Shown here one piece after another: positions 1 to 64,000 of a DNA stretch of 64,000 bases (the first letter of the stretch is position 1; each line of letters begins with the position of its first letter). Source of the DNA: an uncultured Verrucomicrobiota bacterium (GTDB taxonomy: Bacteria > Verrucomicrobiota > Verrucomicrobiia > Opitutales > Opitutaceae); NCBI GenBank assembly GCA_903898675.1, contig CAIUGM010000036.1, forward strand, positions 62,001 to 126,000, given 5' to 3'. Below the pieces are notes generated by a model. That model was not told the origin of the DNA. It did not search any database and saw nothing but the letters and a program-made list of their open reading frames with translations. Both the position numbers and the translations under genes were made by a program.

Positions 1-983
1 CTGACCCGCAGCAATTCCTTTCGGGTCCGACGGTCCAGCAAGACAACCGAACCGTCCATGGTGCCAAACATCAGGGTATCCTTGTCCCGCAGGCTGACGC
101 CGGAAAAAATCGGTGCACCGGCGTCATAGCGCCAGAGTTTGGCGCCACTCGCGGCCGCGATGGCATAGAGCCCGCCATCACTGGAGCCCGCGTAGACCAC
201 GCCATCCTGGACGAGGGGAATCGCCGTGCGGTGGTTGAAGGTCGGGTTATCCGGCACGGGCTTGCCCGCCAGTTGCTCGTCATGCAGGGCAACGGTCCAG
301 CGCGGGAAACCATCGGCGCGATTGAGGGCCACCAAATTCACTTTGCCGTCGATGAAGAAAATCGTGTCGTCCGTGACCACGGCCGCACCATCGATCCGGC
401 TGGCGCCGGTCCATGTCCATGCCTCGGCGCCATCGGCGACGCGCAACGCGTGAAATTTGCCGTCGGCTGTCCCAAGATAGACGAAGCCTCCCGCAACCAC
501 AGGCGGAGCCCAGGTGGGCGAGCCCAGGAAACGGGTCCACACCGCCGCAGGCGGCAACGGATCAGGCGAGTCGGAAGGGGGCGCGGAAAACACCCCGCCC
601 CGGTGCAGCCTCATCGGCAGCCGGCCAAGGGTGAAGGTGCCGGTCAGTTCATCTCCTTCCAGGTGGAGCCTGGTGTTGAACGCCGGGGTAATGGCGTAGC
701 TGCCGCCACCGCCGACCTCCACCGGGATGCCGAAAGTGACGGCATAGGTGAACATCGCGGGGAAGTTGAGCTTGAAGATCATCGCGCCGTCCTGGGCGCG
801 GAAAAATTCGAACCCGATCTCAGCCGCGGTGCCTTGCGGTGCGGTCACTGTCCCGGTCCAAATCCCCTCAATCGGGTCAGGTTTGGATGGCAGCGAAGCC
901 GGGTCTGACGGGACCGCGGACAGCGGCCGGACGGCGACGAAGCCGGCGAGCACCACGGCGGCAATGAAGAACCAGGTTTTCAA
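1..983 (-). CDS. PQQ-like beta-propeller repeat protein (partial)
   Basis: Not in the ORF track because the frame runs off the left edge. Reading the minus strand from a TTG at 983 gives an open frame of 327 codons. It starts with a hydrophobic signal segment (MKTWFFIAAVVLAGFVAV), so the protein is probably exported. Residues about 35-125 form a beta-rich domain I do not recognise. From about residue 140 come propeller blades of PQQ/PQQ-like type: VYLGTADGKFHALRVADG, VVYAGSSDGGLYAIAAASG and MFGTMDGSVVLLDRRT. Such repeats bind PQQ in dehydrogenases or serve as scaffolds (BamB-like). The C-terminus, with any catalytic residues, lies outside the window, so the function is open. The start is uncertain: there is no clear Shine-Dalgarno and no ATG nearby. 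Confidence 0.7.
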   Translation of the reverse strand, partial: MKTWFFIAAVVLAGFVAVRPLSAVPSDPASLPSKPDPIEGIWTGTVTAPQGTAAEIGFEFFRAQDGAMIFKLNFPAMFTYAVTFGIPVEVGGGGSYAITPAFNTRLHLEGDELTGTFTLGRLPMRLHRGGVFSAPPSDSPDPLPPAAVWTRFLGSPTWAPPVVAGGFVYLGTADGKFHALRVADGAEAWTWTGASRIDGAAVVTDDTIFFIDGKVNLVALNRADGFPRWTVALHDEQLAGKPVPDNPTFNHRTAIPLVQDGVVYAGSSDGGLYAIAAASGAKLWRYDAGAPIFSGVSLRDKDTLMFGTMDGSVVLLDRRTRKELLRV

Positions 984-1110
984 AATAATGCAGGGGGCGG
1001 TCCGACCGCAGACAACGGGCAGCGCAAGGCGGGCCGGGGCACGGCTCAAGCCCAGAACGACGAAGCGCAGAATTTCCGGGCCCGGCGGGCAATCCGACCG
1101 GCCAAACAAA

Positions 1111-1135
1111 GGGGCCTTCGAGAGTCGAAGGCCCC
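1111..1135 (-). terminator. Intrinsic terminator of TonB receptor 1
   Basis: A perfect 11-bp stem (ggggccttcga / tcgaaggcccc) with a 3-nt loop lies 25 bp past the receptor stop codon. On the minus strand it is followed by TTTGTTT, as expected for a rho-independent terminator. Confidence 0.8.
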
Positions 1136-1159
1136 GGGAGAAAGGGAACGGCGGACCGC

Positions 1160-4129
1160 TTAGAATTTCTTGCTCAGCTGAACATACACGAACCGGTTGG
1201 TCGAATCGAACATGAAGCCCGGATAGCCTGAGGCGTTGCTGCCGCCGCCGGAGGAACTGGGCGGGTTCTGGTCGAGGATATTGAAGGCCCCGACGGTCAG
1301 GGTGGTGCCATCCAGATACCGGCCGAGCTGCTGGTGCAGCTTGAAAGTCGCCTGCACGTCAAACGTGACAAAGGGTTTCACTTGGAACGGATTCCCGTTC
1401 GCGTCGAGGTCCTCAAAGCCGCTGGTGTAATTGCAAACCACCCGCGCACTCCAATCGTTTCTCGCCCAGTCGACGCTGCCCTTGCTCTTCCAACGGACGT
1501 AACCATCCAGGCCCTGTCCCGAACTGGCGTCGGTGTTGACGAGCTCGACGAGCGGAACCCCGGCCACGACCGACTGCTTGAAGGACCAGAGGTAGGTCCC
1601 GCCGATCGCAAAGTCAAAGCGACCCAGCGTGCCGGTCTGCAGCAGATAGCTCGCGCCGGCGTCGATGCCCCTGGCGATCGTCTTGCCCAGGTTGTGATAC
1701 GGCGCTGTCACGGAGAGGATGTTGCCCGAGCCGTCCAACAGGACACTTTCGCCGCGCAGCAGGCCGCCCGGCGCCGGGGTCCCGTCCGGGTGATTGCCGA
1801 AGTAACGGTCCAACACATCCTGCGCGGCAGCGAAGACGGTGCCCACGCGCTCCACGTGCCAATAGTCGGCGTTGATGGTGAAGCCCTTCAACGCGGCGGT
1901 TTTGGGCGACCAGACGACGCCCGCCGTGTAGGTGGTGCTGGTCTCGGGCGCCAGTTGGGAGTTCGAGCCCGACTGGATCGGATTTTCCGGCAGGATGTTC
2001 GTCTTGTCGCGGGGATCTATCAGGGTCAGCAGGCTGTTGACCGTGCCGCCATAGAGCTCGAACAACGAGGGCTGGCGGATGCCGCGGCCGTAACTGGCGC
2101 GCAGGGTCAGCGTGTTGTCGAACGGCTGGTAGCGGAGGGCGACCGACGGCAGCAGCTTGGTCGTGTTGGCCGAGAGGAAGTTCTCTTCGCGCAAAGCCAC
2201 GTCGGCGCCGAGGCTGTAGAGGCCGGCGATGTTCTGCTTCGGACTGAACACCGGCACATTGATCTCGCCGAAGAAGGCGATCACCTTGCGCGCCTTGTCG
2301 ACATAGGATTCCTGGCCGGTGCCATCGTCGCCCAGCAGGCTGATCGCATCAGGGTTCACGTTCAGCGATTCGACGCGGTAATCCACGCCGAGGGCGGCCC
2401 CGACGTCACCAGCGGGCAAGGCGAACAGCTCACCATTGCTGGCCGTAAAAAACGGATTGCGCATCGCGCTGCTGTCCTGGTCCTTCACCCGGACCGACGC
2501 ATAGGCGACCGTGAGCGCGTTGCTCGCGATGGGATTGTCCGGGGCATAGCCGAACGGATTATACGCGTGAGTGGTGCCGATGTACGAGGAACTGGCCGGA
2601 TCAAAGATCGGGTCATTCTGGTTCAGGATCTGGTTGAAGCGGGAGGTCGAAACCAGCTTGAAGTCCTGGTGAACACCGATGGTGCTGTAACGCATGCCGG
2701 AATCGAAATTCCAAGTCCCCAGCACATTGTCCACCCGGACGCCCGCCGTGGCCATGAAGGCGTCGCTGTCCGTCCGCAGGACCCGGTTGCCAAATTCAAA
2801 CAGGCGGAATTTCGTGCCGCCCGTGATATCGATGTTGAACGGGTTGTACGGATTGTAGGCCCCGGCCGCGGCCGCCCGGGCGCGACCGTCAGGCAGCGGC
2901 AGCGGATTGGGCGTGTTGGCGGGAATCACATATTCCACTGACCCGGGAGTTGTGAACGTGCCAGAGGCGAGCGGCGCCAGCTGCGACTCCGAGAAGTTGT
3001 GGTTATAGGACGCGTCCCAATAGAACTTGATGTTTTTAGTCCCGAAAAGGTTGCGCTCGCCGTTCACGAAGGCGCCGTAGTGGGAAAAGGCGGGATAGGC
3101 CCCGGAGGTCTGGTTGTAGTTCCAAACCGATTGGCGCCCGTTGCTGTAGATGTACTGGTTTGCCGGGGTATTGCCGGTGTTGGTGCTGCCGGGCACGATA
3201 TTGCCGTCCGCCGGGACCGAGTTGCCGCCCGCGGCACCGGGGAAAACGCCGGGATCCGCAAAGAAGACATCCTTTGTCACACCCCGAGGCCGGGTGCCGG
3301 CCGGGAGACCAAGGGCCTGGTCGTAGGCGGCCGTCGTGATCTGCGCGTTGATGGGAATCGCGTTCGTGCTGACATAGGGGGGAATGACCGAGTACGAGCG
3401 GTCGCGATTATAGATCGCCGCACGGGAGTAGTAGCTCAGACCGGCGGTGAAGCTGCCGTGCTCATTGCTGGTGCCCTCGACGTAGTTCGCCACGACCTCG
3501 TGGGAATCCTTGCTCGTCGTGTTGCCGAAACGGACCGTGGCCTCGGAGCCTTCATAATTCTTGCGCATGATGATGTTCACGACGCCGGCGACGGCATCGG
3601 CGCCATAAATCGCCGAGGCGCCGCTGGTCAGGACCTCGATGCGTTCCACGGCGGCGAGCGGGATGCTGTTGAGATCGACGAAGGCGGACTGCCCGCCGGA
3701 GCCGATGGGATAGTTGGCGACGCGATGGCCGTTAATGAGCACCAGCGTGGCCTCGGGCCCAAGGCCGTGAATCGACGTGGAGGAAGCCGCCGGCGTGAAG
3801 CCCGTCGCGTTGTTGGAAATCGGGACAGCGCCACCGTTGGACGCCGTTATTTTTTGCAACAGGTCGGCCGCCGTGGTGTAACCGGTCTTGTCGATTTCCT
3901 TCCGGTCGAGGGTGATGACCGGCAGCGCCGTCGCCTCGCCCGCGGTCAGTGTGGAGGGAATATTGGATCCGGTGACCACATATTTGTCCAGGGACACGGA
4001 CGTTTCAGGGGCGGCGGATGAGTCCGCCGACTGGGCAAGAGCGGCCGAGGCCGCGAACAAAGGCAGGGCTGCCAGCGCCAGAAGGCGCGAATAGCCCGAC
4101 CGCCTGTCGATTAGGTGTGTCGAGTTCAT
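1160..4129 (-). CDS. TonB-dependent outer-membrane receptor 1
   Basis: Large outer-membrane beta-barrel receptor of 989 aa from the chosen ATG at 4129; the track's longer start adds 18 residues before the signal peptide. A signal peptide ends at AAL-AQ, followed by the plug start DKYVVTGSNIP. The plug domain (about residues 40-200) contains STSIHGLGPEATLVLING and IEVLTSGASAIYGADAVAGVVNI, typical of the iron-complex/oligosaccharide receptor superfamily. The barrel ends in LSKKF, with the C-terminal Phe used for BAM recognition. The protein is strongly similar to the receptor at 22345-25401, so the two are paralogues. No substrate-binding or permease gene is linked, so the ligand is unknown. 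A nested hairpin lies just upstream of the start codon. Confidence 0.93.
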   Translation of the reverse strand: MNSTHLIDRRSGYSRLLALAALPLFAASAALAQSADSSAAPETSVSLDKYVVTGSNIPSTLTAGEATALPVITLDRKEIDKTGYTTAADLLQKITASNGGAVPISNNATGFTPAASSTSIHGLGPEATLVLINGHRVANYPIGSGGQSAFVDLNSIPLAAVERIEVLTSGASAIYGADAVAGVVNIIMRKNYEGSEATVRFGNTTSKDSHEVVANYVEGTSNEHGSFTAGLSYYSRAAIYNRDRSYSVIPPYVSTNAIPINAQITTAAYDQALGLPAGTRPRGVTKDVFFADPGVFPGAAGGNSVPADGNIVPGSTNTGNTPANQYIYSNGRQSVWNYNQTSGAYPAFSHYGAFVNGERNLFGTKNIKFYWDASYNHNFSESQLAPLASGTFTTPGSVEYVIPANTPNPLPLPDGRARAAAAGAYNPYNPFNIDITGGTKFRLFEFGNRVLRTDSDAFMATAGVRVDNVLGTWNFDSGMRYSTIGVHQDFKLVSTSRFNQILNQNDPIFDPASSSYIGTTHAYNPFGYAPDNPIASNALTVAYASVRVKDQDSSAMRNPFFTASNGELFALPAGDVGAALGVDYRVESLNVNPDAISLLGDDGTGQESYVDKARKVIAFFGEINVPVFSPKQNIAGLYSLGADVALREENFLSANTTKLLPSVALRYQPFDNTLTLRASYGRGIRQPSLFELYGGTVNSLLTLIDPRDKTNILPENPIQSGSNSQLAPETSTTYTAGVVWSPKTAALKGFTINADYWHVERVGTVFAAAQDVLDRYFGNHPDGTPAPGGLLRGESVLLDGSGNILSVTAPYHNLGKTIARGIDAGASYLLQTGTLGRFDFAIGGTYLWSFKQSVVAGVPLVELVNTDASSGQGLDGYVRWKSKGSVDWARNDWSARVVCNYTSGFEDLDANGNPFQVKPFVTFDVQATFKLHQQLGRYLDGTTLTVGAFNILDQNPPSSSGGGSNASGYPGFMFDSTNRFVYVQLSKKF

Positions 4130-4140
4130 GCGTTTGCTAA

Positions 4141-4186
4141 CTTGTGTGTTGGTCACGAGGGGTGGCTCCGCCTCGTCTGACACAAG
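4141..4186 (-). promoter_or_regulatory. Nested inverted repeat in the leader of TonB receptor 1
   Basis: Two nested inverted repeats sit 11 bp upstream of the receptor ATG: an outer CTTGTGT/ACACAAG and an inner ACGAGG/CCTCGT. As RNA this would be one interrupted hairpin of about 46 nt ending right before the start codon. It could be an operator or a translation-controlling leader structure; the sequence alone does not decide. Confidence 0.5.
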
Positions 4187-4313
4187 TAGGCAGGCGATCC
4201 GGTCTGCGGCACAATTGCCGTGCGATCAACCTACAGGAATGCGATGCCAGCCGCGCGTCCCGGCCCTTGAAAAACCAACGGGGCGCGATCAAGCGTCCGC
4301 CCGGCGCTGCCGG

Positions 4314-5117
4314 CTAAAGGTGCGCCTTGAGGTCGTGCACAAAGGTGCGGCTGACCTTCAGCTTCGTGCCGTTGGTCAGCTCGACGTTATATTCGCCGTA
4401 AAGCGCCGTGCTCGCCTTCCGCATGTGCCGCAGATTCACGATCGTCGAGCGGTGAATGCGCACAAACTGGCCGGGGGTGAGTTTCTCCATGATTTTCAGC
4501 AAGGACATCCGCACGAAGCGTGACTTGTCCGCCGTGTGCAGGCGCACATAGTCGCCATCCGACTCGATCCAGAAGATTTCCTCCGGCGACATCACATGGA
4601 TTTCCCCGTCGCAGCGGATGAACAGCCGCCCATCACCCTCGGGCCGCGCCGCCGGCGCACCGTCCGGCCCGGCCTGGAGCCGTTGTAGCGCAGCCATGAC
4701 CTCGTCCAGCCGGTGGGCGAAATGATGGCGGTCCTTGAGCCGGACCGCCGCCTTGGCCCTCGCCAGCGCGGCGGCAAAGCGATCCCGGTTAAAGGGTTTC
4801 AGGAGATAATCCACCGCCTGCACCTCGAAGGCCTGTAGCGCGAAATGATCGTAGGCGGTCACAAACACCACCTGGGGCAGTCGCTCCGCCGGCAGTTTAG
4901 TGAGCACCTCAAAACCCGTCATGCCCGGCATCTGCACGTCGAGGAAAAGCAGCTCGGGCTGGTGCTGCCGGATGGCTGCGATGGCCTGCGGGCCGTTGCT
5001 GCACTGGGCCACGAGCTCGATCTCGGCATCGTCGTGGAGCAGGGCGGTGACATTTTCGCGGGCCAGCACCTCGTCGTCGACGATCATGGTCCGGATGGGG
5101 GTAGGCGGTGGATTCAT
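4314..5117 (-). CDS. LytTR-family response regulator
   Basis: A 267-aa cytoplasmic DNA-binding regulator. The N-terminal receiver domain (residues 10-125) has the acidic pair D14-D15 (MIVDDE), the phosphoacceptor D60 (LLFLDVQMPG) and K107 (DYLLKPF). After a linker with a partly acidic stretch comes a LytTR domain (about 160-265) with FIRCDGEIHVM, IFWIESDGDYVRLHT and RIHRSTIVNL. The family binds DNA through beta-strands rather than a helix-turn-helix. Its ATG overlaps the stop of the kinase gene by 4 bp (ATGA), so the two are translationally coupled and form a two-component pair. The target is unknown; the upstream binding-protein gene in the same operon or TonB receptor 1 just downstream are candidates by position. 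Confidence 0.93.
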   Translation of the reverse strand: MNPPPTPIRTMIVDDEVLARENVTALLHDDAEIELVAQCSNGPQAIAAIRQHQPELLFLDVQMPGMTGFEVLTKLPAERLPQVVFVTAYDHFALQAFEVQAVDYLLKPFNRDRFAAALARAKAAVRLKDRHHFAHRLDEVMAALQRLQAGPDGAPAARPEGDGRLFIRCDGEIHVMSPEEIFWIESDGDYVRLHTADKSRFVRMSLLKIMEKLTPGQFVRIHRSTIVNLRHMRKASTALYGEYNVELTNGTKLKVSRTFVHDLKAHL

Positions 5118-6256
5118 GGGGCTTGGGTTTTGAATGGCAGGATGATCTCGGCGCGCACGCCGCGCGGCGGCTGGTCGCGCAGCCGCAGGCGGGCCTCGTC
5201 ACCGTAGAGCATGTGCAGGCGCGTGATCGTATTCTGCACGCCGATGCCATGGTACAGCGCGGCCTCGTCCCGGGGCAGGGCCGGGCCCTCGTTATAGACC
5301 GTAAGGATCAGCCGGGTGCCGTCGCGCTCCGCGCCGATGCGCAAGAGACGGGCCTCCGCATCCTGGGAGATGCCGTGCTTCATGGCGTTCTCCGCCAGCG
5401 GCTGCAGGATCAGGCTCGGGATGAGCGCCCCCTGGCACCGGGGCGCAATGTCGAACTCGACCCTCAGGCGGTCCTGGAAGCGGATGCGCTCGATCTCGAA
5501 ATAGCGCCGCAGGAAATCGATCTCGTGCTCCAGAGTTTCCATGGCCTCCTGGCGGTGGGCGAGCGAGCGGCGCAGCAGCTCGCCGAGACCGGCCACCACA
5601 TCCTCCGCCTCCCTCGTGCGCTGGTTGCGGATCAGGCTCGTGATGGAATTAAGGGTGTTGAACAGAAAATGCGGATGCAGCTGCATCTTCAATGCATCCA
5701 GGCTGGCCCGCACCAGGCGGGTCTCCAGCCGCGCGTTGGCGATCCGCAACTCGCCCGTCAATTGCTGGCCCGAGCGCCATTCGCGGTAGTAGCTCACGGC
5801 GTAGAGGGCGAAGGTGAGCAGCAGGTAGACCAGGGCAGGCGTGACACTCCATCCCCCCGACCAGCGAAGGTCCCGAATCACCACGGGCAGAAACGAAAGC
5901 GGCAGGTGGTTGGCCACGGCGACCCGCGCCGCCTCCACGACAATAAATGTCCCCGCCACCACCACCGCGGCGAGGGCGTGCAGGGCGAGCGTCCAGGGCC
6001 ACCGCCGGTCGATCAGGATCAGGTTTTTTTGCAGCCACAGGATACCCGGGACCAACAACCACCACAGCGATTCGATGGGCCACTGGTTGAGCCTGGTGTA
6101 GCGGAAGGCGGCCTGCGGTCCACCGCCGAGCCACTGCGCCGCATCCCAGAGCAAAAACAGCGTCAAGACCACCGTGCCCGCCAGCCAAAGCTGGAACCAG
6201 AAGCGACCGCGGCGCCACAGGGGAGCAAGGGAGGGCAAGGGGTCGGCGATCATCAT
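5114..6256 (-). CDS. LytS/YehU-type sensor histidine kinase
   Basis: A 380-aa membrane kinase from the chosen ATG at 6256, which overlaps the preceding stop as ATGA; the track's start would add 30 unlikely residues inside that gene. The N-terminus has about four hydrophobic segments (roughly residues 15-40, 61-80, 90-113, 130-155) and no obvious extracytoplasmic sensor domain. The His_kinase motif LKMQLHPHFLFNTLNS follows at about 190-205, with H194/H196 near the phosphorylation site. The HATPase_c region has the N-box LAENAMKHG and the G-rich GIGVQNTITRL. This is the LytS class that pairs with LytTR regulators, and one is encoded directly downstream. With no own sensor domain, the kinase may depend on the binding protein encoded upstream. 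Confidence 0.92.
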   Translation of the reverse strand: MMIADPLPSLAPLWRRGRFWFQLWLAGTVVLTLFLLWDAAQWLGGGPQAAFRYTRLNQWPIESLWWLLVPGILWLQKNLILIDRRWPWTLALHALAAVVVAGTFIVVEAARVAVANHLPLSFLPVVIRDLRWSGGWSVTPALVYLLLTFALYAVSYYREWRSGQQLTGELRIANARLETRLVRASLDALKMQLHPHFLFNTLNSITSLIRNQRTREAEDVVAGLGELLRRSLAHRQEAMETLEHEIDFLRRYFEIERIRFQDRLRVEFDIAPRCQGALIPSLILQPLAENAMKHGISQDAEARLLRIGAERDGTRLILTVYNEGPALPRDEAALYHGIGVQNTITRLHMLYGDEARLRLRDQPPRGVRAEIILPFKTQAP

Positions 6257-7911
6257 AGGTCCGGGGCTGGGCGGCGGTTTCCCGTCGCGGCCAGATCGAG
6301 CCAGATTCTTTTTAGCGACTGGCGGGCCAGGGGATCGGCGTACCAACCCTGCACCTCATTCGCGGTCATGGCCAGCCGACGCTCGAACATCATGGGCACC
6401 GTGGGCACGGCGGTCAGGGCCAGCCGTTCCGCCGCCGCGAGCCGTTCCAGCCGCTCGGGCCCGGTCTGCGTGTTGGCTTCCTTCAGAAGTGCAACCACCG
6501 CCGGATCCATCCACTTCATGTTGCTGGCTTCGGCCGGCATCAGGAATGCACTCAGCAGATCGCCGGCATCCGGCACCGTGGCCAGCAACTGCCCGTACAA
6601 CACGTCGTAGTCCCCCGCCCCGATCCGTTTCTGGTACAGGGTCATCGGCTCGTAGGTGAGATGAATGCGAATGCCGAGTTCCTGGAACCAGCGTTCGCTC
6701 CACGCGGCGGGGTACGGATCCGCTTTAACCCAAAGCGGGAGCGCCATGGTCAGGACGGGAAACCCCGCCCCGCCGGGATAGCCTGCGGCCGCCAGCAGGC
6801 GCCGGGCCTCCCGGGCGTCTTCCCGCATCATGACCAGGCCCTCCCGCCCCGGCATCGTGGGCACCCAGGACCAGGCTGGCACCATTCTTCCACCCGTATC
6901 AAATTTTGCGATCGGACCGGCCCGGTCCTGGGCCAGCGCCAGCGCCTGGCGCACCCGGATATCGCGCAAGGGACCACGCGTGACATTGAAGTCCAGCGAA
7001 CTCACCGCCAGGGCCAGTTCGCTCTCCAGTTTGAGGCCGCGATTGGAGAGCCTCCCCTCCTTTAACCCAAACGGGGTCGGCGACAGCAGATCAACGACGC
7101 CGGCCTCCACCAGCAGCGGGGCCATCGACAAACTGTCGGTCCGGACAAACTGGATACCGGTCAGGCGCACCCCGGCCCGGTCATGAAAATAGTCGCAGGC
7201 TTCCAGCCTGAGCCCGTCGGCGTTCGCCCGGACCAGATGAAAGGGACCGTTGGTCACCAGCGTCGCCGGCTGTGCAACGTAGGCCCGGCTCGCAAGGATT
7301 GCCTCACTGGTCCGGTGCCAGGGCGAGAGCAGCGGGTCCGCCAGTTCAGCCACCAAGGTCGACCGCGGACCATCGAGGTCGATCCGCAGGGTCAGGTCGT
7401 CCAAGGCATGCACCCCCACGGCCGAAGGATCCTTGATCCGGCCCTGTTGAAAGGCCGCCGCATTTTTCAGCGGGTAAAGCGCCTCGGCCGTTTCCTCGCC
7501 CGGTTGCAGCAGACGGATCCAGCTGCGCACAAAATCCTGGGCCGTCACGGGGTCGCCGTTGCTCCACCTTGCCCCCGGGACCAGCTTGAGCGTCAGGCTT
7601 ACTTTATCCTCGGACCACGCCCAGCTTTGGGCGGCAGCCGGCCGCGGCACACCGGTCGCAGGATCACATTCCACCAGCGGCTCCCAAAGACTCAGCAGCA
7701 GCTGGTTGTCCTGCGCGAGCGGGAAAACCCGCTGGTGCGGATTCGGCACCATTTCCTGGGCGGAAGCGACCCGCAGCACATTGCGATCCTCGGGCCGGCG
7801 CGGGATCACCGGCAGCGCTTCCCGCGGCTCGAGAAATACCATGGCTCCCAGTCCCACGAGCACCAGCAAAGCCAGGCTGGTCCACCCATGGAAGCGGAGG
7901 TTCGTCGTCAT
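6253..7911 (-). CDS. Peptide-type extracytoplasmic solute-binding protein (SBP_bac_5), membrane-anchored
   Basis: A 552-aa protein from the ATG at 7911; the longer track start adds 20 residues before the natural hydrophobic segment. The N-terminus (SLALLVLVGLGAMVFL) looks like an uncleaved anchor, with no lipobox cysteine. The rest reads as an OppA/DppA-family fold: LWEPLVECDPATG, LKLVPGARWSNGDPVTAQDFVRSW, TNGPFHLV and IRVRQALALAQDR. These proteins normally hand peptides or similar solutes to an ABC importer, but no permease or ATPase gene is present. Instead its stop overlaps the start of a LytS kinase gene. A role in ligand sensing for that kinase is an inference from this context. Confidence 0.88.
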   Translation of the reverse strand: MTTNLRFHGWTSLALLVLVGLGAMVFLEPREALPVIPRRPEDRNVLRVASAQEMVPNPHQRVFPLAQDNQLLLSLWEPLVECDPATGVPRPAAAQSWAWSEDKVSLTLKLVPGARWSNGDPVTAQDFVRSWIRLLQPGEETAEALYPLKNAAAFQQGRIKDPSAVGVHALDDLTLRIDLDGPRSTLVAELADPLLSPWHRTSEAILASRAYVAQPATLVTNGPFHLVRANADGLRLEACDYFHDRAGVRLTGIQFVRTDSLSMAPLLVEAGVVDLLSPTPFGLKEGRLSNRGLKLESELALAVSSLDFNVTRGPLRDIRVRQALALAQDRAGPIAKFDTGGRMVPAWSWVPTMPGREGLVMMREDAREARRLLAAAGYPGGAGFPVLTMALPLWVKADPYPAAWSERWFQELGIRIHLTYEPMTLYQKRIGAGDYDVLYGQLLATVPDAGDLLSAFLMPAEASNMKWMDPAVVALLKEANTQTGPERLERLAAAERLALTAVPTVPMMFERRLAMTANEVQGWYADPLARQSLKRIWLDLAATGNRRPAPDL

Positions 7912-7980
7912 TGTGTTCGGGCCTAGGCTATAGTCCGGCCCTACCAACGCAACGCGCGGCTGGCGGCTCAATCCACGTGC

Positions 7981-7999
7981 GGCCGGCCGGCCGGCCGGC
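7981..7999. repeat. GGCC tandem low-complexity run
   Basis: The 140-bp gap between the binding-protein gene and argG contains four and a half GGCC units in a row. I see no promoter or terminator that can be called with confidence here. Confidence 0.8.
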
Positions 8000-8051
8000 G
8001 CGACGAAGCACCAAATTTACCGGCCGAGTCTCACGCCTCCCGCCCCTCCGG

Positions 8052-9278
<1,227 letters not shown>

Positions 9279-9370
9279 AGTAAAATCGGATTGTTGGTCA
9301 TCGCCCCAGTCGCGCAAAGGAAAAATCGCGGGATTTACGGCATATCCAACCCGGCACCGACCGGACCGAC

Positions 9371-10306
9371 TCAGGCCCGGTTGCGCGCGAGCATGGCCAG
9401 GATCGCCTTCTGGACGTGCAGGCGGTTCTCGGCCTCGTCGAATATCACGCAACGGGGATCATCGAGCACTTCCTGCGTCACTTCCTCGCCCGCGTGCGCC
9501 GGCAGGCAATGCATGAACAGGGCATCGAGCTTTGCGGCGGCAAACAGCTGCTTGGTGACCTGGAACGGCATCATGCGGCGCTGCCGCTCGGCGGCCTCGC
9601 CTTCCTGGCCCATGCTGGCCCAGACGTCCGTGTACACAATGTCGGCCCCCGCCACCGCCTCGTAGGGATCCGCCGTGTAGTGGAAGGTGCCGCCGGTCTT
9701 CGCCGCCAGCTCGCGAATCTCCTTGGTCGGTTCGTACCCCGCCGGGCCGCCAAGCGAGACGTTCATCCCGAACAGGTTGGCGCCGAGGATCCAGGAGTTG
9801 GCCATGTTGAAGCAGGTGTCGCCGAGGAAGGCCACCTTGCGTCCCTTGAGTGACGCCAAGAGGTCACCCTGCGGACCCGCCCAGCGCTCGGCGGCCGTGA
9901 ACGCGTCCGTGTAGATCTGGCAGGGGTGCAGAAAGTCGGTCAGGGCATTGACCACCGGCAGGCCGCCGTGGGCGGCCAGCTCCTCGATGTCGGTCTGCGC
10001 AAAGGTTCGCACGATCAGGCCGTGCACAAACCGCGACAGCACCTTGGCGGTATCGGAAATGGTTTCGCCCCGGCCGATCTGGATGTCGTTGGTGTTAAGA
10101 AAGAGCGGATTGCCGCCGAGCTCATGGATGCCCACCTCGAAGGACACGCGGGTGCGGGTGCTCGACTTGGCGAAGATCATCGCCCACGTCTGCCCGGCCA
10201 GCGGCTTCTCGTGCTGGCCGCGCTCGCGCTTGTACCGCCGCGCCAGCGCAAAGACCTGGGCCACTTCATCGCGGTTGAAATCGGTTTCCTTCAGGAAGTG
10301 TTTCAT
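9371..10306 (-). CDS. argF: Ornithine carbamoyltransferase
   Basis: Transfers a carbamoyl group to ornithine to give citrulline, the sixth step of arginine synthesis; cytoplasmic, usually a trimer. At 311 aa it has the normal length. Visible signatures are the carbamoyl-phosphate site [10 protein letters not shown], [19 protein letters not shown] residues near 85, HPCQIYTD-like [11 protein letters not shown], the ornithine-side DVWASMGQE and the HCLP motif ([13 protein letters not shown]). The start codon overlaps the argD stop by 4 bp (10303-10306), showing translational coupling. Confidence 0.97.
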
Positions 10307-11538
10307 GGCTTTGCGGATGGGGAGGCCTTCTGGGCGAGGACGGTGCGGATAATGGCGGTGGCGCGGTCGAGTTGCTCCGGGGTGGCGATCAGGGGCGGCA
10401 GCAGGCGGATGCTGTTGCCGCCGGCCGCGACCACCAGCAGGCCTTCCTCCCGGAGGGCCGCGACCAAGGGTGGCGGTTCACCGTGCAGCCTCAGGCCGAT
10501 CATATAGCCGCGACCGGTCACGGCCTTCACCTGTCCGGGGAAATCCGTGACCAGCTTTTCCAGCTGAATCCGCCAGGCCGCGCCGTTGGCCTGCACCTTC
10601 TGGAGCAGCTGGTCCCGCTCCATGACATCGAGCACGGCCAGCGCGGCGGCACAGGCCAGGGGCGTGCCGCCAAAGGTCGAGCCATGCGAGCCGGGCTGGA
10701 AGAGCTCCGCGTGCTTCTCGGCCGCCCAGATCGCACCCATCGGATAGCCACCGCCCAGCCCCTTGGCCATGCCGATGGCGTCGGCCCGCACCCCGGAGTG
10801 CTGGAAAGCGTAGAACGTGCCGGTGCGGCCCAGGCCGCATTGCACCTCGTCGAGCATGAGCAGCAGGTTGTGCTGGTCGCACAACTTGCGCAGGCCCCAC
10901 AGAAATTCATCCGTGCAGGCCACGACACCCCCCTCGCCCTGGATGGTCTCAAGGAAAATGGCGGCGGTCTGGTCGTCGACCAGGTCGGCGAAACTCTGGA
11001 GGTTGTTGAGTTCGCCAAAAACAAACCCCGGCACCAGCGGCCGGAAGCCCTTCTGGATTTTTTCCTGCGGGGTGGCGCTCATGCCGCCGAACGTTCGGCC
11101 ATGAAAGGCGTTCTTCGCGCAGATGATCCTGATGCATTTCCCCTCCTCGCCGGACTTCCGGATGCCGTGCAACCGGGCCAGCTTGATCAGGCCCTCGTTG
11201 GCCTCGGCGCCGCTGTTGCAGAAAAAGACGCGGCCGGGACCGGCCTGCTGGACCAGCCGCCGGGCCAGTTCGCCCTGATTCGGGTGACGGAAAAGATTGC
11301 TGACATGGATCAGCTCGCCCGCCTGCCGGCGAATGGCCTCGACCCAGGCGGGATGACAATGGCCCAGCGCGGCCACGGCCACGCCCGAGGTGAAATCGAG
11401 ATACTCGCGGCCGGTGTCGTCCCACACCGACACACCCAGCCCGCGCACCAGCGTCAGCGGCGGGCGCCCGTAGTTCTTCATGACGTAGGCGTCATAAAGC
11501 TCGGCGGTGTTGGTGCGGACGATGGCGGGTTGGGACAT
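10303..11538 (-). CDS. argD: Acetylornithine aminotransferase
   Basis: PLP-dependent class-III aminotransferase, 411 aa, converting N-acetylglutamate semialdehyde to N-acetylornithine; many ArgD enzymes also act in lysine synthesis. Signatures: the phosphate-cup region FFCNSGAEANEGLIKLAR, the cofactor aspartate in LLMLDEVQCGLGRTG, and the Schiff-base lysine in AIGMAKGLGGGYPMGA. The fold is complete through the C-terminal small domain (RLLPPLIATPEQLD). The 3' end overlaps argF by 4 bp. Its 5' side abuts a 115-bp spacer full of degenerate TTTACGATT repeats. Confidence 0.96.
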   Translation of the reverse strand: MSQPAIVRTNTAELYDAYVMKNYGRPPLTLVRGLGVSVWDDTGREYLDFTSGVAVAALGHCHPAWVEAIRRQAGELIHVSNLFRHPNQGELARRLVQQAGPGRVFFCNSGAEANEGLIKLARLHGIRKSGEEGKCIRIICAKNAFHGRTFGGMSATPQEKIQKGFRPLVPGFVFGELNNLQSFADLVDDQTAAIFLETIQGEGGVVACTDEFLWGLRKLCDQHNLLLMLDEVQCGLGRTGTFYAFQHSGVRADAIGMAKGLGGGYPMGAIWAAEKHAELFQPGSHGSTFGGTPLACAAALAVLDVMERDQLLQKVQANGAAWRIQLEKLVTDFPGQVKAVTGRGYMIGLRLHGEPPPLVAALREEGLLVVAAGGNSIRLLPPLIATPEQLDRATAIIRTVLAQKASPSAKP

Positions 11539-11640
11539 GATTTACGATTTTGGATTTACGATTTACGATTGTCGGGGCGATTCAAACTAATCCGCCCGAC
11601 TCTGGTTAGGCGCTGAATCGTAATTCGTAAATCAAACTTC
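11539..11640. repeat. Degenerate TTTACGATT repeats with an inverted copy between argD and argB
   Basis: Directly upstream of the argD start are three near-identical copies of (ga)TTTACGATT within 33 bp (11539-11571). About 45 bp away an inverted copy, AATCGTAATTCGTAAATC (11616-11633), closes a potential large hairpin. The element lies within the arg operon and has no coding capacity. Confidence 0.75.
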
Positions 11641-11653
11641 GCGATTCAATCAA

Positions 11654-12535
11654 TCAGCCGTGCACGATTTCTGTCCCTACACCTTGATCGGTGAAAATCT
11701 CGAGCAGCAGGCTGTGCGGCATGCGCCCGTCCACGAAATGGACGCGCTGCACGCCTTCCTGCAGCGCGCGCACGGCGCTCTGCACCTTGGGCCGCATGCC
11801 CTTGTCGATGATGCCCTTCTTCTTCAAGCCCTCCACCTCGCCGACCTTGACGGTGGAAATGAGGGTCGTGGGATTCTTCGGATCCGCGAGCAGTCCCGGG
11901 ACGTCGCTCATGTACACAAGCCGGCGGGCGCGCAGGGCGCTGGCCACGCGGCCGGCCACGGTGTCGGCATTCACGTTGTACGGTTTGCCATCGTAGCCCT
12001 CGGCCACGGGGGAGATCACCGGCATGAAACCGTCCGCGATCTCCTTCTTGATGAGCTTCACCTTCACCTCGGTCACATCGCCGACGTAGCCGAGATCACA
12101 GGGATTGCCGTCGTCGTCCACGCTGAGCTTGTTGCAGACGATCACGCTGTCGCCGGGCAGGCCCTTCGGCCGGGCTTTGACCGCGGCGAGCGTATCGCAG
12201 ACGTTCTTGTTCACGACCTCGTCCAGGGTTTTTTTCACGATGGCGATCGTCGCCTCGTCGGTCACGCGCAGGCCGTTGACGAAATTCGGTTTCAAGCCGG
12301 CCCCGTCCATGGCGCGGGAGATCGCCTTGCCGCCGCCATGCACCACGACGACGTTGATCCCGACCGCGGCAAGGAAGGCGATGTCGGTGGCGACACTGGT
12401 GCGGACCGTCGGGTCCGGGTCGTCCATGAAACTCCCGCCGTATTTGACCACGAAGGTGGAGCCGTGGAAGTCCTGGATGTAAGGCAGGGCCTCAAGAAGC
12501 ACGCGCGCTTTGGCAATGACCTCGGTAACGTCCAT
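11654..12535 (-). CDS. argB: Acetylglutamate kinase
   Basis: Phosphorylates N-acetylglutamate, the second and usually regulated step of arginine synthesis; 293 aa, cytoplasmic. Amino-acid-kinase motifs: [12 protein letters not shown], the glycine-rich [40 protein letters not shown] and the C-terminal [16 protein letters not shown]. The N-terminal helix [16 protein letters not shown] is characteristic of arginine-inhibited, hexameric NAG kinases, so feedback inhibition by arginine is likely from family knowledge. It is followed by a repeat-rich spacer and argD. Confidence 0.96.
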
Positions 12536-12641
12536 CAGTCGTTCAGCAGCGGAGGAAATTGGATTGCCCGGCGTTCATCAGTTTTTCGCGTGGAAGAATC
12601 TGTTAAGGCAATGCGCGCAGATTTCACTAACAAAATGCGGC

Positions 12642-13874
12642 TCACTCGCTCTTGTTGTAATTAACATAGCCCTCGGTCAGGTCGGTCGCCAGCAACCGGA
12701 AGGCCGCCTTGCCGAGGTGCAGGTTGAGGGTGATCGTGAACCGCCGCGCCTTGACGATCTCCTTCCACTTCGGCTTCAGCTCGGCGTGCGGCCGGCCGGC
12801 GGTCATCGCGGGCGTGTCGTTGTAGAGAATATCCAGCTTGGCCTCGACCAGCTTGGCCCCGGCATAGCCGGCCGCGTCGGCCAGGCGGCCCCAGTTCGGG
12901 TCCTCGCCGTACCAGGAGGATTTAACCAGCAGGGAGTTCCCGATCGCGCGCGCCACCTTCTCGGCATCCTCCGCGGACGCGGCCCCGGCCACCTTCACCT
13001 CGACCACCTTGGTGATTTTTTCGCCGTCGGACACGATCTTGTCCGCCAGGGCGTCGCAGACCTTCCACACCGCCTCGGCAAACAGGACCCGCAGCTCGCG
13101 CGGGCTCTTGTCGCCCACGCTCACGCCGGAGTGGCCGTTGGCCAGCATCAGCACGGTGTCGTTGGTGCTCATGTCGCCGTCCACCGTGATGCAGTTAAAA
13201 GTCCCGGTGACCGCCTCGGAGAGGGTTTTCTGCAGGAAGCTGCGGGGAACGGAGAAATCCGTCGCGAGAAACGCCAGCATCGTGGCCATGTTGGGCTGGA
13301 TCATGCCGGCGCCCTTGGCGACGCCCGCGACGACATGTTTCTTGCCGTCGTAGGTGAAGCTCACGGTCACGGTCTTGGCGCGGGTGTCCGAGGTCAGGAT
13401 CGCATCCGCAGCCTTCTTGCCGTGGACCGGCGTGCGGCCCTTTTCCGAAACCGCCCGTTCCAGGCCCTTCAGCAGGCGGTCCATCGGCATCGGCTGGCCG
13501 ATGCGACCCGTGGAGCAGATGAAAAACGACGCGGGCTTGAGATTGAGCGAGGCGGAGGCGCGCTGGGCGGTCGCCTGGGCATCGCGCAGGCCGTCGGCGC
13601 CGGTACACGCGTTGGCGTTGCCCGAGTTGGCGATGATGCCATGGAACGGCCCGCCCTCGGCGAGGTGTTTCTGGCAGAGCAGCACCGGGGCGGCCTTCAC
13701 GGCGTTCTTGGTGAACGTGCCGGCCGCGGTGCAGGGCCGGAGGGAAAAAAACAGCGACAGGTCGAGGCGCTTCAAATCGTTCTTTTCACGAATGTCGCAG
13801 GCCACGCCCGCCGCCTCAAAGCCCGGCACATCGGTGAGGCCGGCCGTATCAGGGGTAACAATCAATTGGGTCAT
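12642..13874 (-). CDS. argJ: Bifunctional glutamate N-acetyltransferase / amino-acid acetyltransferase
   Basis: Transfers the acetyl group from N-acetylornithine back to glutamate, so the acetylated arginine pathway runs as a cycle. The 410-aa proenzyme (ATG at 13874) self-cleaves before a nucleophilic threonine in the conserved KGAGMIQPNMATML motif, between A and T. Other family blocks: NSGNANACTGADGLRDA, ICSTGRIGQPMP, ITVDGDMSTNDTVLMLANG and YGEDPNWGRL. The C-terminus VNYNKSE carries the typical Y-x-x-Y/N ending. The track start is a TTG directly abutting the argC stop; MTQLIV is the more family-like start, and no Shine-Dalgarno decides between them. Confidence 0.95.
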   Translation of the reverse strand: MTQLIVTPDTAGLTDVPGFEAAGVACDIREKNDLKRLDLSLFFSLRPCTAAGTFTKNAVKAAPVLLCQKHLAEGGPFHGIIANSGNANACTGADGLRDAQATAQRASASLNLKPASFFICSTGRIGQPMPMDRLLKGLERAVSEKGRTPVHGKKAADAILTSDTRAKTVTVSFTYDGKKHVVAGVAKGAGMIQPNMATMLAFLATDFSVPRSFLQKTLSEAVTGTFNCITVDGDMSTNDTVLMLANGHSGVSVGDKSPRELRVLFAEAVWKVCDALADKIVSDGEKITKVVEVKVAGAASAEDAEKVARAIGNSLLVKSSWYGEDPNWGRLADAAGYAGAKLVEAKLDILYNDTPAMTAGRPHAELKPKWKEIVKARRFTITLNLHLGKAAFRLLATDLTEGYVNYNKSE

Positions 13875-13913
13875 GGGAGGGGAGCGGGGTTCGACACCGG
13901 GCGCGGCCGGCAA

Positions 13914-14945
13914 TCAGGCGAGGCCGGCGGTTTCGGCGAAGCCGCACCAAAGGTTCATGATCTGCACCGCCTGGCCGCTCGCGCCCTTGACCAGGTTGTC
14001 GAGCGCCGAGGTCAGGACGAAATTTCCTGTCCGGGCGTCGTGCACGGCCGACAGATCGACGCGGTTGGTGCCGGTGACGTAGGCCGTGTCGGGCGTTTCC
14101 CCGCTGGGCAGAATCGCCACGAACGGCCGGCCGGCATAGGCGGCATGCCAGGCGGCGTACAGCGACTCGATCGTGGCGCCCCTCGCGGCCGGGACCGTGA
14201 TGGTGGTCGCGATGCCGCGCCGCATCGGCGCGAGGTGGGGATTGAACTGCACGACGACGGCCGAACCCGCGGCCGCGGAAAGCTGCTCCTCGATCTCGGC
14301 CAGGTGGCGGTGCTTGGTGAGACCGTAGGCCTTGGCGCTCTCGGCCCGCTCGACGTAGAGGTACTGCTCATCGAGCTTCTTGCCCGCGCCGCTGACGCCG
14401 CTGAAGGAATTGACCACGATATGCTCGCGCGTGACGAGCCCGGCCTGAAGCAGGGGCACGAGCGGCACGAGCGTGCTGGTCGGGTAGCAGCCCGGCGCGG
14501 CGGCGAGCTTGATCTCGGTCAGCCATTTCGGGTCGGTCAGCTCGGGCAGGACGAAGCGCGCCTGCGGCAGCAGGGCCGGGGCGTGGTGGTGGCCGTAGTA
14601 TTTCTCGTAGGTCGCGAGATCGGCGACGCGGAAATCCGCGCTAAGATCGATGACCTTGCGCCCGGTGGGCACGAGGGCCTGGGCGAAATCCGCCGCGGCG
14701 CCATGCGGCAACGCGAGAAACCACACGTCGATATCGGAGCGCGCGGCGAGGGCCGCGGGGTCGGACTCGCTGAACTTGAGCTGCGCGGCCGCCGGGCCGC
14801 GCAGGGACGGGATGATCGCGGCCAGCGGCTTGCCCGCGTGCTGCCGCGAGGTGACCACAGTCAGCTTGGCCTGCGGATGACCGAGGAGGAGCCTGACCAG
14901 AACTTCGCCGGAGTAACCCGACGCGCCGACTACACCGACATTCAT
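13914..14945 (-). CDS. argC: N-acetyl-gamma-glutamyl-phosphate reductase
   Basis: NADPH-dependent reductase for the third step of arginine synthesis, 343 aa, first gene of the argCJBDFG cluster. The N-terminal Rossmann motif is VGVVGASGYSGEVLVRLL. The catalytic cysteine is in AAPGCYPTSTLVPLVPL. FSGVSGAGKK and NPHLAPMRRGI are further family signatures. The stop is 39 bp before the argJ ATG. Upstream lies a hairpin that separates the arg genes from rplM-rpsI; the promoter is probably in the 65 bp between that hairpin and the start, but I cannot assign its boxes. Confidence 0.97.
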   Translation of the reverse strand: MNVGVVGASGYSGEVLVRLLLGHPQAKLTVVTSRQHAGKPLAAIIPSLRGPAAAQLKFSESDPAALAARSDIDVWFLALPHGAAADFAQALVPTGRKVIDLSADFRVADLATYEKYYGHHHAPALLPQARFVLPELTDPKWLTEIKLAAAPGCYPTSTLVPLVPLLQAGLVTREHIVVNSFSGVSGAGKKLDEQYLYVERAESAKAYGLTKHRHLAEIEEQLSAAAGSAVVVQFNPHLAPMRRGIATTITVPAARGATIESLYAAWHAAYAGRPFVAILPSGETPDTAYVTGTNRVDLSAVHDARTGNFVLTSALDNLVKGASGQAVQIMNLWCGFAETAGLA

Positions 14946-15010
14946 TTAAGGAGGCTGCAGAGTTAATAATTCCCGCGGGGGAATCGAGAAGTTTCGTATC
15001 CCACAAAAAC

Positions 15011-15041
15011 AGAAGCGGAGGCCGTGGGGCGCTCCGCTTCT
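15011..15041 (-). terminator. Terminator between rpsI and argC
   Basis: A 10-bp perfect stem (agaagcggag / ctccgcttct) with an 11-nt loop lies 27 bp past the rpsI stop. On the minus strand it is followed by GTTTTTGTGG, so it fits an intrinsic terminator for the rplM-rpsI transcript. Confidence 0.75.
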
Positions 15042-15063
15042 TTGAAACTGACTCCGGTTCCGG

Positions 15064-15466
<403 letters not shown>

Positions 15467-15469
15467 GGA

Positions 15470-15898
15470 TTACTTTAAGGTAACGGGGTTCTGGGCCGCG
15501 TGATCGTGGGTCGCGCCCGGGAAAACCCGGAGCTTGGTCAGCATCGTGCGGGCCAGGCGGTTCTTCGGCAGCATGCCCTTGACGGCCTGCATGACGATAA
15601 ATTCGGGCTTCTTCTGGCGGACCTCGGTCAGCTTGCGGTACTTCTCGCCGCCGACGTAGCCGGAGAACGACATGTATTCGGTGGCCTCTTCCTTCTTACC
15701 AGTGAGGACGACCTTGCTCGCGTTGATGACGACGACAAAGTCACCGGTGTCGACGTGGGGCGTGTAAGTGGGCTTGTGACGGCCGCGCAGGATATTGGCG
15801 GCTTTAACGGCGAGACGGCCCAGCACTTTGCCTTCGGCATCGATCAGATACCACTTGGCTGGTTGCTTCGTCTCATTCTTGGCCAGATAGGTTTTCAT
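15470..15898 (-). CDS. rplM: 50S ribosomal protein L13
   Basis: Early-assembly large-subunit protein; 142 aa from the ATG at 15898, with the track's extra 20 N-terminal residues not part of the family. Signatures: KWYLIDAEGKVLGRLAVKAANILRGR, DFVVVINASKVVLTGKK and the motif AVKGMLPKNRLARTML. It starts the L13-S9 operon. Confidence 0.98.
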   Translation of the reverse strand: MKTYLAKNETKQPAKWYLIDAEGKVLGRLAVKAANILRGRHKPTYTPHVDTGDFVVVINASKVVLTGKKEEATEYMSFSGYVGGEKYRKLTEVRQKKPEFIVMQAVKGMLPKNRLARTMLTKLRVFPGATHDHAAQNPVTLK

Positions 15899-15993
15899 TT
15901 GCGGAAAGGGGCCAAAGGGAAGGATTTCACCACCCCCTGTCAACCCCGAACCTTTCACATTCTTGAAAAGCGTCCCCGGAGTGGCTTAACGCC

Positions 15994-16752
15994 TCAAAAA
16001 TCGAGGTTTACGCCGAGAGTCAGCCAGAAATTTTGCCCGCCGGACAGGCCAAACGGCCCATTGGTCGCCGAGCGACCCTTGGTATTGGTGTAGTGGAGAC
16101 CAGTCACAAGGGTGGCATGCGGCACAAGGTAGCCAAGACTGTACGGCAGATTGGCCTCCGCACCCCAGTAACCATAGCCATCCCGGCGGGGCCGGCCCGT
16201 CGAGTCCGGCCGCCAGTTTTCACCCGCGGTACAACCCGCGAAAAAGTTCAGGTCCAGAAATGTACCGAGACCGGTGAGCGGAACGCTGTAAGCGAGCCCG
16301 CCCAGGGTCGTGTCCGCACGCAAACGGAAGTCATGAAAATAGGCCAGGCTCGGCGTGAAGCCCTTGATCGGGACCAGCGACACCGTGAGGCCACTGTCGA
16401 ACGAATGCCGCGTCTCGCCGGCCGGCCCGCCGTTGGTCCAGTACTGCGTGGCCTTGACCTCGATCACCAGACACTCGGCCACCGGCGAGGAATACGCCGC
16501 GCCCAGATTCAGGTCCCTCCCCCCACCGGGCTTGAACGGCTGGTTGGCCCACAAACTCCCGCGAAAACCGTCCCGGGCAAGCGCCAGTTCCGCCTGGGTT
16601 GAGGCCGCCGCCTTTTCCACTCCACGAAAGACATATTTCGAGGCCAGGCCAAGGCCAGCCTGCACGGTTGTCTCCTCCCCGGCTTTCAGTCCCGGGGCCA
16701 CTGCCAGCAAGATCGCGAGAAAAAGGCCGGAGAATGTTTGAGTGGAACGCAT
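15994..16752 (-). CDS. Outer-membrane beta-barrel protein, possibly TIGR02001/Gcw_chp-like
   Basis: A 252-aa exported protein from the ATG at 16752, with signal peptide LFLAILLAVAPGLKA. After it the sequence alternates polar and hydrophobic residues like a small beta-barrel. The first strand VQAGLGLASKYVFRGVEKA resembles the opening of the Gcw_chp (TIGR02001) family, and the protein ends in GVNLDF with a terminal Phe. There are aromatic-rich strands such as FDSGLTVSLVPIKGFTPSLAYFHDF. The function of the family is unknown. It is divergent from the DUF423 gene, with 62 bp between the two starts. Confidence 0.6.
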   Translation of the reverse strand: MRSTQTFSGLFLAILLAVAPGLKAGEETTVQAGLGLASKYVFRGVEKAAASTQAELALARDGFRGSLWANQPFKPGGGRDLNLGAAYSSPVAECLVIEVKATQYWTNGGPAGETRHSFDSGLTVSLVPIKGFTPSLAYFHDFRLRADTTLGGLAYSVPLTGLGTFLDLNFFAGCTAGENWRPDSTGRPRRDGYGYWGAEANLPYSLGYLVPHATLVTGLHYTNTKGRSATNGPFGLSGGQNFWLTLGVNLDF

Positions 16753-16814
16753 TGAAACCGCTGGCCATGGATGTGTTTGTTTTCGACCCGGTTGTCCACA
16801 CACTCATTCCAGCC

Positions 16815-17198
16815 ATGAACACTGCTCCCCGCTGGATTGCACTCACCGCCGGCCTCCTGGGCTTCGCCGGGGTGGTACTGGGGGCGTTCGGGGCCCACCT
16901 CCTGAAGGAAACCCTGACCGCCAGTGGCAGTCTGGCGATCTGGCAGACCGCGGTGCTTTACCACCTCGTCCACTCCGTGGCCCTGCTGGCCGTGGCCGGT
17001 TGGTCCGGGGCTGGGCCCAAACTGGCCTGGATCGCCCGCTGCTGGACTGCCGGCATCGTCCTTTTCTCGGGATCACTTTACTGGCTGGCCCTGGGCGGGC
17101 CGAAGATCCTCGGTCCGGTCACGCCGCTCGGCGGTCTGGCTCTCCTGCTCGGCTGGATGTTCGTCGCCCTCGGCGCATTTGCCGCCCCCAAGGCATGA
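16815..17198 (+). CDS. DUF423 small membrane protein
   Basis: A 127-aa inner-membrane protein with four predicted helices. The family signature is at the start: GFAGVVLGAFGAHLLKETL, then WQTAVLYHLVHSVALLAVA and the C-terminal TPLGGLALLLGWMFVALGAF. DUF423 (YgdD-like) proteins are widespread and uncharacterised. The ATG at 16815 was chosen because the upstream part of the track ORF is antisense to the barrel-protein gene. The stop overlaps the cca start as ATGA, so the two are translationally coupled. Confidence 0.9.
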   Translation: MNTAPRWIALTAGLLGFAGVVLGAFGAHLLKETLTASGSLAIWQTAVLYHLVHSVALLAVAGWSGAGPKLAWIARCWTAGIVLFSGSLYWLALGGPKILGPVTPLGGLALLLGWMFVALGAFAAPKA

Positions 17199-18622
17199 AG
17201 CTCCCGCCGCCCTTGCTCGCCGCCTTGTCCGCCCTCCGGTCCGCCGGGGGCCGGCCGCGCCTGGTGGGCGGATGCGTGCGGGACTGGCTGCTTGGCTTGG
17301 AACCCAAGGATTTCGATGTCGAGGTTTTCGGCCTTGATTATGAAGCGATGGGCCGGGCGCTTGCACCCTTTGGCCCGACCGACCTGGTTGGTCGCAGCTT
17401 CGGCGTCCTGAAGGTCCGCCTCGACGGATTCGAATATGATTTCAGCCTGCCGCGGCGTGAATCCAAGACGGGCGCAGGGCACCGCGGCTTCGCCGTCGCG
17501 CCGGATCCCGAGCTGACGGAGGCCGAGGCCGCCGCGCGGCGGGATTTCACGATCAACGCCATCGCCTACGATCCGCTGGAAAACCGCCTCATTGACCTGC
17601 ATGGCGGCACAGAGGACCTGAAGCGGCGGATCCTGCGTCACACCGGCCCGGCCTTTGTGGAGGATCCGCTTCGCGTCCTGCGCGGTTTTCAACTCGCGGC
17701 CCGGTTCGAACTGACCCTGGCCCCGGAAACCGCCGCCTTGGGGCGATCTATTTCCGAAAGCTATCGTGAACTGGCCGTCGAACGGGTGTGGGGTGAATGG
17801 GACAAATGGGCGACCAAGGCGACCAAGCCCTCGTGTGGCATCGCCGTGCTCAAGCAGACGGGATGGCTGCGGCATTTTCCGGAGATCGCGGCCCTCGACG
17901 GTGTCCCGCAGGAACCCGAGTGGCACCCCGAGGGCGACGTGCTCGTCCACACGAATCATTGTCTCGACGCCCTTGTGGAGCTGGCTTCCTGGCGCGACGG
18001 CTCCCCGGACAGCCGGCGGCGGCTCTCCTTCAGCGTGCTGGCGCATGATTTCGGCAAGGCGGTCACCACCAAGCAGGCGGAGCGACGCGGCCGGGTCCGC
18101 TGGGTCAGCCCGGAACACGAGGCGGCCGGCGGACCGCTGGCGGAAACTTTTCTCCTGCGGATCGGCGCGCCGCTCGACCTGATCAATTATGTCCGCCCGC
18201 TCGTGATGAACCACCTGCTGCATCACGACCAGCAACCGGCATTTCGCGACACGACGGTCCGGCGGCTGGCGCGCAAGATTTCCCCCGCCACGCTCGATGA
18301 ATTGCTGGCCGTGATGCAGGCGGACCACCTGGGCCGCCCGCCGTTGATCCCGGCGGAAACCGTCCGGCGCCTCGACCAGCTGCGTACCGCCGCCCAGCGG
18401 CTGGCGCTGGAGCATGCGGCGCCCAAGCCCGTCGTCCTCGGCCGGCACATCATTGCGCTCGGGTACCAGCCCGGCCCGCAATTCAAGCGGGTGCTCGATG
18501 CCGCCTTCGAGTCCCAGCTCGACGGCGCCTTCGCCGATGAAGCGGGCGGCATCGAATGGATGAGAAACTATTTGCGGGCCCATCCGCCTCTTTTATCCTC
18601 CCAGCAGGTCTATAAATCATGA
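17195..18622 (+). CDS. cca: CCA tRNA nucleotidyltransferase with HD domain
   Basis: Adds or repairs the 3' CCA end of tRNAs. The 475-aa protein begins at the ATG overlapping the DUF423 stop. The class-II nucleotidyltransferase head has [11 protein letters not shown], the metal-binding DFDVEVFG (DxD) and [13 protein letters not shown]; the neck follows at [15 protein letters not shown]. An HD phosphohydrolase domain is present from about residue 250, with [12 protein letters not shown] and LAHDFGKA, as in E. coli-type bifunctional Cca. It is longer than E. coli Cca (412 aa), mainly in the C-terminal half. The last codons overlap the transaldolase start by 4 bp. Confidence 0.93.
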
Positions 18623-19569
18623 GCACTTCCACGCAACTCGACCAACTCAAGCAATTCACCAAAGTCGTGGCCGACACGGGCGACTTCGCGAGCATGAAGG
18701 AATATGCTCCCCAGGACGCCACGACCAACCCGAGCCTGATCCTCAAGGCGGCCGGGCTACCCGCCTACGCCTACCTGATCGACAAGGCGATCAAGGACGC
18801 CGGCACCGGCGCGAGCACCGAGAAGGTCATCGACCAGCTGCTCGTGCTCTTCGGCCTGGAAATCCTGAAGATCGTCCCCGGCCGCGTGTCGACCGAGGTG
18901 GACGCCCGCCTGTCCTTTGATCGCGACGGCTCGATCGCGAAGGCGCACGAGATCATCGCCCTTTACGAGAAGGCCGGCATCCCGCGCACGCGCATCCTGA
19001 TCAAGCTCGCCTCCACGTGGGAAGGCATCAAGGCCGCCGAACTGCTGCAGAAGGAAGGGATCAACTGCAACCTGACGCTGCTCTTCTCCTTCGCGCAGGC
19101 CGTGGCCTGCGCCGAGGCCAAGGTCCAGCTGATCTCGCCGTTTGTCGGTCGCATTCTCGACTGGTACAAGAAGAGCACGGGCAGGGATTACGCCCCGGCC
19201 GAGGATCCGGGCGTCGTCTCCGTCACCCAGATCTACACTTACTACAAGAAATTCGGCCACGCTACCGAGGTCATGGGCGCCTCCTTCCGCAACAAGGGGG
19301 AAATCACCGAGCTCGCGGGCTGCGACCTGCTCACCATCAGCCCGTCACTGCTCGCCGAGCTCAAGGCCAGCACGGAGCCGCTCGCCCGAAAACTCGATCC
19401 GGCGAAGGCCGCGGCGGCCGACCTGAAGAAGGTGTCGTTCGATGAGAAAGGCTTCCGGTTCGCCTTGAACGAGGACCCGATGGCCACGGAAAAAACCGCC
19501 GAGGGCATCCGGGTATTCTCCGCCGACATCGTCAAGCTTGAGCAGCTGATCAAGCAGAAGCGCGGCTGA
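18619..19569 (+). CDS. tal: Transaldolase (TalB type)
   Basis: Pentose-phosphate enzyme moving a dihydroxyacetone unit between sedoheptulose-7-phosphate and glyceraldehyde-3-phosphate; 316 aa as in TalA/TalB. The family block [13 protein letters not shown] lies at the N-terminus, the Schiff-base lysine is in [13 protein letters not shown], and [19 protein letters not shown] plus [14 protein letters not shown] follow. The start overlaps the cca stop as ATGA, giving a DUF423-cca-tal translationally coupled unit. Confidence 0.97.
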
Positions 19570-19593
19570 GGCCCGGGGCGCGCGGCACCGAAG

Positions 19594-21591
19594 ATGATTC
19601 GCGCCTTTCAGTGGGATCTGGCCCGGCAGGTCGAGCGCCTGGATTTTCTCAAGAAACTCCTCCCGCGTTACGCCCGGTGGGGCTACCAGGAACTCTACCT
19701 GCATCTCGAGGATGCCGTGCACTACCCCAGCCTGCCCGGGATCGGCCGCGATGACGCCTACAGCTACGAGGAGCTGGGCGAACTGGTCCTGGCCGCGGCC
19801 CAAAACGGCATCCGGGTCGTGCCGATCGTCAATCTCCTCGGTCACACGCAATACCTGATCAAGCATCCGGACTGGCGGGACCTGAACGAGCTGCGGGACG
19901 AGGAGGGCCGCGCCCGGGAACGCGGCCAGGTTTGCCCGTTGCATCCGCGCCTGGGGGAAGTGGCGGAAAAATTGCTGCGCGACATGGCCCCCTTTTGCAC
20001 CGCGGGGAAAGTGCACGTCGGCCTGGACGAATCCTTCCATCTCGGCCAATGCCCCCGCTGTCGCGAGGAAGTGGCCCGGATCGGACTGGCCGGTCATTTC
20101 GCCGGTCATGCCAGCCGCCTCTCGGCCCTTTGTGGCCGGGTCAATCTCCAGCTGGGGCTTTGGGCGGACATGCTGTATTTCATTCCCGAGGCCATCCCGC
20201 TCCTGCCGCGGGGCATCACGGCCTACGACTGGTATTACTACCCGTTCGCGGAAAAGCCCCGGGTGGAGTTCTTCAACTTCGCCGAACGGGATCTCCAGCC
20301 GGCGCTGAAGAAACAAGGGATCGCCTACTACGGCTGTCCGATGAACGGGGCGTTCCGCTACGAGCCGCTGCCCGTGTTTGGCGACCGTCTCGCGAACATC
20401 CGGTCGTGGTGGCGGCGCTGCGCCGCGGTTAACGCCGAGGGATTTCTGGTGACCTCATGGGAAGCGAACCGCCTCGCGCTTGAAACCACGACCATCGTTG
20501 ACGCCGCCGCCGCCGGTTTCTGGCTCGCACCCGGGCCCGACGATGCGACCACCCTGCTCGCGCAGGGCTTGAAACGTTTTTACGGATCCCAGATCCCGCG
20601 CTCTCTGGCCCGCGGGTTGCTCGCGGCCGATGAGCATGCCTTTGCCGGCTACGCCCGCTGGGAGATCAACGATCGCTGGGACACTTTTGCCGGCAACGAA
20701 AGCCTCAAGCCGTACGAAGCCGACGAACGGTTCTTCGCCCGGCTTCTGCTCCCGCCGCCGGCCTGGCCCAAGGCCCTGGCCGCCAGCCTCAACTTTCGTC
20801 TCTACCTGGCCCGCCGGGATGTCTTCGTCCGCGAGACGGCGCGCGCAGTCTTCAGGCTCCGGCGGCTGTATGCCGCCGGAAAACCAGCCGAACTTTTCAA
20901 GCTGCTCGCCCAACTGGACGCGCAGCGCACCCGCTTCGCCCACTCCATGCGTTCCGGCCGGCAAGCCGCGCAAGGCATGTGGCGCCGGACCAGAGACTCC
21001 CGCGGGGCCAACCCAAACCGCCTGATGCTGGAAGGCGACGCGACGCGCCTGGCCGGATGGCGGCAATGGCTCAAGCGGGTGCGCAAGGATCCCGTGCTGA
21101 TCTGGCAGGCGTCACCCTTCTGCGGCGCCTGGCAGTTGCAGTTCATGGTGCATAATTTCGCCCCGGCGGTCCAGCGGGTGGCGGTCGAACAGCAACAGAC
21201 CGACGGCACCTGGCGCGAACTGGCCGGCCGGTACACGATCGAGTTTCGCGCGAAGGCCGCGCGCAGCAGTACCAAGATCAAGCGCGAGTTCACGGTGCCC
21301 TTGACGCCGGCCTCCGGTAGCGCCCGCCTGCCCGATCCGTCACCGGTGTTTGCGGCCCTGCGCCTTGCCTTGCGGGGCGTCGGCCAGGTGGCCATCAGCC
21401 AGGTGGCCCTGACCAATGGCGCCGAGGTCAGCCTGCTTCAGCGCCCCCGCCAGAGAAAGATCCTGGGCACCCCGGCGCCCCGGCGGGGATTGCCCAGGCC
21501 GGATTCCGCTGGCGCACCCATGCTGCTGAAAAATCCCAAGCTCCTTCCTGCGGTTAAAAGCATCGACAGCCGCGGCGGCCCGGACGCATAA
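19594..21591 (+). CDS. GH20-like beta-N-acetylhexosaminidase family protein, cytoplasmic
   Basis: A 665-aa protein 24 bp after tal. The first 350 residues read as a (beta/alpha)8 barrel of glycoside hydrolase family 20 type: WGYQELYLHLEDAV, NGIRVVPIVNLLGHTQYL, and the putative catalytic Asp-Glu pair in HVGLDESFHLG (GH20 usually has HxGGDE). ITAYDWYYYPF continues the barrel. The C-terminal half is a helical and then beta-rich region I do not recognise. There is no signal peptide, so it would act on imported or intracellular amino-sugar conjugates. Because the motif is variant and no substrate is known, hexosaminidase activity is inferred only. Confidence 0.7.
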   Translation: MIRAFQWDLARQVERLDFLKKLLPRYARWGYQELYLHLEDAVHYPSLPGIGRDDAYSYEELGELVLAAAQNGIRVVPIVNLLGHTQYLIKHPDWRDLNELRDEEGRARERGQVCPLHPRLGEVAEKLLRDMAPFCTAGKVHVGLDESFHLGQCPRCREEVARIGLAGHFAGHASRLSALCGRVNLQLGLWADMLYFIPEAIPLLPRGITAYDWYYYPFAEKPRVEFFNFAERDLQPALKKQGIAYYGCPMNGAFRYEPLPVFGDRLANIRSWWRRCAAVNAEGFLVTSWEANRLALETTTIVDAAAAGFWLAPGPDDATTLLAQGLKRFYGSQIPRSLARGLLAADEHAFAGYARWEINDRWDTFAGNESLKPYEADERFFARLLLPPPAWPKALAASLNFRLYLARRDVFVRETARAVFRLRRLYAAGKPAELFKLLAQLDAQRTRFAHSMRSGRQAAQGMWRRTRDSRGANPNRLMLEGDATRLAGWRQWLKRVRKDPVLIWQASPFCGAWQLQFMVHNFAPAVQRVAVEQQQTDGTWRELAGRYTIEFRAKAARSSTKIKREFTVPLTPASGSARLPDPSPVFAALRLALRGVGQVAISQVALTNGAEVSLLQRPRQRKILGTPAPRRGLPRPDSAGAPMLLKNPKLLPAVKSIDSRGGPDA

Positions 21592-21608
21592 ATAGCGGCG
21601 AAATATTT

Positions 21609-22199
21609 ATGGAAACGTACAAATTTCGTCGGCCGCGGATTCAACGATCGGGAGCCGGCCGGAAAGCGCTTTGGATCCTGGCTCTGGGACTGGGCTGCAC
21701 CGCCCTCGTCCAAGCCGATGACTCCCTGAAGAATATCTTCAGCCCCGAGGAATATCAGGCCGCGGGATTGGAAAAGCTCAGCCCGGAAGAACAAGCCGTG
21801 CTGCTCCGCGCCCTGCATCAGCGTGGGCTGGGTGCTCCGGGCAGCGCGCACAAGATCACCGCCGTCAAAGCCGAAACCCCGCCCCCGGAGAAAAAGGGAA
21901 TCTGGGCGCGCGTCATGGATTTCGGGGCTGAGCAACTTCCGTTGAAGAGCGAAAAAGATCCCGGCGAGGTAACCGAAGTGGATGCCCAGATGACCGAGCC
22001 CTTCGACGGCTTGACGGGCAAGACGCTGTTCCGCCTGGACAATGGCCAGGTCTGGCAACAGCGGGCCGGCGAGGAATATTTCCTGGGCAAGGCGATTCCC
22101 AACCCCAAGGTCGTGATCATGCGAACCCGTCTCGGCTACCGCATCAAGATCCCCGAAGTCGGCGCAGGCTTCGATGTCGCGGTGAAGCGCATCAAGTAA
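21609..22199 (+). CDS. Exported protein of unknown function
   Basis: A 196-aa protein 17 bp after the GH20-like gene. It has a basic N-terminus and a hydrophobic segment (LWILALGLGCTALVQA), consistent with a signal peptide ending at VQA. The middle holds LEKLSPEEQAVLLRALHQRG, a short helical element, then a Pro/Lys linker. The C-terminal 80 residues (GLTGKTLFRLDNGQVWQQRAG, VVIMRTRLGYRIKIP) look like a compact beta-domain similar in style to SH3-like or OB-like periplasmic folds. I do not recognise a named family. Confidence 0.7.
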   Translation: METYKFRRPRIQRSGAGRKALWILALGLGCTALVQADDSLKNIFSPEEYQAAGLEKLSPEEQAVLLRALHQRGLGAPGSAHKITAVKAETPPPEKKGIWARVMDFGAEQLPLKSEKDPGEVTEVDAQMTEPFDGLTGKTLFRLDNGQVWQQRAGEEYFLGKAIPNPKVVIMRTRLGYRIKIPEVGAGFDVAVKRIK

Positions 22200-22288
22200 A
22201 GTCCGGACGCGCTTGGATTACCCGCGACTGATCCGGCGCCGCTCGTGAGTGGCTCGGCCCCCCAAGGCTTAAGCCATTCCGCGCAGCC

Positions 22289-22319
22289 AAAAAAAGGCGC
22301 CCCCTTGCGGGAGCGCCTT
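22289..22319 (-). terminator. Intrinsic terminator of TonB receptor 2
   Basis: Inverted repeat aaggcgc...gcgcctt with additional inner CCC/GGG pairing lies 26 bp past the receptor stop. On the minus strand it runs into a string of seven T residues. Confidence 0.85.
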
Positions 22320-22344
22320 GGTAAGTCAGGAGATCAGGCTCGGC

Positions 22345-25300
22345 TTAGAACTTCTTGCTGAGCGAGACGTAGATGTAGCGACCGACTGAGTCGTACAGGA
22401 AGCTCGGATAGCCCGTGGAGTTGTTACCCGAACCGTAGGCGACCGGCGGCGCCTTGTTGAAGGCGTTCTGCACCCCGAGCGTCAGCTTGGTGTCGCGCAG
22501 GTAGGAACCGAGCTCGCCGTGGATCGTGTAGATGAACTGGGCATCCCAGGTGACCGTCGAGGCGACCTTGAAGAGGTCACCATTCAGATCGTAGTCTTGG
22601 AAGCCATCGGTGAAGATGGCCGAGACACTGGCACCGAAGCTCTTGTAAGCCCAGTCCACCGTGCCACGACCCTTCCAGCGGAGGTAGCCGTCCTCGGCGT
22701 TGCCACCGGAGGCGTCCTGATTGACGAATTCAAACAGGGGCGTGCCCGGGAGGGAGGCCGACTTGAAGGACTGCAGGTAGCTGGCCGCGACCGCGTAGTT
22801 GAAGCGACCGAAGCTGTCCGTCTTCTGCAGGTAGGAGGTCGAGATATCGACACCCTTCGCGATCGTCTTACCCGCATTCAAGTAGGGCGAGATGATCTGC
22901 TCAACGTTGCCGCCGGCATCGAAGAGGATTTGCTCACCCGTGGCCAAGCCACCCGGCTTCGCAACGCCCTGGGCGTCGTGGCCGAAGTAGCGATCAAGGG
23001 TGTTCTGGAGGTCAACGGAGACCGTGCCGTCACGCTCCACCTTCCACCAGTCGACCGCGATCGTGAAGCCTTCCAAGTGGAAGATCTTCGGGGTCCAGAC
23101 GACACCGAAGGTCATCGAGTTTGTGGACTCCGACTTCAGGAGCCGGTTGCCCTTCACGATCGTGGGGGTCTCCTGCAGCGTCGCACCCGTGCGCGGGTCC
23201 GTCACGCCAAGGAGGCTGGCGATGTTGCCGCCGTAGAGCTGATAGAGCGACGGCTGGCGGATGCCCTTGCCGTAAGAACCACGCACCACAAGGGTGTCGT
23301 CGAACGGCTTCCAGAGGATGCCGAATTTCGGCACCACATGGGTCTCGCTGTTGGTGAGGAAGTCCTCGTAGCGGGCCGCGGCATTGAAGCTCAGGTCATG
23401 CACACCGACGACGTTCATCTTGGTGCTGACAAGCGGCACCTGGACTTCGGCGTAAACGGCGCCGACCTTGCGGCGGGCGGTGGTGGTGGCGGCAGCCGAG
23501 CTGCCGATCGTGTCACCCAGCTGGTTGAGCGAGTCGGGCGACTGCGTAAGCTGCTCATCGCGGTAATCAACACCGGCGGCGAAGCCCGCGTCACCGGCCG
23601 GAACCGTGAAGAGCGTCGGATTACTGATACCGAAGTAGAGATTGCCGAGGGATGAAACATCGAAGTCCTTCACCCGTGAGGTTGCATAAGCAACCACGGC
23701 CTGGTTGGACGCGATCGGGTTGCCATAGTAGCCGAACGGATTGTAGGCCGTGGTCGTGCCGATGTAGCTGGCGCTCGTCGGATTGAAGATCGGGTCGGCC
23801 GAGTTCAGCACCTTGTTGAAGCGCGAGGTCGAGACCAGGGTGTCATCCGTGTGGAGGGCCACCTGGCTGTAGCGGAAGCCCATGTCGGCGCTCCAGTTCT
23901 CGAGGAAGTTATCGGCGCGGATACCGGTCGTCACCATGAAGGCGTCGTTGGTGTCGCGGAAGATACGGTCACCGAAGTCAGCCAGACGGAAGCGCGTGCC
24001 GTCCGTGATGTCCTGATTGAACGGATTATTTGAGTTGTAGGCACCGTTGGGAGCCGCGCGCTGCACATTGCCATTGGCATCCACCGTCGTGCCGACGCTG
24101 GCAGACCAACCGGCGGGCAACGGCGTACCAGCAGCGACCTGCTGAACGGCCGTACCCCTGACGATCGAGAGGATCGGGTTCGCCGTACGGGCGGGAATGA
24201 TCAATGACGTCTGGCCGGGGGTGATGAAGCTGCCGGTGGCGGAAGGCGCCAGGCGGTTCTCCGTGTAGTTCCGCTGGAACGAACCATCATAGTAGAACTT
24301 GATGTTGTCCGTGCCGAAGATCTTGCGGTCACCATTGATGATCATGCCATAGCGGAGCGACTCCGGATACGAGCTCGACCACTGGTTGTAGTTGGTCACA
24401 GAGCTACGACCGTTGCTATAGATGTACTGGTTCGCCGGGGTCGTACCGTTGTTGGTGCTGCCCGTCACACGATTGCCGTTCGGGTCGGTGTGGTTGCCGC
24501 CAGCCGCGCTCGGGAAGGCACCGGGGGTACCGAAGAACACAAGCTTGGTGGCGCCCACGCCGGCGGGACGCGTGCCAGGCGCGAGGCCCAGGGCATCATC
24601 AACGGCGAGGAGCCCGATCTGTGCGTTGATCGGGGAGGAGTTCGAGCTCAGGAACGGAGGAACCGCCGAGTAGCTGCGGTCGCGGTTGGCGATGCCACCG
24701 CGGCTGTAGAAGTTGAACCCGACGAGGATGCTGCCCTTGTCGTTCGCCACGCCCGTCGTGATGCTGCCGGTGAAGCCGGAAGAGTCCTTCTGGGTCGTAT
24801 TGCCGTAGTTCAGGTTGACCTCGGTCCCCTCGTAATTCTTGCGGAGGATGATGTTGATGACACCGGCGACGGCGTCAGCACCGTAGACGGCGGAGGCGCC
24901 GTCCTTCAGGACTTCGATGCGCTCCACGGCCTGCAGCGGGATCGTGTTCAGGTCGACGAAGGCGGTCGTGCCGCCCGAGCCCTGCGGATAAGTTGCCACG
25001 CGGTGGCCGTTGATCAGCACCAGGGTCGCTTCCGGCCCGAGGCCGTGCAGCGAGGTCGAGGAGGCCGACGGCGTGAAGCCCGTCGCGTTGTTCGACAGCG
25101 GCACCGAGCCACCGTTCGACACCGTGATCTTCTGCAGCAGGTCGGCCGCCGTCTGGTAGCCGGTCTGGTCGATCGCCTTGCGATCGAGGATCACGACCGG
25201 GAAGGTACCGGCCTCAACGGCCGTCTCGGTCGTCGGGATGTTGGATCCGGTGACCACAAACTTGTCCAGTTTCACGGACTGGTCGGTGGTGGAGGCATCT

Positions 25301-25401
25301 GCTGCCTGAGCAAAAGCGGCCTGGGCCGCGAACATCGAAAGCCCTGCGCCAATAATCAGCGCCAAAGGCTTCCGTAGGTTTCTTACGGAGCTATTGTTCA
25401 T
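22345..25401 (-). CDS. TonB-dependent outer-membrane receptor 2
   Basis: A 1018-aa receptor closely related to the one at 1160-4129. The signal peptide ends at AAFAQA, followed by VKLDKFVVTGSNIPT. The plug carries TSLHGLGPEATLVLING and IEVLKDGASAVYGADAVAGVIN; the barrel ends VSLSKKF with the C-terminal Phe. Compared with receptor 1 the order of loops is the same and many barrel blocks match (PFGYYGNPIASN versus FGYAPDNPIASN). The start ATG is preceded by a CA-rich leader (CCAACACAACACACC) and a short hairpin, and no Shine-Dalgarno. It is divergent from fumarylacetoacetase. The ligand is unknown. Confidence 0.94.
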   Translation of the reverse strand: MNNSSVRNLRKPLALIIGAGLSMFAAQAAFAQAADASTTDQSVKLDKFVVTGSNIPTTETAVEAGTFPVVILDRKAIDQTGYQTAADLLQKITVSNGGSVPLSNNATGFTPSASSTSLHGLGPEATLVLINGHRVATYPQGSGGTTAFVDLNTIPLQAVERIEVLKDGASAVYGADAVAGVINIILRKNYEGTEVNLNYGNTTQKDSSGFTGSITTGVANDKGSILVGFNFYSRGGIANRDRSYSAVPPFLSSNSSPINAQIGLLAVDDALGLAPGTRPAGVGATKLVFFGTPGAFPSAAGGNHTDPNGNRVTGSTNNGTTPANQYIYSNGRSSVTNYNQWSSSYPESLRYGMIINGDRKIFGTDNIKFYYDGSFQRNYTENRLAPSATGSFITPGQTSLIIPARTANPILSIVRGTAVQQVAAGTPLPAGWSASVGTTVDANGNVQRAAPNGAYNSNNPFNQDITDGTRFRLADFGDRIFRDTNDAFMVTTGIRADNFLENWSADMGFRYSQVALHTDDTLVSTSRFNKVLNSADPIFNPTSASYIGTTTAYNPFGYYGNPIASNQAVVAYATSRVKDFDVSSLGNLYFGISNPTLFTVPAGDAGFAAGVDYRDEQLTQSPDSLNQLGDTIGSSAAATTTARRKVGAVYAEVQVPLVSTKMNVVGVHDLSFNAAARYEDFLTNSETHVVPKFGILWKPFDDTLVVRGSYGKGIRQPSLYQLYGGNIASLLGVTDPRTGATLQETPTIVKGNRLLKSESTNSMTFGVVWTPKIFHLEGFTIAVDWWKVERDGTVSVDLQNTLDRYFGHDAQGVAKPGGLATGEQILFDAGGNVEQIISPYLNAGKTIAKGVDISTSYLQKTDSFGRFNYAVAASYLQSFKSASLPGTPLFEFVNQDASGGNAEDGYLRWKGRGTVDWAYKSFGASVSAIFTDGFQDYDLNGDLFKVASTVTWDAQFIYTIHGELGSYLRDTKLTLGVQNAFNKAPPVAYGSGNNSTGYPSFLYDSVGRYIYVSLSKKF

Positions 25402-25734
25402 AGTTCTGGTGTGTTGTGTTGGTAGGAAACTACCCGTAACCGGCTAATTTCTTGCGGCGAATGGAGCATTTTCAACGCCGAGATTCAATAAATATTTGCG
25501 CAACAATTTTACATCCATTGGCATGATATATCGTAAGTCGATGGAGTGTAATATTATATGAGCTTTGTCCTGTAATGTCCCTGTAAAATAGCCCATTTGG
25601 GCTAAGCCGTAACCCGCCGAACGAGCCTCAAAATCACCCGCAATTTGCGTTCTCAAATTGATGAACTGGGCTAAACGTAAATGCAGGCGGTGCTGCTCTA
25701 CCGCCTCATAACAGCGAGGGATATGACACTTTAT
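25402..25734. promoter_or_regulatory. AT-rich divergent intergenic region between TonB receptor 2 and fahA
   Basis: This 333-bp gap is far more AT-rich than its flanks, with stretches such as TATTTGCGCAACAATTTTACA and ATATTATATGAG. It must hold the two divergent promoters, but I cannot assign -35/-10 boxes with confidence. It contains a hairpin GGTAG-GAAA-CTACC (25421-25434) next to the receptor leader and an inverted repeat AGCCCA-TT-TGGGCT near 25591. A minus-strand ORF (25444-25755) crosses it but looks fortuitous. Confidence 0.6.
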
Positions 25735-27048
25735 ATGACACTTAACCGAACCCATGACCCTGCCAAATGCAGTTGGGTTGAGTCAGCCAACGGGACGGCA
25801 AGTGACTTTCCCCTGCAAAACCTGCCCTATGGGATTTTTAGCACCCGCCAAAATTCTGCCCCTCGGGTTGGGGTCGCCATCGGTGATCAAATCCTTGATC
25901 TGGCCGCCATAGCGGCGACTGACCTGCTGCCGATCTCGACAAGATCCACCCTGCTGCAGCCAAACCTCAATGGCCTGATGGCAAATGGCCCTGCAGCATT
26001 AAGTGAACTACGCGGACGGTTGAGCGACCTGCTGGGAGCCGACTCCTGCCCAGCCTTGGTTCGAGCCCGACTGCAGCCCTGCCTGATGCCGATGGCTGAA
26101 GCCACGATGCTGCTTCCTGCCAATATCCGCGGATACACCGACTTCTATGCGTCGATCAGCCACGCCAAGAACGTCGGTTCAATGTTCCGCCCCGACCAAC
26201 CACTGCTGCCGAACTATGAGTGGGTACCGGTCGGTTACCATGGCCGCAGCTCGTCAATTCAAGCCAACGGCAGCCCGATCCGACGACCCAAGGGCCAGTG
26301 CAAACCTCTGGGCGCCACGGCACCCGAGTTCGGTCCGTCCCGGGAACTCGACTATGAACTCGAGCTTGGAGCCTTCGTTAGCCTCGGTAACGCCCTCGGC
26401 GAGCCCATCCCCCTGGCCCAGGCGTCCGATCATCTTTTCGGCGTGATCCTGCTGAACGACTGGTCGGCCCGCGATATCCAGCAGTGGGAGTATCAGCCAC
26501 TGGGACCGTTTCTCGCCAAAAACTTTGCCACCACGATTTCGCCATGGGTCGTTACCATGGAAGCACTGGCGCCGTTCCGGGGACCAGCGTTAGCCCGCCC
26601 TCCGGGCGCGCCCGCGCCCCTGCCCTACCTTGCCGATCCAAGTGACCAGGCAAGCGGAGGCCTGGATATCACGGTGGAAGCATGGCTTCAGACCGGAAAA
26701 ATGCGCGAACGCGGGCAACTGCCCTGTCCCCTCTCCTCCGGCAGCTTCCAGACGATGTATTGGACACTGGCCCAATTGCTGACCCACCACGCCAGCAACG
26801 GCTGCAATCTGCAACCGGGCGACCTGCTGGGCAGCGGCACCATCTCGGGAGAAACGAAGGCTTCGCGCGGCTGCCTGCTGGAACTCACTTCGCGCGGCAC
26901 CGCTCCGCTCATCCTGCCCGACGGCGAACAGCGCAGGTTCCTGGAGGACGGCGATGAGGTCATCCTCCGCGGTTATTGTGAGCGCCCTGGTGCCCGGCGG
27001 ATTGGCCTGGGGGAATGTCGCGGACTCGTGATTCCGGCCCGGCCTTGA
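25735..27048 (+). CDS. fahA: Fumarylacetoacetase
   Basis: Splits fumarylacetoacetate to fumarate and acetoacetate, the last step of tyrosine/homogentisate breakdown. The protein has the full family layout: the N-terminal beta domain (SWVESANGTASDFPLQNLPYG) and the metal-binding catalytic domain with FYASISHAKNVGSMFRP, VPVGYHGRSSSI, LDYELELGAFV, LNDWSARDIQQWEYQPLGPF and GDLLGSGTISG. At 437 aa from the ATG at 25735 it matches the usual length; an ATG at 25723, closer behind GAGGG, is an alternative start. No other homogentisate-pathway gene is nearby, so it is an isolated catabolic gene divergent from TonB receptor 2. Confidence 0.95.
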   Translation: MTLNRTHDPAKCSWVESANGTASDFPLQNLPYGIFSTRQNSAPRVGVAIGDQILDLAAIAATDLLPISTRSTLLQPNLNGLMANGPAALSELRGRLSDLLGADSCPALVRARLQPCLMPMAEATMLLPANIRGYTDFYASISHAKNVGSMFRPDQPLLPNYEWVPVGYHGRSSSIQANGSPIRRPKGQCKPLGATAPEFGPSRELDYELELGAFVSLGNALGEPIPLAQASDHLFGVILLNDWSARDIQQWEYQPLGPFLAKNFATTISPWVVTMEALAPFRGPALARPPGAPAPLPYLADPSDQASGGLDITVEAWLQTGKMRERGQLPCPLSSGSFQTMYWTLAQLLTHHASNGCNLQPGDLLGSGTISGETKASRGCLLELTSRGTAPLILPDGEQRRFLEDGDEVILRGYCERPGARRIGLGECRGLVIPARP

Positions 27049-27146
27049 TTCCGGACGGCTCAGCCCGCGGAGTGGGTACTTGATCGCTGGAGTCTCGCCT
27101 TGGAATGAATTCACCTCCAAATTCCGCCTACCCTCCTCTGACCCTT

Positions 27147-27626
27147 ATGCTCAATCGCATCACGACCACCCTTGCCCTCTGCCTCGCCTTGGCCGCTTCC
27201 GTGCACGCGGCCCCCGATCGGGAAAAGCTGAAAGGCGAGGTCGCCGCCATGGAGGATGCCTTTTGCTCCATGGCGAAGGAGAAAGGCCTGCTCGCCGCAT
27301 TTTCCCATTTTGCCGCGCCTGACGTCGCGTTCATCGACACCGATCCCCGCAAATACCGCGGGGCCGAGGCGGTGCTCAAGCGCATCGGTCCCGACACCCC
27401 GGGCGTGTCACTCACCTGGTCCGCCCTCTTCACCGACGTGTCTGACGACGGCACGCTGGGCTACAACTACGGCCGCTACGAATTCCGCGGTCCCGGCCCG
27501 GACGGCAAGGAGCACGTCGGCTCCGGATTCTTCCTGACCATCTGGAAACGCCAACCCGACGGCTCCTGGAAGTATGTCATGGATACGGGCGCTCCGGACC
27601 GGCCGCCGGCCAAGCCCGCCAACTGA
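27147..27626 (+). CDS. Exported SnoaL/DUF4440-like (NTF2 fold) protein
   Basis: A 159-aa protein with signal peptide (TTLALCLALAASVHAAP) from the ATG at 27147. The mature part has the NTF2-like pattern of the DUF4440/SnoaL families: an N-terminal helix (REKLKGEVAAMEDAFCSMAKEKG), then FAAPDVAFIDTDPRKYRGAEAVLKRIG and beta-strands ending FFLTIWKRQPDGSWKYVMDTG. These periplasmic versions have no established activity. The gene is convergent with purK, with 15 bp between stops. Confidence 0.8.
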   Translation: MLNRITTTLALCLALAASVHAAPDREKLKGEVAAMEDAFCSMAKEKGLLAAFSHFAAPDVAFIDTDPRKYRGAEAVLKRIGPDTPGVSLTWSALFTDVSDDGTLGYNYGRYEFRGPGPDGKEHVGSGFFLTIWKRQPDGSWKYVMDTGAPDRPPAKPAN

Positions 27627-27641
27627 ACTCGCCGGCCGGGA

Positions 27642-28781
27642 TCAGAGCCTCGCCTTGATTTTCTGCGCGAAGCCGAGCGCCATGTCGGCATCGCGGGCTG
27701 TGACCGTGAAGTGCCCCATCTTGCGGCCCGGCCTCGGTTCCGACTTGCCGTAAAGATGCAACCGCACGGCGGGCTCCGCCAGCAACCCATCCCACCTGGG
27801 CTCGCCGCTGGCCCACGCGTCCCCGAGGAGGTTGACCATCACCACCGGCGAAAGCAGCCGCGGATCGCCGAGGGGCAGTCCGCAGATGGCCCGCACCTGC
27901 TGCTCAAACTGCGAGGTCGCGCACGCATCGATGGTGTAGTGCCCGCTGTTGTGCGTCCGCGGGGCGAGTTCATTGACCAGCACCGCGCCTTCGCGGGTCA
28001 CGAACATCTCGACCCCCATCACGCCGACGAGGCCGATCTTCTCGGCGATAAGCCGCGCCATTTTCTCCGCAGCCGTCGCGGTTTCGGGCGCCACGCGCGC
28101 CGGCGCGATCGAAAAATCCAGGATGTGGTTGGTGTGGATGTTCTCCACGAGCGGGAAAACCCGGATGGCCGCCTTCGCCGAACGCGCCATCACCACGGAG
28201 ACCTCGCAGGCAAAATCGATCCATTGTTCGATCACGCACGCCTGGCCGGCAAAGGCCTTTTGCGCGACCGCGATATCCACCTCCTCGCGCACCTTGACCT
28301 GTCCCTTTCCGTCGTAGCCGAAATCCGCGGTTTTCACCACGCAGGGCAGGCCGACTTCGCGGATCCCGGCGGCCACGTCGCCCCCGGCCGCCACCTCGGC
28401 AAAACGGGCGTGCGGAAATCCATTTTGCTTCAGCCAGTTTTTTTCCCGCGAGCGGTTCTGACAGGTCTCGAGCACCTGCCAGGACGGGTGCAGCTGGGTC
28501 AGGCCCTCGATCGCGCGCAGCGGGGCGGCCGGCACGTTTTCAAATTCATACGTCACCACGTCGCACCCGCGGGCAAAGGCGCTCAGCGCCACCAGATCCT
28601 CGTAGGCCGCGTTGACCTCCAGGTGCGCCACGGCGCCCGCCGGGGAGTTGGCCTGCGGTTCAAAGATATGTACGCGGTACCCGAGTCGGGTCGCCGCCTG
28701 CGCCAGCATACGGCCGAGCTGGCCGCCGCCGAGAACGCCGATGGTTCCGCCCGGCAGGACTGTCTTGGCCGGCACGCTCAC
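27642..28781 (-). CDS. purK: N5-carboxyaminoimidazole ribonucleotide synthase
   Basis: ATP-grasp enzyme of purine synthesis that carboxylates AIR to N5-CAIR. The chosen GTG start at 28781 overlaps the purE stop by 4 bp (GTGA) and gives 379 aa; the longer track start lies inside purE. The sequence begins [27 protein letters not shown] and has GYRVHIFEP, the ATP-grasp blocks [16 protein letters not shown] and [28 protein letters not shown], typical of PurK. It works directly with PurE. Confidence 0.95.
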
Positions 28782-29266
28782 GGCAGCTTGGCTTTCAACA
28801 CCTTCGCCGTCTGCGCCACCCGGAATTTCTTCCAAGCCTGGCGTGTTTTCCCGTCACCCTGCGCCAGCAGCGAGGCGGCAAAGAGCGCGGCGTTGATCGC
28901 CCCGGGTTTGCCGATCGCGAACGTCGCCACCGGCACACCGCCCGGCATCTGCGCGATGGAGAGAAGCGAATCAAGCCCGTGCAGTGCCTTGGACTCCACC
29001 GGCACGCCGAGCACCGGCAGCATGGTGAGCGAGGCGACCATGCCCGGGAGATGCGCGGCCCCACCCGCCCCGGCAATGACCAGCCGGAGCCCGCGGCGTT
29101 CGGCCGATTCCGCGTAGCTGACCATGAGCTTCGGGGTGCGGTGCGCACTGATGACGCGTTTTTCGAAGGGCACCTTGAGGGCGGTGAGCGTCGCGGCCGT
29201 GTGCTGCATCGTCTCCCAGTCAGAGGAGCTGCCCATGATGATCCCGACGAGTGGTGAAGAAGCCAT
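28778..29266 (-). CDS. purE: N5-carboxyaminoimidazole ribonucleotide mutase
   Basis: Class-I PurE converting N5-CAIR to CAIR. From the ATG at 29266 it has 162 aa, a normal length, and starts [20 protein letters not shown]. The conserved [18 protein letters not shown] holds the catalytic histidine. [14 protein letters not shown] and [30 protein letters not shown] follow. The track's 53 extra residues are upstream, in the repeat-bearing leader. It is translationally coupled to purK. Confidence 0.96.
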
Positions 29267-29310
29267 AAGCGGTAAGCTTAAGGCTGTAAGGTTAAGGCGC
29301 GGTGTCCAGC
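29267..29310. repeat. Degenerate AAGCGGTAAGCTTAAGGCTGTAAGG repeats upstream of purE
   Basis: The leader of purE contains short, imperfect repeats of the word TAAGG/TAAGC in both orientations (cataagcggtaagcttaaggctgtaaggttaagg). It resembles in style the repeat fields upstream of argD and after the ACT-domain gene. Confidence 0.5.
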
Positions 29311-29317
29311 AAACGAA

Positions 29318-29342
29318 AAGGCCGGGCCTGTTGCCCGGCCTT
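29318..29342 (-). terminator. Intrinsic terminator of the sigma/RDD operon
   Basis: Perfect 10-bp stem (aaggccgggc / gcccggcctt) with loop ctgtt lies 19 bp past the RDD-protein stop. On the minus strand it is followed by TTTTCGTTT. Confidence 0.85.
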
Positions 29343-29361
29343 CGCTTACCGCTGGAAGCTT

Positions 29362-31095
29362 TTAAAGCAGGGACGTGCCCTTCGGCACCTTGACGATCGT
29401 GGTGCCGGCAATCTTGTCGTGCCACGATTGCCGCTGGTCATCGAAGGCCACCCAGATGAAGCCGAGCCCGGCCACCGCGAGGGAGAGAAACGCGCCCAGG
29501 GCGCGCACCAAGGCGACACTCCAGTCCATGGGACGGTCGTCGACCCGCACCACCTTCAGGCCGCAGATGATCCCGCCAATGGTCGTGCCCTTGGTGGCCC
29601 ACATGATAACGCAATAGACAGAATACCAAAAGGGGAAGACCCCGCCAAAATGAGACCAAACACTGTGCAATGCGCCGAACATCATGCCGACAAGCACCAT
29701 GTCCAGCAGACCGGCCAGAAGCCTGATCCAGAAACCGGCACGCGGCAGGGTAACCGCGGAAATAATCGGCGGCAGTGAGGGTATCACTGGCGTAACCGGA
29801 CCATCGGCCACCACCGGCGGCGGCACGGAAGATCCAAGCGCAACGGAAGCCGCAGCTGCCGCCGCCCGGTTGCTCTTGGAGGTAAGGATGAGGGTGTAGA
29901 GGACGACCCCAAGACCCAGCACGCCGAGCAGCTTGTACACCACAAAACCCAGGACCGGCACGGTATAGAGCAGGAGCACAATCGCTCCGCCTAACAGCAC
30001 CCCAAGCACCGGCTGGGTGGGCGAACTGTTGCGGAAAGGCCGGATGATGCAACGGCCGAGCCAGGCCAGCATCACTGCTTTGCCAAATAATCCAGCCAGG
30101 AACAAACCGAGGGTGAAAGCCGGGATCAGCACAAACCCGATGCCGATAAACAGCGTAAAGATGAGCAGCAGGTAAGCCACCGGCGTGAGCAGCAGGGCCA
30201 GCAGGGCCGATAAGATGGATTTGCCGGGCCGCTCCTCGAGCGTCTCCACACATTTCGTCACGGTGCCGGGCGCGATCAGGGCCAGCAGGACGTAAAGGCC
30301 AAGGTAGGCCAGGGCGATACACCAAGCCCAGGTCAGGTGCGGCCCGAAGGCCAGCGGGCGTCCATACAAGAGGCACTGTTCAAACCAGGCATGCAGTCCG
30401 TCGAAGTTGAGGTAATGGCCGCCGATTGCGACATTCTGCACATCGCCGTTCAAGACGGACTTGGGGTCGCGTTTCACTTCCCCACCCACACAGACGATCT
30501 GTCCATCGACCACGGCGTCGGGCCCGAGCTCGATATTGCCCATGACTGCAACCACCTCGCCCTGAACGTGGCCATTGATATAGACGTTCCCCAAGACGGC
30601 GACGGCGGCATCACCCACGCTGCCGCCGGTCACCCGGGTGCTGCCGAGCACCGAAACGACCGCACCGGTCACGTCACCCGCCGAGGTCGAGGAACCAAGG
30701 ACGGAAACCACCGCGTCCGCCTTTTCACCGGCGGCCAGCGTGCTGTCCTGACCAAAACCCACCCGCTGATTGTCGCTGCCACCGTGGCGGTGCTGATGGT
30801 GATGGCTCGTTTTTTCGGGCTGCACGGCCGGAGCCGGCTCGTCCTGACCGGCTGGTTCGTCTTTTTCCTCGTCCTTTGCCTCGATCGCCGGCTGGTCCGC
30901 CGCGGGCTTGATTGCAGCCGGGTTCGCTTCAGGTGGCACGGCTTTCGCCGGTTCGGCCTCGGCCGCCGGGGTCGCTGCGACGGGGGTTTTATTTTCTGCC
31001 GGGGGAGCAGCGTCCTCAGCGCGCAGCGCCGGCTGGACAGCCAGGGTCAGGGTCAGCCAGAGGGAGCAGAGGATCGCGGTCGGTTTAAATTTCAT
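29362..31095 (-). CDS. Membrane protein with bactofilin-like beta repeats and C-terminal RDD domain
   Basis: A 577-aa protein with several parts. A signal peptide ([12 protein letters not shown]) is followed by a low-complexity Ala/Pro/Glu linker (about 30-95) and a His-rich patch ([10 protein letters not shown]). Then comes a repeated beta region (about 115-215) with [46 protein letters not shown] and [17 protein letters not shown], which looks like a bactofilin-style beta-helix. Several membrane helices follow (about 245-390). The C-terminus is an RDD domain (about 445-570) with [15 protein letters not shown] and [18 protein letters not shown]. It is the last gene of an operon behind an ECF sigma factor and its likely anti-sigma factor. 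The function is unknown; an envelope-stress role is inference. Confidence 0.75.
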
Positions 31096-31107
31096 GTCGG
31101 GAAAGGG

Positions 31108-31704
31108 TCAGTTATTGCGGTACAGCGTCCGATAAGCGGCGGCGCCGAGACCAAAGAAGGTGGCGTAGAGTGCAGCCATGAGCGCCAGGCCGCCGTAGAG
31201 CCAGAGCGACGGGATGCCGCTGATGACCTGGCTGCCGAACTCGGCAATCCAGGCCACCGTGTGATAGAGCTTGGTGAACAAACTGAATCGCTCGCCAGCC
31301 TGCGCCACTACTGCGCTCTTATCCAGGCCGTTGAAACCCAGATAAAATCCGGCGATGAGCGTTCCGGAGACGCCGGTGGCCACCGCGAGAAAGACCGCCC
31401 GGATGGCGGCGGGCCAGTAGCTCCACGACTTGTGGTACCACGGAATCATCGCCCGCTGTTCCAGGGCGGCCAAAACGCGCGACTCCAGCGTGCGGGGGGC
31501 GCGACGCAGGGGCAGCGCGCGCAGTTCGCGGCCGACGAGTTGCTCCAGGTGCTCGGGCGCCATCGCCGGCCGGGCCGGGCGCGCTTCCAAGGCCGCCTGC
31601 AGGCGGGCCTCGAACCCCGGCGGGGCCTTGCGCGGCGGCAGCGCGCGCAGCTCGCGGTGGATGAATTGCTCGAGTTCCTCTGGCGTCATTTTTTTCATGG
31701 CCAT
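31108..31704 (-). CDS. Candidate membrane anti-sigma factor with tandem N-terminal repeat
   Basis: A 198-aa protein encoded 3 bp after the sigma gene. Residues 6-46 and 48-88 are two copies of the same unit: MTPEELEQFIHRELRALP / MAPEHLEQLVGRELRALP, then a basic Pro turn, then EARLQAALEAR / ESRVLAALEQR. Two hydrophobic segments follow (about 100-125, AVFLAVATGVSGTLIAGFYLG, and 163-190, WLYGGLALMAALYATFFGLGAA). There is no HxxxCxxC zinc motif, so it is not a standard ZAS anti-sigma factor. The role is inferred from its position directly after an ECF sigma gene and its membrane topology. Confidence 0.6.
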   Translation of the reverse strand: MAMKKMTPEELEQFIHRELRALPPRKAPPGFEARLQAALEARPARPAMAPEHLEQLVGRELRALPLRRAPRTLESRVLAALEQRAMIPWYHKSWSYWPAAIRAVFLAVATGVSGTLIAGFYLGFNGLDKSAVVAQAGERFSLFTKLYHTVAWIAEFGSQVISGIPSLWLYGGLALMAALYATFFGLGAAAYRTLYRNN

Positions 31705-31707
31705 GGC

Positions 31708-32262
31708 TCAGCTTTCAAATTGTTCATGGGCGCTGCCGCTGCGCACCAGGATCTTGGCCAGCGCTTCGCGGCCACGGAGGATGTCGGTCTTGACCTTGCT
31801 GAGTGAAACGCCGGTCTTCCGGGCGATATCCTCATAAGGCAGTTCTTCGAAATGGTAGAGGACCAGCGGGACGCGCTGGTGGTCGGGCAGTTTCTCCAAG
31901 GCTCGCTCCACCCACTCGCGGCGCTCGGCCGAGTCGACGCCGGAAAAAAAGGTGTCGGGGGCGGCAAACTCGACTTCCTTCTCCACGCCCTCGTCGTTCT
32001 TGTGCACGATATCCGAAAAGAACGTCCAGCGCTTCTTGTACCGCTGGATGTGGTTGATCGAAAGATTCGTGGCGACAGTCTTGAGCCAGCCACCGGCGGT
32101 GGGACTGGTCCGCAGGTTGTCGAAGTGCTCATGGGCCTTGAGGAAGACGTCCTGGGCAATGTCCTCCGCCTGCGTCTCGTTGCCGATTAGTCGCACCGCG
32201 GTGGAATAGACCATGTCTTGGTAGTTGCGCATGAACGTGGTGAAGTCAGTCGGGGACGTCAT
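31708..32262 (-). CDS. ECF RNA polymerase sigma factor
   Basis: A 184-aa sigma-70-family factor from the ATG at 32262. Region 2 is FMRNYQDMVYSTAVRLIGNETQAEDIAQDVFLKAHEHF with the polymerase-binding DIAQDVFLKA block. WLKTVATNLSINHIQRYKKR ends region 2.4. Region 4 is LEKLPDHQRVPLVLYHFEELPYEDIARKTGVSLSKVKTDILRGREALAKIL, the DNA-binding helix-turn-helix. An insert between regions (FFSDIVHKNDEGVEKEVEF) is longer than in minimal ECF factors. It heads a three-gene operon with the repeat/TM protein and the RDD protein, a common layout for envelope-stress regulons. Confidence 0.92.
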   Translation of the reverse strand: MTSPTDFTTFMRNYQDMVYSTAVRLIGNETQAEDIAQDVFLKAHEHFDNLRTSPTAGGWLKTVATNLSINHIQRYKKRWTFFSDIVHKNDEGVEKEVEFAAPDTFFSGVDSAERREWVERALEKLPDHQRVPLVLYHFEELPYEDIARKTGVSLSKVKTDILRGREALAKILVRSGSAHEQFES

Positions 32263-32433
32263 CCCCTGGGGTGGAGCTTGCACTGGATGATCTTCATTCA
32301 CGCTAATAACACGGCGCGGGCGGCCAAGTTGCAGAATCTTCCTGCCACGCAAACCACGAGCCGCCAAGTCCATAAGCCGGCCGCCCCGGCCCCGACCGGG
32401 AAACTTTCGCCGGTCGCGGCGCGCCCGGGTCGC

Positions 32434-33768
32434 CTAGAGGAAAATCCAGCCGCTCAGGATCAGGATCGGGAGCAGAATGGGCAGGCTGTACCGGACGATA
32501 TAACCGACAAAGGTCGGGCAATGCACCCCCGCATCGTGGGCGATCGACTTGACCATGAAATTCGGGCCATTGCCGATGTAGGTCATCGCCCCGAAAAACA
32601 CCGCACCCAGGCTTACCCCGATGACGAAGAATGGCTGCTGCACCAGCAGCAGGCGCACCGTGGCGAGCGCGTCGCCATGCACCGCGGCAAAGGCCGCCGG
32701 GTTTTGGGCCTCGGCGGTGGCCTGTGCCAGCTGGAGGAAGTTCACGTAGGTCGGGGCGTTATCGAGCACTGAGGAGAGCGCCCCACTCGCAAAATAGTAA
32801 TGCAGCGGACGGGTGAAACCAAACTCCGGGCCATGCTGCTCCAGGTAGCCCAGCGCCGGCAGCATGGTCATGAAGATCCCGACGAACAGCCACGCCACCT
32901 CCTTGATCGGGCCGAAGCTGAAGGCGTTTTCCTCGTGGGCCACCTTGGGCGTCAGGAACCAGCTGGCGACGGCCGCGGCGACCATCACCGACTCCCGCAG
33001 GAAAAGCCGGTCCGGCAGGAACACCGCGCCAATGATGGCGAGGAGGAAAAGCACGTTGACCATGCCGTCGAAACGCCAGGTCTCCGCATGGCTGGCGATA
33101 TCGGCCTGCAGGCGGCGCGGCATGTGTTTGAAGCTCCGCACATCGAAGGCATAGAAAACCGCGAGAATGGCGGCGACCGTCACGAGCCACTGCACGATGA
33201 CATGCTCGATGAGCCAGAAAAACGGCACGCCCCGCAGGTAACCCAGGAACAGCGGCGGATCACCGATCGGCGTCAGGGCCCCGCCGACATTGGAAACGAG
33301 AAAGATGAAGAAAACCACGTGATAGGGGCTGATCCGGATCTTGTTCATGCGGATGAACGGCCGGATGAAGACCATCGAGGCACCGGTCGTGCCGATCACA
33401 TTCGCGGCCACGGCCCCGATGAGCAGGAAGACCACGTTGGCCCCCGGGGTCGCCTCACCCTTCACCTTGATATGGATGCCACCCGCCACCACATAGAGTG
33501 AGCCGATGAGGCAGATGAAGGAAACATACTCGCCCAGCGTATGCAGGAGCAGGACACCGCCGTCCGGGATGGCCGCGAGGTAGTAGGCCGCCACCACCAG
33601 CGCCAGACCGACCGCCACGATCGGGTAGGACTTCTCCCACCAATGCTTCACGGCCGGGGCGGCCAGGGGCATGGTCGCGATCAGCAGCAGCAGCAGCCCA
33701 AAGGGCCCGAGCAGCCAGGGTGGAATGCCGGCCGCCGGGAGAACCGCCAGCCAAAGTGAAGATATCAT
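32434..33768 (-). CDS. Sodium:proton antiporter / CitMHS_2-type membrane transporter
   Basis: A 444-aa inner-membrane transporter with about 11 hydrophobic helices. Blocks such as VVAAYYLAAIPDGG, GANVVFLLIGAVAANVIGTTGASMVFIRPF and FLVSNVGGALTPIGDPPLFLGYL match the family annotated as putative Na+/H+ antiporter or citrate-transport type (ion-transporter superfamily, DUF/CitMHS_2). The repeated NxxGxxTPIGDPP-like motif probably forms the ion site. The substrate cannot be fixed from the sequence. It is monocistronic, between the sigma operon and amt. Confidence 0.8.
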   Translation of the reverse strand: MISSLWLAVLPAAGIPPWLLGPFGLLLLLIATMPLAAPAVKHWWEKSYPIVAVGLALVVAAYYLAAIPDGGVLLLHTLGEYVSFICLIGSLYVVAGGIHIKVKGEATPGANVVFLLIGAVAANVIGTTGASMVFIRPFIRMNKIRISPYHVVFFIFLVSNVGGALTPIGDPPLFLGYLRGVPFFWLIEHVIVQWLVTVAAILAVFYAFDVRSFKHMPRRLQADIASHAETWRFDGMVNVLFLLAIIGAVFLPDRLFLRESVMVAAAVASWFLTPKVAHEENAFSFGPIKEVAWLFVGIFMTMLPALGYLEQHGPEFGFTRPLHYYFASGALSSVLDNAPTYVNFLQLAQATAEAQNPAAFAAVHGDALATVRLLLVQQPFFVIGVSLGAVFFGAMTYIGNGPNFMVKSIAHDAGVHCPTFVGYIVRYSLPILLPILILSGWIFL

Positions 33769-33903
33769 GGACGGGTCAGTTGACCCGCCCCTGACCAGAG
33801 GGAGTAATCAATGTGTGCACAGTAGAAATGGACCTGAAGAGTAAGCCCCACCAATCAGCAAGATGCATGCCGGCAGGCCCGGTCCCGGTCTTAGGACACA
33901 AAA

Positions 33904-33938
33904 AGCCCCTGGGGGGCCGGAAGGCCGCCCCAGGGGCT
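33904..33938 (-). terminator. Intrinsic terminator of amt (first copy)
   Basis: An 11-bp stem agcccctgggg / ccccaggggct lies about 23 bp past the amt stop. On the minus strand the hairpin is followed by TTTTTGTGTCC. Confidence 0.85.
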
Positions 33939-33960
33939 GCGAGAATAAGCCGGAAAGACT

Positions 33961-35442
33961 TCAGGAGATGTAGCCTTCTTCCCCGTGCTCGTTGATGTCC
34001 AGGCCCTGCGACTCGACCTCGGCGGTCGGGCGCAGACCGATGACCGCCTTCACCAAGTAGGCGATCACCACGGTGCCCACCACCGACATCACGATGGTGA
34101 TGCCCATGGCCTTGAGCTGCTCGACCCAGAGGCCGTGGTTCGCGACCAGCTTGTCGAGGCCGTTGGCCTTGGCGTAGCTGTTGGCATCGGTCAGGTTGGC
34201 GTTAACCGCGCCGGTCGCCAGAATGCCGGTCAGCAGGGCGCCGATCGTGCCACCGACGGCGTGCACGCCGAAGGTGTCAAGCGCGTCATCGTAGCCGAAG
34301 AACGACTTGAGCTTGGTGCAGGCGAGGAACGGGACCACCCCGGCGATCAAGCCGATGATGACGGCCCCCGTGGCGTCGACAAAGCCGGTGGCCGGGGTGA
34401 TCACCACCAGGCCGGCGACCGCACCCGAGCAGAAGCCGAGGACCGAGGCGTGTTTCTTGGTGAAATACTCCAGCGCGCCCCAGGTGAACGATGCGACCGC
34501 CGTGGCCAGCGTGGTCGTCATGAAGGCGTTGGCGGCAATACCGTCGGCCGCGACCGCCGAACCGGCGTTGAAGCCGTACCAGCCGACCCAGAGCATGCCG
34601 GTGCCGACCATGCAAAGCACCATGCTGTGCGGCGGCATGGGCTCCTTGCCGAACCCCACGCGCTTGCCCAGGATGATGCAGAGGATGAGCGCGGACCAGC
34701 CGGAGCTCATGTGAACCACCGTGCCGCCGGCGAAGTCGATCGCCTTGATCTTGGCGTCACCGTTCCAGACGCCGTTCATGAAGCCGTCCACGCCCCAGAT
34801 CATGTGGGCCAGTGGGAAATAGATCACAAACATCCAGATCGTGACGAAGGCCAGGATCGCCGTGAACTTCATGCGTTCCGCAATCGCGCCGACAATCAGC
34901 GCCGGGGTGATGATCGCGAACATCATCTGGTACATCGCGAAGACGTTCTGCGAGACCCAGGCGGCGTAGTCGGTGTTGGGGGCCGAATCAACGCCCTTGA
35001 GGAAGGCGAACTTCAGTCCGCCCAGGAACGGCGAGCCGCTCGAGAAAACGAGACTGTAGCCCACCGCCCACCACAGGATCGTGACCAGTCCGGCAATGCC
35101 CAGACACTGGGCCAGGACGGAAAGCACGTTCTTTTTCCGGACCAGGCCGCCGTAGAACAGCGCGAGACCGGGCAGGGTCATGAACAGCACCAAGGCGGCG
35201 CTGGTCATCATCCAGGCGTTGTGGCCGGGACCGGGACCGGCAACCTTGGAGGCGACGTCCGCCGTGCGGGCGCCGTTGTTTACATAGGCCTCAAGATCAG
35301 CGAGCCGCTGATCGACGGTGGGTTCTTTGGGTGCGGTGGCGGCCGGAGCCGGGGCTGGATCCTCGGCGCGAAGCAGGGGACCGAGGGCAAAAACCGCGAA
35401 CAAACTGGCAAACAGGAATAGAGGGCGAAATCGAAGGAACAT
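33961..35442 (-). CDS. amt: Ammonium transporter Amt, canonical copy
   Basis: A 493-aa ammonium channel. The N-terminal signal peptide (FLFASLFAVFALGPLLRA) is common in this family, followed by a short Pro-rich periplasmic stretch. Eleven helices carry the classic motifs: LPGLALFYGGLVRKKNVLS, DFAGGTVVHMSSGWSALIL (first pore histidine) and DTFGVHAVGGTIGALLTG (second pore histidine). The C-terminal tail ESQGLDINEHGEEGYIS matches the canonical cytosolic tail that contacts GlnK-type PII proteins. No glnK is nearby. It follows a 510-bp structured gap after a small membrane protein and a second amt. Confidence 0.96.
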   Translation of the reverse strand: MFLRFRPLFLFASLFAVFALGPLLRAEDPAPAPAATAPKEPTVDQRLADLEAYVNNGARTADVASKVAGPGPGHNAWMMTSAALVLFMTLPGLALFYGGLVRKKNVLSVLAQCLGIAGLVTILWWAVGYSLVFSSGSPFLGGLKFAFLKGVDSAPNTDYAAWVSQNVFAMYQMMFAIITPALIVGAIAERMKFTAILAFVTIWMFVIYFPLAHMIWGVDGFMNGVWNGDAKIKAIDFAGGTVVHMSSGWSALILCIILGKRVGFGKEPMPPHSMVLCMVGTGMLWVGWYGFNAGSAVAADGIAANAFMTTTLATAVASFTWGALEYFTKKHASVLGFCSGAVAGLVVITPATGFVDATGAVIIGLIAGVVPFLACTKLKSFFGYDDALDTFGVHAVGGTIGALLTGILATGAVNANLTDANSYAKANGLDKLVANHGLWVEQLKAMGITIVMSVVGTVVIAYLVKAVIGLRPTAEVESQGLDINEHGEEGYIS

Positions 35443-35472
35443 AGTGTGTGTGAGTTGACTGCACTGGGGGTG

Positions 35473-35490
35473 GCCTGTCCGAGAACAGGC
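35473..35490 (-). promoter_or_regulatory. Hairpin in the leader of amt (first copy)
   Basis: Stem GCCTGT/ACAGGC lies 30-48 nt upstream of the amt ATG, followed by the CA-rich leader CAACTCACACACACT. No Shine-Dalgarno is visible before the ATG. Confidence 0.45.
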
Positions 35491-35599
35491 GCTATGACTT
35501 GCACTGAAAAAAGGCGCCGAAGTAGACGAAGTTTCGAGCCTTGCAGCTGACGTTTGGATTCAGGTCACGGGGGACCGCGGATCAAAAATGCCACGGCCA

Positions 35600-35850
35600 G
35601 ACAAAGAAGATCGCTGCCGGGCTCCAACCCGGCGGTGAAAAACCCCGCGGGCAGGACCGAAAGGTCTCCTGACTCAGGAAAATGCAATGGCATCAGCTGC
35701 GGTTAAGCACGTCTGATGCCATTTGACTAAACGCAAAAGCACTCTTCCGGCACACTGAAGTGCTGGAAGAGGCTTGTCGCTGAATTTGTATCCAACTCCT
35801 AGGAGTTGGTAAGGTTCTTATCTTTCGTGTGTTGTATTTTTTCTTTCCGT
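35600..35850 (+). ncRNA. Candidate structured RNA between the two amt loci (unrecognised)
   Basis: Within the 510-bp gene-free gap 35443-35952 several consecutive hairpins occur: CGCTGCCGGG-ctccaa-CCCGGCGGTG (35612-35637), GACC-GAAA-GGTC (35655-35666), AATGGCATCAG/CTGATGCCATT (35686-35723), CTCTTCCGGCAC-actgaa-GTGCTGGAAGAG (35742-35771), and the perfect palindrome CCAACTCCTAGGAGTTGG (35792-35809) followed by a T-rich run. The plus strand is favoured because it gives G-U wobble pairs where the minus strand gives A-C mismatches, a GAAA tetraloop, and a terminator-like end. It matches no riboswitch or small RNA I know. It may instead be DNA operators for amt. Confidence 0.35.
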
Positions 35851-35952
35851 AAATCTGTGCATAGGGCCTAAAGCACCTGCATTGTTTCCGGGACCTCCTT
35901 ATGACCCGAAAGGATCACAAGGATGATCGGCAGAAGGATGCAGGCGCCCGTT

Positions 35953-36285
35953 TTATGCCCGGTTCTCGGCCATACGGAGGCGAAGTTGTTGGTAGAGGAT
36001 GACGCCATAGCCGATGACAACCCCGCTGGAGACCCACCACTGGGTTCCATCGACAAACAGCAACGGGCAGACGAACTGCACCAAGGCGAGCGCAACCAGG
36101 AGATAGGCGACCCGCGCACCCGAGCCAGGCATGAGCGACCAACCATTTTTCAGTTTGCCGGTCTGCTGAAGCCGTTGGTGGCGGCGAAGCGCTGCGCGTT
36201 GCAACGTACCAAAAGCCAGCCCAATGGCCCCGCCGGCCGAGAGGCCGACGAGGTCGCGGACGAGATCAAGGAAGTGTGTTTGCAT
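35953..36285 (-). CDS. Small membrane protein between two Amt genes
   Basis: A 110-aa protein with two or three hydrophobic segments (LVGLSAGGAIGLAFGTL, VAYLLVALALVQFVCPLLFV, WWVSSGVVIGYGVILYQQ). A basic loop RAALRRHQRLQQTGKLKNG lies between the first two. I do not recognise a family. It follows amt2 after 32 bp and is presumably co-transcribed. Its position suggests a role linked to ammonium transport, but this is inference. Confidence 0.7.
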   Translation of the reverse strand: MQTHFLDLVRDLVGLSAGGAIGLAFGTLQRAALRRHQRLQQTGKLKNGWSLMPGSGARVAYLLVALALVQFVCPLLFVDGTQWWVSSGVVIGYGVILYQQLRLRMAENRA

Positions 36286-36317
36286 GTCGATGGAGTATTT
36301 GGATTGGTGAGAGCGGC

Positions 36318-38000
36318 TTAGTGGGCGACCGGGGTTTCGGACTGCTTGTCCAACATCATGCCGTTATAGCCGGCGATGCCCATTTCGGGAATGTCCAAGC
36401 CTTCGATTTCGACCTCGAGCGAAACACGATTACCGACGAGTTTCTCGGCGACGAAGTAGAAGAGAATGGAAAGCAGGGAAACGGTGACGAAGCAGGTCGT
36501 GACGCCGATCAGCTCGGCCCAGAATTGGCCCATGCCACCGCCGTAGAACAATCCGGTGACCGTGCCGGCAACACCGTTCCAACCATCGCCATAAGTGCCG
36601 TCAGCGAACAGGCCGATCGAAAGACAGCCCCAGGCGCCATTGACGCCATGGACGGAGATAGCGCCGACCGCATCGTCAATCCGGATTCGATCGAAGAAGA
36701 AGACCGCCTCAACCACCAGGAGTCCCGCGACGATCCCGATGATGGCCGCACCGCCGGCGCTGACAAACGCGCAGGGCGCCGTGATGGCAACCAAGCCGGC
36801 CAGCATGCCATTGCACATCATGGACGGGTCGGGCTTCTTGGTCTTGAACCACCACATGTAAAGCGTGGTGGCAAGGGCCGCCGTGGACCCGGCGATCATG
36901 GTGTTGACCGCCACCGTGGCGATGCGCAGATCGGTACCGGCCAGCGTGGAGCCCGGGTTGAAACCGAACCAGCCGAACGCCAGGATGAAAGTGCCCAACA
37001 TGACCATCGGGATGTTGTGCGGCAGAATCGGGTTAACGAGCTTGCCTTCCTTGTTGTACTTCCCGTGACGCGGCCCGATGAGCCAGCAGAAGATCAGCGC
37101 GATGACGCCGCCCTGCATATGCACAACCGAGGAACCGGCGAAATCAACGTGGCCATGGCCGAGGCCGGGGAAGTTGGCCCCGAGCTGGGAGAGCCAGCCG
37201 CCGCCCCACACCCAATTGCCAAAAAGCGGGTAGATCAGCGTGCCGATGAAGCAGCCATAGATCATGAAAGCCGAGAACTTCCAACGCTCGGCGGCACCGC
37301 CAGTCGGAATCGTCGCAGTCGTGTCCATGAACACCATCTGGAACAAGAAGAGGGCGAAGGCGGCGGTATCGTAACCGGCACCCTGCAGCAGGAAGCCCTT
37401 CCAGCCAATGATACCGAAAGGTTTCCCGAAAATGGTCCAGGTGATCTCGTGGTTCAGGCCGGCGTAGCCACCCATCGTGCCGATGGCACCAAGGCCGCCG
37501 AACATGAACGCAAACCCGCAAAGATAAAAGCCGAGCATGCCCATCGGGTAGATCATGAAGTTCATCGCCATGGTATGGCTCGCGTTCTTCGCGCGGCAGA
37601 GACCGGTCTCAACCAACGCGAAGCCGGCCTGCATGAACATCACGAGGAACCCGGTGACGAGCGTCCACATGAAGTTGATCGAAACGCGATTGTGGCCGAC
37701 GTTGTCGGCCAGCTTCACCGCGAGCGGTTCCACCTTGGCCGCCGCTGCATAGTCATCCGCCGCCTTCTTGGCGTCGTCGAATGCCTTCATCTTGTCCTTG
37801 TCTTTCTTGTCCTCGTCACTGAGGTCAGCCGGGGCGCTGACCACAAAGCCGGGGACGTCCGCGATGGTACCGGTGGACAATCCGGCAGGATCTGGTTTGG
37901 GATCATCCGCCATCATCCGTGGCAGCCCGAGGCTGCACAAAAGCGCAAACCCGACCAGGGCTGCGCGTGACCATTTTAATCCTGTAGACCGGTTTCTCAT
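36318..38000 (-). CDS. Ammonium transporter Amt, divergent copy with long N-terminus
   Basis: A 560-aa Amt-family channel from the ATG at 38000. After a signal peptide (ALVGFALLCSLGLPRMMA) comes a charged 80-residue periplasmic segment (DLSDEDKKDKDKMKAFDDAKKAADDYAAA) not found in the other copy. The channel part has FALVETGLCRAKNASHT, FAGSSVVHMQGGVIALIF (first pore His), VLGLGW-type helices and ISVHGVNGAWGCLSIGLF (second pore His). The tail is EGLDIPEMGIAGYNG, unlike the canonical EHGEEGY tail, so its PII control may differ. It is the first gene of an Amt-small-protein unit. Its leader has a hairpin plus CACACACAAAACG. Confidence 0.92.
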   Translation of the reverse strand: MRNRSTGLKWSRAALVGFALLCSLGLPRMMADDPKPDPAGLSTGTIADVPGFVVSAPADLSDEDKKDKDKMKAFDDAKKAADDYAAAAKVEPLAVKLADNVGHNRVSINFMWTLVTGFLVMFMQAGFALVETGLCRAKNASHTMAMNFMIYPMGMLGFYLCGFAFMFGGLGAIGTMGGYAGLNHEITWTIFGKPFGIIGWKGFLLQGAGYDTAAFALFLFQMVFMDTTATIPTGGAAERWKFSAFMIYGCFIGTLIYPLFGNWVWGGGWLSQLGANFPGLGHGHVDFAGSSVVHMQGGVIALIFCWLIGPRHGKYNKEGKLVNPILPHNIPMVMLGTFILAFGWFGFNPGSTLAGTDLRIATVAVNTMIAGSTAALATTLYMWWFKTKKPDPSMMCNGMLAGLVAITAPCAFVSAGGAAIIGIVAGLLVVEAVFFFDRIRIDDAVGAISVHGVNGAWGCLSIGLFADGTYGDGWNGVAGTVTGLFYGGGMGQFWAELIGVTTCFVTVSLLSILFYFVAEKLVGNRVSLEVEIEGLDIPEMGIAGYNGMMLDKQSETPVAH

Positions 38001-38045
38001 ATTCGTGGTGTTCTTTTTGGAGTTAAGCCCTGTCGTTTTGTGTGT

Positions 38046-38062
38046 GGGTGGAACCGTCACCC
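38046..38062 (-). promoter_or_regulatory. Hairpin in the leader of the divergent amt
   Basis: Stem GGGTG/CACCC with a 7-nt loop lies about 46-62 nt upstream of the ATG and is followed on the minus strand by ACACACAAAACG, a CA-rich leader similar to those of the TonB receptors and the other amt. Confidence 0.45.
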
Positions 38063-38117
38063 AGTGTCGCACCCCGCATACCAAGCAAAATAGACAGAAA
38101 GTAGATTAACCGATTTG

Positions 38118-38140
38118 GAATATAGATATTTTATATATTC
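38118..38140 (-). promoter_or_regulatory. AT-rich inverted repeat upstream of the divergent amt
   Basis: GAATATA-gatatttta-TATATTC is a 7-bp inverted repeat in an otherwise GC-rich region, about 120 bp upstream of the amt start. It is a plausible UP-element or regulator site near the promoter; boxes cannot be assigned firmly. Confidence 0.4.
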
Positions 38141-38234
38141 TCCCTCTCAGCGGCGCGGTTCGCACCGGCCTTTCCGCGTCCTCGGACGCGGTCTTATGAC
38201 AGTCTAACCGACCGGCCATCGCGGGCCGCCAAAC

Positions 38235-38939
38235 CTAGTTGCCCGGCTCGCTGACGAAACGGTAGCCGATGCCGGACTCGGTCTGGAAATACTGCGGGTC
38301 ATCCACCTCATCCTCCAGTTTCCGCCGCAGGCGCATCATGTAGGTCCGGAGATAATGCGTCTGCGCCTCGGCCTTCGGTCCCCAGAGTTCGCGCAACACC
38401 TGCCGGTGGGTCAGCGCCTTGTCGCGGTGCATGATGAACAGCTGGAGCAAGGCATATTCCATCGAGGTCAGCTTCACCGCCTGGCCCTGCTTCATGACCC
38501 GGCGCCGCTCCAGGTCGACCACGACGGTGCCAAAGCGGAAGGTGTTCGAGGCCACCGCCGGCTTGATGCGACGAAGCAAGGCGCGCAGCCGCGCAAGCAG
38601 TTCACCGTCCCCAAACGGCTTGGTCAGATAGTCGTCGGCCCCGGCATCCAGTGCGGCGATCTTGCTGCCTTCCTGGCCAAAGACGGACAGGATGAGCACC
38701 GGCACCGGGCTTTTCTCGCGCAGGCGGGCAAGCACCTTGACCCCCGGCAGGTCCGGCAGGCCCAGATCCAGAATGACCGCGTCGGGTGCGGCCCTTTCAA
38801 ATTCGCTGAGCCCCGCGAGTCCCGTCTCGGCCTCGCGGACCACGTAGCCGGCATCTTCCAGGGTCAGCCGCAGCAGCCGGCGGATCTGGACTTCGTCGTC
38901 GATCACCAGGATTTCGATTCTGAGCGGATCAGCGGTCAT
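38235..38939 (-). CDS. kdpE: OmpR-family response regulator, KdpE-like
   Basis: A 234-aa regulator. The receiver domain has the acidic pair in LVIDDEVQI, phosphoacceptor D58 (AVILDLGLPDLPG) and K107 (DDYLTKPFGDGEL). The winged-helix domain includes VKLTSMEYALLQLF, ALTHRQVLRELWG and THYLRTYMMRLRRKLE, the last typical of KdpE. The ATG at 38939 gives an 11-bp overlap with the kinase gene; the larger track ORF continues into the kinase in another frame. No kdpFABC potassium pump gene is in the window. Confidence 0.9.
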   Translation of the reverse strand: MTADPLRIEILVIDDEVQIRRLLRLTLEDAGYVVREAETGLAGLSEFERAAPDAVILDLGLPDLPGVKVLARLREKSPVPVLILSVFGQEGSKIAALDAGADDYLTKPFGDGELLARLRALLRRIKPAVASNTFRFGTVVVDLERRRVMKQGQAVKLTSMEYALLQLFIMHRDKALTHRQVLRELWGPKAEAQTHYLRTYMMRLRRKLEDEVDDPQYFQTESGIGYRFVSEPGN

Positions 38940-40551
38940 CGTTGGGTACGTTGCCGTGCGCCAGATGGCGCAGGTAAACGGTGAAACTTGCGCCGCCCCC
39001 CGGGTTGTCCCCGGCCGTGACCTCGCCGCCCTGCGCCAGCATGAACCCGCGCACGATGGACAGCCCGAGCCCGAGCCCGCCCGCCCGCGCAGTCCGGCCG
39101 CGGTTGAACTTCTGGAAAAGATTCTCGCGCAGCTCCGCCGGGATTCCAGCTCCGCGATCACTGATCCGGATGAAGATCCGCCCCGCCCCGGCGGCATGGT
39201 CCACGCCCGCCGACACCTGGATCGGGCTGCCGGCCGGGGTGTGGAGCACGGCGTTGAGCAGCAGGTTGGCGATGACCTGCTCCATGAGCGGGGCATCCGC
39301 CATGCACAGCGGCAGGTCGTCCGGGATTTCGGTCTTCAGCACCCGGCCGGTCATCGCGTCGCCCACCGCCCGGCGCGCAGCGTTGATGAAATCCCGCACA
39401 TCGCACCAATCGAGCTGGGGCCGGACGCCGCCGGACTCCAGGCGGGTTTGATTCAGGAGATTGGCCACAAGGTGATCGAGCCGGTTGGTCGCCGTCCGGA
39501 TCTCGCCGGTCAGCGCGGTCCGCTTCCTCGCATCCTCCGTGTCGAGTTTGTCGCCCGCCGAACGCAGGACCGCGAGCGGGGTTTTCAGCTCATGCGAAAC
39601 GCTGTCCAGCAGGGTGCGGTGCAGCCGGTCCGATTCGGCAAAGAATTTCTCGCGCTCGCCCGCCGCGCGCAGCTGTTCGCGCTCCAGCAGCAGCGCAAGC
39701 TGCACCGCGAAACCCTCCATCAGGTCGCGCTGCACCGGCGACAGGGCGGCGACCTCCGCCGGCAGGCGCAGGGCGAAGACCCCGAGCATCTGGCCGGCGC
39801 GCAGCATCGGGAGATGCAGGCCTTCGGCCGAGGCCAGCACGCCGGTGAAGCGGCCGGCTTCCCGGTGGTTGTGGGCCACCCATTCGGCCACGGCCCGCTC
39901 CTGTTCGCCGGGACGGAAAGATCCGGCGGCATGCAGGGTCAATCCGCCCTTCTCCCGGGCCAGGAGCACCGCCGACTGCGCGCCAAAGAGTTCGTCCGCC
40001 TGCCGCAGCGCCGCCTCGACCGCCTCATCCAGGGTGCGCGCACCGGCCAGGGCCATCGTCAGGTGAAACAGCGCCGTGGCCCGGCGCTCCCTCAGCCGCT
40101 CGTAACGCTCCTGCGCCCGGATGCGGGCGGTGAGCTGCCCCGCAATGATCGCCACGATAAAGTAGATGCCGAGCAGCATGCCGTCGTCGAAATGAAGCAC
40201 GGAAAACGACATCCGGGGGGGCATGAATACATAGTTCCACACCAGGGCGCTGACGATCGCGGCAAACAGCACCGGCCAGCGGCCGACCCGCAGGCAGAGC
40301 AAAATCACGACCAGAAGGTAGACATGCCCCATCGCATGATAGCTGACCGGCAGGAACCAGCTCACCACGGTCACGGCCGCGATCACCCCGAGAACCTCGA
40401 GATACTCGCCGAATGAAGAAACGCTCTCCGACTTCCAATCGCTGAGGCGGCCGCGTTTGAAGATTGTCGCCACATCCCAGCGAAACGCAGATCCCCTGCT
40501 TACGGCAAGCAAGGGGCCGGCCAAACTGGAGGATGGGGCGGGGTCAGACAT
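38929..40551 (-). CDS. KdpD-like histidine kinase lacking the N-terminal KdpD domain
   Basis: A 540-aa kinase matching the C-terminal half of KdpD: a DUF4118 block of four helices (about 50-145, with VWNYVFMPPRMSFSV and GIYFIVAIIAGQLTARI), a GAF-like domain (about 165-290), HisKA with H320 (DSVSHELKTPLAVLRS) and HATPase_c (NLLLNAVLHT, ISDRGAGIP, GLGLGLSIVRGF). The roughly 370-residue KdpD/USP cytoplasmic sensor domain of E. coli KdpD, including its Walker motif, is absent. It pairs with the overlapping KdpE-like gene. The signal may therefore be turgor or ions through DUF4118/GAF rather than canonical K+ sensing; this is inference. Confidence 0.88.
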   Translation of the reverse strand: MSDPAPSSSLAGPLLAVSRGSAFRWDVATIFKRGRLSDWKSESVSSFGEYLEVLGVIAAVTVVSWFLPVSYHAMGHVYLLVVILLCLRVGRWPVLFAAIVSALVWNYVFMPPRMSFSVLHFDDGMLLGIYFIVAIIAGQLTARIRAQERYERLRERRATALFHLTMALAGARTLDEAVEAALRQADELFGAQSAVLLAREKGGLTLHAAGSFRPGEQERAVAEWVAHNHREAGRFTGVLASAEGLHLPMLRAGQMLGVFALRLPAEVAALSPVQRDLMEGFAVQLALLLEREQLRAAGEREKFFAESDRLHRTLLDSVSHELKTPLAVLRSAGDKLDTEDARKRTALTGEIRTATNRLDHLVANLLNQTRLESGGVRPQLDWCDVRDFINAARRAVGDAMTGRVLKTEIPDDLPLCMADAPLMEQVIANLLLNAVLHTPAGSPIQVSAGVDHAAGAGRIFIRISDRGAGIPAELRENLFQKFNRGRTARAGGLGLGLSIVRGFMLAQGGEVTAGDNPGGGASFTVYLRHLAHGNVPNDDR

Positions 40552-40857
40552 CGGGACTGACGGCTTATGTCGCAGTAATCATACCACCCTCGTCGTTTCA
40601 TGCAGGTCTGGCCCGCAGTCAAACTGGGCCGCGGAAACCGATAGACTTGAATCGGTTGCACTGGCTGCCCGGCATGTCGGCCTTCCACGTCGACAAGGAT
40701 CCGCACCAATGCCGCCGGCGATCATTCACTAACCCCCCGGATAAGCCGCGGTTTATTCCATCCCCGGGGATTCGGGAGCCGCTTGCCATGTTGTGTCATA
40801 AGATAAAACTCCGCGCAAAAAAACGGGCGCTCCAAACCATCCGGCGCCCTTCTTCCC
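40552..40857. promoter_or_regulatory. Divergent intergenic region between kdpD-like and putA genes
   Basis: A 306-bp gap with no supported gene. It must hold the two divergent promoters; I cannot pick clear boxes. The right end contains an A-rich run followed by a hairpin just before the putA ATG (see the separate entry). Short plus-strand ORFs here are not convincing. Confidence 0.5.
40825..40849 (-). terminator. Terminator-like hairpin immediately upstream of putA, facing the minus strand
   Basis: Stem GGGCGC/GCGCCC with a 13-nt loop ends 8 bp before the putA ATG. On the minus strand it is followed by GTTTTTTTGCG, so it would stop antisense transcription coming from putA toward the kdpDE promoter. 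On the plus strand it would place a hairpin against the putA start codon instead. Confidence 0.35.
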
Positions 40858-43839
40858 ATGCCCTCCTTCCTGATCCCCGACCCCAAAATTGAATCCGCCG
40901 TCCGCGCCAAGGGCGAAAAGCTCTTTGCGCTGATGGACCAGCAGCCCCCGCCTGCCCTCTTTTCCAAGAAGGGGGCGTATGCCCGCCTGATGGAGTGGTC
41001 GATGAAGGATCCGGTCTTCAAGACCCAGCTTTTCCGCTTCGTCGATGTCCTGCCCTCGCTAAACAGTTCGGGCGAGATTGTCCGCCACCTGCAGGAGTAC
41101 CTCGGCGACAAGGCCGTGGAACTCAATCCCGCCCTCAAGGCGGGCCTCGCCGCATCCTCCTTCGCCCCCGGCCTGGTCGCCGCCCCGGTGAAAGCCCAGA
41201 TCGTCGACATGGCCGGCCAGTTCGTTGCCGGCGAAAGCGGCGAGGACCTGATCAAGCAAATCCGGAAAAACACGAAACTGGGTCTCGCGACCACCATCGA
41301 CCTGCTCGGTGAAACGGTGGTGAACGACGCCGAGGCCGATGTCTTTCTGCGGCGCAACCTCGAGATCCTCGACTCGGTCTCGAAGTTCTACGCCAGGGAG
41401 CCGGCGCCCGCCTTCAGCGATCTCGGGGCGCACGGCCCCCTGCCCCGGCTCAACCTTTCCGTCAAGATCTCCGCCCTCACGCCCGACGTCCATCCGGCCG
41501 ATCCGGAGAATTCCATCGCCGCGCTCAAGGAACGCTTCCGGCCCATCCTGCGCCGCGCCGCCGCGGTGGGCGCCCTGATCAACTTCGACATGGAAAGCTA
41601 CAAGCTGAAGGACCTGACGCTGCAGCTGTTCAAATCCATCTTTGAGGAGCCCGAGTTCGCCCAACAACCCGCCATCGGGATCGCGCTCCAGGCCTACCTG
41701 CGCGATTGCGAGGCCGACCTCCGCGACCTCGTCGCCTGGGCGCGGAAAAACCACCGCCCGCTCAGCGTCCGCCTCGTCAAGGGCGCCTACTGGGATTACG
41801 AGACGATCACCGCCCAGCAGCGCGACTGGCCCGTCCCGGTCTGGCAGAAAAAGCCCGAGTCCGACGCCAACTATGAGAAGCTCACCGTTTTCCTCCTCGA
41901 GAACATCGACATCGTCACGCCGAACTTCGCCTCGCACAATGTCCGCTCGGTCGCCCACGCCATCGCGCAGGCCGAGCGCCTTGGGATCGACCCGAAGGCC
42001 TACGAATTCCAGGCGCTCTACGGCATGGCGGACGAGCTGAAGCTTTCGCTCCTGCAAATGGGCCACCGCGTCCGCGAATACTGCGCCATCGGCGAACTCC
42101 TGCCCGGCATGGCCTACCTCGTCCGCCGCCTGCTGGAGAACACCTCGAACGAGGGCTTTCTCCGCATCAAGAACATGGGCGAGGCGACCAAGGACCAGCT
42201 CCTCGGCAATCCGGTCGACTCCATCGCGGCGGCACCCGAACCGCTCGCGCGCAAACCGCTCGCGCCCGCCGCGTTTGTCAACGCCCCCAACACCGACTTC
42301 ACCCTCGCCGCCAACCGCCAGAAGCAGCGCGACGCCCTCAAGGCCGGCACGGCCCAGCTCGGCCGGAAATGGCCGCTCATCATCGGCGGGAAAAAGATTT
42401 CCGACCGTGAATACATTCCTTCGGTCAATCCGGCCAACCCGGCGCAGATCATCGGCTCGTGGGCGCGGGCCACGCTCCCGGACGCCGAGGCCGCGGTCGC
42501 CGCCGCCGCCGCCGCCTTCCCGGCGTGGCGGGCGAGGCCCGTCGAGGAGCGCGCGAAGATTCTCGAACGCGCCGCCGACCTCATGGAGGCGCGGCGCTTT
42601 GAATTGAACGCCCTCGAGGTCCTTGAGGCCGGCAAACCCTGGGTCGAGGCGGACGGTGATGTTTCCGAGGCCATCGACTTTTGCCGCTACTACGCCGTCG
42701 AGATGCGCCAGCTGGCCCGGCCGCGCGTCACGCAGGCCGTGCCCGGCGAACGCTGTGTGCAGACCTGGACGCCGCGCGGCGTCGGCGTCGTCATTGCGCC
42801 GTGGAATTTCCCGCTCGCCATCCTCGCCGGCCTGACGGTTGGCCCGCTGGTGGCCGGCAACACCGTCATCATGAAGCCCGCCGAGCAGACCTCGATCATC
42901 GGGGCGGTGCTGATGGAAATCCTGACGGAGGCCGGCGTGCCGGCGGGCGTGCTCAACTTCCTGCCGGGCTACGGCGAGGACGTCGGCGCGCACCTCGTCG
43001 GCCACCCGCAGGTCGACATCATCGCCTTCACCGGCTCGCGCGCCGTGGGCTGCAAAATCTGGGAGACCGCCGGCCGCACCCAGCCGGGTCAGCCGAACCT
43101 CAAGAAGGTCGTCTGCGAGATGGGCGGGAAGAATGCGCTCATCATCGACAACGACGCCGACCTCGATGAGGCGATTCCCGCCGCGCTCTACAGTGCATTC
43201 GGCTTCAGCGGCCAGAAATGCTCGGCGCTTTCCCGCCTGATCGTGCTCGACGACGTCTATGATCATTTTGTCGAGCGCTTCGTCGCCGCCTGCGGCGCCA
43301 TTCCCGTCGGGGATCCCGCGCGGCCCGGCACGGTGGTCGGTCCCGTGATCGACGCCGATGCGCAGCAAAAGATCCTCGGCCTGATCGCGCAGGGGAAAAA
43401 GGAGGCGAAGCTGGCCTTCCAGGGCACCGCGCCCGCCGTTGGCTACTTCGTCCCGCCCACCGTGTTCGTGAACGTGAAGGCGGCCCACGCCATCGCCCGC
43501 GAGGAAATCTTCGGGCCGGTTCTCGCCATCCTGCGCGCGAAGGACCTCGACGAGGCCTTCGCGCTCGTGAACGGCACCGCGTACGCGCTGACCGGCGGAC
43601 TTTTTTCCCGCAGCCCGAAGGCCCTCGAGCGCGCCCAGCAGGAACTGATGGTCGGCAACCTCTACCTCAACCGCGGCGTCACGGGCGCCATCGTGGAACG
43701 CCATCCGTTCGGCGGCTTCAAGATGTCCGGCGGCGGCACGAAGGCCGGCGGCAAGGGTTACCTGGAGAATTTTTTGTTTCCACGTTCCGTGGCGGAAAAC
43801 GTCATGCGCCGCGGCTTCACGCCGCCGGAGGAAAGCTGA
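40858..43839 (+). CDS. putA: Bifunctional proline dehydrogenase / delta-1-pyrroline-5-carboxylate dehydrogenase
   Basis: Oxidises proline to glutamate in two steps; 993 aa, the short PutA form without the N-terminal ribbon-helix-helix repressor domain. The FAD-dependent PRODH barrel (about 80-450) includes NFDMESYKLKDLT, VRLVKGAYWDYET and NVRSVAHAIAQAE. The P5C dehydrogenase domain (about 500-980) includes VIAPWNFPLAILAG, ITIFTGS-type IIAFTGSRAVG, the glutamate in VVCEMGGKNALI and catalytic Cys788 in FGFSGQKCSALSR. The C-terminal LNRGVTGAIVERHPFGG is typical. The gene supplies glutamate and ammonia-neutral carbon and sits between the KdpDE-like system and a PEP-CTERM gene. Its stop directly abuts the stop of the convergent gene. 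Confidence 0.97.
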   Translation: MPSFLIPDPKIESAVRAKGEKLFALMDQQPPPALFSKKGAYARLMEWSMKDPVFKTQLFRFVDVLPSLNSSGEIVRHLQEYLGDKAVELNPALKAGLAASSFAPGLVAAPVKAQIVDMAGQFVAGESGEDLIKQIRKNTKLGLATTIDLLGETVVNDAEADVFLRRNLEILDSVSKFYAREPAPAFSDLGAHGPLPRLNLSVKISALTPDVHPADPENSIAALKERFRPILRRAAAVGALINFDMESYKLKDLTLQLFKSIFEEPEFAQQPAIGIALQAYLRDCEADLRDLVAWARKNHRPLSVRLVKGAYWDYETITAQQRDWPVPVWQKKPESDANYEKLTVFLLENIDIVTPNFASHNVRSVAHAIAQAERLGIDPKAYEFQALYGMADELKLSLLQMGHRVREYCAIGELLPGMAYLVRRLLENTSNEGFLRIKNMGEATKDQLLGNPVDSIAAAPEPLARKPLAPAAFVNAPNTDFTLAANRQKQRDALKAGTAQLGRKWPLIIGGKKISDREYIPSVNPANPAQIIGSWARATLPDAEAAVAAAAAAFPAWRARPVEERAKILERAADLMEARRFELNALEVLEAGKPWVEADGDVSEAIDFCRYYAVEMRQLARPRVTQAVPGERCVQTWTPRGVGVVIAPWNFPLAILAGLTVGPLVAGNTVIMKPAEQTSIIGAVLMEILTEAGVPAGVLNFLPGYGEDVGAHLVGHPQVDIIAFTGSRAVGCKIWETAGRTQPGQPNLKKVVCEMGGKNALIIDNDADLDEAIPAALYSAFGFSGQKCSALSRLIVLDDVYDHFVERFVAACGAIPVGDPARPGTVVGPVIDADAQQKILGLIAQGKKEAKLAFQGTAPAVGYFVPPTVFVNVKAAHAIAREEIFGPVLAILRAKDLDEAFALVNGTAYALTGGLFSRSPKALERAQQELMVGNLYLNRGVTGAIVERHPFGGFKMSGGGTKAGGKGYLENFLFPRSVAENVMRRGFTPPEES

Positions 43840-46089
43840 TCAGTTCAAGACCGGATCCGCCACGCAGGTCACGGCCTTCCGGCTCTGGCGCCAGCGGCGC
43901 AGCCCGAAAAACAGCAACCCTCCACCCAGCAGCCAGGCGCCATAGGTCGCCGGTTCCGGGACCGGGCTGGCCGGGGTGATGCTGCCGCCGGAACCCGGAT
44001 TCCACGTCGCGCCGGGCGTGCCGTTGATGACGATGTTGCCCAGCACCGGGGAACCGGGATCCACGTTGGCCGAGAAATAATCGGCCGCGTTGGACCAGTT
44101 GATGATGGAGAGCGTGGCGTTGTTCGCGAGCGTGAGGTTGCCGACGGTCAGGCTCGAGCCGCCGCCGGCAAAGTCGATGATCGTGTTACCCGTGATCGTG
44201 AGGTTCGACAGGGTCTGCGTGGTGTTGCCCAGCAGCAGGGTGGAGCCGGCGCCGAGCGTGAGGTTGGTCCACGCCGTGGTCTGGTTGTTCGCGCCGAAAT
44301 CCAGCGTGCCACCCGCGACCGACACGTTGCCGGTCAGGGCGGTGCCCGAAGTCTTGTTGAGCAAAAGGGTGCCGCCCGTGATGCTGGTCGTGCTGATGTT
44401 GTTGTCGCCAGTGCCGGCGAGGGTCGTCGTCCCGCTGCCCGACAGCGTCAGGCTGTTCGCATTGATCTGCGTGTTGAACGCCTGCGTGCCCGCGCCGGTG
44501 ACGGCGATGCCGCCCACGTTGATCTGGGCACCGCTGAAGGTGGACGTACCCGAACCGCTGACCGTGAGATTGCCACCGCCGAGGTTCAGCGTGCTCGCCG
44601 CATTGACGGTGCCCGAGCCCGCCACGGTCAGGCCGGAGGAATTGATCTGGCCGCCGTTGAAATTGACGTTGCCGGCCCCGCCCACCGCCACGAGTCCGGT
44701 GCCGGCGTTGACGTTGCCGCTGAAGGTCGTCGGCTGGCTGTTGCTGACGTTGACCGCGTGATTGTTCGTGTTCAGGTCACCGCCGAAGCTGACGGCGCCG
44801 GACCCGCCCACGGTCACGTTGTTGTTGACCGAAACGGCAGCGGCGAAACTCGTGCTGCCGCTGCTGAGGATATTCAGCCCGCCGCCGCTGCCGGCCCCGA
44901 CGGCCTGGGCGAAAACGACGTTGCCGGGTCCGTTGAGGTTGATGTCGCCGTTGGTGTTGACCGTGCCGTTGAACGTGGTGGTTGCCGAATTACTGACGGT
45001 CAGCGAGGAGGCACCGCCGAGGGCCTGCTGCAAGGTCACGGCCCCGGACCCGCCCAGGTTGACGGCGCCGGTGTTGTTGATGGTTTGCTGAAACACGGCG
45101 GTGCCCGCCCCGGCCTTGATCAGGTCACCGGACCCCGTCACCTGGCTGTTGATCGTGGCTGCGCCGGCGCCGGTCAGGGTGAGCGCATTGCTCCCGAGGG
45201 AAATCTGGCCGCTCTGCGTCAAGGAACCGGCGGCGGTGTTGATGGTCGTGCTGCCGGTCAGGTTCAGCTGCGCGTTGAGAGTGTTGGCCCCGGAATCATT
45301 CACGATCGCGCCGGCCCCGCCCGGGCCCGTGCCCGCCACCGAGAAGCTGCCCTCGCTCACCGTGATATTATTCTGGAGATGCAACGCGGCCCCGGCCGCG
45401 ATGGTGTTGCCATACGTGGAGGCGCCCAGCGCGTTGCTGTTGGTCAGGACCACGTCGCCGGCGTTCAACGCCAGAACCTGGCCGAAGGAATTATTGCCGG
45501 AGATCGTCAGCGTCCCGGTGCCATTCTTGGTCAGGGTGTTGCTGGAGGAACCGCCGCTGAGCGTGCCGGACAGTGCCGTATCCTTGCTGCCGGCGATCGT
45601 CAGGTTGTTGAACCCCAGATTGACCGCACCGGAAATCGCCACCGACCCGCTGGCGGCGGTCCACGTCTGGCTCGTGTTCAGCGCAATCGCCTCACTGATC
45701 GTCTCCAGGCTGGTGCTGTTGTTTGTCACTCCACCGGCATCAAGGGTGAGGGTAAAACCACCGGAGCTGCCGAGCGTGAAGGCCCCGGCGCCCGACGCGA
45801 AGGTCACGGACTTCGCCGTCCAATTCGCATTCATGTTCGGCGTGAGCCGGTTGCTGCCGTTAAAAATCAAATCGGTGGTGGTTGCGCTCGCCGGCACCCC
45901 GGCGCTCCAGATCGCGGCAGTCGTCCAGTTGCTGTTGCCACCCGATCCACCGGTCCAGGTGAAAGTCGTTTGCGCCCAAGCAACGGCCGCCCATCCGAAA
46001 AGGAGGAGCAGGCTGACCGCCAACCGGCGGCCGACACGGGCAAGGTGATTCAAGTGGTTCAATGGATCGAAATTCGACTCCCTATACAC
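43840..46089 (-). CDS. PEP-CTERM protein with autotransporter-type beta-strand repeats
   Basis: A 749-aa exported protein. The N-terminal signal (LAVSLLLLFGWAAVAWAQ) precedes a repeat-rich region (about 45-650) of Gly/Ser/Thr/Asn-rich beta-strands, e.g. GNNSFGQVLALNAGDVVLTNSNALG and GTGDNNISTTSITGGTLLLNKTSGT. This pattern fits autotransporter-associated beta strand repeats. The C-terminus is a PEP-CTERM sorting signal: PVPEPATYGAWLLGGGLLFFGLRRWRQSRK (motif, hydrophobic helix, basic tail), for exosortase processing. No exosortase is seen in the window. The start is unclear: the track uses GTG at 46089, but TTG at 46062 also fits and lies nearer the signal peptide; no ATG exists. The stop touches the putA stop. 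Confidence 0.85.
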   Translation of the reverse strand: MYRESNFDPLNHLNHLARVGRRLAVSLLLLFGWAAVAWAQTTFTWTGGSGGNSNWTTAAIWSAGVPASATTTDLIFNGSNRLTPNMNANWTAKSVTFASGAGAFTLGSSGGFTLTLDAGGVTNNSTSLETISEAIALNTSQTWTAASGSVAISGAVNLGFNNLTIAGSKDTALSGTLSGGSSSNTLTKNGTGTLTISGNNSFGQVLALNAGDVVLTNSNALGASTYGNTIAAGAALHLQNNITVSEGSFSVAGTGPGGAGAIVNDSGANTLNAQLNLTGSTTINTAAGSLTQSGQISLGSNALTLTGAGAATINSQVTGSGDLIKAGAGTAVFQQTINNTGAVNLGGSGAVTLQQALGGASSLTVSNSATTTFNGTVNTNGDINLNGPGNVVFAQAVGAGSGGGLNILSSGSTSFAAAVSVNNNVTVGGSGAVSFGGDLNTNNHAVNVSNSQPTTFSGNVNAGTGLVAVGGAGNVNFNGGQINSSGLTVAGSGTVNAASTLNLGGGNLTVSGSGTSTFSGAQINVGGIAVTGAGTQAFNTQINANSLTLSGSGTTTLAGTGDNNISTTSITGGTLLLNKTSGTALTGNVSVAGGTLDFGANNQTTAWTNLTLGAGSTLLLGNTTQTLSNLTITGNTIIDFAGGGSSLTVGNLTLANNATLSIINWSNAADYFSANVDPGSPVLGNIVINGTPGATWNPGSGGSITPASPVPEPATYGAWLLGGGLLFFGLRRWRQSRKAVTCVADPVLN

Positions 46090-46107
46090 TATAGGTATTT
46101 ACACCTA
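46081..46107. promoter_or_regulatory. Two overlapping inverted repeats upstream of the PEP-CTERM gene
   Basis: CCTATA-cac-TATAGG (46081-46095) overlaps TAGGT-atttac-ACCTA (46092-46107), with TTGACG a few bases away on the minus strand. It looks like an operator over a promoter. If so, the GTG start at 46089 would lie inside the promoter and the TTG at 46062 would be the true start. Confidence 0.4.
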
Positions 46108-46138
46108 CGTCAATTGAACCCGTCCAGCGGGACCCTTT

Positions 46139-47620
46139 TTACTCCCTGAGATAGCGGTCCAAAACTGCGTAAGTGCATTCCAATGAAAAAGGATTCAACG
46201 CCGGCAGCGTTGAGTTGAATTTTCCATCGGCCGCACTGCTCGGGAAGAATATCTCGTACTGGTTGAAAGCCGTGGCGCTGACTGAGGCGGTCGCGGCCAG
46301 GTGTTTTTCCGCCAGCCGCATGGCCGCCTGGTTGCCCTGAACGCCGGCCGCGCAAAATACCGTGAGATAGGTTTCGATGCGCAAGGCGTTTGGTTCTCCC
46401 GCCAAGCGGTCCATGGCGGCGACCACTTTGGCGAGCAGCCCGGCATCCGGATAGCGCACGAGGTGGAGGGCGAGCAGACTCAATTCCGCGGCGTGCAACG
46501 GCCGGTCAGGCGCCAGCATGGCGTCGAACTCACGGTTCAAACGGGTCGTGTCACCCAGGGTGGCGTACGCCGCGAGGCTGAATTGCGCGATGTCACGTCC
46601 GCCCAGTTGATCGGTCGACACCGCCAGCAGGCTGAGCGCGTCGCGGGGGAAACCATCCTTGAGCAACTGGGTGATCCGGTAAACGCGATCGTACGGGAAG
46701 TCGGCGATCAAGGGCGTCTGCACCAGCAGCGTTCGCCGCGCGTCCGCGGCCGGGGCCCGCGCCACGCGCCCGGCCAGCGCGAGGACCTCGCGCGTCGCCG
46801 GCGACACGGCCTCATCCACCGCCGTGTCGAGCAGGCCCGGTTGCCGCAGGTGTTGCGCCGAGAAGATCAGGGCGTTGGTCCAGGCCGCCGCCTGCGCCGG
46901 CTCGGCCGCCAGTTGCCGGCGCGCCAGCGCCGCCACGCCCGTCAGCCGCCCGCGGCCCAGCAGGCTGCGAAACCAAGCCCGGCTGATTTCCGACCGGTCT
47001 TCCGGATGCCGTAACAGCAATCTCGCGTAGATATCATCCGCCACCGTGGCGTTGCCCGCTTGGTAAAGTTCGGCCAGCCGCATGCCGGCCTGGTAGTTGC
47101 CGGGATCCAGCTGCATGGCTGTTTCCAGGGCCGCCAGCGACTCGCGCGTCCGCCCGGCGGCATAGTGCGTCTCCGCCTGCCCGATGAACAGCCTCGCCCG
47201 CACCCCGTCCAGCTCGGACCAGGCCCGGGGCCAGAATACCTGCCGGAGCGTCACATCGTAACCCACGCCGCGCAAAAATCCGAAGGCGCCGAATCCGACC
47301 ACGAGCGCGAGGACCACGACCGTGCCGCCGAGGTAGCCCGCCGCCCGGCCCCAGAAGGGCCGCACCTCGCTGGCGCGCACGCGGCAAACCCACCGCCCCG
47401 CGTCGTTGCGGGCCAGCAGCGGACAGACGCGCCGGAAACGCGCCGGCCGGTTCCAAGGCAGCACCGCCTCGCAGTCTGTCGCCATCGCCGCGCCGGAATC
47501 GCTGGGGTTGTGGCAGGGACAGGGTCCGCTCCGGCCGCGGAGCACATAGGCGGTCTTGCGCGTGTTCCAGTAGAACAACGCCCAAGCCATCCGGGCGAGA
47601 TCGCTCAACCATTCCTTCAC
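46139..47620 (-). CDS. Membrane protein with N-terminal Cys cluster and TPR-like periplasmic part
   Basis: A 493-aa protein from the GTG at 47620 (ATG at 47590 also possible); upstream sequence in the track ORF overlaps the symporter gene. A cytoplasmic N-terminus holds five cysteines in a compact unit: PCPCHNPSDSG (34, 36), Cys50, CPLL (66) and WVCRV (79), suggesting a metal site. One transmembrane helix follows (about 95-116). The remaining 370 residues are helical with TPR-type units (HYAAGRTRESLAALETAMQLDPGNYQAGMRLAELYQAG). I know no named family for the Cys unit. It is between a symporter gene and the PEP-CTERM gene, 67 bp after the former. Confidence 0.72.
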   Translation of the reverse strand: MKEWLSDLARMAWALFYWNTRKTAYVLRGRSGPCPCHNPSDSGAAMATDCEAVLPWNRPARFRRVCPLLARNDAGRWVCRVRASEVRPFWGRAAGYLGGTVVVLALVVGFGAFGFLRGVGYDVTLRQVFWPRAWSELDGVRARLFIGQAETHYAAGRTRESLAALETAMQLDPGNYQAGMRLAELYQAGNATVADDIYARLLLRHPEDRSEISRAWFRSLLGRGRLTGVAALARRQLAAEPAQAAAWTNALIFSAQHLRQPGLLDTAVDEAVSPATREVLALAGRVARAPAADARRTLLVQTPLIADFPYDRVYRITQLLKDGFPRDALSLLAVSTDQLGGRDIAQFSLAAYATLGDTTRLNREFDAMLAPDRPLHAAELSLLALHLVRYPDAGLLAKVVAAMDRLAGEPNALRIETYLTVFCAAGVQGNQAAMRLAEKHLAATASVSATAFNQYEIFFPSSAADGKFNSTLPALNPFSLECTYAVLDRYLRE

Positions 47621-47687
47621 CGGCTCAGTCAGCGGATCCGCCGGTGCGGCGCAAGTCGCAAGCAGTCCGCCCGGCCGGCGGCCCGCG

Positions 47688-48941
47688 TCAGGGCCCGGCC
47701 CGCCGCAGGATGGCCGCCGCCTTGGTGCGGTCGAAGGCCCCCTCCCACATCGCGACCACCACCATGGCCACGGCATTCCCGCAAAGGTTCGTCAGCGCGC
47801 GGGCCTCGGACATGAACCGGTCCACGCCGATCAGCAGCGCCAGCCCCGCGATCGGCACGTGGCTGACCGAACCGAGCGTGGCGGCCAGCGTGATGAACCC
47901 GCTGCCGGTGACCCCCGCGGCCCCCTTCGACGTCAGCAGCAGCACCCCGAGGATGGTCAGCTGCTGGGTCAGGGAGAGCGGCGTGTTGGTCGCCTGCGCC
48001 ACAAAAATCGCCGCCATCGTCAGGTAGATGGACGTCCCGTCGAGGTTGAAGGAGTAGCCGGCCGGCAGGACGATGCCGACCACCGGCCGGGCGCAGCCCA
48101 CCTCCTCCATCCGCTGCATCAGGCGCGGCAGCACGCTCTCGGAGGACGACGTCCCCAGCACGATCAGGAGTTCCTCGCGGATGTAGGCCAGCAGCCGGAA
48201 TACGCTGAACCCGTGCAGCCGCGCGATCAGCCCGAGCACCACAAAGACAAACAGCGCGCACGTGAGGTAGACGCACAGCATCAATTTCCCGAGCGAGAGC
48301 AGCGAACCCAGGCCATACTTGCCGATCGTGAACGCCATCGCGCCAAAGGCCGCGACGGGCGCGAACCTGGTCACCAGGCTGACCATGCCAAAGAACGCCC
48401 GGGCGATCTCGTGCAGCAGGTTGACCACCGGCCGCGCCTGTTCACCCAACCGGGCCAGGGCGAAGCCGAAGAGCAGGGCGACCAGCAGCACCTGCAGGAT
48501 TTCCCCCTGGGCAAACGCCCCGACGAAGGTGTCCGGAATCAAATGCAGCAGGAATTCAACGAACGAGCCGTGCTGCGCCGCCGCCGTGTAGGGCGCGACG
48601 GCTGCGGCATCGAGACTCGAGGCGACCGCATTGAGGCCGGCCCCGGGCTGGATCCAGTTGACGACGAGCAGGCCGATGATGAGCGCGAGCGTCGAGACCA
48701 CCTCGAAGTAAACCAGGGCCTTCAGGCCGACGCGGCCGACCTTCTTCAGGTCGCCCATGCCCGCGATCCCCGTGACCACCGTGGTGAAGATGATCGGGGC
48801 GATGAGCAGCTTGATCAGCTTGATGAACGCATCGCCCAGCGGCTTCATCGCCGCCCCCCACTCCGGCTCGGTGCAGCCGAGCCACACCCCGAGCACAATC
48901 GCCACCAGCACCTGCCCGTAGAGGTGGCGGAAGAATCTCAT
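47688..48941 (-). CDS. Dicarboxylate/amino acid:cation symporter (DAACS family)
   Basis: A 417-aa transporter of the GltP/DctA/EAAT family. It has the helical hairpin and substrate-site blocks: [43 protein letters not shown] and [19 protein letters not shown], which form the ion and dicarboxylate site. Substrate could be glutamate, aspartate or C4-dicarboxylates; the sequence alone does not tell which. It follows the acetate-type symporter after 18 bp, so it is probably in one operon with it and the DUF485 gene. Confidence 0.94.
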
Positions 48942-48959
48942 GCGCGCGGCCCCGAACGC

Positions 48960-50813
48960 CTAGTGGCCCGCGCCGGCGGAGTGCTCCTGGATGTATTCCT
49001 GTTTCAGCCCGAGTTGCTCGGGCGCATGCAGGACGAGCATCTTCAGGCGGATGTCCCGGGGCACCTGGGCCGCGGTCAGTTTCGAGACCAGCACCATGAG
49101 ACCGATCGCCACCGGCACGGCCCAGATCGCCGGCTGCTCGCAGAGGATGCGCAACAGCGGGTGCTGCGCCCAGAAAGCGTTGAGTGGCGCGAAGCCGGCA
49201 AAGACCTTGCCCATCGGTCCCTTGTCGAGCGCGAGGGTGCTGAAGTTGGTCAGCGCGGCCGCCGCCAGCGCACACAGGCCGCCGGTCAGCATGCCCGTGG
49301 CGGCACCCTTCATCGTCATGCCCCGCCACCACACGCTCATGAACAGCAGCGGGAAATAACTCGCGGCGGCGATGGCAAACGCCTGGCCGACCATGAAGTT
49401 GATCTCGAGCGGCTCGACAAAGCACCCGAGTCCGATCGCCACGCCGCCGATCAGCACCGCGGCAAACTTGAACGCGCGCATCCGCTCCGCCGCGGTGGAC
49501 TGCGGCCGGAGCATCCGGCCGTAGACATCGTGCGCCAGCGCCCCGGTCATGGAGACCAGCAGGCCGCTGAACGTGCTCATGAAGGCCGCGAACGCGCCGG
49601 CGCAGGTGATGCCGCTGAGGATGGAACCGAGCACGCCGAACCGCTGGCCGAGCAACGTCGGCAATTTCAGGACGACGGCATCCGTGCCCTTGATCCCGGC
49701 CAGGCCGGTGTAGAGTTCGGGCATCAGGTTGCGGCCGATCACGCCGAAGACCGGCGGGAAAATATAGAAGATGCCGATCAGGATCATCACCCACATGGTC
49801 GTGCGCTTCGCCGCCACGCCGTCGGGGTTCGTGTAGAACCGCACCAGGATGTGCGGCAGGCCCGCGGTGCCGCAAACCAGCGCGATGATCAGCGAGTAGG
49901 TGTAAAGCAGCGAGTACGGCCGCTGGTATTCCGCGAGCAAGGCGGGCCGCTTGTCGGCCGGCAGGGCGGCGGCGGCGGCGTTGACCGCCTTGGTCGTGAG
50001 CGGGCCGAAGGGGGCGATCCACTTGTCGTCCTTCGGGGCTTTTTCCACGAGCGGCTTGCGGCCGATCTCGCCGGCGGTCTCGAGGGTGCGGGCGGCATCC
50101 CCGGTCGCGACGGCCCCGGCGACGGCGGGCTGGACCGAGTTGGCCTGAAGATGACTGCCGTAGAAGCCGTAGACCGAGACCAGCACGAAGATCGGGACGG
50201 TGATCGCGAAGAGCTTGATCCAATACTGGAAGGCCTGGACGAGCGTGATGCCCTTCATGCCGCCGAGCGCGACATTGAGGGTGATGACGGCGCCGACCAG
50301 CACAACGCCGACCCAGTATGGCAGGCCGGGGAAAATATACGCGAGCGTCACGCCGGCGCCTTTCATCTGCGGCATGGTGTAGAAAAACCCGATGAACAGC
50401 ACGAAGCACACGGCGATCTTCCGGAACACCGGCGAGTCGAAGCGGCCCTCGGCAAAATCAGGAATCGTGTAGGCCCCGAACCGGCGCAGCGGCCCGGCGA
50501 TGAACAGCAGCAGGAAGAGGTACCCGCACGCGTAGCAGACCGGGTACCACAGCGCGTCATAGCCCGAGGACATCACCATGCCCGCCACCCCCATGAAGGA
50601 CGCGGCGGAAAGGTATTCGCCGGAGATCGCGGACGCGTTCCAGCCGACGGAAACCGAGCGGCCGGCGACATAGAAGTCGCTGGCGGTCTTCGACTGGCGC
50701 GCCGACCAGAAGCCCATGCCAATGGTCACGCCCACCGTGACGAGGGAAAAAACCAAAATCCAGGGATCGACGCCTTCAAGGAAGGCCAGCGGGAGCAGCG
50801 GGGTCAGGGTCAT
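48960..50813 (-). CDS. actP: Cation/acetate symporter-type SSS transporter, long variant
   Basis: A 617-aa sodium:solute symporter from the ATG at 50813; the track's 40 extra residues lie over the DUF485 gene end. ActP-like blocks: FYVAGRSVSVGWNASAISGEYLSAASFMG, YPVCYACGYLFLLLFIAGPLRRFGAYTIPDF and AAFMSTFSGLLVSMTGALAHDVYG. Between membrane helices about residues 255-345 there is an Ala/Lys-rich insertion (ATGDAARTLETAGEIG... APKDDKWIAPFG) that makes it longer than the usual 550 aa. Likely substrates are acetate or other short monocarboxylates. It follows a DUF485 gene, the standard partner of ActP. Confidence 0.9.
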   Translation of the reverse strand: MTLTPLLPLAFLEGVDPWILVFSLVTVGVTIGMGFWSARQSKTASDFYVAGRSVSVGWNASAISGEYLSAASFMGVAGMVMSSGYDALWYPVCYACGYLFLLLFIAGPLRRFGAYTIPDFAEGRFDSPVFRKIAVCFVLFIGFFYTMPQMKGAGVTLAYIFPGLPYWVGVVLVGAVITLNVALGGMKGITLVQAFQYWIKLFAITVPIFVLVSVYGFYGSHLQANSVQPAVAGAVATGDAARTLETAGEIGRKPLVEKAPKDDKWIAPFGPLTTKAVNAAAAALPADKRPALLAEYQRPYSLLYTYSLIIALVCGTAGLPHILVRFYTNPDGVAAKRTTMWVMILIGIFYIFPPVFGVIGRNLMPELYTGLAGIKGTDAVVLKLPTLLGQRFGVLGSILSGITCAGAFAAFMSTFSGLLVSMTGALAHDVYGRMLRPQSTAAERMRAFKFAAVLIGGVAIGLGCFVEPLEINFMVGQAFAIAAASYFPLLFMSVWWRGMTMKGAATGMLTGGLCALAAAALTNFSTLALDKGPMGKVFAGFAPLNAFWAQHPLLRILCEQPAIWAVPVAIGLMVLVSKLTAAQVPRDIRLKMLVLHAPEQLGLKQEYIQEHSAGAGH

Positions 50814-50821
50814 GGTGGGCG

Positions 50822-51121
50822 TCAGCGTTTGACCGAGTTGACCTCGTCCTGCTCCAGCGCGATGGAGCGCCGGATGAAGAGCCAGGAGATGATCCAGACA
50901 AAGGGGAAGAACAGCACGCCCACGATCAGCCACGTCAGCGTGAAGCCGGCGACCCGCGTCGCCATGAATTGCGGGGCCAGGTAGTTGGCCAGGGGCATGC
51001 CGAGGAGCACGAGCAGAAACGCGGCCGCACAGGCCGCGGACAATTTCAACTGGCGGCGCATCAGCGTGTGCAGAAACTTCTCGCTGTGCACCTCATCCGG
51101 GGGCGTGGAAGACGGGGGCAT
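50822..51121 (-). CDS. DUF485 membrane protein, partner of the acetate-type symporter
   Basis: A 99-aa inner-membrane protein with two helices (LSAACAAAFLLVLLGMPLANYLAPQF and FTLTWLIVGVLFFPFVWIISWLFIRRS), typical of DUF485 proteins (E. coli YjcH) encoded before actP. The ATG at 51121 was chosen because the track's longer start adds a Cys/Pro-rich unlikely segment. The gap to the symporter start is 8 bp. Confidence 0.88.
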   Translation of the reverse strand: MPPSSTPPDEVHSEKFLHTLMRRQLKLSAACAAAFLLVLLGMPLANYLAPQFMATRVAGFTLTWLIVGVLFFPFVWIISWLFIRRSIALEQDEVNSVKR

Positions 51122-51192
51122 TGCGCTGCAAGATGGCGACACCGGTGCGGCAGGCAACATGGTTTTTGATCCGCCTGCCAGGCTGGCAATTC

Positions 51193-51221
51193 GTAGAGGC
51201 GCAGCAACACTGCGCCCCTAC
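51193..51221. repeat. GTAGGGGCGCAG-type inverted repeat
   Basis: GTAG-a-GGCGCAG / CTGCGCC-c-CTAC with a 5-nt loop lies between the DUF485 gene and the secreted-protein gene, just after the end of the latter. It may serve as a transcript end or be a small interspersed palindrome. No T-run follows. Confidence 0.6.
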
Positions 51222-51242
51222 CAACAGACTGGCCCGATTGCC

Positions 51243-51977
51243 TCAATAATCCAGGAACTGCATCGGCGGCAGCTTCACCGAGAAGCGCTCGCTGTAGGGC
51301 TTCACGCGCTTGAAATCCGTCCGGGTCGACGTGTAGTTGCCGCCGACCCGGACAAACAGGATCGAGCCCTCGCCGTCCGCGTGCAGCCCGGTGATCTGCG
51401 GGGCATACTTGGGGTCAATGGTCGTGAAATCCAAGTCGGCCTCCCCGGATTTCAGTTTCACGATCAGCGCCATGCGCATGGCCTCGCGCAGCCGGACCGC
51501 GACGTTCTCGAAGGCCTGCTGCTCCTTGCCGACCCGCGCGGTCACGCGGAATTTGTCCGGGGGCAGCCGCTGGTTGTCGTTCTTTTGGAGCGGCACCTCG
51601 TAGGTGATCGTCGTGGCGGTTTCCTCGATGACGACGGCCTTCTCCAGGTCGAGCAGCTCGCCCAGCGCCCGGCGCTCCTTCAGCCGCTTGGCGTGTTCCT
51701 TGCGCTTTTTCTCGATCTGCCGGTCGGTGGGATCCTTGCCGTCGATCTTGATCGGCGTCCATTGGACGTCGTAGGGCTGCGACGGATCATAGCGCACCAC
51801 AATCTCCTCCTCCACCCGGCCCTGCCGGTCGCGGCTGACGACCGTCTGGGTGTAGGCCCAGCGCTCGGCGTCGACCGATGATTTGCGAACCGCCTCGGCG
51901 AGAAGGGCCGGCGGCTCCCCGCGGGCCGCCGCGGCCGCGAATAGCGAACAAATGAGGACGAGATGAAAAAGGCGCAT
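51243..51977 (-). CDS. Exported protein of unknown function
   Basis: A 244-aa protein with signal peptide (LFHLVLICSLFAAAAARG) from the ATG at 51977. The mature protein is charged and mainly beta: WAYTQTVVSRDRQGRVEEEIVVRYDPSQ, then a helical Lys/Arg-rich middle (IEKKRKEHAKRLKERRALGELL), then VRLREAMRMALIVKL and the strand-rich end RTDFKRVKPYSERFSVKLPP. It somewhat resembles LolA/outer-membrane-lipoprotein-sorting style folds, but I cannot assign it. It is transcribed toward the DUF485 operon and divergent from the peroxiredoxin. Confidence 0.7.
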   Translation of the reverse strand: MRLFHLVLICSLFAAAAARGEPPALLAEAVRKSSVDAERWAYTQTVVSRDRQGRVEEEIVVRYDPSQPYDVQWTPIKIDGKDPTDRQIEKKRKEHAKRLKERRALGELLDLEKAVVIEETATTITYEVPLQKNDNQRLPPDKFRVTARVGKEQQAFENVAVRLREAMRMALIVKLKSGEADLDFTTIDPKYAPQITGLHADGEGSILFVRVGGNYTSTRTDFKRVKPYSERFSVKLPPMQFLDY

Positions 51978-52114
51978 GGCTGTAGGAACCATGCGTCAGG
52001 CCTTTGTTTCAGCAAAAATAATCATTCTCCGGCGGCCGGTCTCCCCCGGCCCTAAACCTGAAAAATATGCGCCGCGGATTTGACGTCCCTGGTTTGTCGG
52101 GTTCGTTGCGCCGC

Positions 52115-52591
52115 ATGATCACCCCCGGCAAAAAACTTAAGATCAGTTTCAAACTCCAGGTTGTCAGCGACGGCGCCCAAAAGGAAATGGCGTTCAAGGA
52201 CCTGCTCACGCGCCGCACGGTGGTGTCGGTGTACATGAAGAACAACACCGGCTCCTGCGATAAGCAGAACGCCTCGCTCGCCGCCCATGCCGCCGAGTTC
52301 GCGCAGGCCGGCTACAATCTGGTCGGGCTCAGCCGCGACACCCCCGGCTCGCACCTGAAATACGCCGCCAAAAAGAAGCTCCCCTACCCGCTGGCGAGCG
52401 ATCCCGGGGATCTCTTTGCCCGGGCCGCCGATTCCGTGGTGGAGAAATCGATGTATGGAAAAACCTACCTCGCTCCCGCCCGGGCCGCCTTCGTGCTCGA
52501 TCCCGACGGCACGGTACTGGCCGTGGCCGAGAAGGTGGACACCGCCGACCACGCGGCCCAGCTCAAGGCGTTGATCGCCGGTCTAAAGTAA
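52115..52591 (+). CDS. Peroxiredoxin (BCP/AhpC-TSA family)
   Basis: A 158-aa thioredoxin-fold peroxidase from the ATG at 52115. The peroxidatic cysteine is in KNNTGSCDKQN, where the usual PxxxTxxC has Met in place of the Pro. It follows the bacterioferritin-comigratory layout: FKLQVVSDGAQ, VVSVYMKNN, FAQAGYNLVGLSRDTPGSHLKYA, KKLPYPLASDPG, AFVLDPDGTVLAV. The resolving cysteine of 2-Cys forms is not seen, so it may be a 1-Cys type. Cytoplasmic. Confidence 0.85.
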   Translation: MITPGKKLKISFKLQVVSDGAQKEMAFKDLLTRRTVVSVYMKNNTGSCDKQNASLAAHAAEFAQAGYNLVGLSRDTPGSHLKYAAKKKLPYPLASDPGDLFARAADSVVEKSMYGKTYLAPARAAFVLDPDGTVLAVAEKVDTADHAAQLKALIAGLK

Positions 52592-52615
52592 GGCGAAAAC
52601 ATGCGCCCGACGCCC

Positions 52616-52639
52616 GGTTGCGCCCCGAAAGACGCAACC
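52616..52639 (+). terminator. Hairpin after the peroxiredoxin gene
   Basis: Stem GGTTGCG/CGCAACC with a 10-nt loop lies 25 bp past the peroxiredoxin stop. There is no strong T-run, so termination efficiency is uncertain. Confidence 0.45.
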
Positions 52640-52658
52640 AGGCAACCCGGCTTAAAGC

Positions 52659-52724
52659 GCGTCCTGCCCGGTCAATCCGGTTTGTAACGTATTCCGTTAC
52701 AAACGGGCGGCGATGACAGGACGC
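52659..52724. terminator. Large imperfect inverted repeat between convergent genes
   Basis: Outer GCGTCCTG/CAGGACGC, middle GCCCG/CGGGC and an inner perfect 10-bp stem GTTTGTAACG/CGTTACAAAC with loop TATTC. It starts 11 bp past the pckG stop on the minus strand and lies between two convergent genes; likely a bidirectional transcript-end structure. Confidence 0.6.
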
Positions 52725-52734
52725 AAGGGCCGGC

Positions 52735-54555
52735 CTACATCCGGCAGATCAGGAGTTCCCGCTCGAAGAGCATCTCCTTGGGCAGGTGCGAGTGCAGGTC
52801 GATGAAGAGCTCCTCGTGGCCGAGCACCTCCGCGCGCCAGGCGGCGCGGTCAAAGGCCTGCAGCTCCTCGAACTTCTCGCGCGGGAAATCCAGGCCCTCC
52901 CACTCGATGTCGTGGTAGCGCGGCATCCAGCCGATGGGCGTCTCCTTGGCCCGGCCGCCGGCGCGGACACGGTCGACGATCCACTTGAGGACGCGCATGT
53001 TCTCGGAAAAGCCCGGCCACATGAACTTCCCGTCCTTGTCCTTGCGAAACCAGTTCACGTGAAAGATGCGCGGCGTCTCGGACAGCGTGCGCTGCATGCT
53101 GATCCAGTGCCGGAAGTAGTCGCCCATGTTGTAGCCGCAGAACGGCAGCATGGCCATCGGGTCGCGGCGCACCTTGCCGATCGTGCCCGCGGCCGCGGCG
53201 GTCATCTCCGAGCCCATCGTCGCGCCCGTGTAGACGCCACTCGACCAGTTGAAGGCCTGGTAAACCAGCGGCATGGTGGTCGCGCGCCGGCCGCCGAACA
53301 CGAACCCGCTGATCGGCACGCCCGCGGGATTCTCCCAGTCGGCGTCGATCGTCGGGCATTGCGCGGCGGGCGCGGTGAAGCGGGAGTTGGCGTGCGCCGC
53401 CTTCACGCCCTTCTCCTTCGCCAGCGCGGGCGTCCAGTCCTGGCCCTGCCAGTCGATCGCATGGGCCGGCGGCTCGTCGGTCATGCCCTCCCACCAGACG
53501 CCGCCGTCATCCGTGAGCGCGACGTTGGTGAAAATCGTGTTCCGCGCCAGCGCCGCCATGGCGTTCGGGTTGGTCTTGGTGCTGGTGCCGGGCGCGACGC
53601 CGAAGAACCCGGCCTCGGGATTGATCGCGCGCAGGCGGCCGTTGGCGTCGGGCTTGATCCACGCGATGTCGTCGCCGACCGTGGACACCTTCCAGCCCTT
53701 CTTGAGGAAGGCGGGCGGCGGGATCATCATGGCGAAATTCGTCTTGCCGCACGCGCTCGGGAACGCGGCCGCAACGTAGGTCTTCTTGCCCTGCGGGTTC
53801 TCCACCCCGAGGATCAGCATGTGCTCGGCCATCCAGCCCTCGTCGCGCGCCATCGCCGAGGCGATGCGGAGCGCGAAGCACTTCTTCCCCAGCAGCGCGT
53901 TGCCGCCGTAGCCGGAACCGTAGCTCCAGATCTCGCGGGTCTCCGGGAAATGGACGATGTACTTCTCCTTGTTGCACGGCCACGCGACATCCGCCTGGCC
54001 CTTCTTCAGCGGGGCGCCGACGGAGTGCATGCAGGGCACGACGCGCTTGTTGTTCTGGTCGATCAGCGCGAAGACCTTTTTGCCGATGCGCGCCATGATG
54101 CGCATGTTGGTGACCACATAGGGCGAGTCGGTCAGCTGCACGCCGATCTGCGCCATGGGCGAGTCGAGCGGGCCCATGCTGAAGGCGAGCACGTACATGG
54201 TGCGGCCCTTCATGCACCCGGCGAACAGCCCGCGCAGGGTCTTTTTCATCTCGTAGGGATTGACCCAGTTGTTGGTCGGGCCGGCGGCCGCCTTGGACTG
54301 GCTGCAGATGTAGGTGCGGTCCTCGACGCGCGCCACGTCGCTGGCGTCCGAGCGGGCCAGGTAGCAGTTCGGCCATTTCTTCTGGTTCAACTTGATGTAG
54401 GTGCCGCTGCGCACCATCTGTGCGCACAGGGCGTCGTATTCCGCCTTCGAGCCGTCGACCCAATGAATACTGTCCGGCTGGCAGAGCGCCGCCATCTTCT
54501 TTACCCAATGGATCAAATGCTGGTTCTTACTCAGGGGCTTTGAGGAAGCTTTCAT
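52735..54555 (-). CDS. pckG: Phosphoenolpyruvate carboxykinase (GTP)
   Basis: GTP-dependent enzyme converting oxaloacetate to PEP, the entry to gluconeogenesis; 606 aa. GTP-type signatures are clear: the kinase loop with reactive cysteine [13 protein letters not shown] (C269), [13 protein letters not shown], and [21 protein letters not shown]. The C-terminal mobile part includes [26 protein letters not shown]. It fits with nearby uptake of organic acids (symporters at 47688-50813). The ATG at 54555 gives the normal length. Confidence 0.97.
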
Positions 54556-54701
54556 GCTTCGATACTAGCGGTGGGACCGGCCGAGTAAACGGGGAAAGGC
54601 CGGGCGCCGCGGGGAATGAGTTAATTTCCATTCAGCATTAGTCGGAGCCTCTGACACAATCGTGATCGCACTGGCGGGCCCGCCGTCTACCATCCGCCCG
54701 A

Positions 54702-54866
54702 ATGGTCAAGCTGTGCATCTTCGTCGGCACCACCCTCGGCGGCTTCGCGTTCGGGTACCTCGGCGATGCCGCCGGCCTCAGCTTCTTCTGGTCGTTCGTG
54801 CTGAGCGGGGTGGGCAGCGTCATCGGCGTCTACGCCGGCTGGAAGATCGGCCACCGCTTCAAATAA
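54702..54866 (+). CDS. 54-aa small membrane protein
   Basis: Too short for the track. The open frame ATG at 54702 to TAA at 54864 reads MVKLCIFVGTTLGGF then GLSFFWSFVLSGVGSVIGVYAGWKIGHRFK: two short hydrophobic segments with Gly-rich helices. It is similar in style to small uncharacterised inner-membrane proteins. It is 3 bp from the stop of the convergent CDF gene. Codon usage looks normal for the window. Confidence 0.55.
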   Translation: MVKLCIFVGTTLGGFAFGYLGDAAGLSFFWSFVLSGVGSVIGVYAGWKIGHRFK

Positions 54867-54869
54867 GGC

Positions 54870-55775
54870 CTACCCCTGCGTCGGCTCGATGTGCACGGTG
54901 ACATCACTGATGCCGTGGGCGCCCGAAGCGATCAGGGCGTCCTTCACCGCGTGCGCGATGTCGTGGCCCTCGCGCACCGTCAGGTTGCCGTCCACGCGCA
55001 CCTGGATGTCGACGAGATGGCTCAGCCCGCTCTTGCGCATGCGCACCTTGTCGAGCGCACACACGCCGGGCACGGCCAGCGCGAGCGCGCGCACCTCGTT
55101 CTCAAAGTTTTTCGGCGCGGCCGCGTCCATCACGTCGCCCAGCGCCTTGGTGAACATCCCAAAGCCGTTGAACCCGATGATGACGCAGGCGAACAACGCC
55201 GCCCAGTCGTCGGCGGTCTCCCAGCCCTTGCCGCCCCACAGCGCGATGCTGATGCCGACGAACGCCGCCGCCGAGGTCAGCGCATCGGACCAGTGGTGCA
55301 TCGCCTCGATGCCGAGCGCCGTGCTGCCCACCTCCTCGCCCGCCATGCCCATGCGGCGCGAGAACCAGGTCTTCGCCACGATCACGCCGGCGAGCACGAG
55401 CAGCGTCCACCACGCCGGGCCCTGGTGCGGGGTGACAATCTCATGCACGGCGTGCGACGCGACCCAGCCGGCCATCGCGAAAACAAAGAGCGCGACCGTC
55501 AGCCCGGCGAGCGGCTCGGCCTTGCCGTGACCATAGGGGTGGTTGTCATCCGGCGGCCGCGCCGCCACGCGAAACCCCGCCCACACCAGCGTCGACGAGA
55601 GGATGTCGAGCATCGACTCCGCCGCGTCGGCGATCAGCGCATAGGTGTGCCCGAAAATCCCGCCGGCGAGCTTCACGACCGCCATCAGGGCGTTCAGGGC
55701 GATGCCGCGCAGCACCAGCCGCGCGCTGTCGTTGGCGCGCCGGGTGACGGCGGCCTGGGCGTCGCGCGGGTTCAT
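54870..55775 (-). CDS. Cation diffusion facilitator (CDF) metal exporter
   Basis: A 301-aa inner-membrane antiporter from the ATG at 55775. The CDF signature is present: GIFGHTYALIADAAESMLDILSS with the helix-II metal site, and DDNHPYGHGKAEPLAG. The second metal-site helix is EAMHHWSDALTSAAAFVG (HxxxD). The C-terminal cytoplasmic ferredoxin-like domain reads VPGVCALDKVRMRKSGLSHLVDIQVRVDG. Family members export Zn2+, Fe2+, Mn2+, Co2+ or Ni2+. Here it sits near a metal-handling locus at 56483-62591. Confidence 0.93.
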   Translation of the reverse strand: MNPRDAQAAVTRRANDSARLVLRGIALNALMAVVKLAGGIFGHTYALIADAAESMLDILSSTLVWAGFRVAARPPDDNHPYGHGKAEPLAGLTVALFVFAMAGWVASHAVHEIVTPHQGPAWWTLLVLAGVIVAKTWFSRRMGMAGEEVGSTALGIEAMHHWSDALTSAAAFVGISIALWGGKGWETADDWAALFACVIIGFNGFGMFTKALGDVMDAAAPKNFENEVRALALAVPGVCALDKVRMRKSGLSHLVDIQVRVDGNLTVREGHDIAHAVKDALIASGAHGISDVTVHIEPTQG

Positions 55776-55891
55776 CGCGGGACAGTGGCCGGCCCGGCGG
55801 CCACACTCAAGCTCCGCTTGGGCGCGAACCGGACGCCCCCAAGCCGGCATTGACCGCCGCGCCCGGCGGGACTAGTCTGCCTTTCTCAAGT

Positions 55892-56347
55892 ATGTCCGAC
55901 ACCGCCGCACCGGTCGCCGCCGATCCCGTCAAACAGTTCTCGGTTTTCATCCCGAACCGCGTCGGCCAGCTCTATGACCTCACTGCGCTGCTCGCGAAGC
56001 ACAACGTGCACGTGATGGCCATGACGACGCTCGACACGACGGACTGTGCGATCGACCGGCTGGTGGTGGACGATCCCGATCGCGCGCGCGAGCTGATGGC
56101 CGCGAACAATTTCTCCTTCACGGAATGCGACGTCCTGGTCGTGGAGATCGCCGAGGAGCCCCAGCTCAAGAAAATCCTGGGGGCCCTGCTCACGGTGGAG
56201 ATCAACATCCATTACCTGTACGCCTTTCTCCTGCGGCCGGAGGGCAAGTCAGCCCTGGTGATGAGCGTCGAGGACAACGACCTCGCCGCGAGCGCGCTGA
56301 ACACCCGCGGATTCCGCGTGCTCAACCAGCGCGACATCGCACGGTGA
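55892..56347 (+). CDS. Protein with tandem ACT domains
   Basis: A 151-aa cytoplasmic protein from the ATG at 55892. Two ACT domains are visible: first KQFSVFIPNRVGQLYDLTALLAKHNVHVMAMTTL, then LKKILGALLTVEINIHYLYAFLLRP. ACT domains bind small ligands, mostly amino acids, to regulate metabolic enzymes. The protein has no catalytic part, so it is probably a stand-alone ligand-binding regulator. It is divergent from the CDF gene. Confidence 0.85.
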   Translation: MSDTAAPVAADPVKQFSVFIPNRVGQLYDLTALLAKHNVHVMAMTTLDTTDCAIDRLVVDDPDRARELMAANNFSFTECDVLVVEIAEEPQLKKILGALLTVEINIHYLYAFLLRPEGKSALVMSVEDNDLAASALNTRGFRVLNQRDIAR

Positions 56348-56480
56348 GGCGGTAGACGGTAAAGAACGGTGGACGGCCGGTAAACGGCTGGTCCTCTTTA
56401 CTCACCGCTTACGTTACCGTGGCAGTTACAAGACGACAGTTCTGACCCTAGTTCACCGTCTACTGTCTACCGTTCTCCGG
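56348..56480. repeat. Degenerate GGTAGACGGTAAACGG repeats in both orientations
   Basis: Right after the ACT-gene stop, copies of GGTAGACGGTA, ACGGTGGACGG and CGGTAAACGG occur; the far end has inverted copies (CACCGTCTACTGTCTACCGTTC). The 130-bp field lies between convergent genes and has no coding capacity. Confidence 0.6.
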
Positions 56481-56482
56481 AA

Positions 56483-56989
56483 TCACCCCTTCACTTCGGC
56501 CATCTTGTCGCCTTCGAGGAGATAGACGCCGGTGAGGTAGCCGTTCTCGTACATTTCGCCGACCTTCAGCTTGCCCTCGAAGGTGATCGGGATGTCCATC
56601 AGCGGCTTCACACCCTTGCCGAGCATCTTGACGACCACCCACTCGTTGAGCTTCGGCATCACGCCGTAGCAGCACATCATCGGGTCCTTCACCAAGAGAA
56701 ATTCCTTCACGAGGCCACCGTCCATTTTCACCGGGAGCATGAAGCCCGTCACCGCCACCTTCTGCGCGTCGAGCGCCTTGATGCGGTCGGGAATCTGGTT
56801 CGCGCCGGACGGCGGGGTGGCCGTGGGGGCCGCCGCGGGATCGGCCTCCGGTGGCGTGAAGGTATAGGAGGCCAGCCGGTCAAAGCCCACGATCTCGTAG
56901 CCGTCCAGGCTCGGCTTCTCCGCCGCGCTGCACAGCACGCACGCCGCACCACCAAGGAAGAGGAAGGGAAGCCGGAACGAGATCTTCAT
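56483..56989 (-). CDS. DUF3299 exported protein
   Basis: A 168-aa protein with signal peptide (LPFLFLGGAACVLCSA). The DUF3299 core is KVAVTGFMLPVKMDGGLVKEFLLVKDPMMCCYGVMPKLNEWVVVKM, with two adjacent cysteines that could bind metal. The family is found next to ABC ATPase/FtsX-permease genes in metal (zinc)-responsive loci of other bacteria such as the P. aeruginosa PA4063-PA4066 locus. Here it faces away from such a locus, starting 155 bp upstream of it. Function unknown; a periplasmic metal-related role is inferred from context. Confidence 0.8.
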   Translation of the reverse strand: MKISFRLPFLFLGGAACVLCSAAEKPSLDGYEIVGFDRLASYTFTPPEADPAAAPTATPPSGANQIPDRIKALDAQKVAVTGFMLPVKMDGGLVKEFLLVKDPMMCCYGVMPKLNEWVVVKMLGKGVKPLMDIPITFEGKLKVGEMYENGYLTGVYLLEGDKMAEVKG

Positions 56990-57143
56990 GGCCGGAAGCT
57001 AGCCATGATGGCCGAACCGTCAAAGATTTATCCGGCTCCATCGCGCCCGGTCCCGGAGCGCCTTGGCCTCCCACGGCTTGCGCCGACGGGCGAGGAGCCG
57101 GCGCCGCTTGACTCCCGCGGACTCCTGGCCAGTTTCCCGCCTC

Positions 57144-57485
57144 GTGTCCCGCCTGCTTGATCAAGCCTGTCAGTGCCTGCGTCCCTCCCGGTCTGTCCGG
57201 GGATTGAGTGTGCTGGCCACCCTGCTGGTGCTGCTGCTCGGCGTGTTGAGCGTGAGCCCGATCCTGCATGAGTGCTGTCATGATCGCGTCGCCAACCATG
57301 ACACGGACTGCGACCACCACTGCGTGGTCACTGATTTTGCCACGGGTGAAGCTTGGTTTACACCGCCGGTCCTGCTGAACGTCCCATCGCAGGTCGTGGT
57401 CGGGATCGAGCGGTCTGCGCCCGCCTGGCCGGCGTTGGGGCAGGATGGTTACCGGCTGCAACCGGCCTGCGGACCGCCGGTCTGA
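57144..57485 (+). CDS. Small His/Cys-rich exported or membrane protein ending ACGPPV
   Basis: A 113-aa protein; the GTG at 57144 is one possible start, the track uses TTG at 57063. One hydrophobic segment (SVLATLLVLLLGVLSVSPI) is followed by a His/Cys-rich stretch HECCHDRVANHDTDCDHHC. The rest is Pro-rich and ends LQPACGPPV. The layout (helix, His/Cys patch, short conserved tail) is similar to DUF2946-like proteins linked to metal uptake. The last residues resemble those of the 106-aa protein at 59981-60301. It begins the plus-strand side of the metal locus. Confidence 0.55.
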   Translation: MSRLLDQACQCLRPSRSVRGLSVLATLLVLLLGVLSVSPILHECCHDRVANHDTDCDHHCVVTDFATGEAWFTPPVLLNVPSQVVVGIERSAPAWPALGQDGYRLQPACGPPV

Positions 57486-57609
57486 CCAGAACTCACTTCC
57501 GGGCCGCCCGTGCGGCCCGCCCGGCCGGTGCTTCGGTTTTTCCGGATGCCCTGCGCCCTTCCGAGCTCCAGTGTCGCCATCGCGCCCATGCGCGCCCAGC
57601 CTGCCCGCC

Positions 57610-58290
57610 ATGCCACTCCTTGCCATTGCCAATCTCCACAAGTCCTTCGTGACGCCCGACGGCGAGCGAAAGACCATTGTGCACGTGCCGGAATTCTCCC
57701 TCGCCGCCGGCCAGCAGCTGGCCCTGCGCGGCGAAAGCGGATCCGGCAAGACCACCTTCCTGCACCTGATCGCGGGCATCCTGACCGCCGACTCCGGCTC
57801 GATCCTGGTAGGCGGAAGCGACATGAACGCCCTGGCCGAATCGAAGCGGGACCGGCTGCGGGCGGAGAACATCGGCTACATCTTTCAGACCTTCAACCTG
57901 CTCCAGGGTTATTCCTGCCTGGAAAACGTGCTTCTCGGCATGGCCTTCGGGCCGGGCGCCGACCGGGCGCGAGCCCAGGCAATGCTGGAGCGCGTCGGCC
58001 TCGGCCACCGGCTGCACCACCGGCCGCGCCAGCTTTCCACCGGTCAGCAGCAGCGCGTGGCCGTGGCCCGCGCACTGGCGGCCCGGCCCAAGCTGGTCCT
58101 CGCCGACGAGCCCACCGGCAACCTCGACCACCGCAACGCCCGCGAGGCCCTCACGCTCATCCGCGAAACCTGCCGCGAGAACGGCGCGGCGCTGCTGCTC
58201 GTCAGCCATGACCCCGAGGTGCTGGGCGCCTTCGAGGAGGTGCGGGACTTCGCCGAGCTCAATCAGGCGCTGAAGGAGACCGTCGCATGA
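57610..58290 (+). CDS. ABC transporter ATP-binding protein (LolD/MacB type)
   Basis: A 226-aa ABC ATPase from the ATG at 57610. Walker A is GESGSGKTT (K47), the Q-loop [13 protein letters not shown], the signature [15 protein letters not shown], Walker B LVLADEPT, and the H-loop LVSHD. This subclass couples to FtsX-type permeases that act on periplasmic substrates rather than importing. It overlaps the permease start by 4 bp (ATGA), so the two form one transporter. The track's extra N-terminal residues are not ABC-like. Confidence 0.94.
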
Positions 58291-59489
58291 CCCTCCTGCT
58301 CCTCGTTTCCCGCAGCCTGCGGCAGCACGCGCTGTCCACGCTGATCACCGCCCTCTCGATCGCCCTCGCCGGCGGCCTGCTCATGTCCGTCTGGGTCGTC
58401 AAGGAGCAGTCGCAAAGCACCTTCACCCAGGTCAACACGGGCTTCGACGCCGTGCTGGGCGCGCGCGGCTCCAAGCTCCAGCTCGTGCTCAACGCCATCT
58501 TCCACCTCGAGGCGTCGCCGGGCAACGTGGCCGCGGCCGACTACGAGTTCATTAAGCACCACCCGGCCGTGAAACTCGCGATCCCGATCGCCGTCGGGGA
58601 CAACCTGCGCGGCTTCCGGATCGTCGGCACGGTGCCGGAGTTCTTCACCGCGGTGGAATACAAGACCGGGACAAAATTCTCGCTCAGCGCCGGCGCGCCC
58701 TTCGATCCCGCGGTGAAGGAAGCCGTGCTCGGCAGCTTCGCCGCGCAAAAACTCGGCCTCCACGTCGGCGATACGTTCCACCCGTTCCACGGCCTGGTCT
58801 ACGATGAGAAGAACCAGCATGCGGAGTCGTACCAGGTCAGCGGGATCCTCGCGCCGTCGAACACGCCCGCCGACAAGGTCATCTGGATCCCCCTGCACGG
58901 CCTGCAGACGATGAGCGGCCACGACCCGCGCGTCGCCACGGACGTCAGCGCCGTCCTGATCCAGCTTCGTTCGCCCGCCGCCGGGTTCATGCTCGACCTG
59001 ATGTACAACCGGCAGGGCAACCGGCTGACCTTCGCCTATCCGATCGGCGCCATCATGGCCGAATTGTTCAGCAAGATCGGCTGGTTTGACCAGGTGCTCA
59101 CGTTGATCGCCTACCTCGTCGCGCTGGTCTCGGCCGCGGGCGTGCTGGTCGCCATCTACAATTCCATGGCGGCGCGCCGCCGCGACATCGCCATCCTGCG
59201 CGCGCTCGGCGCCGGCCGGTTCACGCTCTTCAGCGCGATCGTGCTGGAGGCGACCGTCATCGGGGCTCTCGGCATGGTGGCGGCCTTCGCCGTGTACGCG
59301 GCCATCGTCACCGGCGTCGCGGCGGTCATCCGCGCCCAGACCGGCGTGCTCCTCGAAACCTTCGCCTACAATCACATCATGCTCTGGGCGCCGCTCGGCA
59401 TGATCGGGCTCTGCGCCCTCAGCGGCCTCCTGCCCGCCTGGAAGGCCTACCGTACGGACGTGGCCGACAACCTCGCCCCCGTTTCATGA
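58287..59489 (+). CDS. FtsX/MacB-type ABC transporter permease
   Basis: A 400-aa permease with four helices: one near the N-terminus (about 12-35, STLITALSIALAGGLLMSVWVV) and three in the C-terminal FtsX domain (about 265-385), e.g. VLTLIAYLVALVSAAGVLVAIYNSMAARRRDIAILRALGAGR, typical of MacB-PCD/FtsX. Between them is a large periplasmic domain (about 40-260) including DAVLGARGSKLQLVLNAIFH. It pairs with the ATPase. The stop overlaps the lipoprotein gene start by 4 bp (ATGA). Confidence 0.92.
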   Translation: MTLLLLVSRSLRQHALSTLITALSIALAGGLLMSVWVVKEQSQSTFTQVNTGFDAVLGARGSKLQLVLNAIFHLEASPGNVAAADYEFIKHHPAVKLAIPIAVGDNLRGFRIVGTVPEFFTAVEYKTGTKFSLSAGAPFDPAVKEAVLGSFAAQKLGLHVGDTFHPFHGLVYDEKNQHAESYQVSGILAPSNTPADKVIWIPLHGLQTMSGHDPRVATDVSAVLIQLRSPAAGFMLDLMYNRQGNRLTFAYPIGAIMAELFSKIGWFDQVLTLIAYLVALVSAAGVLVAIYNSMAARRRDIAILRALGAGRFTLFSAIVLEATVIGALGMVAAFAVYAAIVTGVAAVIRAQTGVLLETFAYNHIMLWAPLGMIGLCALSGLLPAWKAYRTDVADNLAPVS

Positions 59490-59974
59490 GGTCGCGCGCC
59501 GCCACCTGCCTCGTGCTGGCACTCTGCGTCCCGCTGGCGCTGGTCCCGGGTTGCGCGAAGCCGCCGGAGCCGGCCGGCGCGGCGCCGATCAAGCACGAGC
59601 ACAAGCCGCCGCACGGCGGCACCCCGGTCGTGCTCGGCGCCGAGATTTATCATGTCGAACTCGTGCTGGATCCCGCGACCGGCCGGCTGCAGGCGTATGT
59701 ATTCGACGGCGAGTTGGAGAACTTCATCCGCTCCCCGCTGCCGGCCTTGCAGATCGATGCGACGGTCCGGGGCGCGACCCGGACCCTGCGGCTGGCGGCC
59801 GTGGCGAATCCCGCTACAGGCGAGACGGTGGGCGACACCGCCCTCTTTGAAACCCAGGCCGACTGGCTGAAGTCCACCCCGAGTTTCGATGGCATGCTGA
59901 AAAGCATCGTAATCCGCGGCACGACCTTTACGGACGTGAAATTCAATTTCCCGAAAGGGAACGACCGGGACTGA
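59486..59974 (+). CDS. Lipoprotein with His-rich N-terminal motif
   Basis: A 162-aa protein with a lipoprotein signal (VPLALVPGCAKPP), the lipobox cysteine at residue 23. Right after comes IKHEHKPPHGGTPVVLGAEIYHVELVLDP, where the HEHKPPHGG cluster could bind metal. Then follow beta-rich segments RLQAYVFDGELENFIR, RTLRLAAVANPATGE and VKFNFPKGNDRD. It is translationally coupled to the permease and probably works with it as a periplasmic metal-binding or chaperone lipoprotein; this is inference. Confidence 0.75.
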   Translation: MRSRAATCLVLALCVPLALVPGCAKPPEPAGAAPIKHEHKPPHGGTPVVLGAEIYHVELVLDPATGRLQAYVFDGELENFIRSPLPALQIDATVRGATRTLRLAAVANPATGETVGDTALFETQADWLKSTPSFDGMLKSIVIRGTTFTDVKFNFPKGNDRD

Positions 59975-59980
59975 TCCAGG

Positions 59981-60301
59981 ATGAACCGTCAGTCGCTCCT
60001 CTTTTTTAGAAACCGCTGGACGGCCCTGATCGGCGCCGGGTGCGCGGCGCTTGTACTCGTGCTGGCAATTCTCGCCGCCGATCCCGAGGCCCATCGCTGG
60101 CTGCATGCCGACTCCGACCACGAGGATCACTCCTGTGCGGTTGTCCTGTTTGTGCACGGCCTCACCTCCGCCTTGGCGGAAGTGGCGCTGGCCCTGGTCG
60201 CGTGGCGCCTGATTTCAGTGCTGGGGCGGGCCGGTCAGGTGCTTTGGCTCGCCGCCCCGTCCCATTCCCTGCCGCCGGCGTGCGGCCCGCCGGCAGCCTG
60301 A
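59981..60301 (+). CDS. Small membrane protein ending ACGPPAA
   Basis: A 106-aa protein 6 bp after the lipoprotein gene. Helices: WTALIGAGCAALVLVLAILAA and HGLTSALAEVALALVAWRLISVLG. Between them is a short His/Asp-rich loop HRWLHADSDHEDHSC. It ends LPPACGPPAA, like the 113-aa protein at the start of the cluster. The shared tail and His/Cys content suggest a related small-protein type in the metal locus. Confidence 0.65.
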   Translation: MNRQSLLFFRNRWTALIGAGCAALVLVLAILAADPEAHRWLHADSDHEDHSCAVVLFVHGLTSALAEVALALVAWRLISVLGRAGQVLWLAAPSHSLPPACGPPAA

Positions 60302-60413
60302 GGCGGTTTTCCCCTGGGTCGTTTGACGACCAGCAACCGTGCCCGGTGATGCGCTCCCCGGGCCGCGGCGTCCAACCTGATGGCGCATTCACTGAACCCT
60401 TCCCGCAGTCTCC

Positions 60414-62591
60414 ATGAATTTCCGTCTTTCCTCCCTCCTCCTGCTCCTGCTCGGCCTGGGCACCGCCCACGCCGACCCCGCTCCAGCGGACACCCCCGCG
60501 GATGCCGTCCCCAAATCCTCCGCCGCGCTCACGCTCGATGCCTTTGTCGTGAACGGCAAACTCGACGAGGCGCGCGAGCAGATCGTGCCCAGCCTCGGCG
60601 CCACCTCGTTCCTCATGACCGCGCAGCAGATCGACAACCTGCCGCAGGGGGCGGATGCGCCCTTCAACCAACTGCTCCTGCGCGCCCCGGGCGTGGCCGC
60701 CGATTCGGCGGCGAACGGCGACCTCCATGTCCGTGGCGAGCACGCCAACCTGCAATACCGGATTAACGATGTGCTCCTGCCCGAGGGCATCTCCGGGTTC
60801 GGCCTTGAGCTGGACCCGCGTTTTGTCGACACCCTGCAGTTCGTCACTGGCTCGCTGCCGGCGCAGTATGGCTTCCGCACCGCCGGCGTGGTGGACATCC
60901 ACACCAACAGCGGCGCGGCCGGTCAGGGCAGCAGCGTCTCCCTCTACGGCGGCAGCTTCGGCACGCTCCGGCCGAGCTTCGCCTCCAGCGGTTCCGCCGG
61001 CCAGCTGAGCTATTTCATCAACGGCAGCTACGACCACAACGACCTCGGCATCGAGAACCCGACCGCCGGCGCCAGGGCGATCCATGACACCACCGACCAG
61101 GCGAAGGTGTTTTCCTATTTCTCCTACCTGCTCGACGACCAGAGCCGCATCACGGTCATGCTGAGCGCGTCCGACAGCAAATTCCAGGTGCCCAATACGC
61201 CGGGCGTGGCCGCGGGCACCTCGCCCGACGGCACGCCCTGGGTGCCGGGTTTCTTCGACTCGGTGCGCCTGGACGAGAACCAGCACGAGCAAAATTATTA
61301 CGGCGTCATCAGCCTCCAGAAATCGCTCGGCGACCTGAACTACCAGGTGTCCGTGCTCGGCCGCGACAGCCGGGTGCACTTCACGCCCGACCCGTTCGGC
61401 GACCTGTACTTCAACGGCGTCGCGAGCGACGTGGCGCGCCGGCTGCAGTCGGCCGGCCTGCAGCTGGACGGCAGCGACGCGGTGAACGACCGGCACACGC
61501 TGCGCGCCGGGACGATGCTGCTGCGCGAGTCCGTCACCGCCAACGCCACCACCACGGTTTTCCCGGTGGACGCCAACGGTGACCCCACCGGGCCGGCCTT
61601 CCCCATCGCCGACCGCCAGAAGCTCCACGGCACCTTCGCCGGAATATACGTTCAGGACGAGTGGACGCTCACCCCGAAGCTCACGCTCAACTACGGGGCG
61701 CGCTTCGACGTCTTCAATTCCTCCTTCGACGACGAAAACCAGCTCAGCCCGCGCCTGAACCTGATCTACAAGGCCTCGGACTCCACGACGCTGCACGCCG
61801 GTTATGCGCGCTACTTCACCCCGCCGCCGGTGGAAAATGTTCCCGGCAGCACCGTGGCCAGCTTTGACGGCACCTCGAACGCCTCGGCGCTGGACCGGGA
61901 TGATCCGGTCAAGGCGGAGCGCGCGGATTATTTCGACGCCGGCCTCAGCCGGAAACTTTCTCCCGGATTCCAGGTGGGCGTCGACGCCTACTACAAGCGC
62001 GCGAAGAACCAGCTCGACGACGGCTTGTTCGGCCAGACCCTGATCCTTTCCGCGTTCAACTACGCGAAGGGCGAGATCTACGGCGTGGAGCTCACCGCCT
62101 CGTACACGCGCGGTGGTTTCTCGACGTACCTCAACCTGGCCCGCGCCAAGGCGCAGGGCCGGGATTGGATTTCGTCGCAGTTCCTGTTCGATCCGGCCGA
62201 CCTGGCCTACGTGCACACGCACGCGATCGCCCTTGATCATGACCAGGCGCTGACCGGCTCGTTCGGCGCCGCGTATCGCTGGAAGCGGAGCCGCGGCGAC
62301 ACCCAGGTTTTCATCGACACGCTTTACGGCAGCGGCCTCCGCACCGATGCGACCGCCCCCGATGGCTCCACCATTCCCAACGGCGGCACCGTGCCCTCGT
62401 CCTACACCGTGGGCGTGGGCGCGGAGCGAACCTTCAAGGTGGGCGCAAACCGCTACTGGAAAATCCGCGGCGACATCGTGAACCTCACCGACAACCCCTA
62501 CGCGTTGCGCGACGGCACCGGCGTCGGCGTCAACGCCGCGCAGTACGGCATGCGGCGCGGATTCTTCGGCTCGGTGGGCTACAACTTCTAG
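60414..62591 (+). CDS. TonB-dependent outer-membrane receptor 3
   Basis: A 725-aa receptor, shorter than receptors 1 and 2. The signal peptide (SLLLLLLGLGTAHA) is followed by LTLDAFVVNGKLDEARE. The plug region includes DAPFNQLLLRAPGVAADSAANGDLHVRGEHANLQYRINDVLLPEG and LPAQYGFRTAGVVDIHTNSG. The barrel ends FGSVGYNF with terminal Phe. It follows the ABC/lipoprotein/small-protein genes by 112 bp and is likely the outer-membrane gate for the same metal or metal complex. Ligand unknown. Confidence 0.93.
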   Translation: MNFRLSSLLLLLLGLGTAHADPAPADTPADAVPKSSAALTLDAFVVNGKLDEAREQIVPSLGATSFLMTAQQIDNLPQGADAPFNQLLLRAPGVAADSAANGDLHVRGEHANLQYRINDVLLPEGISGFGLELDPRFVDTLQFVTGSLPAQYGFRTAGVVDIHTNSGAAGQGSSVSLYGGSFGTLRPSFASSGSAGQLSYFINGSYDHNDLGIENPTAGARAIHDTTDQAKVFSYFSYLLDDQSRITVMLSASDSKFQVPNTPGVAAGTSPDGTPWVPGFFDSVRLDENQHEQNYYGVISLQKSLGDLNYQVSVLGRDSRVHFTPDPFGDLYFNGVASDVARRLQSAGLQLDGSDAVNDRHTLRAGTMLLRESVTANATTTVFPVDANGDPTGPAFPIADRQKLHGTFAGIYVQDEWTLTPKLTLNYGARFDVFNSSFDDENQLSPRLNLIYKASDSTTLHAGYARYFTPPPVENVPGSTVASFDGTSNASALDRDDPVKAERADYFDAGLSRKLSPGFQVGVDAYYKRAKNQLDDGLFGQTLILSAFNYAKGEIYGVELTASYTRGGFSTYLNLARAKAQGRDWISSQFLFDPADLAYVHTHAIALDHDQALTGSFGAAYRWKRSRGDTQVFIDTLYGSGLRTDATAPDGSTIPNGGTVPSSYTVGVGAERTFKVGANRYWKIRGDIVNLTDNPYALRDGTGVGVNAAQYGMRRGFFGSVGYNF

Positions 62592-62612
62592 GCTCTGTCC
62601 GCGGAATCGCGG

Positions 62613-62660
62613 CTGCGCACCAACGGATGCGCCAAGGCCTCCGCATCCGTTGGTGCGCAG
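62613..62660 (+). terminator. 19-bp perfect hairpin after TonB receptor 3
   Basis: CTGCGCACCAACGGATGCG / CGCATCCGTTGGTGCGCAG with a 10-nt loop begins 22 bp past the receptor stop. There is no strong T-run; it probably ends or stabilises the transcript before hppA. Confidence 0.65.
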
Positions 62661-62736
62661 TCCTTGGCGGGCGGATTTAACTGGCCTCACCTTTCGGCGT
62701 TTGACAGTTTTGGGGAAACACTACCCCCTACCCGCT

Positions 62737-64000
<1,264 letters not shown>

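Follow-up and report, generated by a model that had tools for sequence, protein, structure and literature searches.

The gap at positions 35443-35952 of the window (i.e. the analysed stretch of 64,000 nucleotides from an uncultured Verrucomicrobiota bacterium) is very probably a minus-strand, sigma-54-dependent nitrogen-control promoter of the ammonium transporter gene amt1, accompanied by upstream palindromic sites, and not a plus-strand RNA. According to the mechanism that we propose, RNA polymerase with sigma-54 (RpoN) would bind the element at 35706-35721, after which an NtrC-class AAA+ activator, turned on by nitrogen limitation, would remodel the polymerase complex, and transcription would begin near 35695 and reach amt1 after a leader of about 253 nt. 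The 18-bp palindrome and the 12-bp dyad located further upstream would most likely act at the DNA level, the activator or a co-regulator using them as enhancers or operators, and the distal hairpin would terminate or protect the transcript of amt2 and the small ORF that follows it. The element itself, its recurrence at orthologous genes, the RpoN and activator genes and the failure of the RNA fold to be conserved are shown by the sequences, whereas the point where transcription begins, its response to nitrogen and the roles of the palindromes are inferred.

Layout of the locus

The genes and elements on which the argument turns are the following:

33961-35442, minus: amt1, ammonium transporter of 493 aa with a signal peptide (PF00909, Pfam E 3.4e-107)
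35507-35542, minus: terminator-like hairpin with a U run, weak (-8.7 kcal/mol, 11-nt loop)
35655-35666: GACC-GAAA-GGTC mini-hairpin (loop UUUC on the minus strand) inside the predicted amt1 leader, unremarkable by itself
35686-35696/35713-35723: 11-bp inverted repeat AATGGCATCAG/CTGATGCCATT, overlapping the sigma-54 promoter
35695, minus: predicted transcription start, 12 nt past the -12 GC, as sigma-54 geometry would have it
35706-35721, minus: sigma-54 -24/-12 element TGGCATCAGACGTGCT (GG-N10-GC), sense to amt1
35742-35753/35760-35771: 12-bp dyad centred at about -61 from the predicted start, possible regulator site
35792-35809: perfect 18-bp palindrome CCAACTCCTAGGAGTTGG centred at about -105, candidate enhancer (UAS)
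35871-35949, minus: long imperfect hairpin (-45.6 kcal/mol on the minus and -34.0 on the plus strand)
35953-36285, minus: ORF of 110 aa between amt2 and amt1, without family match
36318-38084, minus: amt2, second ammonium transporter (PF00909, Pfam E 2.5e-105)

The first-pass annotation had presented the gap as separating two amt loci. These are not independent loci, as amt2, the 110-aa ORF and amt1 all lie on the minus strand, in that order, and because the surrounding genes all run in this direction the gap represents upstream sequence of amt1. Across the family, orthologs of amt1 are 70-79% identical, and with those in the glnK-amt operons of Opitutaceae and other Verrucomicrobia the identity is 65-80%. 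The true start of amt2 may be a later ATG; its own upstream region (38085-38250, minus) contains GC-rich hairpins and an AT-rich stretch, and yielded neither an Rfam match nor a sigma-54 element in the strict form. The 110-aa ORF, which contains a hydrophobic stretch and sits near the position that glnK occupies in relatives, found no match in Pfam, NCBIfam, 20 congeners or plasmids. Both the gap and its 18-bp palindrome (searched allowing up to 3 mismatches) are single-copy in the genome, and the idea of a transposed or repeated element was rejected on this ground.

The sigma-54 element and its recurrence upstream of amt1

The element TGGCATCAGACGTGCT, which is contained within minus-strand AAATGGCATCAGACGTGCTTAACC, fits the sigma-54 consensus, TGGCACG-N4-TTGC (PMC3224663), with the GG and GC ten bases apart. 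It was overlooked in the first-pass annotation and overlaps the 11-bp repeat described there: one arm of that repeat (35713-35723) is the -24 box on the minus strand and the other arm lies at the predicted start. Shuffling of the gap produced a match on the minus strand in 2 of 2000 cases. Genome-wide, the sigma-54 pattern was found four times and the reversed control also gave four, i.e. there is no enrichment, and 0.55 matches are expected by chance in the window; the motif by itself is therefore weak evidence, and the case for a promoter rests on position and orthology.

The comparison across orthologs was made with the pattern TGGC[AC]-N7-TGC, at most 350 nt upstream of amt1, in 99 relatives (Opitutaceae and other Verrucomicrobia). 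The element was recovered in 55 of these, while the opposite strand carried it in 1 of 99, and it was always located 25-117 nt before the amt1 start codon. Removal of near-duplicates left it in 51 of 94 distinct upstream regions, where 0.7 would be expected from shuffles. At the level of sequence comparison, such recurrence among orthologs is strong evidence for a promoter. An inverted repeat spanning the promoter was also considered as a conserved operator and was not significant, the mean observed in the relatives being reached by 14 of 200 permutations. A literature search for sigma-54 control of amt genes in Verrucomicrobia found only a mention (PMC3404531).

The distance between element and gene sets the present locus apart. 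It amounts to 279 nt, which is at least 160 nt beyond that in any relative checked (maximum 117), and the predicted leader accordingly measures about 250 nt, versus about 90 nt or less in the relatives. Given this distance, the gap may hold something extra. In 62 of the 99 relatives glnK is located directly upstream of amt1, in some cases with an amt2-like gene above it, and the simplest account is a local rearrangement that exchanged the gene upstream and made the leader longer.

Palindromes and hairpins: DNA sites or RNA

The GAAA-capped stem, the 12-bp stem, the 11-bp repeat and the 18-bp palindrome that had been singled out from the sequence are all present at the positions first assigned to them. 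The gap contains three strong dyads, versus a mean of 0.27 and a maximum of 2 in 200 shuffles, and this density exceeds chance; the longest single dyad (11 matched bases) was equalled by 6 of 200 shuffles and thus does not fall outside them. The 18-bp palindrome and the T-rich tail behind it do not form a terminator, as the terminator scan found none. The long hairpin at 35871-35949 directly follows the stop codon of the 110-aa ORF; it has no U tail, and it likely marks the 3' end of the upstream transcript or acts there as a terminator-type hairpin.

Sigma-54 enhancers are commonly found 70-150 bp upstream and have no common consensus (PMC3844500). The 18-bp palindrome, at about -105, falls inside this range, and we put the chance that it is an enhancer at about even. 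Upstream of the relatives' promoters, neither dyad nor k-mer enrichment revealed a shared enhancer motif (ATGACA occurs in 9 of 51 only); the 12-bp dyad was present, among the fetched loci, in this genome only, and the palindromic sites are private to it. The suggestion of an operator array for a nitrogen regulator, which had been put forward as a second option, came close in that there is a minus-strand sigma-54 promoter with palindromes upstream; the regulatory part assigned to the palindromes is a putative one. They could also serve an unrelated factor as operators, or have been left behind by a rearrangement that brought a different small ORF near the usual position of glnK, next to a promoter that is nonetheless real. 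This alternative in either form, to which we give an appreciable but minority share, agrees with the replacement of the relatives' usual glnK by a lineage-specific ORF and a longer gap, and with the absence of the palindromes from the relatives' promoters, but the position of the 18-bp palindrome, which suits a sigma-54 enhancer, counts against it.

Whether the gap would fold better as an RNA of the plus strand depends on the part considered. The 12-bp stem, in which 11 of 12 pairs are Watson-Crick and one is G-U on the plus strand (-25.1 kcal/mol plus, -21.9 minus), the GAAA stem (-6.9 plus, -4.7 minus) and the CCGGG stem are more stable on the plus strand, by 2-6 kcal/mol, and to this extent the earlier preference for that strand holds. 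It does not hold for the largest hairpin (35871-35949), which is better on the minus strand by 11.6 kcal/mol, nor for the gap as a whole, which departs from shuffles at least as much on the minus (z -6.6) as on the plus strand (z -5.4), the surplus over shuffles residing in the upstream half (z -5.9). The section 35600-35850 gives z -7.1 on the plus and z -5.4 on the minus strand. Since palindromic DNA folds on both strands, fold scores alone do not indicate RNA.

The central proposal of the first-pass annotation, an undescribed plus-strand structured RNA (a small RNA at about 35600-35850), could draw on that plus-strand z-score, on the GNRA loop and single G-U pair that make some stems better on the plus strand, and on a sub-threshold Rfam match to MH_s10 (RF02879, mesorhizobial RNA 10) at 35610-35705, plus strand. 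This match (23.5 bits at a gathering score of 81, E 0.05) is a weak likeness only, far below the gathering score, and does not indicate membership of the family. However, the plus-strand score derives largely from DNA palindromes that fold on the minus strand too, one stem of the proposed RNA overlaps the sigma-54 promoter, no plus-strand sigma-70-type promoter or terminator was seen, and the test of conservation failed, with no sequence or fold homolog in 20 congeners or in up to 252 genomes of the family. Searching 57 and 252 genomes at the DNA level returned no homologous gap, and no sister species was found among the genomes compared; a covariance model that represents the plus-strand fold of this single sequence had no hit outside the present genome in a set of 57 relatives, and a further 70 fetched loci, mostly amt1 or glnK, gave nothing credible. 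A novel structured RNA should have homologs with covarying pairs, and no homologs were found. Rfam gave 0 matches at the gathering threshold in the window, and permissive E-values added nothing credible. On the sequences compared, and by the criterion set in the first-pass annotation, conservation refutes the RNA reading to the extent that it is able to, and we regard the small RNA as very improbable, with some room left for a young RNA confined to this lineage. Two further candidates were set aside. Weak family-wide matches to 35612-35656 are ascribed to chance or composition, as the regions in which they align have the look of coding sequence without any relation to the gap. Minus-strand GAGTCAGGAGACC, which we take to resemble the B12 box of cobalamin riboswitches, was rejected as such a box, no cobalamin model matching even at E 5.

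RNA-based control could also be sought in the amt1 leader itself, namely as a riboswitch or attenuator on the minus strand that employs the hairpin at 35507-35542, or as a short sigma-54-dependent RNA ending there. In favour of such a role are a leader far longer than those of the relatives and a hairpin and U run that stand in the sense orientation. Nevertheless, the predicted fold of the leader (35443-35692, minus) is no stronger than that of shuffles (z -1.6), the putative terminator is weak with its 11-nt loop and was not called by the standard scan, minus-strand Rfam matches do not go beyond chance, and genome searches showed no conservation; we therefore consider this reading improbable. 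The more specific notion that the long leader is a recently gained RNA regulator, in which an early stop at 35507-35542 either attenuates amt1 or yields a short RNA that is nitrogen-induced, is distinctly improbable. An ORF of 42 aa (35565-35693, minus), whose ATG lies at the predicted start (MPLHFPESGDLSV...), has no family match and a length that chance can reach, and is probably due to chance.

Regulators in the genome and relation to known systems

The genome encodes RpoN together with five strong sigma-54 activator domains and some weaker ones, and the four activators examined resemble NtrC, AtoC or NifA-type proteins. The most NtrC-like of these (L054:1232-2683, minus; G000:C38 near 95172) combines a receiver with a sigma-54 AAA+ domain; it gave no match to HTH_8, its C-terminus is Lys/Ala-rich, and it might need no enhancer. 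Another NtrC-like activator is located at C31:223397. There are three copies of glnK, on contigs other than that of amt1, and two of these have matching sigma-54 promoters, TGGCATGAGCCGTGCT and TGGCATCAGAGTTGCT (L052:1353 and L053:2198), that are very like the one of amt1. At the L053 glnK locus a GGGAGCGAGTTTGCTCGC-type repeat is found upstream too. The assembly contains one weak match to a glutamine-synthetase domain (48 bits, G000:C31:138936-139625), and a canonical glnA seems to be missing, divergent or not assembled.

Taken as promoter architecture, the very probable sigma-54 promoter of amt1 explains why the gap is so rich in hairpins, and it cautions that DNA crowded with palindromes near a sigma-54 promoter can pass for structured RNA. 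The wide occurrence of the element ahead of amt1, both in Opitutaceae and in other Verrucomicrobia, is of use for annotating the control of nitrogen in a phylum that has received little study.

The arrangement shares with the sigma-54 promoters of amtB, glnK and glnA the GG-N10-GC -24/-12 element, an ammonium transporter as target, RpoN with NtrC-class activators, and a candidate upstream palindrome; it differs from them in that no E. coli-type NtrC site was recognised, glnK does not adjoin amt1 and the leader is unusually long. With the glnK-amt operons of Opitutaceae and other Verrucomicrobia it has the orthologous amt1 and the same promoter element in common. Most of those operons, however, carry glnK directly upstream and the element close to the gene, whereas here an unrelated small ORF takes that place and the promoter stands much further away.
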